From: Ignavibacteria bacterium
GTDB lineage: Bacteria > Bacteroidota > Ignavibacteria > Tepidaquicellales > Tepidaquicellaceae
NCBI GenBank assembly: GCA_026417495.1
Contig: JAOADD010000011.1
Coordinates: 1 to 51,445 of the forward strand
Direction: 5' to 3'
DNA length: 51,445 nt
Below, piece by piece: positions 1 to 51,445 of the stretch (positions are counted from its first letter, which is position 1; each line of letters starts with the position of its first letter). A program made the translations under genes and the position numbers. The notes under the pieces are model-generated. The model was not told where the DNA came from. It saw nothing but the letters and a program-made list of their open reading frames with translations, and made no database searches.

Positions 1-737
1 ATTGGTATTTTTGGATTTGGAGTGGATAAAATAGGGGGGGATCGAAGTTGAAACGAGCAAAAAATTGTTAAAAACGAGCCAAAAATGCAGATTTTTAATT
101 TTGAATTATGAAATTTTCATTTTTTTAAATCATAGTTATTCAGCTATATGAACATAGTTCTTTTGTTATATCATTAATACAATTTTGAATTGAATGTCTG
201 AGATTATGAAAAAGAATTCGTTAATGCTTTAAGATGAGTATAATTTCTGTAGTTCGAATTTTCTTATTTTATTAAGATTAAATTAAATTTCTAATTAAAA
301 AAATTATGTTTTATAAAATAAACAGAGGTAAATTATATTTTGTGCTTGGTACTATACAAAAAAATTATTGCAGGTTATAGAGCGAATATTGGGAGATTTT
401 TTTCCCTTATGCAAAAATTATTTTTAAAAAACAGAATTTTTTTTTATTTACGAATTAGTAATTTTTTTTTGAAGGAAATAAAAATGAAAAAAGAATAAAT
501 TCAAAGTGAAGAAAAAAGTTTTTGATTTCAAATAAAATTTAAGAATATATTAACTTGGAAGGAAAAAAAGCATTTATTGATTTTTCACACTTGATGTCAC
601 AGTTTTAATTTATTTGAATTATATTTAACAAAGAGCGGATTTAGAACTTAATTACACAAAAATTATTTTTTGATAAAAAAAAATACAGTAAAAGAAAACA
701 GAAGGGAAATATCAGCTAAAAGGAGTAATCATTATAT
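1..737. other. AT-rich stretch without a recognisable gene
   Basis: I see no convincing gene here. Frame 1 is open from base 1 to a TGA at 49-51 (16 residues ending GGDRS) and could be the tail of a gene outside the window, but this is too short to judge. A run of seven G at 34-40 stands out in the AT-rich background. Two similar short words (AAACGAGCAAAAA near 51-63 and AAACGAGCCAAAAA near 72-85) lie in tandem just after it. The rest is A/T homopolymer-rich with stops in all frames. Confidence 0.5.
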
Positions 738-768
738 TTGACAAGAGAAGAAAATATACATAAATTTA
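738..768 (+). promoter_or_regulatory. Promoter for the terminase pair
   Basis: TTGACA at 738-743, a 17-base spacer, then TAAATTTA at 761-768. This fits both a sigma-70 layout and the Bacteroidota TTG / TAnnTTTG pattern. The predicted transcript start is near 773, about 19 bases before the ATG at 792. A G-rich GGGGGTC lies at 781-787 before the start and may serve as a weak ribosome binding site. Position, spacing and similarity to other promoters in the window support it; it is not experimentally known. Confidence 0.5.
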
Positions 769-791
769 GTAAATAAAAAAGGGGGTCAGTA

Positions 792-1184
792 ATGAAAAAT
801 ACAAAAGCGAAAGAGAGTAGGGAAAAAGAAAATTTAATCAAGAGATATTGCCGTCACTTAAAAATGGGATACTCAATGTATTCTTTTCCAGAGGAAGAAA
901 GTAGTCAAGTAGAGGAATATGCAAAGGAGTTAGATGAAAAAAATATGAACGATAGTTTCACAAAATTAATTCAGCGATCAAAGAGAGAAGGTATGCAATT
1001 GTGGGAAAAAATGTGTATAGAAGGATTAAGGGGTGAAAAGGTAAAGCTCAATGGTAGTGTATGGATTTTTGTAATGCGAAGTAGATTTGGAATAAACGAA
1101 AAAATGCAGAAAGTGAGAAATAAAGATGAAGTAATAAAAGTAAATCTTGATTTTGAAAATATAGATAAAGAAAAAAATGATTAG
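792..1184 (+). CDS. Phage terminase small subunit-like protein
   Basis: A 130-residue protein directly upstream of, and overlapping by 8 bases, a terminase large subunit. Its middle and C-terminal parts resemble the phage small-terminase family that has a compact helical N-terminus (YCRHLKMGYSMYSFPEE), a segment around LWEKMCIEGLRG, and the hallmark 'N-(A/G)-S-x-W-I-F-x-M-(K/R)-x-R-F-G' (here NGSVWIFVMRSRFG, about residues 87-100). Small terminase subunits recognise phage DNA and load it onto the large-subunit motor. The family assignment is from motif memory plus the neighbour. No portal, capsid or other packaging gene is present nearby. Confidence 0.65.
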   Translation: MKNTKAKESREKENLIKRYCRHLKMGYSMYSFPEEESSQVEEYAKELDEKNMNDSFTKLIQRSKREGMQLWEKMCIEGLRGEKVKLNGSVWIFVMRSRFGINEKMQKVRNKDEVIKVNLDFENIDKEKND

Positions 1185-2373
1185 AAAAGATATAATAATA
1201 CAATTTAACTTATCGACAATAAATAAAATTTATCTACCATTAATAGAGAATAAGTCAAGATATTTGCATATATACGGAGGAGCAGGTTCAGGTAAAAGTG
1301 TATTTGCAGCACAGAAGTTAATAATTAGACTAATGATGGAGCAAGGTAATAGATTTCTTTTAATAAGAAAAGTAGCAAAAACGATAAGGAACTCACAATT
1401 CAGTTTACTAAAGTCACTAATATACAATTCAGGTTTGCAGAATTATTTCAGTATAAAAGAGAGTGAGTTAAGAATAATTAATGAACATACGAGAAGTGAG
1501 GTGATAAGTGCAGGTGTAGATGACCCTGAGAAGTTAAAATCAATATTTGGTATAACATCAATCTGGATAGAAGAGGCAACAGAACTTGAATATAACGATT
1601 TTTTACAAATAGATTTAAGATTAAGAGGAAGAACCAGATATTATAAGCAAATAATATTAACATACAATCCAGTAAATTCCTATCATTGGTTAAATACAAC
1701 TGAGCAGAAGAACAGTACAAAGCTAAGGACAACATATAGGGATAATAAATATATAGATGATGAATACAAAAATGTTCTTTTGAATTTGAAGAATCAGGAT
1801 GAAAATTTTTACAATATTTACACTCTTGGTGAATGGGGCACATTGAAAAATATAATATACAAACCGTTTGAGATACGGGAAGAGTATCCTTTAAGTTATG
1901 ATGAGATTATTTATGGTTTAGATTTTGGATATAATAATAAGACAGCACTAATAAAGATAGGAATTAAAGAAAAAGAATACTATCTTGAAGAATTACTATA
2001 CAAAGAGCATTTAACTAATGGCGATATAATTTGTTTAATGAAGAAAATGGGAATAAGTGGAAATGATTATATTTATTGCGATGCTTCCGAGCCAGAGCGG
2101 ATAGAAGAATTAAGAAGAAATGGGTTCAATAGCATACCTGCAGATAAAAATGTAAAAGCAGGTATAGACTTCCTTAAAAGGTGCAAGATATTTTCCAATA
2201 GCAAAAATGAAGGGATAAATAAAGAAGTGCTCCACTATTCATATAAACAAGATAAAAACGGCAACATACTCGATGAACCAGTTAAGTTTAACGATCACTG
2301 TATGGACGCAATCAGATATGCAATATATACACATAATAAATCAAGAATGCAGGTTAACATAAGATATTTATGA
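1177..2373 (+). CDS. Phage terminase large subunit (PBSX/Terminase_3 type)
   Basis: A 398-residue DNA-packaging motor. The N-terminal ATPase shows Walker A GGAGSGKS at residues 34-41, Walker B IWIEEA at 129-134 and a coupling motif in LTYNPVNSYHW. The C-terminal RNase H-like nuclease keeps the expected acidic residues in YGLDFGY (about 246-252), YCDAS (about 302) and HCMDAIRYA (Asp377). It is slightly short for the family but has all core motifs, so it looks intact rather than decayed. Its ATG lies inside the end of the small-subunit gene, indicating translational coupling. In a phage it would cut and pump concatemeric DNA into capsids, but no capsid gene is seen here. Confidence 0.85.
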   Translation: MIRKDIIIQFNLSTINKIYLPLIENKSRYLHIYGGAGSGKSVFAAQKLIIRLMMEQGNRFLLIRKVAKTIRNSQFSLLKSLIYNSGLQNYFSIKESELRIINEHTRSEVISAGVDDPEKLKSIFGITSIWIEEATELEYNDFLQIDLRLRGRTRYYKQIILTYNPVNSYHWLNTTEQKNSTKLRTTYRDNKYIDDEYKNVLLNLKNQDENFYNIYTLGEWGTLKNIIYKPFEIREEYPLSYDEIIYGLDFGYNNKTALIKIGIKEKEYYLEELLYKEHLTNGDIICLMKKMGISGNDYIYCDASEPERIEELRRNGFNSIPADKNVKAGIDFLKRCKIFSNSKNEGINKEVLHYSYKQDKNGNILDEPVKFNDHCMDAIRYAIYTHNKSRMQVNIRYL

Positions 2374-2471
2374 TAAGTGGTAATAGTCAGATATGCAAAT
2401 AATAATACAATAAAGTGAATCCTGATAGAATTAATACATTAAGAAAATTAAAAGATTATAAGAGTCAATAT

Positions 2472-2504
2472 AAAAAAATAACCCCGCTTAAATAAAAGCG
2501 GGGT
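2472..2504 (-). terminator. Intrinsic terminator of the LamG/T9SS gene
   Basis: Perfect 9-bp stem ACCCCGCTT (2481-2489) / AAGCGGGGT (2496-2504) with a 6-base loop. On the minus strand the stem is followed by a T-rich tract (complement of 2472-2480). It lies about 30 bases beyond the stop codon of the minus-strand gene at 2537-4093. There is no T-run on the plus strand, so it does not look like an efficient terminator for the terminase genes. Confidence 0.85.
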
Positions 2505-2536
2505 AAAAAGACTTGAAAAAGATTAAATAAAACAAC

Positions 2537-4093
2537 TTATTTAATAAGAAGCATTTTCTTTGTATCAGAGAATCCATTTACCTGTAAAGTATAGAAATAA
2601 ACACCAGAGGCAAGATTTGAAGCATCAAAATCGATAATATAAGAGCCAGCAATTTTATTTTCATTAATTAATGTAGCAACTTCTTTTCCTAATATATTAT
2701 AAACTTTCAAGGAGACGAATCCATATTCAGGAATAGAAAATTTTATTTTTGTAGAAGGGTTGAATGGATTTGGATAGTTTTGATATAAAGCATAATCCAC
2801 AGGTAGTTCGGAAACTTTAGGAATGCTTGTAATAATACCACATTGTACATCAAGGTTCCAGGAAGCAGCAATTTGCGCGGCAGTGAGTGCACCTTTATAA
2901 ACTCTGAATTCATCAAATTTACCAACTATATTGGGCGATGTTGAATAGCCACCAACTCTAAATCCATTACCAACAGGAAAATTAAGTGGGGTTTGAGGAA
3001 CAGACTTAACAAGCACACCATTTTTGTACCCATAAATTGTTGATGTGGTTGAATCATATACAAAAGCTATATGTGTAGGAGAAGGGCCTGTTTTTGGAAT
3101 AAGAACATCATTCATATTAGTACCCCTGAGAACTATACTATCAGGACCAGCGATACCATTATGGAAACATCTTAAGCTATTAGCTCCAACATCACCGAAA
3201 ATATAATAAGCGGTACCAGATGGGTTAGTAGGAATTTGAACCCAAAAACCTATAGTCCAGCTTGAGCCGCCTAAATTCCAGTTCCAACCTGTAACTATAC
3301 CAGCACCAGCAACTCCCGTACCATACACACAGGAGTCAAACTGCCCACCAGAAGTAAGAGTTAAACCTGTTAAGACAACAGGGCTTGTACCGACACCAGG
3401 ATAGGCGCAGTTTACAGCAGTAGTAGGACTTGGGTTATTTTCGAACTTATAGTAAATGAGATTTGGAACATAGTTGACAGGTACAACATCAATACCAAAC
3501 CCAACAACAGCCGCATCAGCAGAAGCGTAAGGAGTAAAAGGGCACCCTGCAACAGACCATACCCTACGATAGTTAGTATAGGATTGATTTCTAACATTCA
3601 TTCCGGAGCCAGAAGTACCGCATTGCCCTACAAAAACAATAAGGCTTTTTGATGGGTCATAAGCGAATGGTTTGTCTAATTCAAAGCCCATCCAAGCGTT
3701 AGAGCCGCAGGTTAGATTAACTGAAGCTCTTTGGTAGACAGTATCATAAGGTCCTTCGTAAAATTGGCCAGAATTGAAACTCGTAATTGTGCTTTGAGCA
3801 AGTAAGATATGGAGATTAGTAAAAGACCTTGTACCTGCAGATGCCATAAAGAAATAGACTGATGTTATTTGATTTCCAGGAGGTACTACATAGGGCTTAT
3901 TTATCTCTCCTGCCAATATTAAGGTATTAACAGCTTTTCCACCAGAAATCGTGAATGGAAAAGCATTCATTGAACCTGCTGTATTTGCGTGGTTGTAAAA
4001 CTGCGGTGTTTGAGACGCCGCAAAATGAGAAAATGAGAATAAGAGAAATAGGATGAGAACGATATTTAAGAGAAATTTATTTGTGTGCTGCAT
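2537..4093 (-). CDS. Secreted LamG-domain protein with T9SS sorting domain
   Basis: A 518-residue exported protein. It has an N-terminal signal peptide (hydrophobic run in residues 7-24, ending near FAASQ), a beta-rich region of unknown type (about 30-205), a LamG/concanavalin-like jellyroll (about 210-400, ending in the typical KFDEFRVYKGALTAAQI), and a type IX secretion C-terminal sorting domain (about 430-518) beginning ALYQNYPNPFNPSTKIKF and ending DTKKMLLIK. T9SS cargo crosses the outer membrane and is usually released or glycan-anchored after removal of this domain. LamG jellyrolls often bind carbohydrate or protein; the ligand is not predictable. It stands alone on the minus strand with a strong terminator behind it. 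Confidence 0.85.
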   Translation of the reverse strand: MQHTNKFLLNIVLILFLLFSFSHFAASQTPQFYNHANTAGSMNAFPFTISGGKAVNTLILAGEINKPYVVPPGNQITSVYFFMASAGTRSFTNLHILLAQSTITSFNSGQFYEGPYDTVYQRASVNLTCGSNAWMGFELDKPFAYDPSKSLIVFVGQCGTSGSGMNVRNQSYTNYRRVWSVAGCPFTPYASADAAVVGFGIDVVPVNYVPNLIYYKFENNPSPTTAVNCAYPGVGTSPVVLTGLTLTSGGQFDSCVYGTGVAGAGIVTGWNWNLGGSSWTIGFWVQIPTNPSGTAYYIFGDVGANSLRCFHNGIAGPDSIVLRGTNMNDVLIPKTGPSPTHIAFVYDSTTSTIYGYKNGVLVKSVPQTPLNFPVGNGFRVGGYSTSPNIVGKFDEFRVYKGALTAAQIAASWNLDVQCGIITSIPKVSELPVDYALYQNYPNPFNPSTKIKFSIPEYGFVSLKVYNILGKEVATLINENKIAGSYIIDFDASNLASGVYFYTLQVNGFSDTKKMLLIK

Positions 4094-4648
4094 TTTAAAA
4101 ATTTTTGTTTTGAAATTTTTTTTATTTAAAACTATAAGTTCTCAATTGGAGATAATCGTTCTCTATCTCTCAATTATACCCTTTCTACGGTTTTTTTATA
4201 TTCTCATTATAAATTAATAATTAAAATTTTAAATAGCAAATATTTTTTTTGGGGGTATAAATTAGTTAATATTATGTTTTTTCTTATAAATGTAAGCTTC
4301 AATTGATAGTAGTAATCAATTATTAAAAATTAATAGATTGATGAAAAAGTGTTTGGTATTCCATCTTCATTTAATGAATTAATTTATGTAAGATGAAAAA
4401 TCTTGTTAATTTTAATCTTATTCGGAACGTAAGAGATTTGTAAATTGTGAAAAAAAATTTTTTATCCCTATACTGATTGTAATATCTACATTTAGTTAGT
4501 AAGTGAATATTTTTTAAAAATCTAATGAGAATAATATTTTTTGTGTGAATAGGAGAAAAAAATATTTTCACATAAAAATTATCCCTGAAGATATGTGAAC
4601 ATAGAATGTAAATAACTTATTTTGGTGGAAGTAAAAAATTTCAGTTTA
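4094..4648. other. Intergenic stretch, leader hairpin only
   Basis: No convincing gene. An imperfect inverted repeat at 4144-4175 (AATTGGAGATA / TATCTCTCAATT, 9-base loop) lies in the leader side of the secreted LamG gene, next to a TATAAT-like word on the minus strand (complement of 4173-4178). No matching -35 was found. The minus-strand open frame at 4371-4571 is AT-driven, has no family features and is not called a gene. Confidence 0.45.
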
Positions 4649-5770
4649 TTAGTATTTAGAAAAATTAATATTGACATTCTTGTTTTTTAGAAAATCTAAA
4701 ACGAAGTAAAAGCATTCTTCCGACTCTCCAAGTAATTCAGGAGGAATAATACCCTTCCTGCTGAAATTTCCATTAATCAAGAACCTTGCAAGAGCGCAGC
4801 AAGTGAAACCTGTTGTTCTTGCCATTGATGAATCATTTTCAATTAGGTCATAACTATCAAATAGGTAATACTTTATTGTTGATTTTGAATTGTTTTCATA
4901 GCCTATTAAAGTAACTTCCATAACAGTGAAATCCCTTTCCCCTTCTTTGGCAGACCAAAAAGGTAGTAATAATTTAGCGGTAAATTCAATTGGTTTAATT
5001 TTCTTTCCATTTATTTCAATTTCTTTATCATCAAAAAAGCCAACTTCTCTAAAAACTTTCATTAATTTAATGTGTCCAGGATAGCGAAGAGTTTTTTCAA
5101 TCATATTAGGAATAGCAATAGTCTGAAGTAATGTTCTTAGCCCATCAGTATTGAAAGCTTCAAGTTCCCCTACTTCTTTAAAATAAACTAATTCAGGGTC
5201 AGATAAAGCTTCTTTAATAACTAATTTTCCATTTATCATCATTCTTGCAGGTCTTTTGTACTCTTCAATAACATCCAAAGGAGAAAAGAATGCTTTATAT
5301 TCAAAGGGGAATTGGCGCTCATAAGGAAGCCCACCGACCAAACATTTATAATCAGTAAGTTTCATTCTACAAGCGTAATAACCAAGTATTAAATTACTCA
5401 AACCTGGTGCGATACCACAATCAACAACAGCAGTAACACCATTTTTTTTAGCAAGCTCATCAAGTAGAAAAGGATCTTCAGGGAAAAAAGAAATATCAAC
5501 TATATTTTTTTTCGCTTCTATGACGCTTTTTAAAGCATTAAATCCTAAGTACCCTGGTAAAGCACCAATGACAAGATCTGACTCAGCAATAACTCTTTTA
5601 ACTTCTTCAGATGAAGAGAGGTCTGCTTTAACAGTATAAATATTTGAATAATTTAATTTCTTAAGATTATTATCATCACAATCAACCGCATACACAACAA
5701 AGTCATTTGAAAGTTCTTTAGCAATTGTCCGACCGACTAAACCTGTACCAAGAATAGTGATCTTCATCAT
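4649..5770 (-). CDS. Saccharopine dehydrogenase-like NAD(P) oxidoreductase
   Basis: A 373-residue protein with an N-terminal Rossmann fold (ILGTGLVGRTIAKEL, residues 5-19, a G-x-G-x-x-G nucleotide motif) and the saccharopine dehydrogenase/reductase catalytic-domain features DISFFPED and VVDCGIAPGLSNLI. Family members interconvert saccharopine with lysine or glutamate partners, or act on related amino-acid imine substrates. The exact substrate cannot be assigned here. The next codon is also ATG, so the start could be 5770 or 5767. It lies 140 bases downstream of tpiA without a visible terminator between them, so it may be transcribed with that operon or alone. Confidence 0.75.
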   Translation of the reverse strand: MMKITILGTGLVGRTIAKELSNDFVVYAVDCDDNNLKKLNYSNIYTVKADLSSSEEVKRVIAESDLVIGALPGYLGFNALKSVIEAKKNIVDISFFPEDPFLLDELAKKNGVTAVVDCGIAPGLSNLILGYYACRMKLTDYKCLVGGLPYERQFPFEYKAFFSPLDVIEEYKRPARMMINGKLVIKEALSDPELVYFKEVGELEAFNTDGLRTLLQTIAIPNMIEKTLRYPGHIKLMKVFREVGFFDDKEIEINGKKIKPIEFTAKLLLPFWSAKEGERDFTVMEVTLIGYENNSKSTIKYYLFDSYDLIENDSSMARTTGFTCCALARFLINGNFSRKGIIPPELLGESEECFYFVLDFLKNKNVNINFSKY

Positions 5771-5910
5771 AAATATTATTTTAAATTATACATCAATAGT
5801 TCACAAAATTACTCAAAGCAGCAATATGTTTGAATACAAAAAGTTGAATACTAGTTATTATGTAGAAACAAGAATATTAAAAAAAAATTTGTAATAATAA
5901 AAAAATATAT

Positions 5911-6669
5911 TTATGCAGAAAGAATAATTTCAGTAAAGGAATCAGGTTTCAAACTAGCACCACCAACTAAACCACCATCAATATCTGGTTGAGAAAACAA
6001 GTCAGCTGAATTTTTTTCATTAACACTACCACCATAAAGAATTTTAATGGTGTTTGCGATATCATTAGAATATAAATTTTCAATCACAGTTCTAATTTTC
6101 CTGTGCATAGAGTTTGCTTGAATTGGTGTTGCAGTATGTCCAGTACCAATTGCCCAAACGGGTTCGTAGGCAAAAATAATATTTTTTAATTGATCAGGGG
6201 AAATATCTTTTAGAGAATTAACAACTTGATTTTCAACAACAGTTTCGTGAATACCACTTTCTCTTTCAGTAATAGTTTCACCGACACAAACAATAGGGAT
6301 TAGAGAAAATTCAAGGGCTTTTTTAATTTTTAAATTAACTGTTTCATCAGTTTCATAAAAATATTGCCTTCGCTCACTGTGGCCTAAAATAACAAATTCA
6401 CAACCGACAGATTTAATCATAGAAGCGGAAATTTCTCCTGTATATGCTCCTTCGTCTTTATAATGAATGTTTTGAGCACCAAGTTTTATTTTAGAATTTT
6501 TTATTAAAGTGTGAACATTAAAAAGAGAAGTAAAAGGAGGACACAATACAACATCGGTTTTATTAAATATATCTTCATTCAATTTTTCCAGAATTAAAGA
6601 AGTAAGTTTTTCTGACTGCTCAATGTTTAAGTTCATTTTCCAGTTTCCAGCGATTAATTTTTTTCTCAT
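5911..6669 (-). CDS. tpiA: Triose-phosphate isomerase
   Basis: A 252-residue glycolytic enzyme interconverting dihydroxyacetone phosphate and glyceraldehyde 3-phosphate in the cytoplasm. The family landmarks are all present: GNWKMN (residues 8-13, active-site Asn and Lys), LGHSERR (catalytic His, about 95-101), YEPVWAIGTG (catalytic Glu, about 167-176, with loop 6), and the phosphate-binding LYGGSVN. The length is normal. It lies 14 bases downstream of the photolyase gene on the same strand, apparently at the end of an IMPDH-like/photolyase/tpiA transcription unit. Confidence 0.97.
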   Translation of the reverse strand: MRKKLIAGNWKMNLNIEQSEKLTSLILEKLNEDIFNKTDVVLCPPFTSLFNVHTLIKNSKIKLGAQNIHYKDEGAYTGEISASMIKSVGCEFVILGHSERRQYFYETDETVNLKIKKALEFSLIPIVCVGETITERESGIHETVVENQVVNSLKDISPDQLKNIIFAYEPVWAIGTGHTATPIQANSMHRKIRTVIENLYSNDIANTIKILYGGSVNEKNSADLFSQPDIDGGLVGGASLKPDSFTEIILSA

Positions 6670-6683
6670 AAAGCTAATAAATT

Positions 6684-8114
6684 TTAATTTTTAAATTTTA
6701 TAACTTCTTTATATTTTGAGATTGCCAGTTCTTTCATTTTAAAATGGTCAACAATTGGCGGTGGATAGTTCAAAGGTTTGAGTAATTCCAATTCAGGTTT
6801 ATGAATTAAGTCACCATTAAGATTACTTAATTCAGGTAGGTATTTTTTTATATATAACCCTTCAGGGTCAAACTTTTTACTTTGTAAATAAGGATTGAAA
6901 ATTCTAAAATACGGTTGAGCATCGCATCCTGTAGAAGCAGACCACTGCCAACCACCGTTATTATTGGCAAAATCTAAATCAATTAAATGTTCGGCAAAAA
7001 ATTTTTCTCCCCATTTCCAATCAATCAATAAATCTTTTGTAAGAAACATTGCTGTAATCATTCTAAGTCTATTATGCATCCAACCTTCTTTAAGCAACTG
7101 TCTCATACCAGCATCAACAATTGGATACCCCGTTAAGCCATTACACCATCTTACAAATTTATCATTATCATTTTCCCACTGAATATTATCATACTCTTTT
7201 TTAAAAGCACCATCAATCACATAAGGGAAATGAAAAGCAATTTGATAATAAAATTCTCTCCAGATCAATTCACTAATCCAAACTTCAACGCCCTTTGAGT
7301 TTTTATTTTTAATTTTATCAAATGCCAACCTAAAGCACTCGCGTATTGAAATTGTACCGAAATGTAAATGAGGAGAAATTAAACTTGTAGCATTTAAAGA
7401 AGGGAAATCTCTATTTCTATCATATTCAAAAATTTTATCTGAGAGAAAGTTATTTAGCAATTTCAAGGCTTCTTTCCTTCCACCTTTGAAAAATACACTT
7501 TCGTTCTGAGTTAACTTTCTCGCAATATCTTTAATAGTTATTCGTCTCCCAGGTTCATATTGGTGGTTTGAGAATTTTTTTATTCTGGCTAAATCAGAGT
7601 TATGCTCCTTATATAAATGATTGTTTAAAAGGTTTAAAAATTTTTTCTTATAAGGTGTATATACGGTATAAGGTAAGCCATCATCTTTGAGTAAACTACC
7701 AGGTTCGGATATAACTGCATCATTGAATAAATGGAAGGTACCACGAGCTCTAACAAGATCAGCAATAAGATTATCTCTTTTAATACAGTATGGTTCAAAC
7801 TGTTTATTAGCAAATAAAGTTATAGAATCAAAATCATTAAATATTTTTTTAATTACTTCATCAGCCGAACCATTCAGAATGATTAAATCAAATCCATACT
7901 TTTTTAAAGAATTCTCTAAATCAACTAAGCATTCAAAAAGAAATTTTACCCTTTTCTTACCGTAATAATTAAATTTATCATTATTTTTTATGTAAAAAAA
8001 TAAAATTCTATCACAAGAAGGGTTGAACTTATTTTCAAGTAAATCTATAAATACAGATAATGCATTATTATCAATAATACGAAGATCTTTCCTAAACCAA
8101 AAAGCATATAGCAT
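6684..8114 (-). CDS. phr: Deoxyribodipyrimidine photolyase (class I type)
   Basis: A 476-residue photolyase/cryptochrome-family protein. The N-terminal alpha/beta antenna-binding domain starts with LYAFWFRKDLRIIDNNAL. The C-terminal FAD-binding helical domain contains WISELIWREFYYQIAFHFP, NGLTGYPIVDAGMRQL, WMHNRLRMITAMFLTKDL and NNNGGWQWSASTGCDAQPYFRIFNP, all characteristic of CPD photolyases. It would repair UV-induced cyclobutane pyrimidine dimers using light and FADH-. It starts one base after the stop of the IMPDH-like gene and runs into tpiA, so it looks cotranscribed with both. This context is unusual but the gene itself is standard. Confidence 0.92.
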   Translation of the reverse strand: MLYAFWFRKDLRIIDNNALSVFIDLLENKFNPSCDRILFFYIKNNDKFNYYGKKRVKFLFECLVDLENSLKKYGFDLIILNGSADEVIKKIFNDFDSITLFANKQFEPYCIKRDNLIADLVRARGTFHLFNDAVISEPGSLLKDDGLPYTVYTPYKKKFLNLLNNHLYKEHNSDLARIKKFSNHQYEPGRRITIKDIARKLTQNESVFFKGGRKEALKLLNNFLSDKIFEYDRNRDFPSLNATSLISPHLHFGTISIRECFRLAFDKIKNKNSKGVEVWISELIWREFYYQIAFHFPYVIDGAFKKEYDNIQWENDNDKFVRWCNGLTGYPIVDAGMRQLLKEGWMHNRLRMITAMFLTKDLLIDWKWGEKFFAEHLIDLDFANNNGGWQWSASTGCDAQPYFRIFNPYLQSKKFDPEGLYIKKYLPELSNLNGDLIHKPELELLKPLNYPPPIVDHFKMKELAISKYKEVIKFKN

Positions 8115-8115
8115 A

Positions 8116-9150
8116 TTACACTTGCGGTTTTCTTTCCAAGAAAGAGTGGCTTGTCAAAATTACGAAAGTAGAATTATTTTGATACTCTTCAATAGTCTTT
8201 GAATTTAAGTAACTCATAGAAGACTGTAAGCCTTCTTTATATTCCTTAATTACTTTTGCAACAGTTCCCTTGTAAGGTACGAGTGATTCTTCTCCTTCAA
8301 TATAATCTTTGTTATCCTGCTTTACAGCAAAAGACGCGCTACCGCAATATTTTTTCCACCTTTGGCTATTGTATTTTAAAACTTCACCTGGTGCTTCTTC
8401 AGTACCAGCAAGAGCCATTCCAAGAATAACAGCATCACAGCCGAGAGCGATAGCCTTACACATAGCACCAGGGTTAGCAATACCACCATCAGCAATAATT
8501 TTTACATTTGAATTCATATCTTCTTTAGCACTGAGTGCTCGAATAATAGCATCAACCTGTCCAATACCAACACCAGACTTAATTGAAGTTGAACACATAG
8601 CACCATTACCAATACCAACTCTAATAGCATCAACTCCAAGTTCAATTAAGTATTTTGTAGTTTCATAACTAGCAACATTACCAGCAATAATTTTTAAGTC
8701 ATAGGATTTGATTAACCCTGATATTTCCGAGAATAATTTTTCCAGTAATCTATTACCACCATTAGCAATATCAATACAAATAATCTTGACACCAAAGTCT
8801 GCAAGTCTTTTCAGTCTATCAATTTCCGTTTGTCCTTTTATACCGATAGCAGCTGCTTTGTATTCAGATTCAGTTAAACCGTTATCAATAAATTCATTCA
8901 ATTGGTCTTCAATTGAATTAAATCTGTGTATTATCCCGAGCGTTTTTAAATCCGCTAATGCTTTAGCCATTCTACCACCGCAAACAGTATTCATTGGTGA
9001 TGCGATAATTGGAATAGATAATTTAATCCCAAGAAATTCAATGCTTGTATCACATTCAGCTCGATGCTCGATACTGGAAATTTTGTTTGGTAGAATGGAA
9101 ATATCATCATAAGTAAGTGATTTGTGTTGCAAAATATTTTTGTAGCTCAT
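8116..9150 (-). CDS. IMP dehydrogenase/GMP reductase family protein without CBS domains
   Basis: A 344-residue TIM-barrel protein. It shows SLTYDDISILP at the N-terminus, the nucleotide-binding GNVASYETTKYLIELGVDAIRVGIG, a catalytic-loop Cys in GNGAMCSTSIKSGVGIGQ, and IIADGGIANPGAMCKAIALG. The regulatory CBS pair of typical GuaB is absent. The C-terminus (EESLVPYKGTVAKVI, MSYLNSKTIEE, FVILT) looks more IMPDH-like than GMPR-like to me, but the choice between making XMP and reducing GMP is open. An upstream TTG at 9177 would add nine residues but lies inside the sucC terminator hairpin (9173-9209), so I take the ATG at 9150, where the conserved region begins (MSYKNILQHKSLTYDD). Confidence 0.85.
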   Translation of the reverse strand: MSYKNILQHKSLTYDDISILPNKISSIEHRAECDTSIEFLGIKLSIPIIASPMNTVCGGRMAKALADLKTLGIIHRFNSIEDQLNEFIDNGLTESEYKAAAIGIKGQTEIDRLKRLADFGVKIICIDIANGGNRLLEKLFSEISGLIKSYDLKIIAGNVASYETTKYLIELGVDAIRVGIGNGAMCSTSIKSGVGIGQVDAIIRALSAKEDMNSNVKIIADGGIANPGAMCKAIALGCDAVILGMALAGTEEAPGEVLKYNSQRWKKYCGSASFAVKQDNKDYIEGEESLVPYKGTVAKVIKEYKEGLQSSMSYLNSKTIEEYQNNSTFVILTSHSFLERKPQV

Positions 9151-9172
9151 AAATGTATGCTTTAAAATTAAA

Positions 9173-9209
9173 AACACAGGATAAAATTAAAAAAGTTTTA
9201 CCCTGTGTT
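9173..9209 (-). terminator. Intrinsic terminator of the sucC operon
   Basis: Inverted repeat AACACAGGATAAAA (9173-9186) / TTTTACCCTGTGTT (9196-9209): a 14-bp stem on the minus strand with one G-U pair and a 9-base loop, followed on the minus strand by a TTTAATTTT tract. It lies 24 bases after the sucC stop codon and just before the IMPDH-like gene. It therefore separates the two minus-strand gene groups and argues against the longer IMPDH start at 9177. Confidence 0.8.
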
Positions 9210-9233
9210 AAAATTCATTAATTATTAAGTGAT

Positions 9234-10448
9234 TTAGTTTAATGCTTTAACAACTTTTTCCGCAGCATCAGCAAAAGTATCAGCAGCGATGATATTCAAT
9301 CCTGACTCATCCAGAATTTTCTTTGCTTCTTCAGCGTTAGTTCCCTGCAAGCGCACAACTACGGGTAATGTAACATTTAAGTTTTTTGCTGCCTGAACAA
9401 CACCAGTTGCAACTCTATCACATCTAACAATACCACCAAATATGTTAATAAGAATAGCTTTAACATTTTTATCGGAAAGAATAATTCTGAAACCATTTTC
9501 AACAGTTTCAGCAGAGGCAGACCCACCTACATCGAGGAAATTCGCAGGTTCACCACCAGCCTGCTTAATAATATCCATAGTAGCCATAGCAAGCCCCGCA
9601 CCATTAACCATACAACCAACATTACCATCAAGTTTGATGTAATTTAAATTATATTTGCTTGCTTCAACTTCAAGGGGGTCTTCTTCATTTAAATCTCTCA
9701 TTTCAAGATATTCTTTATGTCTGAAAAGCGCATTGTCATCTAAATTAATCTTTGCATCAAGAGCGAGAATTTTATCATCATTGGTAATAATCAAAGGATT
9801 AATTTCAACGAGCGAAGCATCAATTTCTTCATAAGCATTGTACAATTTCATAATAAAGTTAAGAAAATCTTTGAAAGCATTCCCTTCAAGATTTAAACCA
9901 AAAGCAAGCTCTCGCGCTTGATAGGGTTGCAAACCAAGAGCAGGCTCAACCCAACATTTAATTATTTTTTCAGGTGTTTCCGCTGCTACTTTTTCTATTT
10001 CAACTCCACCTTCAGTAGAAACCATAATGACATTCTTACCAACAGACCTGTCCAATAAAATACCAAGATATAATTCCTTTTTGTATTCAAGTCCTTCAGT
10101 AATAAATAATGTTTGAACTTCTTTACCTTGCGGACCAGTTTGATGAGTAACAAGAATGTTACCAAGAACTTTAGAAGCATATTCTTTTGCTGCTTCCACA
10201 TCAGAGCCGAAAAATTTAACACCACCTTCCACAAGTAATTCATCACGGTTGTATTTATTATATACTTTACCTTTGCCTCTACCGCCCGCGTGAATTTGAG
10301 ACTTAACTACAAATTGGTTAATCCCTTTTTCCCGCAATATGTTAATAGCGTTATCAAATTCATCAATTGATTTTATAGCAACACCATCTTGAACTGAGAC
10401 ACCAAATTTTTTCAAAATCTCCTTCGCTTGATATTCGTGAATTTTCAT
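9234..10448 (-). CDS. sucC: Succinyl-CoA synthetase (ADP-forming) beta subunit
   Basis: A 404-residue TCA-cycle enzyme subunit. It starts with the family signature [17 protein letters not shown], followed by the ATP-grasp landmarks [13 protein letters not shown] (about 49-61), an acidic metal-binding segment VEINPL (about 219-224), and the C-terminal CoA-ligase segment [13 protein letters not shown]. It converts succinyl-CoA, ADP and phosphate to succinate, CoA and ATP together with SucD. No sucD lies in the window, so the alpha subunit must be encoded elsewhere. It is the last gene of a three-gene minus-strand unit after the serine hydrolase and pruA, 27 bases from pruA. Confidence 0.96.
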
Positions 10449-10475
10449 AATTATAAAATTATTTTTTAAAAAAAA

Positions 10476-12038
10476 TTACTTTTTAACTATTTTACTACTA
10501 ACGACTTTAGCTTGCATAAACAGTCCGAGATAATCCCTACCGCCAGCTTTGGAATCAGTTCCACTCATATTGAAACCACCAAAGGGATGAACACCAACTA
10601 AGGCACCAGTGCATTTCCTGTTGAAATATAAATTTCCAACATGAAATTCAGCAGCTGCTTTTTTGAGTTTTTTCTTATTGCTTGAATATACCGAACCTGT
10701 CAAACCATAAATTGTGCCGTTTGCAATTTTCAATGATTCCTCAAAGTTTGGTGATTTAATTACAGCAAGTACTGGTCCAAAAATCTCTTCTTGTGCAATT
10801 GTATCAGTAGGTTTAACATTTTTAATGATTGTAGGTTCTATAAAGTACCCATTTCCTTTAACTTCATGTCCACCGTGTATCAACTCCCCACCTTCTTCAA
10901 TTCCTTTTTGTATGTAATCAAGAATTTTTTGTTTTGCTCTTTCATTTATTACAGGTCCCATACCTGGATTATACTTTGCTTGATCAACTTTAATCATACT
11001 TGCATGAAGGACAAGCGCATCACAGAATTTATCATAAATTTTTTCATCAACAATAACTCTTGAGCAAGCAGAGCATTTCTGTCCTTGAAATCCGAAAGCA
11101 GAAGTTATAACACCTTTAACAGCATCATTAAAGTCGTAAAGTTCATTATCGATAATAATTGCATCTTTACCACCCATTTCAGCAATAACCCGCTTTATCC
11201 AAATTTGATTATGTTGTTTCTTAGCAGCAAGTTCATTAACCCTTAAACCAACTTCCATAGAACCAGTAAAAGCAATAAACCTTGTTAAATGGTGTTGGAC
11301 AAGAATATCACCAATTGTGCCACCGCTACCTGTAACAAAGTTTAAGACTCCAGCAGGAAGTTTAACTTCTTCCATAAGTTCAACAAACATCTGAGCAATA
11401 GCAGGTGAATCACTTGAGGGTTTAAGTACAATTGTATTACCTGTAACAATAGCAGCAGTAGACATACCAACTAAAATTGCAAGTGGAAAATTCCACGGTG
11501 GGATAATAATTCCAACCCCAAGAGGAATATATTCAAGATAGTTTTTTTCTCCAGGATATTTTACAAGAGGTTGCTCTTTAGAATATCTTAACATTTCCCT
11601 TGCATAGAATTCCATAAAGTCAATAGCTTCGGCAGTATCAGCATCTGCTTCCACCCAGTTTTTACCCACTTCATATACCATCATAGCAGAGAATTCATGT
11701 TTGCGTTTTCTCATAATCTTAGCAGCTTTGAGTAAATACTCGGCACGCTTTTTCGGAGCAACCCACTTCCATTCTTCAAATTTTTCATATGCTTTCTCAA
11801 CAGCACGTATTACCAACTCTGGAGTAGCACGTTGGAAAATTCCAACTACTTCTCCTTCATTTGAAGGATTATATGATTTTAATTTTTCCTCAGTAAAAAC
11901 TTTCTCTTCACCAATTACCAAAGGATACTCAACATTAAATCTTGCAGTAATTTTTTCAAGCGCATTTTCAAATGCTTTTTTGTTTTTCTTGACTGTAAAA
12001 TCCGTTAATGGTTCATTTTTAAATTTTGGAAGTTTCAT
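10476..12038 (-). CDS. pruA: 1-pyrroline-5-carboxylate dehydrogenase (L-glutamate gamma-semialdehyde dehydrogenase)
   Basis: A 520-residue aldehyde dehydrogenase of the RocA/PruA group. It has the NAD-binding IPPWNFPLAI and TGNTIVLKPSSDSP, the GFTGS-like FIAFTGSMEVG, the catalytic-base Glu in VIAEMGGKDAIIID, and the catalytic Cys in GFQGQKCSACSRV. The C-terminal PFGGFNMSGTDSKAGG is typical of P5C dehydrogenases. It oxidises glutamate gamma-semialdehyde to glutamate in proline (and arginine) catabolism. No proline dehydrogenase domain is fused and none is next to it. Spacing of 13 and 27 bases to its neighbours supports an operon with the serine hydrolase and sucC. Confidence 0.93.
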   Translation of the reverse strand: MKLPKFKNEPLTDFTVKKNKKAFENALEKITARFNVEYPLVIGEEKVFTEEKLKSYNPSNEGEVVGIFQRATPELVIRAVEKAYEKFEEWKWVAPKKRAEYLLKAAKIMRKRKHEFSAMMVYEVGKNWVEADADTAEAIDFMEFYAREMLRYSKEQPLVKYPGEKNYLEYIPLGVGIIIPPWNFPLAILVGMSTAAIVTGNTIVLKPSSDSPAIAQMFVELMEEVKLPAGVLNFVTGSGGTIGDILVQHHLTRFIAFTGSMEVGLRVNELAAKKQHNQIWIKRVIAEMGGKDAIIIDNELYDFNDAVKGVITSAFGFQGQKCSACSRVIVDEKIYDKFCDALVLHASMIKVDQAKYNPGMGPVINERAKQKILDYIQKGIEEGGELIHGGHEVKGNGYFIEPTIIKNVKPTDTIAQEEIFGPVLAVIKSPNFEESLKIANGTIYGLTGSVYSSNKKKLKKAAAEFHVGNLYFNRKCTGALVGVHPFGGFNMSGTDSKAGGRDYLGLFMQAKVVSSKIVKK

Positions 12039-12051
12039 AGTTCGTTATTAT

Positions 12052-13218
12052 TTAATTATTAAATAAGGTTTTAATAATTTCATCATTTAATTCGGGACGA
12101 ATTTTTGTTATCCCGTCATTTTCTCTAGTTGGATAAATTCTATTTGTAAGAAAAATAATGATAAGTTTTCTTTCCTTATCACACCAAACACTTGTACCAG
12201 TAAACCCAAAATGCCCAAAAGAGTTTTCAGAAATTAAGAACCCACATTGAGTTCTAACCTCCGGTTGTTGCACAGGTTTTGTCATCCATCCAAGAGCACG
12301 AAAGTTTTCATAACGATTAGTCTTGTATTTAGATGTAAATAAATCTACCGTTTCACTTTTGAATAAATTAATATAAACGGGATAGACAGTTTCCCTTCTT
12401 AAATCTTCATAAACTCCTCTGTTTAACATCATTCTCATAAATAGAAATAAATCTTTAGCATTGGAAAAAAGTCCTGCATGCCCAGCCACTCCATTCATTA
12501 AAGAAGCATTTTCATCGTGAACTTCTCCCTGAATTAATTTGAAACGCCAATATTTATCATCTTCAGTAGGTAAACAATTTTTCTTTTTTGTATCAGGTGG
12601 ATTAAAAAAAGTATTACTCATCCCAAGCGGACTGAAAATCTCTTCTTCACAAAATTTATCAAAGGGTTTCCCACTAACTTTTTCAACAATTTCTGAAAGT
12701 ATAATCATATTTAAATCACTGTATGTGTAATTTGTACCAGGTTCATAGTCCAATTCCATTTCGCATATAAATCTTACAACATCTTTTTTTGATTTTGAGT
12801 TTGTGTAAAATGGGAACCATCTTTTCAAACCAGAATTATGAAGAAGTAAGTTAATAATCCGTATGCTATCTTTTCCGAAAGAATGAAATTCTGGAATATA
12901 TTCTGACACAAAATCATTTAAAGATATTTTACCTTCATCATACAATTTCATAATAGCAGAAGTTGTAGCAATTACTTTCGTAAGGGAGGCTAAATCAAAT
13001 AAACTGCTATCTGAAACCTCAGGCGAATCATTATCATAAGTAAACCTTCCATAATTTTTGTAATAAATGATTTCCTTCTCATTTCCAATCAAAAGCTGTG
13101 CACCAGGATAGAACTTTTGTTCAATGCCTTGTAGTATAATATAATCAACACGAGCGAAATCCTGTGCAAATAAATTAACAGAAAGTAAAAATATAAAGGA
13201 ATAATAAAACCTATACAT
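12052..13218 (-). CDS. Secreted serine hydrolase, beta-lactamase/PBP class C family
   Basis: A 388-residue protein with a signal peptide (hydrophobic run in residues 5-17, cleavage near FAQ) and the class C beta-lactamase-like motifs: SLTK (nucleophile Ser and Lys, in DLASLTKVIATTSAIMKL), YSD in YTYSDLNMIILSEI, and a GFTGT box near the C-terminus (GHFGFTGTSVW) replacing KTG/HTG. Such proteins are usually periplasmic D-amino peptidases, esterases or cell-wall enzymes; true beta-lactamase activity is not implied. I take the ATG at 13218. A TTG at 13221 precedes it, but the promoter element at 13223-13253 predicts transcription starting at about 13218, which would make the mRNA leaderless. Confidence 0.87.
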   Translation of the reverse strand: MYRFYYSFIFLLSVNLFAQDFARVDYIILQGIEQKFYPGAQLLIGNEKEIIYYKNYGRFTYDNDSPEVSDSSLFDLASLTKVIATTSAIMKLYDEGKISLNDFVSEYIPEFHSFGKDSIRIINLLLHNSGLKRWFPFYTNSKSKKDVVRFICEMELDYEPGTNYTYSDLNMIILSEIVEKVSGKPFDKFCEEEIFSPLGMSNTFFNPPDTKKKNCLPTEDDKYWRFKLIQGEVHDENASLMNGVAGHAGLFSNAKDLFLFMRMMLNRGVYEDLRRETVYPVYINLFKSETVDLFTSKYKTNRYENFRALGWMTKPVQQPEVRTQCGFLISENSFGHFGFTGTSVWCDKERKLIIIFLTNRIYPTRENDGITKIRPELNDEIIKTLFNN

Positions 13219-13222
13219 CAAG

Positions 13223-13253
13223 CAAATATATTTAAAATATTGACTTTGTTCAA
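13223..13253 (-). promoter_or_regulatory. Promoter of the serine hydrolase-pruA-sucC operon
   Basis: On the minus strand, TTGAAC (complement of 13248-13253), a 17-base spacer, then TATATTTG (complement of 13223-13230), an exact TAnnTTTG box. Counting 12 bases from the T of the box puts the transcript start at about 13218, the A of the ATG. The match is strong but the start site is an inference. Confidence 0.6.
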
Positions 13254-13298
13254 TTTAATAAGAAATGCCTATATTTTTAAATTAACACTAATATTATA

Positions 13299-13341
13299 CA
13301 AAAAAAAATCTCTGATTTCAGTTATTGAAATCAGAGATTTT
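13299..13341 (-). terminator. Intrinsic terminator after the LppM-like lipoprotein gene
   Basis: A perfect 16-bp inverted repeat AAAATCTCTGATTTCA (13305-13320) / TGAAATCAGAGATTTT (13326-13341) with a 5-base loop. On the minus strand it is followed by a run of T (complement of 13301-13308). It lies 20 bases past the stop codon of the minus-strand gene at 13361. Confidence 0.85.
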
Positions 13342-13360
13342 AAAACTTTTTTTAAAAAAA

Positions 13361-14023
13361 TTATTTTTTTCTTGAAATAGCTAATAAACTAATACCCAAC
13401 AATACAATTATAGGTAATTCTAACCCGAAAATTCCACATTTCTTACTTTCTTTCTTAATATTAGCAGTTAATGTTAAGTCTTCTTTTAGGTCAGCCAGTG
13501 TTTTATTCCAAGTAACTTTTTTACCATCTTTAACTCCATTAGTAGAAAGAACTTCACCAGGAAATTCAAATTCATAAACAAGTTTATTTGATGCAGTAAA
13601 TCCGCTACTTTGCTCTTGCTTATTAATTACGAATTTAAATTCCATATCTTCTTTTCCTTCACCCCAAAAAGGTTTAGTTTTTGCAAAACCTTTAGCATCA
13701 GAAATTTTGTTAAAATCTTTAAACTTTACAGTCAATCTGACATGCTTTGTAGAATCAGATTGATTTTCCTCTATTTTCAAATCTGTAACTTCAGTATTAC
13801 CCGAAGAATAATCAGATTTTACTTGATTTTCTTCAAAAGAAAAATCCCCAACTTTTGGTCCCATCGAAAGATTGGAAGTTTTAGTCCAGTAATGTATTTT
13901 CATTGTACCTGAACCATCGGAATTAAGTTGAGCACTCATTTCATAATCAACACAACCGAATAGATAAACCCCAAGAAATAGCACAAATGTAATACTAAAT
14001 AAAATTAATGGAATTTTTTTCAT
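13361..14023 (-). CDS. Lipoprotein with LppM-like domain and C-terminal membrane anchor
   Basis: A 220-residue envelope protein. An N-terminal hydrophobic segment ends in a lipobox-like LFGC (Cys24), so it is probably lipidated. The next stretch, VDYEMSAQLNSDGSGTMKIHYW, resembles the start of LppM-type beta domains (Y-x-x-x-x-x-L-x-x-D-G-S-G), followed by about 150 residues of beta-rich sequence. A second hydrophobic helix closes the protein (about 195-215, LELPIIVLLGISLLAI) with a basic tail RKK. The function is unknown. It has its own promoter-like element upstream and its own terminator, so it is probably monocistronic. Confidence 0.7.
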   Translation of the reverse strand: MKKIPLILFSITFVLFLGVYLFGCVDYEMSAQLNSDGSGTMKIHYWTKTSNLSMGPKVGDFSFEENQVKSDYSSGNTEVTDLKIEENQSDSTKHVRLTVKFKDFNKISDAKGFAKTKPFWGEGKEDMEFKFVINKQEQSSGFTASNKLVYEFEFPGEVLSTNGVKDGKKVTWNKTLADLKEDLTLTANIKKESKKCGIFGLELPIIVLLGISLLAISRKK

Positions 14024-14048
14024 AATATAATATTTTGATTTTTAAAAT

Positions 14049-14079
14049 TTAATATAGTAATATTAATACTACAAATCAA
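14049..14079 (-). promoter_or_regulatory. Promoter of the LppM-like lipoprotein gene
   Basis: On the minus strand, TTGATT (complement of 14074-14079), a 17-base spacer, then TATATTAA (complement of 14049-14056). The predicted transcript start is near 14044, about 21 bases before the ATG. The spacing is identical to other promoters in the window; the box is one base short of TAnnTTTG in its third T and lacks the G. Confidence 0.45.
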
Positions 14080-14138
14080 CTTTAAAATCTAATTATAAAA
14101 TTTTGATTTAATAGAAATTATGATTTTTATCCTTTCCC

Positions 14139-16661
14139 CTATTTTGTTAATACCATTTTTTTGGTATCAGTAAAATATTTAGTTTTCATTTGATAAAAGT
14201 ATATCCCACTTGATAATTGAAAATCTTTTGATAAAGAATTCAACTCAATTATATAAGTACCTGCATCATAAAATTTATTAACAAGAGTCATAAGCTTTTT
14301 TCCTAAAACATCATAAAGAATTAATTCTACATTACCAGCAAATGGTATATCAAACTTTATTTTTGTATTAGAGTTAAAGGGATTAGGATAGTTTTGATAT
14401 AAAAAATAAGAAGTAGGAATTATTGTGTTTTGTTCTTCCTTTGGTTCGTTTTCATAATAAAATTTTGCCACTAAATCACTATATTCTTTAAGTTTTGTAA
14501 CTGAATTGAGATTGTTTGAACCTCTTTTTATTAATTGAGCAAAAACGAAAACTATATACTCACCTGGAAGTACACTCAAATCACCCTTGCCTGATGTTAT
14601 TACCATTCTTCTGTCACCAGGAGGATTTGTAGGGATAATTGTTCCCGTTGTTCCTCCACAGTTGCTGACACTACCTTTATTTTCAGTCCAACCTGATTGA
14701 GTTTCAGGGTCACCATAATAAATAAATTTAGTTTGATGAGGTGGTGAGTATGTAGGGTCCATCCAAGGGGATAAATCTTTCTTGAAGCCTTTCATTATAT
14801 TATAAGCAGAAAATGGTTCATTAAATGGATCAATTTCACAAGAAGGAGCACCACATCCATTGCAGAAAACAGTTACAAAAGATGACATGCCAAGAGTATC
14901 GTAAGGGATTTTATTTTTATTTATTGGTGTCCTTAAAAGTCTAAATCCAACTGCAGGTGGATTAAGTCCATAAACATAATCTGAATTATCCGCATTGTAA
15001 GTAAATCCTAACTTCCTAATTGTATCGCAACCTATATAATCATCAGAAGCATTGCCTAAATCACAATCAGAAAAAATGGATAAGAAAACACTATCCCATT
15101 TACTTAAGCTACTGTTTATGATTTTATATTTGATAAATTGTACATCACCTAAAACACTATCGGAATATGCCCATATAGTCATAACAAAATTAGCATAAAG
15201 TGGAGCTGTCCCCCCACCAAGGACATCACCATAATGTCTGCCAAAGAAACCGTCAGTAAGGACAATAAACATAGTTTCAGAAGCATTTTTCACACCAGGT
15301 GTATCAATGCATGGTTCAAATACTTTATTATTATTTACATCAACATAAGGAGCACCGAATGGAACCATTTTAGCCCAATTAGCCCAAGAAACATTAGTAT
15401 TACAATTATCTCCCCTTTTAACCCTGTATATCATATAATATGGATTTCCCGAGGGTATTTGATTATTCATATAACCAAATGTCAATTCTCCATAATAGCC
15501 ATTAGAAGCCATTCTAATCTGATTATTCACCTTAGCTGCAATTGTAATACCAGTTGAAAAAATCGCATGCTTATTGCTATCTGAAGGCCAACGGAAACCA
15601 CTTGTATTTTGCAATGAAAAATTACGATTGAAAATACCAGACGAACTGAAAAATGTTAAAATCCTATTACATGAAAAGGTTTTGTAATAATTTAATGTTG
15701 TACCTTCCAGATTGGGATTGGGATAATATTTTAAGTACTTACCACTGTTGCCAACAACAACTACATTTTCTGGTTGAACAAGAGATGCTTTTAAAGTAGA
15801 ATTAGAATTAGAATTTAATTTTTCCCACCTGATACCAGAATCTACAGATTTTAAAAGTAAACCGTTATCCCCAACAACAATCAATATACTATCCGATAAT
15901 ATAATATTATAGAGGTTATCATAAACTCCAGAGTAAACACTCCCCCAATAATTTCCAGCAGAATTACTTCTTCGGATTTCTCCTTTTTTACCAACAGCGA
16001 AATATTTTGAGGTATCGTATCTAATAACTGAATACAAATCATTTTTTGTATTACTATTCTTATATGTTATAGTGTATACAGGAGGAATTGGTGGATAAAT
16101 AATGTCAACTTTGTAAATTAGACCACTATCCCCTACAATAACTCCTCTTTTTAAATTTTGGTCAATGGTTGCACTTCTAAGTGTTAAATTTGTGTTTGTA
16201 GAAATTTGTTGCCAATTTTGACCACCATTTGTTGATTGAATAAGTAAACCATTATCTCCCCCAGCGAGTAAATAATTTAAATTGTTCATTATATTCTGAA
16301 CCCAATAGATATTAAATAAGAAACCTGTATTAATAACATTCCAAGAGACTCCATAATCAGTGGATTTAATAATAATTCCATCTGAGCAAGGAATAATTAA
16401 GTTAGCCCCCGAAATTAATACTCCACCAAAGAAATTATATAAAACACCAGTTGGAATATTATTCCAGGTAACACAACTATCCTGAGACACGAAAACAGTT
16501 CCACTATCCCCAAAAACAAAGACTTTATTAGAAAACTTATAAATTCCATTCAGATTTTTATTCGTAAATGATGGTAGCTCTGTAAGCTGCTCAAAATATA
16601 TTTGTGAGAATGATATTTGTGAGATAAGAAGAAACAAAAGGCAGGATAAAACTTTTTTCAT
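14139..16661 (-). CDS. Large secreted propeller protein with T9SS sorting domain
   Basis: An 840-residue exported protein. The signal peptide (residues 1-19, ending SQISFSQ) is followed by Ycf48/BNR-like propeller repeats (about 25-315) recognisable by recurring G-D-(S/N)-G and S-x-(D/N)-x-G-x-x-W words such as VFGDSGTVFVSQDSCVTW, AGGDNGLLIQSTNGGQNW and VVGDNGLLLKSVDSGIRW. A large middle region (about 320-755), rich in Cys and aromatic residues, is not recognised. The C-terminal T9SS sorting domain (about 758-840) starts YFLYQNYPNPFNSNTKIKF and ends DTKKMVLTK. It is a cell-surface or extracellular protein of unknown role. Confidence 0.85.
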   Translation of the reverse strand: MKKVLSCLLFLLISQISFSQIYFEQLTELPSFTNKNLNGIYKFSNKVFVFGDSGTVFVSQDSCVTWNNIPTGVLYNFFGGVLISGANLIIPCSDGIIIKSTDYGVSWNVINTGFLFNIYWVQNIMNNLNYLLAGGDNGLLIQSTNGGQNWQQISTNTNLTLRSATIDQNLKRGVIVGDSGLIYKVDIIYPPIPPVYTITYKNSNTKNDLYSVIRYDTSKYFAVGKKGEIRRSNSAGNYWGSVYSGVYDNLYNIILSDSILIVVGDNGLLLKSVDSGIRWEKLNSNSNSTLKASLVQPENVVVVGNSGKYLKYYPNPNLEGTTLNYYKTFSCNRILTFFSSSGIFNRNFSLQNTSGFRWPSDSNKHAIFSTGITIAAKVNNQIRMASNGYYGELTFGYMNNQIPSGNPYYMIYRVKRGDNCNTNVSWANWAKMVPFGAPYVDVNNNKVFEPCIDTPGVKNASETMFIVLTDGFFGRHYGDVLGGGTAPLYANFVMTIWAYSDSVLGDVQFIKYKIINSSLSKWDSVFLSIFSDCDLGNASDDYIGCDTIRKLGFTYNADNSDYVYGLNPPAVGFRLLRTPINKNKIPYDTLGMSSFVTVFCNGCGAPSCEIDPFNEPFSAYNIMKGFKKDLSPWMDPTYSPPHQTKFIYYGDPETQSGWTENKGSVSNCGGTTGTIIPTNPPGDRRMVITSGKGDLSVLPGEYIVFVFAQLIKRGSNNLNSVTKLKEYSDLVAKFYYENEPKEEQNTIIPTSYFLYQNYPNPFNSNTKIKFDIPFAGNVELILYDVLGKKLMTLVNKFYDAGTYIIELNSLSKDFQLSSGIYFYQMKTKYFTDTKKMVLTK

Positions 16662-16758
16662 TCAGGTATTTATTATAAAGATAACTTATACATAAAATAC
16701 CCAATAAACAAGATACAATTTTATAATATTCAACCTATTTAATTAAGAAACTAAAAAA

Positions 16759-17781
16759 TTATATTAATCCTTTGATTTCAGTCAATATATTTTTTAAAGG
16801 AGGAATATCTTTAAACCATTCTCTACCTGTAATTTCATTTGTGCAACTACAATAGACTTGTGAAATCAAAGAAGCAAGTTTTTCTGGTAGTGGGTCAGGA
16901 TTCAGTTTGCATATCTGCTTCCAGTTTTGCCTGTCTTTTTTCTTTGCTTCTTCAACTTCTTGATACCATTGAGTTTTTCTGTAAAAAATCCTTGCTATTT
17001 CTTTACTTACTGGAAGTCCTTCATAAGTAAACCTGCATTCATCAAGTGTACCAAGGACATCAACAAGTATAATCTTTCTTTCTAAATCAAAACCGACTTC
17101 TATTTTCCCATCTTCGTTTATCATACCAAACTTTGAAAATTCATCTGTAATTAAATTATTAATCTTAAGTGTAAGATTGATCAGGTTATCTAATTCAGCA
17201 TCACTCAAAGCTGAAATTTCTTTTGCTTCTGCTGGTTTAATATATCTATCAGTTATTTCCAATTTTGTAGAAAAATCAACAATAGGATTTTGTAATTTCT
17301 GATTCGGTACAGGCATAGAATCAAGTCCTAAATCTTCAGGAGTAATTTCACCTTTTTCTAATCTTCTGAAAACACTGCTCCCTGGTGGTAGGTAATTTCT
17401 ATAAATAATCTCCAATGGAATTAGAAAACCATTTTTTTGAAATTTATATTCAGAATAGTCATAATTTCCATTAACTAACTTAGGTTTCACAACTCTTAAT
17501 AATTTTATTTCCATTGTATTAGAAATACTATTCAGTTGAGATAATTTCTTTGTTTCTCCGTTTTCAACCAATCCAATATAATGTGTTGGAATACCTAAAG
17601 ACTCGAGTTTTTCAAAGAAGTAAGCACCGAGTATAGCAATAGCAGCACCTTTATTTGTAATTTTATCAGGCATCTCACCCCAATCGAAAACCGAATATCT
17701 ATCAGAGAAAGTGAATCTGCCTAAACCAAGACTATTTTCACAAGCAGATTTAATTACGGTTAAGTCTTTTACACTACCCAT
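16759..17781 (-). CDS. purC: Phosphoribosylaminoimidazole-succinocarboxamide synthase (long form)
   Basis: A 340-residue SAICAR synthetase joining CAIR and aspartate with ATP in purine synthesis. Recognisable parts are GRFTFSDRYSVFDWGEMPDKITNKGAAIA (ATP/phosphate region near the N-terminus), the VKPKL and PLEIIYRNYLPPGSSVFRR substrate region, and FDLERKIILVDVLGTLDECRF. It is about 100 residues longer than the E. coli enzyme, with inserts in the middle and C-terminus. The start is fixed by a strong ribosome site AAGGAGG seven bases upstream of the ATG. It overlaps the end of purE by 8 bases, so the two consecutive pathway enzymes are translationally coupled. Confidence 0.93.
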   Translation of the reverse strand: MGSVKDLTVIKSACENSLGLGRFTFSDRYSVFDWGEMPDKITNKGAAIAILGAYFFEKLESLGIPTHYIGLVENGETKKLSQLNSISNTMEIKLLRVVKPKLVNGNYDYSEYKFQKNGFLIPLEIIYRNYLPPGSSVFRRLEKGEITPEDLGLDSMPVPNQKLQNPIVDFSTKLEITDRYIKPAEAKEISALSDAELDNLINLTLKINNLITDEFSKFGMINEDGKIEVGFDLERKIILVDVLGTLDECRFTYEGLPVSKEIARIFYRKTQWYQEVEEAKKKDRQNWKQICKLNPDPLPEKLASLISQVYCSCTNEITGREWFKDIPPLKNILTEIKGLI

Positions 17782-18247
17782 TTTGAACCTCCTTGTCGTC
17801 GTTAATTAAAGTTTCTTTCATTTTATTTTGATAATTAATAACCTTTTCTCTTACTTTTTCATCAGTTAGTGCTAAAATTTTAGCAGCAGCTAAAGCGGCA
17901 TTATCAGGCTCAGAAACCAGCATAGGAGCAACACCCGACGGCATCCTAATACTTGAATAAATGTCATTACCTGCAAATTTATCACTATAAGGTGGACAAG
18001 CAATAACAGGACAATGTGTTTGCGCATCTGAAAAACCACTCAAAGCATTACTTCTACCAGCAACAGTAATGAACACGACATTTTCTTTTTCATATTCTTT
18101 AATTAATTCAAGACACTTAAGAGGTACTTTATGTGCAGACGCAATTCTCATAATTACTTGAATATCAAATTTTTCAAGAGTGGATGAAATTTTTTTAGAC
18201 CAATCAAGGTCTGCTTTAGAACCCATTATAATTACAACTTTACTCAT
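17774..18247 (-). CDS. purE: AIR carboxylase, class II PurE
   Basis: A 157-residue enzyme that makes CAIR for PurC. The N-terminal MGSKADLDWSKKI and SAHKVP match the PurE fold. Downstream motifs VAGRSNALSGF, CPVIACPPYSD and SSIRMPSGVAP are those of class II PurE (as in the vertebrate PAICS carboxylase domain and Treponema PurE) rather than the GAGGAAHLPG/GVP motifs of class I. Class II enzymes use CO2 and AIR directly, so no PurK is needed, and none is seen here. A ribosome site AGGAG precedes the ATG, and a TAAATTTG box lies upstream (complement of 18280-18287) without a clear TTG element. Confidence 0.9.
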   Translation of the reverse strand: MSKVVIIMGSKADLDWSKKISSTLEKFDIQVIMRIASAHKVPLKCLELIKEYEKENVVFITVAGRSNALSGFSDAQTHCPVIACPPYSDKFAGNDIYSSIRMPSGVAPMLVSEPDNAALAAAKILALTDEKVREKVINYQNKMKETLINDDKEVQNG

Positions 18248-18446
18248 AATTTTTCTCCTATTTTATTTTATTAAGTGTTCAAATTTATTCTTTTTACTTT
18301 GAATATAAAAGTAATAAAAAGTTATTTTTCTGAAAAATAAGAAAAATTAATTTAACCTTGATAAAACTTTAATTATTGACTATAAATATTAATAACTTGC
18401 CAATTAAGATTAAAAAATATAATTTAACTTTTTTAAAATATAAAAA

Positions 18447-19364
18447 ATGCTTAAAATAAATGATATTGTAAAAGAGTTTCCAGGGGTAAAAGCTCTTGAT
18501 GGAATAACTCTTGAGATACAGGATAAAGAATTCTTTGGATTACTAGGACCAAACGGTGCAGGAAAATCTACCTTAATAAATATAATAGTTGGATACTTAC
18601 AAGCAGATAAAGGTAATATAACTTATAAAGGAAAAGATATAAAAGAACTAGGCATTTCATATAAAAAAAGAATCGGCCTTGTACCACAAACAATAGCTTT
18701 ATATGAAGATTTGAATGCAATTGATAACTTAAAAATATTCGGTAGTCTTTTTGATATTCCTAAAAAAGAATTAAAAAATATTATAGAAGAGAAATTAAGT
18801 GCAGTAGGATTATATGAACGGAGAAAAGATTTAATAAAAAATTATTCAGGTGGAATGAAAAGACGGCTAAATATTATTGCTGCTTTATTACACAACCCTG
18901 ATATACTTCTATGCGATGAACCCACAGTAGGTGTAGACCCACAATCAAGAAACGCAATCTTCAATTATTTAAATGACTTGAATGAAAAAGGTATGACCAT
19001 AATCTACACAACTCATTATATGGAAGAAGCAGAAAAATTATGTAAAAGAATTGGTATAATAGATTATGGAAAAATAATTGCACTGGGGACATTAGATGAA
19101 TTGTTAAGTTTAATCCCTCCGAATAAATTAATTTACATAGCAAGAAATAATTTCACTGAGACAAAGATTGAAAATTTCAACAAATTTGGAACTATAACCA
19201 CTGAAAACTGTAAATATAAATTAGAAGCAAATCATAATTTTAAGTTATCTGAATTTTTCAAAGCACTTGAAGAAAATGGAGTTAGTGAAAGATTTATAGA
19301 AATATATAAACCGAACCTTGAAACTTTATTTTTAAATTTAACAGGGAGGATATTCCGAGATTGA
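18447..19364 (+). CDS. ABC-2 type exporter ATP-binding protein
   Basis: A 305-residue ABC ATPase with Walker A GPNGAGKST (about 33-41), Q-loop VPQ, signature YSGGMKRRL (about 133-141), Walker B ILLCDEPTVGVDP (about 152-164) and H-loop TTHYMEEAE. The C-terminal 80 residues form the variable domain common in DrrA/CcmA-type drug or polysaccharide exporters. It overlaps the permease gene by four bases (TTGA), so the two form one exporter. The substrate cannot be predicted. It is divergent from purE; the 199-base spacer has a TATAAT at 18418-18423 with TTGCCA 15 bases upstream, only a weak promoter candidate. Confidence 0.92.
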   Translation: MLKINDIVKEFPGVKALDGITLEIQDKEFFGLLGPNGAGKSTLINIIVGYLQADKGNITYKGKDIKELGISYKKRIGLVPQTIALYEDLNAIDNLKIFGSLFDIPKKELKNIIEEKLSAVGLYERRKDLIKNYSGGMKRRLNIIAALLHNPDILLCDEPTVGVDPQSRNAIFNYLNDLNEKGMTIIYTTHYMEEAEKLCKRIGIIDYGKIIALGTLDELLSLIPPNKLIYIARNNFTETKIENFNKFGTITTENCKYKLEANHNFKLSEFFKALEENGVSERFIEIYKPNLETLFLNLTGRIFRD

Positions 19365-20659
19365 AAACAATATTTAAACTTGTTTCAAAGGAAATATTAA
19401 TTTTCAGAAAAGATAAGGTCGTTGTTGCTCTTACTTTTTTAGTCCCAATAGTGTTAATATTTATATTTGGAAAAGTTTTTGGAGTAGACTCAGGTAAATC
19501 CAAAATTAAGATTGGTTTTGTGAATGAAAGTAAATCAGAAATTGCAAAAAAATTAGAAACAACACTTGATACATCAAGCACATTCACTTTAATTAAGACA
19601 TATAAGAATGAAAAAAATGAAGAGATAAAATACGATACAAACAGTCTAAAATCCGCAATCAAATCAGGTAAGTTTTCTTCAGCTCTTGTAATACCAGTAG
19701 ATGCTTATACAGACACTTCTACAGCATTGAAATTAAAATTTTATTACGACCCAAAGAGTGATATAGAAATGGCAATTACTGAAGGCGTTTTATATCAAAC
19801 AATATTAAGTCAATTACCTGAAGTATTTGTTAAAAGTATGCAAAGACAGGCAATTGGAACATTAGGACAGGAACGAGGTACTATGTTTAATAATGAAATT
19901 GCAAAGACAATCAGTAAATATTATAACATTGATACTTCAAAAATATTAAATTCAGAAATCAATTATAATGAAACCACTTCAGATAGTAATAAGACAAATA
20001 TTTTTGAAAAGATATTAAATATTGAAAAAACTCAACTTGTTGGAAAAGATGTAGCAAATCCAATGGCAACAAGAAGTGTTGGTGGTTGGGCAATAATGTT
20101 TTTAATGTTTACAATAACCGCTGCTGCAACTTCCCTATTTGATGAGAAGAAAACAGGCATTATGATTCGATTGCTTTCAACACCAGCAACAAGAACAGAT
20201 ATTCTCTGGAGTAAATATATAACTTTTGTTCTAATTGGTATATCACAACTAATAGCATTATTTATTGCAGGTTCTTTGATGTTTAACATACAGATATTTG
20301 ATTATTTTCTTAAACTATTAGTTGTAATCACAGTCTCATCTATGGTTTGCACTTCATTTGGTATGTTTCTTTCCTCAATTTGTAGAACATCAGGACAAGC
20401 AACAGGATTAGGTACTTTTCTTATACTTACTATGTCAGCAATCGGTGGTGCCTGGTTCCCAGTATCACTGATGCCTGAATATATAAGATTTTTTAGTAAA
20501 TTAACTACTGTATATTGGTCAATGGAAGCTTTCCTTGACGTATTATGGAGAAGATTAGATTTTATAGATATACTACCAAATATATTAATTCTTCTTGCAA
20601 TTACAGCAGTAATAATAACTATTAGTTTATTTAATTTCAGAAAGAGTAATTTATTTTAA
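19361..20659 (+). CDS. ABC-2 type exporter permease
   Basis: A 432-residue membrane protein. One N-terminal transmembrane helix (VVVALTFLVPIVLIFIFG, about 24-41) is followed by a large extracytoplasmic domain (about 45-240) and a bundle of five helices at the C-terminus, with the ABC-2 motif region MIRLLSTPATRTDILWSKY. This is the ABC2_membrane_3/YhgE-like layout. The start is TTG at 19361, supported by AGGGAGGA at 19342-19349 and the four-base overlap with the ATPase gene. It forms the channel half of the exporter with the upstream ATPase. Confidence 0.9.
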   Translation: MKTIFKLVSKEILIFRKDKVVVALTFLVPIVLIFIFGKVFGVDSGKSKIKIGFVNESKSEIAKKLETTLDTSSTFTLIKTYKNEKNEEIKYDTNSLKSAIKSGKFSSALVIPVDAYTDTSTALKLKFYYDPKSDIEMAITEGVLYQTILSQLPEVFVKSMQRQAIGTLGQERGTMFNNEIAKTISKYYNIDTSKILNSEINYNETTSDSNKTNIFEKILNIEKTQLVGKDVANPMATRSVGGWAIMFLMFTITAAATSLFDEKKTGIMIRLLSTPATRTDILWSKYITFVLIGISQLIALFIAGSLMFNIQIFDYFLKLLVVITVSSMVCTSFGMFLSSICRTSGQATGLGTFLILTMSAIGGAWFPVSLMPEYIRFFSKLTTVYWSMEAFLDVLWRRLDFIDILPNILILLAITAVIITISLFNFRKSNLF

Positions 20660-20677
20660 TGTCGCATTAAATAAAAA

Positions 20678-22309
20678 ATGGCGACTATTACAAAAGGAAA
20701 AAAAATAAATTTTTTCTCATCATTAAAAAATCTTGATGTAAAAAATCTCTATCAATATTTAATTTTAATTACTTTAGTTATTGGATTACTTGCTCAAATT
20801 TATTCTTATATAAATGAATTAATATTTTGTCCCAATTTTGGTGATCCTGCATCAAGGTTGGATTCAAGCAGGAGGTTTTACGATTCAATTACTCCAGGAA
20901 TATGGAACCAAATAGGAACAGTATGGTTGCCTGCACACATGATTTTACTATTACCCTTTACTAAAATATCTTTTCTCTGGCAAACAGGAATTGCTGGTAG
21001 TATTGTTGGATTTATTTCTTATGTAATAGGGTCAATCCTTATTTTCAAAATAATTTATAGAATTACAAAAGATAAATTCTCAGCATTTATTGGATGGGCA
21101 ATTTATGCATTAAATCCAAATATACTATACTTACAATGTACTGCTATGTCGGAAACAGTATTCTTTATGTTTCTGATAATAACTTTTTACTACTTGCAGA
21201 TGCTTGTAGATGAAGGAGAGCGAATGGATGTGGTTAAAGCATCTTTCTTTATGATGGGTGCAGTTGCTACTAGATATGAAGGATGGGTGGTTATGATATT
21301 TACTAGCATATTAATTTTTTATGTATATTACAAAAAAAAGCACAAACCTCTTTTATATGCATTAACTTTTTCTTCTACATCAATTGCTTTTATAGGATTT
21401 TGGTTATATCATAACTGGAGCAGATATGGAGACGCACTAGAATTTCAGCGAGGTAAATATTCTTTGTTACACCATGCAAATGCATTTTTAGCTGCTAATT
21501 TGCTTCCAACAAAAGGAAATCTATGGCTCTCTACAGATTTCTATACGAAAGCAGTAATTTTAAATACAGGTTGGTTAATTATTTTAATTTTTATTATTGG
21601 GCTTACCCTATATATATATAATAATAGATTGGATTTAAGAACAGTATTTCCCTATGCTCTTTTAATACTTTATCCATTTTCTATCTATTCTCTATATGAA
21701 GGGCAAAATGTAATAATGCTACCAAATACGGAGCCATCTGGTTTTGTACATTCAAGATATGGTCTTTCCCTTTTACCAGCAATAGCGATTTTTGGTGGTT
21801 GTGCATACAAATATTTAAAAGACACAGAATTCATTAGAAAATTTAAAACAGGTAAAAAGTCTTTAGTTTATCTTTTCCTAATTTTAATTTTCTTTCAAAC
21901 AGCTTACTGGTTATCAAATTTTCCTAATAACATCGCATCATTAGCAGAATTAGATTACGGTAGCAAGCAAATGTATTTCAAGATAAAAGGAGTATCAGAG
22001 TATTTAAGAGAAAATTATGACGGTGGAAATATTCTGCTTGATGAAGTTATTATAAGATTGCTACCAAGTTGTGGTGTACCATATAGGGAAAGAATATTTC
22101 CAAACACCTGGCAACTCGGAGAAAAAGCATTAAAAGAACCTTCTAAATATGTGAAGTGGATAATAATAGATACTGAAGCAACAAAAGAGAAAAGAAATGC
22201 TTTACATTATGATGAGGTATATGATAAAATTAAGAACAATAGTGACTTTCTAAATAACTACAAGATGGTTTATGTAAAAGAGGGGGTTGAGGTATTTAAA
22301 AGAATGTGA
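20678..22309 (+). CDS. GT39/ArnT-like polytopic membrane glycosyltransferase
   Basis: A 543-residue integral membrane protein with about ten hydrophobic helices. The first loop after helix 1 contains acidic residues (FGDPASRLDSSRRFYDSITPG), as in lipid-phosphate-sugar dependent transferases of the GT39/GT-C class. RYEGWVVMIF and the C-terminal soluble tail of about 110 residues fit the same class. Such enzymes move sugars from polyprenyl-phosphate donors to lipids, glycans or proteins on the periplasmic side. The acceptor and donor are unknown. It follows the ABC permease by 18 bases, so it may be cotranscribed. Its stop lies only 5 bases from the stop of convergent glgA. Confidence 0.7.
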   Translation: MATITKGKKINFFSSLKNLDVKNLYQYLILITLVIGLLAQIYSYINELIFCPNFGDPASRLDSSRRFYDSITPGIWNQIGTVWLPAHMILLLPFTKISFLWQTGIAGSIVGFISYVIGSILIFKIIYRITKDKFSAFIGWAIYALNPNILYLQCTAMSETVFFMFLIITFYYLQMLVDEGERMDVVKASFFMMGAVATRYEGWVVMIFTSILIFYVYYKKKHKPLLYALTFSSTSIAFIGFWLYHNWSRYGDALEFQRGKYSLLHHANAFLAANLLPTKGNLWLSTDFYTKAVILNTGWLIILIFIIGLTLYIYNNRLDLRTVFPYALLILYPFSIYSLYEGQNVIMLPNTEPSGFVHSRYGLSLLPAIAIFGGCAYKYLKDTEFIRKFKTGKKSLVYLFLILIFFQTAYWLSNFPNNIASLAELDYGSKQMYFKIKGVSEYLRENYDGGNILLDEVIIRLLPSCGVPYRERIFPNTWQLGEKALKEPSKYVKWIIIDTEATKEKRNALHYDEVYDKIKNNSDFLNNYKMVYVKEGVEVFKRM

Positions 22310-22314
22310 TAAAA

Positions 22315-23757
22315 CTATTTATTCAACAAATAATTATAAATTTCTAAATATTGTTTTGCCGATTTATTCCATGAAAAGTCTAAACTCATACCATTTTTCT
22401 GTAGCAGTTTCCACCTATTTGGTTGAGTATATAAATCAAGTGCTTTTAGAATTTTATTATAAAATTCTTGAGAATTAAAATTAATAAAAGCAAATCCATT
22501 TCCATTATCAGGATTTTCCTCAAAATCAATTACTGTATCAGATAAACCACCCGTTTTATGAACCACTGGAATAGTCCCATACTTTAACGAATACATCTGA
22601 TTTAACCCACAGGGTTCATATCTTGAAGGCATGAGGAAAATATCTGCTCCAGCAGTAATATAATGAGCAAGCTCATTGTTGTATTCACAGAAGAAGAAAA
22701 ATTTATCAGGATATTTTTTATTTAAATTTTTAAAATACTCTTCGTATTTATATTCTCCTTTTCCAAGCACAAAAACTTTTACATCTTTTGATAATAAATC
22801 ATCAATAAAAGGTTCCATCAATTCGAAACCCTTTTGCCACACAAGTCGAGAAACAATTCCAATCACTGGGGTTTTTTCATTAGTATCAGCATTAGCATAT
22901 TTTAGCAAATGGATTTTATTAATTAATTTATCATTTATTGAATCATAATTATAATTCTTAACGATAATTTTATCGAATTGTGGATCCCATTGTGTTTCAT
23001 CAATACCGTTCAGAATACCTTTCAAGACATTTTTTCTATTTTGTAAAACACCCTCAAGCCCGCATCCATACTCTGAGCTTAGAATTTCCTTTGCATAAGT
23101 AGGGCTTACAGTAAGTATGAAATCTGAAGTAATAATACCAATTTTAAGAAAATTAAAATTACCATAATGTTCATAAGGCCCAAAAGGAAAAAACTTTGTT
23201 TCTGGTAAGTTTGCTTTATCTAGTGCCATTCTATTGAATATTCCCTGATATGCAATATTGTGAATAGATAATACAGTTTTTACATTGCTAAAATTGTTGT
23301 TTGTTTTGTAATGTACATTAATTAATTCAGGTATTAAAGCACTTTGCCAATCATTTAGATGTATAACATCTGGTTCTAATTTTAATTTTTGCAATATATC
23401 AAGAACGCTTTTCTGAAAAAAGATGAACCTCTCATCTTCATCAGTATCATTGGTATATATAAAATGCCTGTCGAAATATTTTTGTGAGTCAATGAAATAA
23501 AAATTAACTTCATCTTTTTGAAGGTGATATAATGAATAATCTACATATATATTACCAATTCTTACTTTTGTATCTCTCAACTCTCCAACCAATTTTAAAC
23601 CATATTGATCTATACTAATTAAACTATATCGTGGAATAAATACATTTATGCTAACTCCTAATTTTGCAAGTTCTTTTGGTAATGCTCCACTAACATCAGC
23701 TAAGCCACCCGTTTTGACAAAGGGAACACATTCAGAAGTAATAAATGATATTTTCAT
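22315..23757 (-). CDS. glgA: Glycogen synthase (ADP-glucose, GT5)
   Basis: A 480-residue GT-B enzyme extending alpha-1,4-glucan from ADP-glucose. Family landmarks: KTGGLADVSGALP at residues 15-27 (ADP-glucose binding Lys15), HLNDWQSALIPE, LSIHNIAYQG, GILNGIDETQWDP, VSRLVWQKGFELM, and the C-terminal PSRYEPCGLNQMYSLKYGTIPVVHKTGGLSDTV. The length is typical for GlgA. It is the last gene of a minus-strand unit with the beta-CASP nuclease (4-base gap) and the DNA glycosylase. No other glycogen gene is nearby. Confidence 0.96.
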   Translation of the reverse strand: MKISFITSECVPFVKTGGLADVSGALPKELAKLGVSINVFIPRYSLISIDQYGLKLVGELRDTKVRIGNIYVDYSLYHLQKDEVNFYFIDSQKYFDRHFIYTNDTDEDERFIFFQKSVLDILQKLKLEPDVIHLNDWQSALIPELINVHYKTNNNFSNVKTVLSIHNIAYQGIFNRMALDKANLPETKFFPFGPYEHYGNFNFLKIGIITSDFILTVSPTYAKEILSSEYGCGLEGVLQNRKNVLKGILNGIDETQWDPQFDKIIVKNYNYDSINDKLINKIHLLKYANADTNEKTPVIGIVSRLVWQKGFELMEPFIDDLLSKDVKVFVLGKGEYKYEEYFKNLNKKYPDKFFFFCEYNNELAHYITAGADIFLMPSRYEPCGLNQMYSLKYGTIPVVHKTGGLSDTVIDFEENPDNGNGFAFINFNSQEFYNKILKALDLYTQPNRWKLLQKNGMSLDFSWNKSAKQYLEIYNYLLNK

Positions 23758-23761
23758 ATTA

Positions 23762-25195
23762 CTATATTAGATTATATTCTTCTCCTCTTTCAGGAATGAA
23801 AACATTATTATATCCCAAAGCAATAATAGAATTATACAGAGCTTTTTGTCTTTCATATTCACCATGAACTAAGAAAATAGATTTCAATTTATCCTTATTG
23901 AAATTAGAAATATATTCAATCAATTCATTGTGGTCTGCGTGACCTGAGAAAGAATTGAGAATTCTAATTTTACAATTTACTTTATACTCAGTACCAAAAA
24001 TTCTAACGATTTTACCTGGTTCATCTTTTGCCTCTACAAGTCTCCTACCAAGTGTATCAACAGCCATAAAACCAACAATTAGGACTATGTTTTTAGGGTT
24101 TTCTATACTATTTGCAAGGTGATGTTGTATCCTCCCTGCTTCACACATGCCGGAGGCAGAAATAATCATACAAGGACCGTTAATAGTATTTAATTGCTTT
24201 GATTCATTCACATCTTTAATGTAAAGAATATTATCTAACCCAAACATATCATAACCTTTTGCTAAATAATCCCTTGTTTCTTTATCAAAACACTCCAAAT
24301 GCAGTTTAAAAACATCAGTAACATTAACTGAGAGCGGACTATCAACAAAAATAGGAAATTGAGGAATCTTGCCTTTTTCTGTCAATTTAGTAATAAAATA
24401 AACCAATTCCTGAGTACGACCAACACTGAAAGATGGAACAATAATTTTTGCATCAGTTTTAAGTGCTTCTTCAATAACATTGAGCAAATCCTCCTCCATC
24501 CTTTCACTACTGTCGTGAACTTTTCCACCATAAGTAGATTCAATAATTAAATAATCTACATCACCCATAAATTCAGGATCTCTCAATATAGGAAGGTTTT
24601 TTCTTCCAAGGTCTCCTGTAAAACCGATTTTTGTAGTAGTACCCTTTGAATGAATTTCAAGCACTATCTGAGCTGAACCAAGCAAATGTCCTGCTTCATA
24701 AAAAGTAACATCAACCATATTTCTGAAACCATCAAGAGTGAATCTCTTATTGTATGGGAATGACTTGAAATATTTGAGAACTTCAACTGCATCGTCAAGA
24801 GTATATAAAGGGTTGAATAGAGGTAAGTTTTTCTTTGCCCTTTTTTTATTTACAAATTCAACATCTTTTTCTTGTACATAAGCACTATCTTGTAACATTA
24901 TTGAACATAAATCCCTCGTTGCAGAAGTGCAATATATATTTCCATTAAATCCTTTAATCAACAGAGTGGGTAGATTACCTGCATGATCTATATGAGCATG
25001 TGAGAGAATTACTGATAGAATCTCTGTAGGATCATAGATGAAATGCCTGTTCATTTTATATGATTCTTCTCGTTTCCCTTGAAATAATCCACAATCTAAA
25101 AGTAGTTTATACCCATTAATATTTATTAAATGTTGCGACCCTGTAACATTTCTCGCAGCACCACAAAACTTGATTGAAATATTTCTATCGCTCAT
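23762..25195 (-). CDS. Beta-CASP metallo-beta-lactamase-fold RNase-like protein
   Basis: A 477-residue protein of the YSH1/CPSF73-like group. Motif 2 HAHIDHAG (about 66-73) binds two Zn, GHLLGSA and FTGDLGR supply motifs 3 and 4, and the beta-CASP insert carries ESTYGG, PSFSVGRTQEL and ASGMCEAGRIQHHL. C-terminal GHAD and VHGE complete the RNA-specificity motifs. Bacterial members act as RNA endo/exonucleases in RNA turnover or maturation; no KH domain is present. Its ATG overlaps the stop of the DNA glycosylase gene by four bases (ATGA), and glgA begins four bases after its own stop. Confidence 0.9.
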   Translation of the reverse strand: MSDRNISIKFCGAARNVTGSQHLININGYKLLLDCGLFQGKREESYKMNRHFIYDPTEILSVILSHAHIDHAGNLPTLLIKGFNGNIYCTSATRDLCSIMLQDSAYVQEKDVEFVNKKRAKKNLPLFNPLYTLDDAVEVLKYFKSFPYNKRFTLDGFRNMVDVTFYEAGHLLGSAQIVLEIHSKGTTTKIGFTGDLGRKNLPILRDPEFMGDVDYLIIESTYGGKVHDSSERMEEDLLNVIEEALKTDAKIIVPSFSVGRTQELVYFITKLTEKGKIPQFPIFVDSPLSVNVTDVFKLHLECFDKETRDYLAKGYDMFGLDNILYIKDVNESKQLNTINGPCMIISASGMCEAGRIQHHLANSIENPKNIVLIVGFMAVDTLGRRLVEAKDEPGKIVRIFGTEYKVNCKIRILNSFSGHADHNELIEYISNFNKDKLKSIFLVHGEYERQKALYNSIIALGYNNVFIPERGEEYNLI

Positions 25196-25812
25196 AATCT
25201 AATAGCTGTTTCATTTATTTTATGTTTACTTACAAAATTATTATTATAAATAAAGAATCTATAAGGAAATTCTTTCCCTTTATTAATCCCAATCCTCCCC
25301 GATTGCATAATAATAATTTTCTCGGTCGACAGTTTATAATTTTCAGTGATGAAAAAATTTTTATCCATTACTAAATCTCTACCATTATCTTTCATATCAA
25401 TATCGAATGCTTTACAAAATTTACCTGGCCCATTTGTTAAATTTATTAAATTGTGCTCTATACCTCTCAATAGCTTCATTGTTTCAATACCTTCTAATGG
25501 TTCTACTGCCCTAACTAAAACTGCATTACCTTCTCCTTTTGCTCCTGTAACCACATTAAAACAATAATGATTACCATAAACAAAATAAACATAAGCAGTC
25601 CCACCTATTGCATACATAACTTCGCATCTACCCTTGGTTCTCATATATGCATGACATGCTGGATCATGAGAACCGATATATGCTTCGACTTCAACAATCT
25701 TTCCTGATAAGAACAACTTTCCATATCTTTTCACAATTATCTTTCCTAATAGTTCCTTTGCTACTGTTAATGTATCTCTAATATAAAAGTCTCTCGAGAG
25801 TGGTCTATTCAT
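25192..25812 (-). CDS. mpg: 3-methyladenine DNA glycosylase (AAG/MPG type)
   Basis: A 206-residue base-excision repair enzyme that releases alkylated purines. It shows the AAG family signatures RPLSRDFYIRDTLTVAKELLGK, VEVEAYIGSHDPACHAY (catalytic Glu in VEAY), MYAIGGTAYVYFVYGNHYCFNVVTG, VLVRAVEPLEG and LTNGPGKFCKAF. I take the ATG at 25812 as start; an upstream TTG at 25839 adds nine residues that do not belong to the conserved domain. It is the first gene of the mpg/beta-CASP/glgA unit. Confidence 0.94.
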   Translation of the reverse strand: MNRPLSRDFYIRDTLTVAKELLGKIIVKRYGKLFLSGKIVEVEAYIGSHDPACHAYMRTKGRCEVMYAIGGTAYVYFVYGNHYCFNVVTGAKGEGNAVLVRAVEPLEGIETMKLLRGIEHNLINLTNGPGKFCKAFDIDMKDNGRDLVMDKNFFITENYKLSTEKIIIMQSGRIGINKGKEFPYRFFIYNNNFVSKHKINETAIRL

Positions 25813-26094
25813 AATCTTTATGCAATCAAAAATAATCAATTAATATCTGAAAATAATGTTAAAAAATTAAATTGTTTCAACTTCTTCAAATATCCAAAAC
25901 TTTACATTCTAGTAAAATACTTGTAGAATAAAAAAAATTTTAAATCCTAAATTAATAAATCAACTTCTTGATAAGGAGAAAATAATTTTCTCTTTTTACA
26001 AACGCTTAAAAAAGATTCAATATCAGTCAAAGAATCCAGAATATCCAAAGTAAAATAATTTAAAAGTAAATAAAATAGTTTTTCAATTAATTAC
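25813..26094. other. Intergenic stretch between mpg and the rimP operon promoter
   Basis: AT-rich divergent spacer without a gene. It holds an alternative promoter-like pair, TTTACA at 25901-25906 and TAGAAT at 25924-25929 (17-base spacer), and a small hairpin GAGAAAA/TTTTCTC (25976-25992) followed by TTTTT, a weak terminator-like element in the plus direction. If that far promoter is used, its transcript would end at the weak hairpin or run into the rimP leader. I see no clear promoter for mpg on the minus strand. Confidence 0.35.
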
Positions 26095-26125
26095 TTGATT
26101 ATGTAAAATAAATATTTTAATTTTA
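26095..26125 (+). promoter_or_regulatory. Promoter of the rimP-nusA-infB operon
   Basis: TTGATT at 26095-26100, a 17-base spacer, then TAATTTTA at 26118-26125 (TAnnTTTA). The predicted start at about 26130-26131 coincides with the first base of the 5' hairpin in the leader, so the leader would be about 57 bases long. Spacing is the same as in the other promoters found here. Confidence 0.55.
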
Positions 26126-26130
26126 TGTGC

Positions 26131-26179
26131 GTTCGGTGTGCTACGAACCTGAGTGGGTGAGTTGACCCACTTTTTTTTT
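26131..26179 (+). promoter_or_regulatory. Two-hairpin leader with intrinsic terminator before rimP (putative attenuator)
   Basis: Hairpin 1: GTTCG (26131-26135) / CGAAC (26144-26148) with an 8-base loop. Hairpin 2: AGTGGGT (26152-26158) / ACCCACT (26165-26171) with a 6-base loop, followed by nine T (26171-26179), a textbook intrinsic terminator. The rimP ATG follows only 8 bases later at 26188. The terminator therefore sits inside the leader of the operon it precedes. NusA, encoded by the second gene, modulates hairpin-dependent termination, and in E. coli the equivalent operon is NusA-autoregulated. A feedback attenuator is the simplest reading, but this is inference. Confidence 0.65.
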
Positions 26180-26187
26180 GGTAAATT

Positions 26188-26649
26188 ATGAAAGAAAAAA
26201 TATTTGACATAGTTAGCAAAGTAGTAGAAAACAGCGACTTAATGCTGATAGATATCCACTTACGTGGAGAAAGGAAAAATTACATACTTGAGATTTTTAT
26301 AGATAGTAAAGACAAATTAGACTTTGATGTCTTAACGGATATGAATAATAAAATATGGGACGAAATAGTGCTGAACAGATTGGATAACGAGTTCTCTAAA
26401 TTTATCGTTTCTTCACCAGGAGTGGATAGACCATTTAAATATTTCGATCAATTGTATAAACACATTGGAAAAGATTTAATAATAAAGATGAAAGATGGAA
26501 GTAATCTAACAGGTAAATTAATCGGATTAAATGATAAGGATACGAAAAATGAATTGATAATAGAATTTGAAAATGTTGAAAAAGAGAAAAATACTATTGC
26601 TGTTGAATTTAATCAAATACAGTATTCAAAAGTTAAATTAAAATTTTAA
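26188..26649 (+). CDS. rimP: Ribosome maturation factor RimP
   Basis: A 153-residue protein needed for 30S subunit assembly. The N-terminal domain shows LMLIDIHLRGERKNYILEIFIDSKDKLDFDVLTDMNNKIWDEI. The link VSSPGVDRPFKYFDQLYKHIGKDLIIKMKDGSNLTGKLIGLND is the diagnostic RimP signature followed by its Sm-like C-terminal domain. The length is normal. It heads the classic rimP-nusA-infB-rbfA-truB cluster. No Shine-Dalgarno sequence precedes the ATG; the terminator T-tract lies there instead. Confidence 0.95.
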   Translation: MKEKIFDIVSKVVENSDLMLIDIHLRGERKNYILEIFIDSKDKLDFDVLTDMNNKIWDEIVLNRLDNEFSKFIVSSPGVDRPFKYFDQLYKHIGKDLIIKMKDGSNLTGKLIGLNDKDTKNELIIEFENVEKEKNTIAVEFNQIQYSKVKLKF

Positions 26650-26655
26650 AAAACT

Positions 26656-27741
26656 ATGGCATCTGAAATATTTGAAGCATTCGCACAACTCGCAAAACTT
26701 AAAAACATAGATAAAGATATACTTGAAAGTGTTTTAAAGGATGCATTAAAAAAGATGATGGAAAAGCGATTCGGGCAGGACAGTGAGTTTGAGATAATTG
26801 TAAATATGGATAGAGGAATAATAGAATTATTTGTTTACAAAACAATAGTCGAAGAAGTTAATGATCCTGATACAGAAATTGACCTTGAAACAGCCAGAGC
26901 GAAATCTGATGGACAGGAATTTGAAATAGGTGAAAAGTTCCTTGAAGAAATCACAATCGGAAGTTTTGGGAGAAGATCAGTTCAAACCTTGAAACAATAT
27001 TTGAGGCAGAAAATCAGTGAAATAGATAAAGAAGTTACTTATAACAGATACAAAGACCAGGTAGGAGAATTAATTGTTGCTGAAGTATATCAGAATAAAT
27101 CAAATTCAATATTATTAATGCATAATGGTTGTGAAATAATCTTTCCAAAATCAGAACAAATACCAAAAGAAAAATATAAAAAAGGAGATACAGTAAGAGC
27201 AGTAATAAAAAGTGTTGAGAAAAAATCATCAGGTCCACCTTTAATTGTGGTATCAAGAACAGATGATAAATTTCTTGAAAAACTATTTGAAACCGAGATA
27301 CCCGAGATTTTTGATGGTGTAATTGAAATTAAAGCAATAGCAAGAGATCCAGGTGAAAGAGCAAAAGTTGCCGTTGTTTCAAACGATAACAGAATAGATG
27401 CAGTTGGTGCTTGTGTCGGAATGAGAGGTACAAGAATTCATGCTATCGTGAGAGAATTAAGTAATGAAAATATCGATGTTATAAATTACACAGATGATAT
27501 TGCTTTATATATCACAAGAGCATTAGCACCAGCAAAAATACAGGAGATACAAATCGATAATGTAAATAAAATTGCCAAAATAAAAGCCGATGAAGAGCAA
27601 ATTAGTCTCTTAATTGGTAAAAATGGTCAAAATATAAAGCTTGCTTCAAGATTAACAGGGTATCAACTTGATGTGCTTCGTGATGAAAATGAAATGGACT
27701 CAAATGAATATGAAGAATTAACAAAAGATAACGAAAATTAA
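26656..27741 (+). CDS. nusA: Transcription termination/antitermination factor NusA
   Basis: A 361-residue RNA polymerase-associated factor. The order is an N-terminal RNAP-binding domain (about 1-125), S1 domain (about 132-200, GELIVAEVYQNKSNSILL), KH1 with DPGERAKVAVVS...DAVGACVGMRGTRIHAIVREL (about 235-290), and KH2 with EEQISLLIGKNGQNIKLASRLTGY (about 312-345). The C-terminal acidic repeats of E. coli NusA are absent, as in most bacteria. It modulates pausing, termination and antitermination, and probably feeds back on the terminator in its own operon leader. It lies 6 bases after rimP. Confidence 0.96.
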   Translation: MASEIFEAFAQLAKLKNIDKDILESVLKDALKKMMEKRFGQDSEFEIIVNMDRGIIELFVYKTIVEEVNDPDTEIDLETARAKSDGQEFEIGEKFLEEITIGSFGRRSVQTLKQYLRQKISEIDKEVTYNRYKDQVGELIVAEVYQNKSNSILLMHNGCEIIFPKSEQIPKEKYKKGDTVRAVIKSVEKKSSGPPLIVVSRTDDKFLEKLFETEIPEIFDGVIEIKAIARDPGERAKVAVVSNDNRIDAVGACVGMRGTRIHAIVRELSNENIDVINYTDDIALYITRALAPAKIQEIQIDNVNKIAKIKADEEQISLLIGKNGQNIKLASRLTGYQLDVLRDENEMDSNEYEELTKDNEN

Positions 27742-27759
27742 ATAAAATAGATAAATCTA

Positions 27760-30588
27760 ATGCCAGAAGAGATAAAAACAAAAAAAATACAAGTTTTTCA
27801 ACTATGTAAGGATATAAATCTTCCTAAGGAAGATATTATATCCTTTTTAACGGATAAGTTAGGTTTAAAAAATGTTACTCTGAATACAAAATTAGATGAA
27901 GATACAGTAAACAAAGTATATAGTCACTTTAAAAAAGAAAAAGAAGAACATGAGAAATATCAAAGGAGAGTATTAGATTTCTCAGAAAAAGTTGGAGTAG
28001 AAATATCTGAAGCTCAAGAGCTTAAAAGACGTCAAGAAGAGGAAAGGAAAAAACAGGAGGAAGAAGAGAGAATAAAGAAAGCATTAGAAGAGAAAAAGAA
28101 AAGAGAAGAAGAAGAAAGGAAGAGACAAGAATTACTAGCATTGATTGAGAGGGAGAAATTATTAAAGAAAGAGCAGGAAGAAAAAGAAGCAAAGCAAAAG
28201 AAGTTAATAGAACTTTACGAAGCCAAAAAACGAATTCAAGAAGAAAAGAAAAAGAAAATAGAAGAGGAAAGAAAAAAGAAAGAACAAAAAGAAATAAAGA
28301 AGCCATTAGAAAAAGAAAAACCAAAACCAATCCAAGAAGCAGAGAAAAGACAAACTAAAGATATTGAAAAACCAAAAATAGAAATAATTAAACCGAAACC
28401 AGAGAAAGTCGATCACAAACAAAAAGAAAAAATATTAAAAGACAAAGGTAAAGAACCAAAAGTAAAAGAGATAAAATTTGGTGGCGATGAATCAAAAGTA
28501 AAAAAAGGAAAGGATAAGAAAAAAATAACAATTAAAGATAAAATAAATAAAACAGACCAACCCATAACTCCCCCTAGAACGACGAAAGAAAGAAAGATTA
28601 AAGAGCATCACGAAGTTGAAAAGAAGAAAAAATCAAAGTTAGGAAAACACAGGGAAAATTTAATACAAAGACAAGAAATAGAAGAAGCTTTGAGAGAGAC
28701 TTTGCAGCGAATTGATGAACCAACTCCAATTTCTGCAAGAGCAATAGCAAGGAAGAAAAAGAAAAAAGAAAGACAGGAGCAGGAGAAGAAGTTAGAAGAA
28801 TTAAAAAAGGCATCCGAAAATGTATTACGCGTTACAGAATTTATTACAACTGATGAATTATCAAAATTAATGCAAATAAGTCCCGCAGAGATTATAAAAG
28901 AGTGCTTTAATTTAGGAGTGATTGTTTCAATAAATCAGAGATTAGACAAAACGTTAATTGAATTAATTGCTGAACATTTTGGTTATAAAGTAGAATTTCA
29001 AAAAGAATATCAGGAAGATTTACTAAAAGATTATGATGATCCACCAGAGACTTTAAAACCTCGCCCACCTGTAGTAACAGTTATGGGACATGTTGACCAT
29101 GGTAAAACCTCCTTACTAGATTACATTAGGAGATCCAATGTAGTTGCAGGAGAAGCAGGAGGAATTACACAGCATATTGGTGCATATAAAGTTAAACTTG
29201 ATGAAAAAGGTGGAAAGGAAATAACTTTTCTCGATACACCAGGTCATCAGGCATTTACAGCAATGCGTGCAAGAGGTGGACAAGCTGCGGATATTGTTAT
29301 TCTTGTAGTTGCCGCCGATGATGCTGTTATGCCTCAGACGGTTGAAGCTATTAATCATGCCCTTGCTGCAAATGCACCGATCATTGTTGCTATTAATAAG
29401 ATAGATAAACCCGAAGCGAATCCAGATAGAATCCGTCAACAATTAGCAGAAAGAAACATTTTAGTTGAAGAATGGGGAGGAAAATATCAGTCTGTTGAAA
29501 TATCAGCTAAATTTGGGAAGAATATTGATTTACTTCTTGAAAAAATATTATTGGAAGCAGAATTACTTGATTTAAAGGCAAATCCCAATAGAAAAGCAAG
29601 GGGTGTTGTGATTGAATCTAAAATGGATAAAGGAAGAGGAATTACTGCAACCGTACTAGTTCAAAAAGGTACACTGAGAATTGGGGATGTATTCGTTGCT
29701 GGTATGTGCTCAGGTAAAGTTAAAGCTATGTTTGATGAAAGAGAAAGGAGAATTGATGCTGCAGCACCATCGACACCAGTTCAAATATTAGGATTTGATA
29801 GTATGCCACAAGCGGGAGATACATTCGTATGTGTCGAATCAGAAACATTAGCTAGAGAAATAGCAAAGAAAAGGCAACAATTAAAAAGAGAACAAGATTT
29901 TAGAACAATTAAATTTGTCACTTTAGATGATATTTCAAACCAAATTAAGAAAGGGAAACAGGTTGATTTAAAAGTTATAATAAAAGCAGATGCAGATGGC
30001 TCGGTTGAAGCAATTGCCGACTCATTATTAAAACTTTCAACACCTGAAATAAAAATTTCAGTTGTACATAAAGCTGTTGGACAAATAACTGAATCAGATA
30101 TACTTTTAGCAGAAGCATCAAACTCAATCATAATAGGGTTTAATGTTAGGCCAAACCAGAATGCAAGAAAACTTGCTGAACAAAATAAAATAGATATAAG
30201 ATTACATAATGTAATTTACGATGTTATAGAAGAAGTGAAAAAAGCACTCGTAGGTCTATTAGAACCTGAAAAGAAAGAAGAAGTTACAGCAATAGTAGAA
30301 GTAAAGGAGGTATTCAAAGTACCAAAGGTCGGAAATGTTGCAGGTTGCTATGTACAGGAAGGTAAAATATCAAGGAATAACAAAGTAAGAATAATTAGAG
30401 ATGGACTGGTAAAATATGAAGGGAACATACTTTCACTTAAAAGGCTAAAAGATGATGTTAAAGAAGTGGAAGCAAATTATGAGTGTGGTATTGCTATTGA
30501 AAACTACAATGATATAAAAGTAGGAGATATTATTGAAGCATATAGAATAATAGAAACGAAAAAGACTCTAACATTTGAAAAAATATAA
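27760..30588 (+). CDS. infB: Translation initiation factor IF-2
   Basis: A 942-residue GTPase that recruits initiator tRNA to the 30S subunit. An N-terminal IF2_N-like module (about 1-55) is followed by a very long Lys/Glu-rich, probably coiled-coil and disordered segment (about 60-330), a second IF2_N module (about 352-410), the G domain with GHVDHGKT at 443-450, DTPGHQAFTAMRARG and NKID, then domain II, domain III and the C-terminal fMet-tRNA-binding domain (GNVAGCYVQEGKISR). It follows nusA by 18 bases in the operon. Confidence 0.97.
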   Translation: MPEEIKTKKIQVFQLCKDINLPKEDIISFLTDKLGLKNVTLNTKLDEDTVNKVYSHFKKEKEEHEKYQRRVLDFSEKVGVEISEAQELKRRQEEERKKQEEEERIKKALEEKKKREEEERKRQELLALIEREKLLKKEQEEKEAKQKKLIELYEAKKRIQEEKKKKIEEERKKKEQKEIKKPLEKEKPKPIQEAEKRQTKDIEKPKIEIIKPKPEKVDHKQKEKILKDKGKEPKVKEIKFGGDESKVKKGKDKKKITIKDKINKTDQPITPPRTTKERKIKEHHEVEKKKKSKLGKHRENLIQRQEIEEALRETLQRIDEPTPISARAIARKKKKKERQEQEKKLEELKKASENVLRVTEFITTDELSKLMQISPAEIIKECFNLGVIVSINQRLDKTLIELIAEHFGYKVEFQKEYQEDLLKDYDDPPETLKPRPPVVTVMGHVDHGKTSLLDYIRRSNVVAGEAGGITQHIGAYKVKLDEKGGKEITFLDTPGHQAFTAMRARGGQAADIVILVVAADDAVMPQTVEAINHALAANAPIIVAINKIDKPEANPDRIRQQLAERNILVEEWGGKYQSVEISAKFGKNIDLLLEKILLEAELLDLKANPNRKARGVVIESKMDKGRGITATVLVQKGTLRIGDVFVAGMCSGKVKAMFDERERRIDAAAPSTPVQILGFDSMPQAGDTFVCVESETLAREIAKKRQQLKREQDFRTIKFVTLDDISNQIKKGKQVDLKVIIKADADGSVEAIADSLLKLSTPEIKISVVHKAVGQITESDILLAEASNSIIIGFNVRPNQNARKLAEQNKIDIRLHNVIYDVIEEVKKALVGLLEPEKKEEVTAIVEVKEVFKVPKVGNVAGCYVQEGKISRNNKVRIIRDGLVKYEGNILSLKRLKDDVKEVEANYECGIAIENYNDIKVGDIIEAYRIIETKKTLTFEKI

Positions 30589-30613
30589 GTAAATTTATTT
30601 TTTATTTATAACA

Positions 30614-30967
30614 ATGGCATACCGAGTAGAAAAAGTATCAGAAGAGATTAGACAAAAGATGAATATTGCTATGTCAAAGGATTTAGCAGAATTAAACTTA
30701 GGAATTGTAACGGTTTCTAAGGTTATTTTATCCCCCGATTTAAAGAACGCAAAAATTTATGTAACTTTTATTGGAAATAAAGAGCCATATGAAAAATGTA
30801 TTGATAAATTGAATTATCGGAAAAAACATATCAGGTACATGCTTGGCAAAGAATTAACGATGAAATTTATACCTGAGATACATTTTTATTACGATGATAC
30901 ACTTGATACAGCAGAAAGAATTTTTAAAATTCTAAATGATTTAAGGAAATCTGAATCCTCAGAATAA
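30614..30967 (+). CDS. rbfA: Ribosome-binding factor A
   Basis: A 117-residue 30S maturation and cold-adaptation factor with the KH-like RbfA fold: VSEEIRQKMNIAMSKDLAELNLGIVTVSKVILSPDLKNAKIYVTFIG at the N-terminus and MKFIPEIHFYYDDTLDTAERIFKILNDL at the C-terminus. The length is typical. It sits 25 bases after infB. Its last 17 bases probably overlap the beginning of truB, which lacks a standard start codon. Confidence 0.95.
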   Translation: MAYRVEKVSEEIRQKMNIAMSKDLAELNLGIVTVSKVILSPDLKNAKIYVTFIGNKEPYEKCIDKLNYRKKHIRYMLGKELTMKFIPEIHFYYDDTLDTAERIFKILNDLRKSESSE

Positions 30968-31649
30968 TATATTCTCAAATAGAATAATATTAGTAGATAA
31001 ACCCACCGATTACACAAGTGCGGATATTGTAAGGATATTTAAGAAAAAATTCAAAATAAAAAAAATTGGACATACAGGTACGCTCGATCCAAAAGCAACT
31101 GGATTATTAATTCTTTGTACAGACAAAATGACAAAAGAAATCACTAAACTAATAGAAACTGAGAAAGAATATGAAGGGATTTTCCGCATCGGTGCAACAA
31201 CAAAAACATTTGACACTGAATCAGAAGAAGAAAATATTGTACCAACAAAAGATATAAGTGAAGAATTAATAATATTAACTGCACATTCATTTATAGGAGA
31301 ATCTGAACAAATACCACCGATATATTCAGCAATAAAATATAAAGGGAAACCGTTATATACACACGCACGAAAAGGGAAGAAAGTAGAATTAAAACCTAGA
31401 AGAATTTTCATATCAAAATTTGATGTGAAAAAGCTTAATGAAACAGAAGTTTATTTCAAAATAATATGTAGTAAAGGGACTTACATCAGAACAATTGCTA
31501 ATGATTTTGGACAAAAACTTGGATGTGGCGCATACTTGAAAAGTTTAAGACGCACAAGAATCGGAAATTTTGTTTTAGAAAATTTTAATGAAAATTTAAA
31601 TGGAATTCCTTATAAAATTTTAGAAAACCTGAACAATAATTTTATTTAG
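30951..31649 (+). CDS. truB: tRNA pseudouridine(55) synthase, non-AUG start
   Basis: Pseudouridylates U55 of the tRNA T-loop. The N-terminal core VDKPTDYTSADIVR and the catalytic segment KKIGHTGTLDPKATGLLIL (Asp46 in this numbering) lie upstream of the first in-frame ATG (31128), so a start at 31128 would delete the active site. The frame is open from 30945, and between there and 31128 it contains no ATG, GTG or TTG. CTG at 30951, behind AAGGAA at 30943-30948, is my preferred start; ATA at 30969, just after the rbfA stop, is the alternative. The 232-residue protein is short and lacks a PUA domain, but the C-terminal YIRTIANDFGQKLGCGAYLKSLRRTRIGNF is typical. Confidence 0.88.
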   Translation: MNPQNNIFSNRIILVDKPTDYTSADIVRIFKKKFKIKKIGHTGTLDPKATGLLILCTDKMTKEITKLIETEKEYEGIFRIGATTKTFDTESEEENIVPTKDISEELIILTAHSFIGESEQIPPIYSAIKYKGKPLYTHARKGKKVELKPRRIFISKFDVKKLNETEVYFKIICSKGTYIRTIANDFGQKLGCGAYLKSLRRTRIGNFVLENFNENLNGIPYKILENLNNNFI

Positions 31650-31707
31650 AAAATACCTTTATTATACTTCATATTTCATATATATTTTTTGATAAAATAT
31701 TTTAAAA

Positions 31708-32517
31708 TTGAATAAAATAGAAAAACAAATCTTATTTATTTTAATATCAGCAGTTTTGTTTCTCCTGAACTCTTGCGAGAAGAAAGATTCCTCTATAATA
31801 GATCCTTGTTGCAGAGCTCCTCTTATATCAAATTTTTACAAAACAAAGGACACAGTTTTCACTACATCATTTAATCCACAAATTAACCTTAATGTTTCTG
31901 TAAATGTAGATTTAAACGGTGGTAGCCCATTAAAGTCAGTAATATGCAGAGTTCTTTTCCCTGACAATTCACTTGCAGGAACTTTCCCACTTCAAGATAA
32001 TGGAGTTAGTCCCGATTCTATAAGCGGAGATGGAAGATATTCTGGAACCATTAATATATCTAATATTAGTTGCTTACTGGTTGGACAATATACAATAAAT
32101 GTTTATGCTGAAAATACTGACGGATATATAAGTAATCAAATTAACTCGAAATTCATAGTAGTCAATACTCAAAACTTTCCCCCTTATATTACCTCTTTAA
32201 ATCTTCCAGATAGTGTAGTAAGACCCGTAACTGGCTTCATAAATTTAACAATAGAAGCGACTGCAAATGATACGAACGGTTTTTGTGATATAAAGACTGT
32301 GCAATTCGATGCATATAGGCCAACAGGAAATTATATTGGAAGATTTGAAATGAAAAAAGAAAATAATTTTGGATTATTTTCTTTCACAGCACCTGTTGGT
32401 GCTTCTACTGCAGATTCTCTATTTGGTTATTTTAAATATTATTTTCAAGCAATTGATAATTCAAATGCTGTTAGCCAAATAGTTAAAGATAGTATAAAAT
32501 TTGTAAGGCCTAATTGA
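31708..32517 (+). CDS. Putative lipoprotein with Ig-like beta domains
   Basis: A 269-residue protein starting with TTG. A hydrophobic N-terminus ends in the lipobox LLNSC (Cys near residue 23), so it is probably an envelope lipoprotein. The body is beta-rich, with LQDNGVSPDSISGDGRYSGTI, a motif frequent in Ig-like/choice-of-anchor domains of FCB secreted proteins. I do not recognise a precise family. It starts the plus-strand set with the propeller protein and two PorV-like barrels, 8 bases from the next gene. Confidence 0.65.
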   Translation: MNKIEKQILFILISAVLFLLNSCEKKDSSIIDPCCRAPLISNFYKTKDTVFTTSFNPQINLNVSVNVDLNGGSPLKSVICRVLFPDNSLAGTFPLQDNGVSPDSISGDGRYSGTINISNISCLLVGQYTINVYAENTDGYISNQINSKFIVVNTQNFPPYITSLNLPDSVVRPVTGFINLTIEATANDTNGFCDIKTVQFDAYRPTGNYIGRFEMKKENNFGLFSFTAPVGASTADSLFGYFKYYFQAIDNSNAVSQIVKDSIKFVRPN

Positions 32518-32525
32518 ATTAATTT

Positions 32526-34148
32526 ATGAAATTAAAAATTCTTTTATTACTTTTCTTATTATCAAGTGCTTTGTATTCTCAGGTTATTCATTTACCTGAA
32601 GATTATCATTTTAAGAATCTCAATTTGAAAAATTACATTAACCAAAAGTCACTAATATTTTCTCCCCCCATAGTAGTAAATCCAATAAATAGTAAATATC
32701 CCATAAGTAATTTTATTACAGACATTTTCGTAAATGGAGATACAGTATGGTTTGCTACAGGAAGTGGAATAATGAGAACTATTAGTTATTTCACATCATT
32801 TCAACACTATTATGGATTAGAACCTTTTGGTAAAGATGATATATCAGGCTTTTGTGTTAGAAAAAATATTATTGCAGTTGCAACTGCAACAACAAGACAG
32901 GTAAATGAAGAAAATATTCCTGTTGGTACAGGTATAAAAATATCGACTGATTACGGTATCTCATGGTATGCATTCGATCAACCTATTGATGGACTTGGAG
33001 ATTCCGTTATACAATATGGAAATAATACACTTTATGCATTACCCGTAGTTGTAAGAGAGCAAAATTTAAGTTATGATATTGCTATCACAAGAAATGAATT
33101 TGATACAAATAATTATGTAATTTGGATTACATCTTTTGCAGGAGGATTAAGAAAAACAACAAATTATGGGAATACATGGCAACGAGTTGTATTACCACCT
33201 GATAATCTTGATAGTATTTATATTGGTGGGACTGGTTATAATTTTGCTCTAGATGTTAGACAAAACCTTAATCATAGAGTATTTACGGTAGAGGCATTGA
33301 ACGATAGTACCTTATTTGTTGGTACTGCTAATGGAATAAATAAATCAACAGATTGGGGAAAAAGTTGGCGAAAATATAACTACTTTAATTCTGGTTCAGG
33401 TACTAATAGAGTATCAGGGAATTTTGTAGTTAATCTTCATATACAAAAATTTTCAAACAATTCTATAGTTTGGGCAGCAACAAGAAGGGCAGAAAACCCT
33501 AACGAAGTTAACGCTTTAAGTTATTCATCAAATGGCGGTTATAATTGGGCATATACATTGAAGGACTATACACCTAATGGAATTGCTTCTATGAATGAAA
33601 TTGTTTATGGATTAACTAACGATGGCCTATGGCGTGCAATATATGGCACATTTGACTGGATCAAAGCTCCAACAATATGTGACGAAAGTACAAATGACAT
33701 ATTGAGAACATCAAATTTTTATTGTGGCAATCACATTAGTGATACATTATACATCGGGAGTGATGACGGTTTACTCAGAACTATAGAAACGGGTAATCCA
33801 TGGGGAGGTAAATGGAAAATATTCAGAGCGATAAAAGAAATTGACTTAAGTTCTGATATAAAATCCTATGCTGCTCCTAATCCATTCTCCCCTGCTTATG
33901 AAATAGTAAGAATATTTTTTAAAACAGGGAAACCTATTTCTAAAGTTACTATAAAGATTTTCGATATCGGAATGAATCCAGTTAGAACTGTTATTCAAAA
34001 TGCAACAAGAACAAGTCCAGATGAACTATTTACAATCTGGGATGGAAAAAACAATCAAGGTTTCGTAGTAGCAAACGGAGTTTATTTTTATAGAATTGAG
34101 ATTGACGATGATAAACCTATTTGGGGTAAAATATTAGTTTTACAATGA
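32526..34148 (+). CDS. Secreted propeller protein with FlgD-like C-terminal domain
   Basis: A 540-residue exported protein. The signal peptide (residues 1-18, ending ALYSQ) is followed by a beta-propeller of the Ycf48/sialidase type, with repeats such as TGIKISTDYGISWYAF, GGLRKTTNYGNTWQRV and NGINKSTDWGKSWRKY. The C-terminal 90 residues (YAAPNPFSPAYEIVRIFF ... IFDIGMNPVRTV ... WDGKNNQGFVVANGVYFYRIEID) form a FlgD/Ig-like module, a variant T9SS-associated C-terminus in this group. It lies between a lipoprotein and two PorV-like barrels, so it may be cargo or partner of those barrels. Confidence 0.8.
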   Translation: MKLKILLLLFLLSSALYSQVIHLPEDYHFKNLNLKNYINQKSLIFSPPIVVNPINSKYPISNFITDIFVNGDTVWFATGSGIMRTISYFTSFQHYYGLEPFGKDDISGFCVRKNIIAVATATTRQVNEENIPVGTGIKISTDYGISWYAFDQPIDGLGDSVIQYGNNTLYALPVVVREQNLSYDIAITRNEFDTNNYVIWITSFAGGLRKTTNYGNTWQRVVLPPDNLDSIYIGGTGYNFALDVRQNLNHRVFTVEALNDSTLFVGTANGINKSTDWGKSWRKYNYFNSGSGTNRVSGNFVVNLHIQKFSNNSIVWAATRRAENPNEVNALSYSSNGGYNWAYTLKDYTPNGIASMNEIVYGLTNDGLWRAIYGTFDWIKAPTICDESTNDILRTSNFYCGNHISDTLYIGSDDGLLRTIETGNPWGGKWKIFRAIKEIDLSSDIKSYAAPNPFSPAYEIVRIFFKTGKPISKVTIKIFDIGMNPVRTVIQNATRTSPDELFTIWDGKNNQGFVVANGVYFYRIEIDDDKPIWGKILVLQ

Positions 34149-34167
34149 AAATTAAAAATAGAGTAAA

Positions 34168-35187
34168 TTGAAAAAATTATTATTAATAGTACTTATAATT
34201 TTTAACATATCACAGGCAATAGCTCAATCTGGTGGTTATGCTGGTACCTTTGCAAGATTAGGATTTGGTGCAAGAGGATTATCAAAAGGAAACGCGATGG
34301 TATCAGATTTATTTGGCGAATATTCAGGTTATTACAATCCTGCTCTGGCATGCTTTCAAGAAAATGGGAACGTTTCTTTAGGATATACTTTTATGTCACT
34401 TGATAGGAAATTAAATTTTATTGGATTTGCAAAGAAGTTTCCGCTCCAAAATATCAAAGGTGGTGCAGGCATTTCACTTTCATGGATAAATTTTGGTGTA
34501 TCTAATATTGATGGAAGAGATAATGATGGAAATCAAATTGGAAGCTTTTCAATTTTTGAAAATCAATTTTATCTTGGCACTTCGTTTTTGGTAGAGGAAA
34601 ATTTTGCTTTAGGAATTGGTTTCAAGTTATACTACTCAAAACTTTTTGACGAGGTATCAACAACTTCAATTGCATTTGATTTAGGAGCCGCATATAAATT
34701 TAGTTCTGATTTAAGTTTTGGATTAGCAATAAGAGATTTATCTGCAAAATACAAATGGGAAACAAGTAAAATATATGGCAGCTCTTATGGTAGAACAACA
34801 GAAAATAAATTTCCAATATTAGTGAACTTTGGTTCATCTTATCTTTTACCTAAAAATTTAGGGATAGTATCATTAGAAATAGAAGGAATATTTAATCCAA
34901 ATTTTGATGATAAAATAAATGGTATAAAAATAAAATCAAAAAATTATTATTACCTAAAAGCAGGAGGAGAGTTAAATATAAATGAATACATTAAACTTAG
35001 AGCAGGATGTGATAGGATAGGTTTAAATGAAGATGATTTCTTTGGCTCACTAAAACCAGGTATCGGTATAGGAATTAAGCGAATAATCAGCAAAAATATT
35101 TTATTAGGATTGGATTATTCTTTCCAGTTAGAACCATTTTCGAAAGATGCTATTCAGAATGTATCAATAAATTTAAATTTTAAATAA
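34168..35187 (+). CDS. PorV/PorQ-family outer-membrane protein (first of two)
   Basis: A 339-residue beta-barrel starting with TTG. The signal peptide ends near AIAQ, then GGYAGTFARLGFGARGLSKGNAMVSDLFGEYSGYYNPA, the characteristic opening of PorV/PorQ-like (UPF0164-type) proteins, with alternating hydrophobic beta strands to the C-terminus (ending NVSINLNFK). PorV-family members carry T9SS cargo at the outer membrane. Its TAA shares one base with the ATG of the next barrel gene (TAATG), so the pair is coupled. Confidence 0.8.
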   Translation: MKKLLLIVLIIFNISQAIAQSGGYAGTFARLGFGARGLSKGNAMVSDLFGEYSGYYNPALACFQENGNVSLGYTFMSLDRKLNFIGFAKKFPLQNIKGGAGISLSWINFGVSNIDGRDNDGNQIGSFSIFENQFYLGTSFLVEENFALGIGFKLYYSKLFDEVSTTSIAFDLGAAYKFSSDLSFGLAIRDLSAKYKWETSKIYGSSYGRTTENKFPILVNFGSSYLLPKNLGIVSLEIEGIFNPNFDDKINGIKIKSKNYYYLKAGGELNINEYIKLRAGCDRIGLNEDDFFGSLKPGIGIGIKRIISKNILLGLDYSFQLEPFSKDAIQNVSINLNFK

Positions 35188-36080
35188 TGAAAAAGCGGAT
35201 TTTAATATATTTATTATTCTTTTACTCAATTAATCTTTTTGCACAAAATGATGGCGCTGGAAATACTGGTCTCTCATTTCTTAAAACAGGTATTAATGCA
35301 AGAGCAATTGCAATGGGTGATGCGTATTCAAGTATTTCAGAAGATGCTACTTCTATAATATATAATCCAGCTCTGATTAATTCTGGAAAAAGTAATGTAT
35401 CATTATCACATAACATAGCACTTGTCGATTTTACCTCCTCTTTTATAGGAACTAAATTTGTATTTAATAAATTAGGCGTAGGTATTGGTATAATGCGCGC
35501 AGGGGTGAATGATATTGAAGTAAGATTAACTCCAGGTGCACCATTAGAAAAATTTAATTCGCAAGATATTTCAATCAATCTTGGTTTTTCTTATAATGTA
35601 TATGAAAATATCTCTGTTGGCGTTGCTACAAAATTTTTATATGAAAAAATTTACATTGATGAAGCATCGGGATTCGGATTTGATATAGGTACAAATTATA
35701 AAAAGGACAAATTTTCTTTTTCCTTTGTTTTAGCAAATATAGGTTCTATTGATGAAATGAAAAACGCTCGAACCAAATTACCAACCTTAGTACGATTTGG
35801 AAGTAGTTACCAATATCCCTATAAGGATTTTAACTTTATAGCAGCTGTAGAAGGATTCAAAGTTCTTGAAGGTGGAAAATTTCATATTCATTCGGGTATA
35901 GAAGCTGGATATAAAGATATTCTCTTCATTAGGGTTGGATATCAAACAAATTATGAAAATAAAAATTTTTCTGCTGGACTCGGTTTTAAATATAAAGGAA
36001 TCACAATCGATTATGCATTCATTCCTTATTCGCACACTTTTGGTTCTGGTAATACTTTTTCAATTGGATATAATTTTTAA
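35187..36080 (+). CDS. PorV/PorQ-family outer-membrane protein (second of two)
   Basis: A 297-residue barrel with a signal peptide ending near FAQ and the same opening as its neighbour: GLSFLKTGINARAIAMGDAYSSISEDATSIIYNPAL. It is a shorter paralogue-like protein of the same family, ending in an aromatic residue after Tyr-Asn (SIGYNF), typical of barrels recognised by BamA. It overlaps the upstream barrel gene by one base. A role in export or anchoring of the neighbouring secreted protein is inferred from family and context only. Confidence 0.82.
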   Translation: MKKRILIYLLFFYSINLFAQNDGAGNTGLSFLKTGINARAIAMGDAYSSISEDATSIIYNPALINSGKSNVSLSHNIALVDFTSSFIGTKFVFNKLGVGIGIMRAGVNDIEVRLTPGAPLEKFNSQDISINLGFSYNVYENISVGVATKFLYEKIYIDEASGFGFDIGTNYKKDKFSFSFVLANIGSIDEMKNARTKLPTLVRFGSSYQYPYKDFNFIAAVEGFKVLEGGKFHIHSGIEAGYKDILFIRVGYQTNYENKNFSAGLGFKYKGITIDYAFIPYSHTFGSGNTFSIGYNF

Positions 36081-36124
36081 AAAACAAAATATAAAGAAAA
36101 ATCGATAAGAATATACCTGAAAAA

Positions 36125-37789
36125 ATATTTGTTTTCCTTAACGACAAAAAAAATTTTAATATTATATTTCTTTCGATTGTTTTTTTCCTATCCGTTGTTA
36201 AAATTCCTGCACTTTTTATTACTGATATGCAACCATGGGATGAGGGTATGTATGCAACAAGAGTTGTCTCAATTCACATTAATGGGGATTTTATTGACCA
36301 ATCACAACATTCAATTCAAAAATTCTATTCAGGTTCTCATCCTCCACTTTTGATTTGGGTGGGTTATTTGTTTACTTTAATTTTTGGCCTTAATTCGATT
36401 GTTTTAAAAATAATTCCTTTCATTACTGCTATTTTAAGTATTTACCTATTAATTAGGATTGGCGAAAAAGTTCATTCTTTATCTACTGGATATTTTGCTG
36501 CTATGATTTTCAGTAGTAATATTATTTTTAGTGTATTTTCTAAAAGATTTCAATTTGATATTCCATATAATTTTTTAATATTGTTGGCATTTTACATATT
36601 TATTAAACAATTAGAAAATAGAAAATTCATTTATAACATTTATCTTGGTTTAGTTTTTGGGGCGTGTTTAATGATTAAAATTCTTGTTGGTACTTTTATT
36701 CCAATGATTATTTTTATTACTTATATCTTATTAAAGAAAAAGATTGATTATAAAATTACTGATCTGATTACCTTTTCTCTAATTGGAATAGCAATCGCAT
36801 TACCTTGGCATTTATACATGTATCTAAAATACGGAGATGAATTTTTGAAATGGTTCTTTTTCTACCATATTTACGAAAGAGCATTTTTCGGTGTAGAATA
36901 CAATGTAAAGTCATCAGGAGTACTATACCATATTAATTATATATTATCCATAATCCCATATAGCATATTAATATTCCCTGCTTTCTTAAAAGATTTAATG
37001 AATTTTAAGAATCTGTCAAAAGAAAAACTATTTATATGGATATGGTTTTTAATAGGGTTTATAATAATTACCTTTTTTAAAACCAAACTGGAAGTATATA
37101 TACTTCTAATTTTATCTCAGACTGCTTTAATAATACCTGAATATTTATATGATTTAAAAAACGCAACCATCAAAGAAAAAGCATTTACACTACTTTTAAT
37201 AGTAATAAATGTATTTTGGGCTCTTACATTTAATAATAGAAACTGGCTTAAAGATTTATTCAAGAGTGATTTTGTTTTCTATTCCATAATTACAGTATCA
37301 TTATTGATATTAATATATATAATATCTTTTCTTATCACTAAAAAAATTAACATAGCTAATATATATTACATCTTTATACTTCTGTTCTTTTTTTCAATAA
37401 ATATAGTACATATGATAGATATTCCTTGGTGGGAAAATTCGTTTGAATTATCATCAGTTAAAAACGAAATTGATAAATCAGGGAAAAAAGATATAATTTA
37501 CATAGCGGGTTTATATGAAAACAATCGAGCTAATCCTCAGTTTAGTTTTTACTTTAAAGGATTAAATATTGGTTGGAAAAATTCTGAATATACATATCAT
37601 TTGCTGGAGACAAAAAGATTAGGTACAGAATCAGTTAAAAATTTTCTTGACTCTCTGCCACCTGATAAATATTCAATCATTGTTGAAAGAGATGAGATAA
37701 ACAGAACTGAATATGATGATACAAAGACTTTTATACCAGAAAAATTTAAATTAATTTTAAAAAAACCAGGATATGAATTGTACTGGTAA
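36125..37789 (+). CDS. GT39/ArnT-like polytopic glycosyltransferase, unusual N-terminus
   Basis: A protein of about 550 residues with some ten transmembrane helices. The catalytic-type loop DMQPWDEGMYATR and the loop SGSHPPLLIWVGYLF are typical of GT39/PMT-like transferases. The first ATG (36227) lies inside this loop and would remove helix 1. The frame is open from 36095 and encodes NFNIIFLSIVFFLSVVKIPALFITD just upstream, but has no ATG, GTG or TTG. I give ATA at 36125 as a provisional start. Alternatively a TTG at 36129 in another frame joins through slippage or an indel at the A8 run 36146-36153. It heads the glycan operon. Confidence 0.7.
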   Translation: MFVFLNDKKNFNIIFLSIVFFLSVVKIPALFITDMQPWDEGMYATRVVSIHINGDFIDQSQHSIQKFYSGSHPPLLIWVGYLFTLIFGLNSIVLKIIPFITAILSIYLLIRIGEKVHSLSTGYFAAMIFSSNIIFSVFSKRFQFDIPYNFLILLAFYIFIKQLENRKFIYNIYLGLVFGACLMIKILVGTFIPMIIFITYILLKKKIDYKITDLITFSLIGIAIALPWHLYMYLKYGDEFLKWFFFYHIYERAFFGVEYNVKSSGVLYHINYILSIIPYSILIFPAFLKDLMNFKNLSKEKLFIWIWFLIGFIIITFFKTKLEVYILLILSQTALIIPEYLYDLKNATIKEKAFTLLLIVINVFWALTFNNRNWLKDLFKSDFVFYSIITVSLLILIYIISFLITKKINIANIYYIFILLFFFSINIVHMIDIPWWENSFELSSVKNEIDKSGKKDIIYIAGLYENNRANPQFSFYFKGLNIGWKNSEYTYHLLETKRLGTESVKNFLDSLPPDKYSIIVERDEINRTEYDDTKTFIPEKFKLILKKPGYELYW

Positions 37790-37792
37790 CTT

Positions 37793-38764
37793 ATGTTAGT
37801 AGAAAGAGTAAATATTGAGAATAATAAAAGTTGGAATGAACTCCTAACTAGTAAGTATAACATTTTTTTTGATTATAAATTTTTGAAATATAATATTGAA
37901 TTTAAAAAAGATATTGAATTTCATCATTTAATATTTAAATCAGCGGATCAAAACAAAGTTTTAGCACTTTTAACAGGAAGTGAAGAAATATCTAATACAG
38001 GCAAAGCTTTTTATTCATGTAAAGGAGCAAGTTTTGGCGGCTTTATCTGGAGAGATAAATTAGATGTGTTAGATTATCAAATGGTTATTTCCGCATTGAA
38101 AAAATACTTAATTGCAAATGATTTCAAAACTTGCATAATAAACAATCCCCCGTCGATTTATTTAGATGAATTTAATGAAGAATATGAATACGCTCTCCAG
38201 AAAGAAGGTTTTAATTTAACAAAATACTCCCTAACTAATATTATAAATCTATCAGATTTTGATTATAATAAACTAAAAAATCCACTAAAAAGGTCAATTA
38301 GAAACAGTAGTGAGAAAATTGAGATTAAACTTCTCAGCAAAAATGAGCCCACCACATATATGAAAAAATTTTATAATATACTCTTGAACAACAGAATGCT
38401 AAAAAATATTAGACCCACCCATACGCTCGAGGAATTGTTATATTTAAAAAATAATCTAGAAGATAAAGTTATATTCTTTTCAAGTGAAATAAAGAAAACT
38501 CTTACAGGTATATGTGTTTTGTTTTTAGTTAGAAAAGATGTTATCTTAAACTTTTATCTGGCTACTGATGAAAAATATAAAAAATATAGAGTGGCTGATT
38601 ACCTCTTATATACAACTATAAATTGGGCAAAAGAAAACAATTTCAGATTGTATGACATTGGTACTTCTGATGCAAAAGGTACTCTTATAGAAGGATTGTA
38701 TAAATTTAAGAAAAAATTCAGGGCATTTGGATATCTTAGAAAATCTTATTCAATAAATTTTTAA
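37793..38764 (+). CDS. FemAB/GNAT-like acyltransferase family protein
   Basis: A 323-residue cytoplasmic protein with the two-lobed FemAB/BioF2-like layout. The N-terminal half includes FYSCKGASFGGFIWRDKLDVLDYQMVISAL. The C-terminal lobe includes LTGICVLFLVRKDVILNFYLATDEKYKKYRVADYLLYTTINWAKENNFRLYDIGTSDAKG, as in proteins that transfer aminoacyl or acyl groups. In glycan loci such proteins may add an amino acid or acyl group to a sugar; the substrate here is unknown. It follows the GT39 gene by 3 bases and precedes the SDR gene by 3 bases. Confidence 0.65.
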   Translation: MLVERVNIENNKSWNELLTSKYNIFFDYKFLKYNIEFKKDIEFHHLIFKSADQNKVLALLTGSEEISNTGKAFYSCKGASFGGFIWRDKLDVLDYQMVISALKKYLIANDFKTCIINNPPSIYLDEFNEEYEYALQKEGFNLTKYSLTNIINLSDFDYNKLKNPLKRSIRNSSEKIEIKLLSKNEPTTYMKKFYNILLNNRMLKNIRPTHTLEELLYLKNNLEDKVIFFSSEIKKTLTGICVLFLVRKDVILNFYLATDEKYKKYRVADYLLYTTINWAKENNFRLYDIGTSDAKGTLIEGLYKFKKKFRAFGYLRKSYSINF

Positions 38765-38767
38765 AGA

Positions 38768-39739
38768 ATGAAAATACCAAAAGGAAAAAGAATATTACTC
38801 ACTGGTGGTGCTGGATTTATTGGCAGTAGCATTGCAGAAATCTTAGCAAAAGAAAATCAAATTTTAATTTATGATACCTTAAATCGTGACTCATTAAGGT
38901 ATAAAAAAATTAATAAAAATAACCTTGTTTTGGTAAAAGGAGATGTGAGAGATCTTCAGCACTTAAAATCTGTTTGCGAAAGTTTTAAACCGCAAATTGC
39001 CATGCATTTAGCTGCTGTTGCAGGAGTTGATACCGTAATTAAAGCTCCGATAGAAACGATGGAAGTAAATATTCAAGGAACATTTAATTTCCTTAAAGCT
39101 TTAGAAAAATATAGCTCAAAACTTGAGCGGGTCATAAATTTTTCTACAAGTGAAGTCTTGGGCTCTTATGCTTATAAATCAACTGAAAAATCCAACACAA
39201 ATTTTGCTCCAGTAGGAGAAGCAAGATGGACTTATTCTGTTAGCAAAGTTGCTGGTGAGCATTTGACATATAGTTATTACAAGGTAAAAGAATATCCTTG
39301 CGTGACGATTAGACCTTTTAATATATATGGACCAGGTCAAATCGGAGAAGGTGCTATTCAAATTTTTATCAAAAACGCAATTAAAAATAAAACTATTGAA
39401 ATACATGGAGATGGTGACCAGATTAGGTCATGGTGCTATATAGATGATATTTGTCAGGGGATATTGCTTGCAATTGAAAAGAAAGAAGCATTAGGAGAAA
39501 TATTCAACATAGGAAATCCAAAAGGAACAATAACAATAAGTTCTCTTGCTGAAAAAGTAGTATCAATATGTAAATCAAAATCAAAGATTAAATATGTACC
39601 AAAAACTTATGTTGATGTTGAGTTAAGAATCCCAAGTATAGAGAAAGCAACAAACTTATTGGGATATAGACCTAAAGTCGATTTAGATGAAGGTATAAGG
39701 AGAACTTATAATTGGTACAAAAAATGGTTCAAGGATTAA
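38768..39739 (+). CDS. NAD-dependent nucleotide-sugar SDR, ArnA-decarboxylase-like
   Basis: A 323-residue extended SDR. It has a Rossmann GGAGFIGS (about 13-20), catalytic S-T-S-E-V (FSTSEVLG) and Y-x-x-x-K in RWTYSVSKVAGEHL, then RPFNIYGPG, FNIGNP, and the C-terminal DVELRIPSIEKATNLLGYRPKVDLDEGI. From memory this series matches the C-terminal half of ArnA (TSEVYG, RWIYSVSK, RPFN, IINIGNP, DVEHRKPSI with Arg619), although other TSE-type SDRs such as UXS and LegB share much of it. It could be a UDP-glucuronate decarboxylase, dehydratase or epimerase. The downstream formyltransferase begins inside its 3' end. Confidence 0.8.
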   Translation: MKIPKGKRILLTGGAGFIGSSIAEILAKENQILIYDTLNRDSLRYKKINKNNLVLVKGDVRDLQHLKSVCESFKPQIAMHLAAVAGVDTVIKAPIETMEVNIQGTFNFLKALEKYSSKLERVINFSTSEVLGSYAYKSTEKSNTNFAPVGEARWTYSVSKVAGEHLTYSYYKVKEYPCVTIRPFNIYGPGQIGEGAIQIFIKNAIKNKTIEIHGDGDQIRSWCYIDDICQGILLAIEKKEALGEIFNIGNPKGTITISSLAEKVVSICKSKSKIKYVPKTYVDVELRIPSIEKATNLLGYRPKVDLDEGIRRTYNWYKKWFKD

Positions 39740-40647
39740 AATACTTTTACTTAACCGATGGTATACTTGGATTTATTTGTTTAAAGGGCCTAATTGAAAA
39801 AAAATTAATCCCAGAATTAGTAATAACACATAAGAAATATCAAAATTTAAATATAGAAGAACTTAGTAAGAAGGAAAAAATACCTATATTAATTATAGAA
39901 AATTTAAAGAATCATAATATTAACCTGGGAAATTTCCATTTAGGAATTTGCGTTGGTTTTATGGAGATTCTGAAGGAAGATGTATTTAATGCTCCGCAAC
40001 TTGGTATTTTTAATTTACATTGCGGAAAACTGCCAGATTATAGAGGTAGAGCACCAATATCTAGAGCTTTAATCAATGGTGATAATAAAATTACAATGAC
40101 TATTCATAAAATAGATTCTGGTGTAGATTCTGGTCCAATACTTATCGAAAAAGAATTTTCAGTATCAAATGAAGATGATGCAAAAACTGTATATGATAAA
40201 TGCACTTTATATTCAGCTGATTTAATAGAAAAAGCTTTTAGGATTATAAGACAGAATAATTTTATTTCACATCCCGAAAATATATCTAAAATATTAAAAC
40301 CTCAGATAGAAATTACAAAACCTGCAAACAAAGCAATAACAAAGACAGAAAGAATAATTAATTGGGAAAAATCTGCAAATGAAATTTATAATTTAATTAG
40401 AGCATTGGTTCCCCCCTACCCTTCTGCGATTACATATTATAAAAGCGAAGAGATACTTATTACAAAAGCGAATATAATAGAAAATGAATCTTATAACAAA
40501 AACCCTGGAATAATTGAAAAGGTTGAGAATATGGAAATAGAAGTTTTATGCAGAAAAGGTAGACTAAAGATTTATGAAATAATATATAATGACAAAATTA
40601 CTAATAACTTTTTACAAATCTTCAAAACAGGAGATATTTTAAAATGA
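39724..40647 (+). CDS. Formyltransferase-family protein (ArnA/sugar N-formyltransferase-like)
   Basis: A 307-residue protein with the formyl_trans_N signature GIFNLHCGKLPDYRGRAPISRALINGD (Asn-x-His catalytic pair) and the catalytic Asp in HKIDSGVDSGPIL. The C-terminal domain INWEKSANEIYNLIRALVPPYPSAITYY is like that of ArnA and Fmt. In this glycan operon a UDP-amino-sugar N-formyltransferase is more likely than tRNA formylation. I choose ATG 39724 (16-base overlap with the SDR gene); a TTG at 39712 is possible. SDR plus formyltransferase in series mirror the two halves of bifunctional ArnA, but the order is reversed and no fusion is present. Confidence 0.8.
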   Translation: MVQGLKYFYLTDGILGFICLKGLIEKKLIPELVITHKKYQNLNIEELSKKEKIPILIIENLKNHNINLGNFHLGICVGFMEILKEDVFNAPQLGIFNLHCGKLPDYRGRAPISRALINGDNKITMTIHKIDSGVDSGPILIEKEFSVSNEDDAKTVYDKCTLYSADLIEKAFRIIRQNNFISHPENISKILKPQIEITKPANKAITKTERIINWEKSANEIYNLIRALVPPYPSAITYYKSEEILITKANIIENESYNKNPGIIEKVENMEIEVLCRKGRLKIYEIIYNDKITNNFLQIFKTGDILK

Positions 40648-41381
40648 GAATAATTGATGGGCACACACATATAGGTAAATGGTCAGAACAATTTTATAAT
40701 TATGAAACCACAGTAGATGAAGCTATTGAGGTATTTAAAAGGAATAATATAGAAGCAGCTGTATGTTTTCCTTCTGACAAAACGGAAAATGAACATTTAT
40801 TAAAAGAAGTAAAACAAAGATCAGATTTTAAATTTTACTTTACTGCTTGGATAAATCCAGAGAATAAAAATTTAATGAACTTTCTATTAGACAATATTAA
40901 AGATATATATTTTATAAAAATACATCCATCATTAAACAGAAGAAAAATAACCGACGAACTTTTTAAACCATTTATAGAATATTCAATAAATTTCCATAAA
41001 CCAATTATAGTACATTGTGGAAGATGGACAGAAATTGCAGGATATCAACATCCACTTGAACTTGCTGATAAAAATCCTGAATTAAAAATAATTCTTGCAC
41101 ATTTAGGTGGTGACCAACCAAATTTATGTATTCCTTGTGCTAAGCAAATTAAAGAAAGAAAATTAGAAAATGTCTATCTAGGTACAGAATCAGTAAGAGA
41201 GTTTTATTTCGTACATCAAGTAATAAAAATTGTGGGAGCTGAAAAAGTCATATTTGGTAGTGACTATAATCTTGGATTACCAGATATGTATATTCCTCTC
41301 ATTAACTCTTTGAATCTTACTGAAATAGAAAAAGAAAAAATATTTTCGGGTAATATATTATCACTGATAAATGAGAAATAA
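40644..41381 (+). CDS. Amidohydrolase-family (TIM-barrel) metal hydrolase
   Basis: A 245-residue member of the amidohydrolase-2/ACMSD-like group. It starts MRIIDGHTHIG, a His-x-His metal site, followed by FIKIHPS, PIIVHCGRW, IILAHLGGD and the C-terminal metal Asp in VIFGSDYNLGLP. Such enzymes act as decarboxylases or hydrolases on small molecules; the substrate is unknown. The ATG overlaps the formyltransferase stop by four bases (ATGA). Its position between the formyltransferase and a glycosyltransferase suggests a modification or deacylation step, but that is inference. Confidence 0.78.
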   Translation: MRIIDGHTHIGKWSEQFYNYETTVDEAIEVFKRNNIEAAVCFPSDKTENEHLLKEVKQRSDFKFYFTAWINPENKNLMNFLLDNIKDIYFIKIHPSLNRRKITDELFKPFIEYSINFHKPIIVHCGRWTEIAGYQHPLELADKNPELKIILAHLGGDQPNLCIPCAKQIKERKLENVYLGTESVREFYFVHQVIKIVGAEKVIFGSDYNLGLPDMYIPLINSLNLTEIEKEKIFSGNILSLINEK

Positions 41382-42456
41382 ATCAATATTACACATTGCT
41401 CCTCAAAACTTCGCAGGTATGCCAATGGATTTTGTTTTAATGCATAGAAAACATGGTTATAAATCCAATCTAATCACCCTCTATAAAGAATCATCAGATT
41501 TCGAAAGTGATATAAAAATTAATTTAAAACTACCCACAGGGAAAATTGCAAACTTTTACCGTAGTAAAAAATTTATAAAGAAATCTTCAAGTCTAAATAA
41601 TAGCATAGATATCTCTTTTAAATATTATAAGCAAAATTTATTTGAAAAAATATTTTTCACTTATAGAGATTGGAAAAATAAGAAAATTATTGAAGAATTC
41701 ATTACTAAGTATAAATTAGAAGATTTTGATATTTATCATTTTGATGGTGGTATGGATTTGTTTAGAGATTTTAGATTCGCAAAAAATATTAAAAGTAAGG
41801 GCAAAAAAATAGTTTCATGTTATTTTGGAAGTGATTTAAGGATTAGAGGAATTTTTAAGGAAATGGAAGAGTTAAGTGACTTAAACCTAACTGTAGAGTT
41901 TGACCACACCAAAATACATCCGAATATAAATTATATTTTTTTCCCTTTTAATTGTGACAATGTACAACCAAAAGAAAAATTAAACCTAAATTTAAAAATT
42001 ATCCATTCACCAACTAATAGATTATTTAAAGGTACTGAAAAAATTTTAAAAGTAATAGATAAGCTAAAGAAAAATTTTAAGTTCGAATTCATATTAATAG
42101 AAAATACTCCAAGAAATAAATTACTTGAAATAAAAAGGGAATGTGATCTCGCAATTGATCAAATAGGAGGATTATTTGGTGGCTCTGGATATGGAAAAAA
42201 TTCTATTGAAAACTTTTCTATGGGACTCCCTACAATAACTGAATTTACAGAGGACTATTTGGACTTTTTACCTGAAAATCCATTCATAACAGCTAATGAA
42301 AATACTTTATATGATGTAATAGCAAATATAATTAACAACCCTGAAATATTAATTGAATATTCCAAAAAAAGTGTAAATTGGTTAAAAAAATATCACTCAT
42401 ACGAATCTGTTAATCAACAATTGATATCACTTTATAAAAAATATAACATATTATAA
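41371..42456 (+). CDS. Glycosyltransferase, GT4-like
   Basis: A 361-residue protein. The N-terminus has the GT-B start ILHIAPQNFAGMPMDFVLMHRKHGYKSNLITLY. The C-terminal half contains IIHSPTNRLFKGTEKILKVIDKLKKNF, IKRECDLAIDQIGGLFGGSGYGKNSIENFSMGLPTITEF and NWLKKYHSYESV, consistent with a donor-binding Rossmann domain. It overlaps the amidohydrolase gene by 11 bases and is followed by the flippase one base after its stop. Donor and acceptor are unknown. Confidence 0.75.
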   Translation: MRNKSILHIAPQNFAGMPMDFVLMHRKHGYKSNLITLYKESSDFESDIKINLKLPTGKIANFYRSKKFIKKSSSLNNSIDISFKYYKQNLFEKIFFTYRDWKNKKIIEEFITKYKLEDFDIYHFDGGMDLFRDFRFAKNIKSKGKKIVSCYFGSDLRIRGIFKEMEELSDLNLTVEFDHTKIHPNINYIFFPFNCDNVQPKEKLNLNLKIIHSPTNRLFKGTEKILKVIDKLKKNFKFEFILIENTPRNKLLEIKRECDLAIDQIGGLFGGSGYGKNSIENFSMGLPTITEFTEDYLDFLPENPFITANENTLYDVIANIINNPEILIEYSKKSVNWLKKYHSYESVNQQLISLYKKYNIL

Positions 42457-42457
42457 A

Positions 42458-43945
42458 GTGGAAGAGAAAAAATCCCATATAAAAAACTTGTTTTCACAAA
42501 CAGTAATTTATGGATTCGGACTATTTATTAACAGATTTATTTCATTACTATTAATCCCACTCTATACATATTACTTTTTACCAGAAGAACTTGGTATATT
42601 CAATGTAATAAATTCCATCTGGCTTATTGCAGGTATATTCTTTGTATATGGAATGGATACTTCTTTTATTAAATTCTTTGCTACTGATAAGTCGCTTGAA
42701 GAGAAACAAATTACTTATTCAACCACAATGATATTGCTCACTTGTACTTCTATTGTTTTCTCATTAATTATATATTATTTTTCCAATGATATAAATATAC
42801 TGCTGAAATTAAATACTGGTACAAATTCCATCTTACTTTTGAAATTGATGTGCCTTGTATTATTGGTAGATACAATCTATAGATTCCCATTACTTCTATT
42901 ACGGGCAGAATTACAAGCGAAAAAATACTTTCTTGCAAACCTCATTTCGGTCATAATAAACATTGTAGCAAATTTTATTTTGATTATATTTTTAAGACAA
43001 GGTGTTGAAGCAATTTTTTATAGTTATATAATTTCTTGCATTATAACATTAATAGTTACATTACTGTTAACTAAAAAATACTTGAGATTAAGATTTTCAT
43101 TTGAGAAAGCAAAAAATCTTATAACCTTTGGTAATAAATTTATCTATATAGGGCTTTTTATTTTATTTATTGATGTCTCAGATAGATTTTTCATAAAATA
43201 TTTATTAAATGATTCAGAGGTTGGTATTTACAGCGCAAATTATAAACTCGCTGCAGGTATGTCACTTATAATTGCTGGCTTTAGATTTGCATGGACACCT
43301 TACTTTTTGAACTTAACAGAACATCCAGATAACAAAAATATCTTATCAAGAGTATTTACATATTATGTATTTTCAGGTTTAACACTTTTGTTTATTTTCA
43401 TTTCTTTTTTACCTCCCATAGTTAAATTTAAAGTTGGAAACTTCTCAATCTTGAATGAAAATTATTGGGAAGGATTAAAAATTCTACCATATATTTTATC
43501 TGCATATTTCTTCTCGGGTATTTTTTCAAACCTTTATGCAGCTCCTTTTTTCTCAGAAAAGACTTATATCATACTTGTCGTAACTTTTATAGGATTCATT
43601 GTCAATTTTATTTTCAACATTTTACTAATACAAAAATTTGGAATCATTGGAGCTGCACAATCTACGCTTATTGCTTATTTCGTTATGTCGATTTTTCTTT
43701 ATGTACTATCTCAAAAAGTGTATAAAATAAATTATCAATGGAACAAAGTCATACAAATTGTTATTATTTTTACATTTGGATTTCTTACTTCTTTTTTCAT
43801 GAAAAAATACTTTTTACATTCTGACATTGGAGTCTCATTTTTTGCAGACATAATCTTACTAACTATAATTATAACAATTTTACACAAATCAAAAATATTT
43901 GAATTAACAAAGTTTGGGGAAATTTTCAAACTAAAACCTAAATAA
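42458..43945 (+). CDS. Oligosaccharide flippase (Wzx/MOP family)
   Basis: A 495-residue membrane protein with about 12-14 hydrophobic helices. The N-terminus KNLFSQTVIYGFGLFINRFISLLLIPLYTYYFLPEELGIFNVINS is the typical MOP/Wzx opening (polysaccharide biosynthesis protein). It starts with GTG one base after the preceding glycosyltransferase stop. It probably flips a lipid-linked oligosaccharide built by the upstream genes. It closes the glycan operon. No Wzy polymerase or O-antigen ligase was recognised in the window. Confidence 0.85.
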   Translation: MEEKKSHIKNLFSQTVIYGFGLFINRFISLLLIPLYTYYFLPEELGIFNVINSIWLIAGIFFVYGMDTSFIKFFATDKSLEEKQITYSTTMILLTCTSIVFSLIIYYFSNDINILLKLNTGTNSILLLKLMCLVLLVDTIYRFPLLLLRAELQAKKYFLANLISVIINIVANFILIIFLRQGVEAIFYSYIISCIITLIVTLLLTKKYLRLRFSFEKAKNLITFGNKFIYIGLFILFIDVSDRFFIKYLLNDSEVGIYSANYKLAAGMSLIIAGFRFAWTPYFLNLTEHPDNKNILSRVFTYYVFSGLTLLFIFISFLPPIVKFKVGNFSILNENYWEGLKILPYILSAYFFSGIFSNLYAAPFFSEKTYIILVVTFIGFIVNFIFNILLIQKFGIIGAAQSTLIAYFVMSIFLYVLSQKVYKINYQWNKVIQIVIIFTFGFLTSFFMKKYFLHSDIGVSFFADIILLTIIITILHKSKIFELTKFGEIFKLKPK

Positions 43946-44000
43946 TGTAATATCAATATTTACATTTACCTTTTAAAGTATTACTTGAAAAATTTTTCAC

Positions 44001-44031
44001 TTGACATATATTTTTAATGCAATTATATTTG
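44001..44031 (+). promoter_or_regulatory. Promoter of the small secreted protein gene
   Basis: TTGACA at 44001-44006, a 17-base spacer, then TATATTTG at 44024-44031. This is the best promoter match in the window, satisfying both sigma-70 spacing and the Bacteroidota TAnnTTTG box. The predicted transcript start is near 44036, leaving a leader of about 15 bases before the ATG at 44051. Confidence 0.65.
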
Positions 44032-44050
44032 CTGTTAAATAATCTTCGGT

Positions 44051-44542
44051 ATGAGGAAATTAAGGTTTCTACTTTTATCAATCATCATCATTTTAAGTAT
44101 TAATTTAAAGGTCTCAGGGCAAGCATCAAGTTTTTCTGATGTTTATACAATTGAGGTCGAGGTATTTATGGGTATGCTTGACGGTATATTTTCTGATGAT
44201 ATGATTGATGAAATAACATATTTTTTACCAGAACATTTATATATAATTAATTTTAACATTGGAGATTTTTCAGGGGATGGACTAAATGACATAGTCATTT
44301 CTTATAATGATGAAACTTGTAAAAAAAATACATACAAAGTTTTACTTTTGATTAATGATGAAGATACTTTTATTGTAGGTGGGGTATTTCAATATGGATG
44401 GTATTATACTCCTTATGATATATCTTTTTCTATAAAGGATAATATATGTTATATTTCCCACATAGAAAAAGGTAAATGGGTTTTTACAGGTTTCTCTTAC
44501 AAAAATGATAAACTAGTAAATGTAGTTGAAGAGTATTTCTAA
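44051..44542 (+). CDS. Small secreted protein with one FG-GAP-like motif
   Basis: A 163-residue protein with a clear signal peptide (residues 1-24, hydrophobic LLLSIIIILSINL, cleavage near VSGQ). The mature part has one Ca-binding-type IGDFSGDGLNDIVISYND segment (about 75-92), as in FG-GAP/VCBS repeats, with aromatic-rich strands afterwards. No family is recognised. It has its own strong promoter and lies alone between the glycan operon and hsp20. Confidence 0.7.
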   Translation: MRKLRFLLLSIIIILSINLKVSGQASSFSDVYTIEVEVFMGMLDGIFSDDMIDEITYFLPEHLYIINFNIGDFSGDGLNDIVISYNDETCKKNTYKVLLLINDEDTFIVGGVFQYGWYYTPYDISFSIKDNICYISHIEKGKWVFTGFSYKNDKLVNVVEEYF

Positions 44543-44706
44543 GTTAATTTTTTATCTCCATAAAAATTAATTATACTTAGGGGAAATTTCTCTTAAAAAG
44601 AAAATATTTACTCAGAAAAGAAAAATATTTCACCCTTAATTATTTTTATTAAAATATAAATGAAAAAAAATTCACATATTATCAAAAATTTTTCTCTTCT
44701 ATTGTT

Positions 44707-44724
44707 TTGGCACAGAGATTGCAA
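44707..44724 (+). promoter_or_regulatory. Sigma-54 (-24/-12) promoter before hsp20
   Basis: TTTGGCACAGAGATTGCA: GG at 44709-44710 and GC at 44721-44722 have the exact 12-base spacing of the -24/-12 elements, and TGGCAC-N5-TTGCA matches the RpoN consensus except for A instead of G after TGGCAC. The predicted start is near 44734, giving a 36-base leader with the strong ribosome site AGGAAGGAGG (44751-44760). A weaker TTGTTT/TATAAA pair with an 18-base spacer overlaps it. Direct repeats GAAAATATTTACTC (44600-44613) and GAAAAATATTTCACC (44620-44634) upstream could be activator sites. Confidence 0.6.
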
Positions 44725-44769
44725 TTATAAAGTGAACAAAAAAATAATAAAGGAAGGAGGTAATAAACT

Positions 44770-45216
44770 ATGAAAAACTTAATAAAATTTAGAAAAGATG
44801 ATGATCTTTTCAATATTAGTGATACATTCCGTTCACTTTTCGAACATCCATTCTTCTCATTTAGAAACGAACTTTTCAATGTATCCAACTATTCTCCAAG
44901 GACACGAATAACAGAAGATAGAGATAATTTCTATATCTTTATGGAGATGCCTGGTATTTCAAAGGATGATGTGAAGATTACATTAGAAAATGATACTTTG
45001 ACGGTGTCCGGAGTTAAGAAGCAACAACAAAAGTCTGAAGATGCGAACTTGATTATGAATGAGATATTTTATGGTGAATTTTGCAGAAGCTTTAATGTAT
45101 CTAAAGATGTTAAAACCGATGCGATTGAAGCTGATTTCAAAGACGGAGTTTTAACAATCACTTTACCAAAAGTAGAAGAAGCAAAACCAGTTGTTAAAGA
45201 AATTAAGGTTAAATAA
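44770..45216 (+). CDS. Hsp20/alpha-crystallin small heat-shock protein
   Basis: A 148-residue ATP-independent holdase chaperone. The alpha-crystallin domain spans about 45-138 (RITEDRDNFYIFMEMPGISKDDVKITLENDTLTVSG ... FCRSFNVSKDVKTDAIEADFKDGVLTITLPK), followed by a short tail with V-x-E-I-K-V, a variant I-x-I/V anchoring motif. The N-terminal arm has the FRSLFEHPFFSF region typical of the family. It would hold unfolding proteins for the DnaK encoded next. A very strong ribosome site and a sigma-54-like promoter precede it. Confidence 0.95.
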   Translation: MKNLIKFRKDDDLFNISDTFRSLFEHPFFSFRNELFNVSNYSPRTRITEDRDNFYIFMEMPGISKDDVKITLENDTLTVSGVKKQQQKSEDANLIMNEIFYGEFCRSFNVSKDVKTDAIEADFKDGVLTITLPKVEEAKPVVKEIKVK

Positions 45217-45237
45217 TAGCAAAAAACAAAATTTTAA

Positions 45238-45272
45238 AAACCCCTGATCGAGCTTCAACTCGGTCGGGGTTT
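45238..45272 (+). terminator. Hairpin between hsp20 and dnaK (weak terminator or processing site)
   Basis: AAACCCC (45238-45244) / GGGGTTT (45266-45272), extended inward by GATCGAG / CTCGGTC with one G-U pair, one bulged T and a 6-base loop CTTCAA. The stem is strong, but only three T follow before TAATATAAC, so termination is likely partial. It could trim dnaK level relative to hsp20 or stabilise the hsp20 mRNA. It does not match the CIRCE/HrcA operator. Confidence 0.55.
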
Positions 45273-45301
45273 AATATAACTAAAAGAAAGGAAGAAAAAT
45301 T

Positions 45302-47233
45302 ATGGGAAAAATTATTGGTATTGATTTAGGCACCACAAACTCTTGTGTTGCTGTAATGGAAGGAAATGAACCCGTTGTAATACCAAATTCTGAAGGTTCA
45401 AGAACAACTCCTTCAGTAGTAGCATTTACAAAGACAGGTGAAAGAATTGTAGGAGAACCTGCTAAAAGGCAGGCAGTTACAAATCCAGAGAATACTATTT
45501 TCTCAATTAAAAGGTTTATGGGAAGGAGATACGATGAAGTCTTGGAAGAGATAAAGGAAGTACCATACAAAGTAATTAGAGGAGAAAATGATGTAGCAAG
45601 AGTTGAAATAACAGATAAAAGTACAAATCAAAAACGAGTATATTCCCCACCAGAAATATCTGCAATGATTCTGCAGAAAATGAAGAAAACTGCTGAAGAT
45701 TATCTTGGACATCCTGTAACAGAGGCAGTAATAACTGTTCCTGCTTATTTTAATGATTCTCAAAGGCAAGCAACAAAAGATGCAGGGCGAATTGCTGGTC
45801 TTGATGTAAAAAGGATCATCAATGAACCAACAGCAGCTGCATTAGCGTATGGATTAGATAAGAAGAAAAAGAATCATAAAGTTGCTGTCTATGATTTAGG
45901 TGGTGGAACTTTTGATATTTCTATACTTGAGCTTGGAGATGGAGTATTTGAAGTTAAAGCAACAAACGGAGATGGACATTTAGGAGGTGATGACTTCGAC
46001 CAGCGTTTAATTGATTACTTAGCCGATGAATTTCAAAAAAAGGAAGGGATAGATTTAAGAAAAGATCCAATGGCTTTGCAAAGATTAAAAGAAGCAGCTG
46101 AGAATGCAAAAAAAGCTCTCTCTTCAAGCCAACAAACAGAAGTTAATCTTCCGTATATTACTGCTACTGCTGATGGTCCAAAGTTTTTACTTGAAACGAT
46201 TACAAGAGCAAAATTCGAGTCTTTAATAGCTGATTTGGTTGAAAGAACAGTAGGACCTTGTGAAAAATGTATAAAAGATTCTGGATTCACTAAAGAAGAA
46301 ATTGATGAAGTGATTTTAGTTGGTGGTTCAACTCGAATCCCACTTGTACAGGAAACTGTAAAAAGAATTTTTGGTAAAGAACCTCACAAAGGTGTAAACC
46401 CTGACGAAGTGGTTGCTATCGGTGCTGCTATTCAAGGTGGTGTTCTTGCTGGAGATGTATCAGATGTGTTATTGCTTGATGTAACCCCTCTCTCTCTTGG
46501 AATTGAGACTTTAGGTGGAGTGATGACGAAGTTAATAGAAGCTAATACTACAATCCCAACAAGGAAGTCACAGATTTTCTCTACAGCAAGTGATAATCAA
46601 CCATCAGTAGAAATTCATGTGCTTCAAGGTGAAAGACCTATGGCTGTAGATAATAGGACACTTGGTAGGTTCCATTTAGATGGTATTCCACCTGCGCCAA
46701 GAGGAGTTCCTCAAATTGAAGTTACATTTGATATTGATGCAAACGGGATTTTGCATGTAACAGCAAAAGATCTTGGAACTGGTAAACAACAGGATATAAG
46801 GATTACTCATTCTTCGGGGTTGACTGAACAAGAAATAGAGAGAATGAAGCGAGATGCAAAAGAACACGAAGAAGAAGATAGAAAGAAAAAAGAATTGATT
46901 GATGCTAAAAATCAAGCAGATGCTCTTATATTCCAAGGTGAGAAACAACTAAAAGAATTCGAAAGTAAATTAAATCAACCAACTAGAGCAAAAATCCAAA
47001 GTGCTATTGATAGGTTAAAAGAAGTAGTAAAAAGAGATAATATAAACGAAATAAAATCTGCGATAGATGAATATAATGCAGCTTGGAATGAAGCTTCATC
47101 TCAAATGTATTCAAGTGCAAGGACTTATACACAAGAAGCTGATACTGGTTCACAGGCTAAACAAGATACAACCAAAGAGAGCAAAGATGATGGTAAAGTA
47201 GAAAACGCTGATTTTGAAGTTATGGATAAATAA
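45302..47233 (+). CDS. dnaK: Chaperone protein DnaK (Hsp70)
   Basis: A 643-residue ATP-driven chaperone. The nucleotide-binding domain starts [14 protein letters not shown] (residues 4-17) with [14 protein letters not shown], and [14 protein letters not shown] near 330-345. The linker [16 protein letters not shown] leads into the substrate-binding domain and a helical lid. The acidic C-terminus ends DFEVMDK. The ribosome site AAGGAAG lies before the ATG. No grpE, dnaJ or hrcA is adjacent. With no promoter seen in the 85-base gap, it is probably transcribed through the hairpin from the hsp20 promoter. Confidence 0.97.
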
Positions 47234-47254
47234 TTGTTCACCTGTCAAATAAAG

Positions 47255-47294
47255 AACCCTCTTATAATATATAACAATAAGAGGGTTTTTTATT
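47255..47294 (+). terminator. Intrinsic terminator after dnaK
   Basis: AACCCTCTTAT (47255-47265) / ATAAGAGGGTT (47277-47287), a perfect 11-bp stem with an 11-base loop, followed by TTTT and further T-rich sequence to 47294. It lies 21 bases after the dnaK stop and 25 bases before the stop of convergent ruvA; the A/T-rich flank on the other side may let it also serve ruvA. Confidence 0.85.
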
Positions 47295-47319
47295 TATATA
47301 ATAATTATTTGAATAAAAA

Positions 47320-47952
47320 CTAAATCGAGGCGATTTCCAGTGCTTTTTTTATTAAATCACCTGTCGTATATTTATTCTCTCCAAATAATTTAATTGCTTC
47401 TCTAATTAATTTTTCTGCTTCCATACGTACATATCCCAAATTCATTAGTGCAGTAAGTGCTTCTAACCTATACTGCTCCCTTTCAGTTAAATCTTTTGTA
47501 GTAACAGATGGAATAGAATCTAAGTATTCTGTTGAAGAAAGTTTAACAATTTTATCTTTTAACGAAGTAGAAATGATTTCCATTTTTTTAAGACCAAGCC
47601 CTGGTATTTTTATAGAAGATAGAGATTGTTTTCCTGTAATTAATCTAATAATCTCATCAAAACCTATATGACATAAAATGTTGTGAGCAGTTTTAGTACT
47701 GATACCACTCACACTCAAGAGAAGTTTAAAAATTTCTCTTTCTTTCTCATCAAAAAACCCATATAAAGCAATCGAATTTTCTTTTACATCCAAATATGTA
47801 AAAATGCTAACTTCAGAATCTATATCTTTAATATTTTCATACAATTTTCTTGTAATGAAAACATGATATCCAATATTTCCAACCTCAATAATAATATCTT
47901 TTATATTATTTTTGACAATTTTTCCTTTAATAAAAGAAATCATAATTTTCAA
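47320..47952 (-). CDS. ruvA: Holliday junction helicase subunit RuvA
   Basis: A 210-residue protein that binds four-way DNA junctions and loads the RuvB motor. It shows the N-terminal OB fold MISFIKGKIVKNNIKDIIIEVGNIGYHVFIT, a tandem helix-hairpin-helix region (LLLSVSGISTKTAHNILCHIG and IPGLGLKKMEIISTSLKDKI), and the C-terminal RuvB-contacting domain (LTALMNLGYVRMEAEKLIREA). The encoded start is MKIMISF; the second Met (MISF) is the usual family start. It overlaps ruvC by four bases. No ruvB lies in the window. Confidence 0.94.
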   Translation of the reverse strand: MKIMISFIKGKIVKNNIKDIIIEVGNIGYHVFITRKLYENIKDIDSEVSIFTYLDVKENSIALYGFFDEKEREIFKLLLSVSGISTKTAHNILCHIGFDEIIRLITGKQSLSSIKIPGLGLKKMEIISTSLKDKIVKLSSTEYLDSIPSVTTKDLTEREQYRLEALTALMNLGYVRMEAEKLIREAIKLFGENKYTTGDLIKKALEIASI

Positions 47953-48515
47953 TTTAAAATTTTATCAGGATTATCTTTAATAAACTCCAACCATGCTTTT
48001 CCATATTTCTTTTTATTTAAACCTCTATAATATATTCCATAGTTTTGCTTAACTAAGTGATAATAATGACAGAGAGCAACAGCAATAGCATCAAATGAGT
48101 CAAGAAACTTTGGCTCATCTTTTAAAGTAAAAGTACTTTTAACAAAATGCTTAACTAATTGCTTTGTTGCAGCACCATTACCCGTAACACTTTTCTTAAC
48201 CTCTCTTGGTGAATATTCAAATACTTTTAATCCTGAATTCAATGCTGCCACAATAGCAGCTCCACTTGCTTGACCCAACTTCAATGTTGATTGAATATTT
48301 TTCCCATAAAATGCAGTTTCTATTGCTAAATGCTCTGGTTTATATTTTCTGATTTTTCTTTTGCACCCCTCGTAAATATTTTTCAACCTTTCTATTTGTG
48401 GAAGTTTTTTATTTAATAATATAGCATCATACTCAATAATTTCTATTTTGCTACTTACACTGAGTATAGCAGTACCTGTAATAACAGAACCTGGATCAAC
48501 TCCGAAAATAATCAT
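47949..48515 (-). CDS. ruvC: Holliday junction resolvase RuvC
   Basis: A 188-residue endonuclease cutting Holliday junctions. Catalytic acidic residues are visible in IIFGVDPGSVITG (Asp7), AIETAFYGKN (Glu about 67) and SFDAIAVALCHYYH (Asp pair about 140-143). The GQASGAAIVAA and REVKKSVTGNGAATKQLV segments are typical. The C-terminal tail is slightly longer than in E. coli. It lies 13 bases downstream of yebC and overlaps ruvA by four bases, the common yebC-ruvC-ruvA order. Confidence 0.95.
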   Translation of the reverse strand: MIIFGVDPGSVITGTAILSVSSKIEIIEYDAILLNKKLPQIERLKNIYEGCKRKIRKYKPEHLAIETAFYGKNIQSTLKLGQASGAAIVAALNSGLKVFEYSPREVKKSVTGNGAATKQLVKHFVKSTFTLKDEPKFLDSFDAIAVALCHYYHLVKQNYGIYYRGLNKKKYGKAWLEFIKDNPDKILN

Positions 48516-48528
48516 TAAGATAGTCTAA

Positions 48529-49248
48529 TTAAAATTCTACATTTGTATAAACATTCTGAACATCATCATGGTCTTCTAATGCTTCAATAAATTTTATCAC
48601 CTCAGAAGCACTCTTATCATCCAGTTTAAGTGGGGTTTTTGCAACATATTGTAAACTTGCATTTTCAATTTTATAATTCTTTGATTCTATTGCCTTTCTC
48701 ACTTTCTCAAAATTTTCAACGGTAGTAATAACTTCAAAAAATTCTGTTTCATCTTTTAAATCTTCAGCACCTGCGTCAAGAATAATTTCCATAATCTCAT
48801 CTTCGGAATGATTTTCTTTTGCAACAAGGATAACCCCTTTTCTTTCGAACATCCAGTTCACTGAACCAGTTTCACCAAGATTACCATGATGCTTTGAAAT
48901 TAAATGCCTTAATTCTGCAACAGTTCTGTTTCTGTTATCAGTTACACATTCAATTATAACTGCTGCTCCGTGAGGGGCATAAGCTTCATAATTTATTTCT
49001 TCATACTTAACCCCTTCCAGTTCACCTGTTCCTTTCTTTATTGCCCTAATGATGTTTTCTTGAGGCATATTATTAGACTTTGCATTCATAATTGCAAGCC
49101 TAAGTCTTGGGTTTCCTTCGGGGTCTCCACCGCCATCTCGTGCAGCAATAGTGATTTCTTTAATTAACTTTGTAAAGATTTTCCCTCTTGCTGCATCATT
49201 AGCGGCTTTTTTTCTTTTTATTGTTGCCCATTTAGAATGACCAGACAT
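48529..49248 (-). CDS. yebC: YebC/PmpR/TACO1 family protein
   Basis: A 239-residue protein starting with the family signature MSGHSKWATIKRKKAANDAARGKIFTKLIKEI and continuing NMPQENIIRAIKKGTGE, YAPHGAAVIIECVTDNRNRT and LGETGSVNWMFERKG. Family members have been described both as DNA-binding transcription regulators and as translation factors that relieve ribosome pausing, so the role is best left general. It sits between recJ and ruvC, 25 bases from recJ. Confidence 0.95.
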   Translation of the reverse strand: MSGHSKWATIKRKKAANDAARGKIFTKLIKEITIAARDGGGDPEGNPRLRLAIMNAKSNNMPQENIIRAIKKGTGELEGVKYEEINYEAYAPHGAAVIIECVTDNRNRTVAELRHLISKHHGNLGETGSVNWMFERKGVILVAKENHSEDEIMEIILDAGAEDLKDETEFFEVITTVENFEKVRKAIESKNYKIENASLQYVAKTPLKLDDKSASEVIKFIEALEDHDDVQNVYTNVEF

Positions 49249-49273
49249 AATATAAAATTTATGTTTTTTTTAA

Positions 49274-51010
49274 TTAATTAAATTTAATATCCTTTATTCT
49301 TAACTTACCAATGGGAAAATTATTCCAATGAATAACATCAATAGTATAACACACATTACATGAAACTCCAGGTTTTATATTTTCAACAAGTTTAGTTTCA
49401 TAAGGTAAATTAGCTTCAAATGAAATGTTTGATGAAGGGTCAGTCAATTTGAATATTATACAATAATTTTTGAAATGTTTTAAAATATTTTCAATAATAA
49501 GATTTCTGGTCATAAATATAGGATTTGGATTCCCTGGTCCAAACGGTTCGAAATAATCAAGTACATTTAAAAATATTGGATCTATCTCTTGAAATTTTAA
49601 TTCAACTTCATACTCAAAATCCGGTGATGAATCTTTATTAATAAGTTTTTCTTTTGCAATAAGATTAAATTTCTCTCTAAATCTATCTATATCCTCTACC
49701 TTTAATTCTAGACCTGCAGCATAAAAATGACCACCAAATTGTATTAACAAATCTTCACATTGTTTCAAAGCTTCATAAATATTGAAATCATTAATACTTC
49801 TTGCACTCCCTTTTGCAACGCCATTAGTAGTAGATAGTACAATTGCTGGTAGATTGTATTTTTCAACAAGTCTGGCAGCAACAATACCAATGACACCAGG
49901 ATGCCAATCATCCTTATGTAATACTATAGAAAATGAGTTTTCGTTCAAATACTTTTCTTCAAATAATTCAATTGCTTGCTTCGTTGTTTCTTGATCCATT
50001 TCCCGTCTGTCAGTATTTGTATCATCAAGTTCAGATGATAGTTGATTTAATTTTTCCTTATCTTCACAAAGTAAAAATTCAATTGCTCTTTTAGCATCAC
50101 CTAACCTACCAACAGCATTAAGTCGCGGTGCAATAGAATATACAATACTAGTTGTGTTGATTTTATTTACAATACCTGTTGGAATTTTCGAAATTAATGT
50201 TCTTATTGAAGGTCTTGGAGATTTATTCATAATATCAAAGCCAGCATTAATAAGAATTCTATTTTCATCTATTACAGGTGAAATATCTGATGCAGTAGCA
50301 ATAGCTACAAGGTCAAGGTATTTAGTTATAAGTTCATTTCTATTTAATTTCTTACAAACTGCCTGAATAAGTTTAAATGCGACACCAGTACCACACAGGT
50401 GTTTAAAAGGATATGGACAATCATTTCGCATCGGATTTAAAACTGCAAGAGCATTAGGGATTTTTTCTTGGGGTTGATGATGGTCACATATTATAAAATC
50501 AATCCCTAAAGAATTAGCAATTTCAATTTTATCAATAGCTGTAATTCCAAAATCTATAGCTACTATTAATTTAATGTTTCTTTCTTTCGCTAAATTAATA
50601 GCATTGATAGAAATTCCATATCCTTCAGTTTCCCTATCAGGAATATAAATTTCTGTTTCTACCCCAAATTCATTTAAAAACAAATGAAACATAGAAGCTC
50701 CACATGTACCATCAACATCATAATCACTTGTAATCATAATTTTTTCTTTACTGGATATGGCTTTAAGAATCCTGTTGCACGCCTTATCCATATCCTTCAT
50801 AAGAAAAGGTTCATAGAGTCTCTCAAGTTGTGGTTTAAAAAACTTAATGATATCAATATGACTTGTAATCCCGCGTAAAAATAACAACCGAAGGAGAGTT
50901 TCTGATAATTTTACTTTATCTTTTACCTTTTCATAAAAATCTTTAAAATCAATTTGTTTCCCAATACCATTTTTCGGTTTTAGTTCTTTTAATTTCCAAG
51001 TTTTTTTCAA
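49274..51010 (-). CDS. recJ: Single-stranded-DNA-specific exonuclease RecJ
   Basis: A 578-residue 5'-3' ssDNA exonuclease used in recombination and repair. The DHH domain shows ITSDYDVDGTCGASMFHLFL (about 91-110), IVAIDFGITA and ICDHHQP (about 174-180). The DHHA1 domain shows QFGGHFYAAGLELK (about 425-438). A C-terminal OB-like domain follows. Length and motif order are normal. It is immediately downstream of the tRNA-Leu gene and shares the strand and probably the promoter with it, at the head of a recombination operon recJ-yebC-ruvC-ruvA. Confidence 0.95.
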   Translation of the reverse strand: MKKTWKLKELKPKNGIGKQIDFKDFYEKVKDKVKLSETLLRLLFLRGITSHIDIIKFFKPQLERLYEPFLMKDMDKACNRILKAISSKEKIMITSDYDVDGTCGASMFHLFLNEFGVETEIYIPDRETEGYGISINAINLAKERNIKLIVAIDFGITAIDKIEIANSLGIDFIICDHHQPQEKIPNALAVLNPMRNDCPYPFKHLCGTGVAFKLIQAVCKKLNRNELITKYLDLVAIATASDISPVIDENRILINAGFDIMNKSPRPSIRTLISKIPTGIVNKINTTSIVYSIAPRLNAVGRLGDAKRAIEFLLCEDKEKLNQLSSELDDTNTDRREMDQETTKQAIELFEEKYLNENSFSIVLHKDDWHPGVIGIVAARLVEKYNLPAIVLSTTNGVAKGSARSINDFNIYEALKQCEDLLIQFGGHFYAAGLELKVEDIDRFREKFNLIAKEKLINKDSSPDFEYEVELKFQEIDPIFLNVLDYFEPFGPGNPNPIFMTRNLIIENILKHFKNYCIIFKLTDPSSNISFEANLPYETKLVENIKPGVSCNVCYTIDVIHWNNFPIGKLRIKDIKFN

Positions 51011-51034
51011 TTTTAAACATATTAATTTTTTTAG

Positions 51035-51119
51035 TGCTCAAAGAGGGATTCGAACCCTCACCTTAAAAATTAAGACTGCACCCTGAATGCAGCGCGTCTA
51101 CCAATTCCGCCATTTGAGC
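51035..51119 (-). tRNA. tRNA-Leu (anticodon CAG)
   Basis: On the minus strand: acceptor GCTCAAA paired with TTTGAGC, D arm GCGGAATTGGTAGACGC, anticodon stem CTGCA/TGCAG with loop TTCAGGG (anticodon CAG, reading CUG), a long class II variable arm (TCTTAATTTTTAAGG), and T arm GAGGG-TTCGAAT-CCCTC. The discriminator base is A and no CCA is encoded. The 85-base length and long variable arm fit leucine. Confidence 0.95.
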
Positions 51120-51133
51120 ATTATATTATTAAT

Positions 51134-51164
51134 GAAAGATACCAATTGAAAGTTGAAATTTCAA
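51134..51164 (-). promoter_or_regulatory. Promoter of tRNA-Leu and the recJ operon
   Basis: On the minus strand, TTGAAA (complement of 51159-51164), a 17-base spacer, then TATCTTTC (complement of 51134-51141), a TAnnTTT box. The predicted transcript start is near 51129, ten bases before the 5' end of the tRNA. Confidence 0.55.
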
Positions 51165-51223
51165 TTTGAAAAAATTTACCCTTACATTTGCACATTCAAT
51201 AACAAATCTACACACTATTAATA

Positions 51224-51265
51224 AAAAATCACTCTATACTCTTAACAGAATATAAAGTGATTTTT
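51224..51265 (-). terminator. Terminator after the window-edge T9SS gene
   Basis: AAAAATCACT (51224-51233) / AGTGATTTTT (51256-51265) with a 22-base loop that may fold partly. T-runs follow the stem on both strands, so it could be bidirectional. On the minus strand it lies about 30 bases past the stop of the gene at the window edge and upstream of the tRNA promoter. Confidence 0.6.
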
Positions 51266-51294
51266 ATATAAAAATTTTTATAAAGAGATTAAAA

Positions 51295-51445
51295 CTATTT
51301 AATCAATACCATTCTCTTAGTATCAGAGAAATCCTGTGTCCTTATTGTGTAAAAGTATACTCCACTTGAAAGTCGCTCTCCTGACCAGCTTATCTCATAT
51401 CTGCCCTGCTCCTGCTCCTGATTTACTAACTCCTCTACTACTCGA
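51295..51445 (-). CDS. 3' end of a T9SS cargo gene (partial)
   Basis: Fifty codons of a minus-strand frame that enters from the right edge and stops with TAG at 51295-51297. The visible residues include GRYEISWSGERLSSGVYFYTIRTQDF and end SDTKRMVLIK, the last part of a T9SS type A sorting domain almost identical in form to those of the genes at 2537 and 14139. A short Gln-Glu repeat (NQEQEQG) precedes it. The rest of the protein lies outside the window. Confidence 0.85.
   Translation of the reverse strand, partial: RVVEELVNQEQEQGRYEISWSGERLSSGVYFYTIRTQDFSDTKRMVLIK

Follow-up and report, generated by a model that had tools for sequence, protein, structure and literature searches.

A conserved leader terminator before rimP-nusA-infB in Ignavibacteria: probably a compact form of a known NusA-linked attenuator

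In an Ignavibacteria bacterium, the operon rimP-nusA-infB-rbfA-truB is preceded by a very short leader that consists of a promoter, a hairpin and a tract of exactly nine T. The hairpin motif is unique within the genome, is conserved throughout the family, and its counterpart in related families stays at nusA where rimP has been lost. This leader probably represents, in a compact form proper to Ignavibacteria, the rimP(-nusA) attenuator already known from other bacteria, in which NusA would set the read-through into the operon. The source assembly (GCA_026417495.1) contains 2.19 Mb in 76 contigs, and the window, i.e. the whole stretch of DNA analysed here, comprises 51,445 nucleotides of contig JAOADD010000011.1. 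The features of the leader and its operon are given in Table 1.

Table 1. Leader and operon features, with positions counted from the first base of the window
Feature	Position	Strand	Remarks
Methylpurine-DNA glycosylase gene	25192-25839	divergent	upstream neighbour of the leader
Leader promoter, -33 element (TTGATT)	26095..26100	+	TTG with 20-nt gap to TA in 27/27 family leaders
-7 element TAATTTTA	26118..26125	+	Bacteroidota TAnnTTTG type; predicted start ~26130-26133
5' hairpin GTTCG/CGAAC	26131..26148	+	exists, not conserved, probably due to chance
Terminator stem-loop GTGGGT-GAGTTG-ACCCAC	26153..26170	+	folding, family motif search and leader shuffles
U tract, exactly nine T	26171..26179	+	invariant in 27/27 family leaders
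rimP	26188..26649	+	PF02576
nusA	26656..27741	+	PF08529 and KH domains; the leader tracks it in relatives without rimP; its product is likely to give the feedback signal
infB	27760..30588	+	downstream within the operon
rbfA	30614-30967	+	downstream within the operon
truB	to 31649 (rbfA and truB 30614..31649)	+	downstream within the operon

The terminator hairpin and its conservation

The initial annotation described a terminator, AGTGGGT/ACCCACT followed by nine T, close to the start of rimP, and this element is real: the rimP ATG begins 8 nt downstream of the end of the T tract. Searching the 29 genomes of the family with the pattern GTGGG-N4-9-CCCAC-T7 (GTGGGN{4,9}CCCACTTTTTTT) gave a single match per genome in 28 of them, the exception being 77% complete, and a reversed-pattern control had no match in any of the 29. 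In all 27 family leaders that were read in context the motif precedes rimP and the T-run is exactly nine long. The observed hairpin score was matched by only 4 of 1080 shuffles of these leaders, although in one of them (L008) the top scan match is a stronger terminator farther upstream. The unique family motif and the shuffle result together place the terminator far beyond chance.

Pairing of the terminator helix over the 27 relatives amounts to 96.8%; its inner pair is T-A here and T-G in three of them, and its loop is 5-7 nt long and variable. A homopolymer of unvarying length over 27 genomes appears unusual, and the fixed T tract is consistent with a tuned termination efficiency. In three leaders (L015, L017 and L018, of genomes G018, G003 and G025) the nine T directly adjoin the predicted rimP ATG, so that a terminated RNA would end just before the start codon. 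Measures of the whole structure in the alignment of the 27 leaders remain at shuffle level, because the terminator stem is nearly invariant within the family and the 5' stem is unpaired; this alignment showed no other conserved helix, antiterminator or larger structured element.

Folding of positions 26127-26190 (-18.6 kcal/mol, z -2.35) predicts two hairpins, which the initial annotation had joined into a two-hairpin leader, but only the terminator hairpin is conserved. The 5' stem pairs in 51% of cells over the 27 relatives, no better than in shuffles, and in G002, whose NusA is 90% identical, its 3' arm reads CTTTA instead of CGAAC; we have therefore rejected the GTTCG/CGAAC hairpin as a functional element. 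The statement that the leader replaces any Shine-Dalgarno sequence is misleading, since such motifs are found at only five of the 35 large ORFs of the window, near the background of 8%, and rimP is therefore not special in missing one. A possible leader peptide, starting at ATG 26125 and extending over 11 codons as far as a TGA within the stem, was also discarded, its start, length and stop varying among relatives as judged by eye. No known riboswitch or Rfam leader reached the gathering score in this genome, where only weak chance matches were obtained. This holds also for the rimP covariance model RF01770, which describes a leader of the same operon; the model has 102 positions and recovers E. 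coli only among 14 control genomes.

The promoter

The promoter proposed earlier (TTGATT, 17 nt and TAATTTTA) lies where it had been placed, and it follows the pattern TTG-N20-TAnnTTTR at a distance of 27 nt upstream of the terminator stem. The 20-nt gap from TTG to TA is kept in all 27 family leaders compared with 34% of shuffles, these being counts from related and hence not independent genomes, and the distance from the -7 box to the stem ranges from 23 to 35 nt. The promoter is thus supported by conservation, and judged by its sequence it is of the Bacteroidota type (TTG/TAnnTTTG) rather than of the E. coli sigma-70 type. In alignment A3 of the family f1 leaders, many relatives share a weak stretch like GATTTTAATGAATAT in the first transcribed bases, downstream of the -7 box and ahead of the stem; a similar form is seen in the sister family f2.

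Leaders in other families

In other Ignavibacteria families the stem sequence differs, yet a hairpin and a T-run occupy the corresponding position. In 27 of their 33 rimP leaders the top scan match is a stem of the GGG/CCC type within ~90 nt of the gene; the arms are often inverted (GCCC...GGGC), and GGGC...GCCC stems are also found. Most of these leaders have the same promoter type with its 20-nt gap, and the U tract lies 28-54 nt past the -7 box. The scan selects for pairing by itself, and roughly every second shuffle of these regions also attains its loose threshold of -6 kcal/mol, so that the weight of the comparison rests on position, stem type and recurrence. Both arms have changed between families while their complementarity and position have been kept, which argues for selection on the hairpin.

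In Bacteroidia, nearly all of the rimP leaders (L073-L138, e.g. L085, L097 and L105) have GAGGGGAC/GTCCCCTC stems with a short or interrupted T tail, often TTTTATT, and the terminator is weaker-looking than that of Ignavibacteria.

The leader stays with nusA

Two families of the class have no rimP gene detectable with PF02576, namely f2 (15 genomes) and f19 (nine genomes). A custom profile, built from 15 RimP proteins of the class and giving 1e-24 to 1e-45 with positive controls, found none in 21 f2 and f19 genomes either; the best E value was 0.017, and the matches were to long unrelated frames. PF17384 proved unsuitable as a test of rimP loss, scoring below the cut-off even on the RimP of the window, and the custom profile was used instead.

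In f2, 14 nusA leaders consist of a promoter, a short spacer, a hairpin (GACGCT or GGCGCT/AGCGTC) and a T-run. Single f2 leaders score only moderately above shuffles (47 of 560 shuffles attain the observed score), and the weight comes from the recurrence of one hairpin at one position in the whole set. The nusA leaders of f19 have the same arrangement with a classic GGGC/GCCC hairpin, recognized in 9/9 by eye and as the top scan match in 8/9. In f2 genus g17 (e.g. L029, L030, L034 and L036) a conserved ATGAGGCTTAnnAAATGA overlaps the start of nusA and stands at the position where rimP would end; it can be read either as a frame of five codons (MRL.K) with ATGA at its end or as a GAGG Shine-Dalgarno-like site. 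Genome G037 contains two full-length nusA copies (C113:1137-2174 and C26:410-1447), possibly due to a strain mixture.

In a further family, f11, rimP and nusA are either separated or have an upstream region each. The compact leader is missing from 10 of the 11 rimP genes; before the eleventh, in G052, lies a strong terminator, which may be that of the upstream gene. The nusA hairpins of f11 are less clear: most genomes have a hairpin and T, G104 has none, several score like shuffles, and genus g28 seems to have another promoter-like element downstream. We have rejected them as clean attenuators, and f11 is counted only for the absence of the leader at rimP. Between hairpin and nusA, five f11 upstream regions (L172, L176, L210, L211 and L214) share a conserved GGAATTTG...GTGTTA, possibly a second promoter of unusual type.

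The leader is thus kept at nusA without rimP and is absent at 10/11 separated rimP genes, i.e. it follows nusA. This suggests that the attenuator serves NusA rather than RimP; the linkage argues against RimP as a necessary signal and fits NusA, and would also allow another factor tied to the nusA-infB operon.

Relation to known leaders

The rimP-leader was described as the most widespread attenuator by Naville and Gautheret in 2010, with NusA proposed as its regulator or sensor and RimP also named as a possible regulator (PMC2965389). Our leader shares with it the location before rimP-nusA-infB, a short stem with G-rich and C-rich arms, a U tract, the lack of a visible antiterminator, the specificity of the motif to this one leader in the genome, and the distance to the gene start (4-130 nt there, 8 nt here). 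Of the stem, GGG...CCC is common to both, within GGGT...ACCC here and a consensus of GGGc...gCCC there, whereas the fixed nine T and a Bacteroidota promoter merely 27 nt upstream of the stem are found only here. Inverted arms were noted in that study for a second terminator in Gammaproteobacteria, and Bacteroidetes are not named in its main text.

In E. coli, terminators t1 and t2 precede rimP and NusA acts on its own operon (PMC6511841). A review citing Mondal 2016 (PMC12288461) describes a B. subtilis leader with intrinsic termination stimulated by NusA, likewise in an operon that holds nusA; NusA dependence was measured there and is proposed here, and that leader is ~180 nt long (PMC2965389) as opposed to ~50 nt. 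The rimP-nusA-infB leader of Streptococcus agalactiae, with termination 31 nt past the start and NusA feedback proposed, has an equally compact intrinsic terminator (PMC4448216), but it belongs to another phylum, has another promoter type and was measured by RNA-seq, whereas ours is predicted. Transcriptomes of flavobacteria, of the same phylum, revealed a conserved structured 5' element before rimP, with no Rfam match and no mechanism given (PMC9723704).

Proposed mechanism and alternatives

From the genomes we infer termination in cells, its partial extent and NusA as its signal, as follows. RNA polymerase would start at ~26130-26133 and first make about 20 nt of RNA without conserved structure, followed by the GUGGG/CCCAC hairpin and U9. 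Some of the polymerases would be released at U9, giving an RNA of 45-50 nt, and the remainder would read into rimP-nusA-infB-rbfA-truB. NusA, a stimulator of hairpin termination, most likely sets the released fraction: more free NusA would mean more termination and less read-through. By raising termination in its own leader NusA would let the operon control its own NusA level, and that of IF2 with it. The initial annotation had suggested a NusA-sensing attenuator, and comparative genomics and the published leaders favour a terminator attenuator with NusA as the likely sensor, without the two-hairpin part.

We add a conjecture in which we have little confidence. Throughout the class no more than ~20-50 nt separate the transcription start from the U tract, so that polymerase would presumably arrive there during the exchange of sigma for NusA, and the site would then be sensitive to NusA loading. 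The leader might thus sense the loading of NusA on young elongation complexes, with nine T fixed as the set-point, and the attenuator might belong to nusA and outlast rimP.

The alternative that survives best, though we consider it unlikely, is a constitutive partial terminator that senses nothing and either cuts operon transcription by a fixed fraction or yields a small RNA. The leader contains no visible antiterminator or sensing structure, an invariable tract of exactly nine T would be in keeping with a fixed set-point too, and the sequence would be no different if the terminator had a fixed strength independent of NusA. However, a weaker promoter would achieve the same with less, the hairpin has long been conserved at nusA even after the loss of rimP, and feedback by NusA on the same operon has been reported for B. 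subtilis, with proposals to this effect for E. coli and S. agalactiae.

The hairpin, lying a short way from the predicted 5' end and from the start codon (which the nine T even adjoin in three genomes), could instead act after transcription, by stabilizing the mRNA 5' end or by blocking ribosome access at the rimP start. An uninterrupted U tract after the stem in every family leader speaks against this, and the f2 hairpin lies ~50-170 nt upstream of the nusA start and thus mostly beyond an initiating ribosome, so that such a role is very improbable. RimP, instead of NusA, as the feedback signal on the hairpin is likewise very improbable: in most species the hairpin lies directly upstream of rimP, and RimP was named in 2010, but the two families in which rimP is undetected retain the leader at nusA (24 genomes), and it is mostly missing where rimP is separated from nusA. 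That the hairpin terminates the upstream gene is largely refuted, since the neighbour is divergent here and a conserved promoter separates neighbour and hairpin in 27/27 family leaders, despite a few relatives with other upstream-gene terminators nearby (e.g. L008).

A NusA-set attenuator remains the best and a probable explanation, in view of the family motif, the invariant nine T, the conserved promoter just upstream of the hairpin, the divergent neighbour and the leaders kept at nusA; the less clear f11 hairpins count against it.

Conclusions

The idea of a NusA attenuator is plausible and right in outline, yet it had been put forward before for this operon in other bacteria. New, on the evidence of genome comparison, is the form in this Ignavibacteria family, with its unique motif and fixed nine T, and the leader staying with nusA after the loss of rimP. 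A little-studied published attenuator is thereby extended to Ignavibacteria. Two families without rimP and one with rimP and nusA apart are natural experiments that separate RimP and NusA, the sensors proposed in 2010, and leaders as short as these lend themselves as templates to in vitro tests of NusA feedback.
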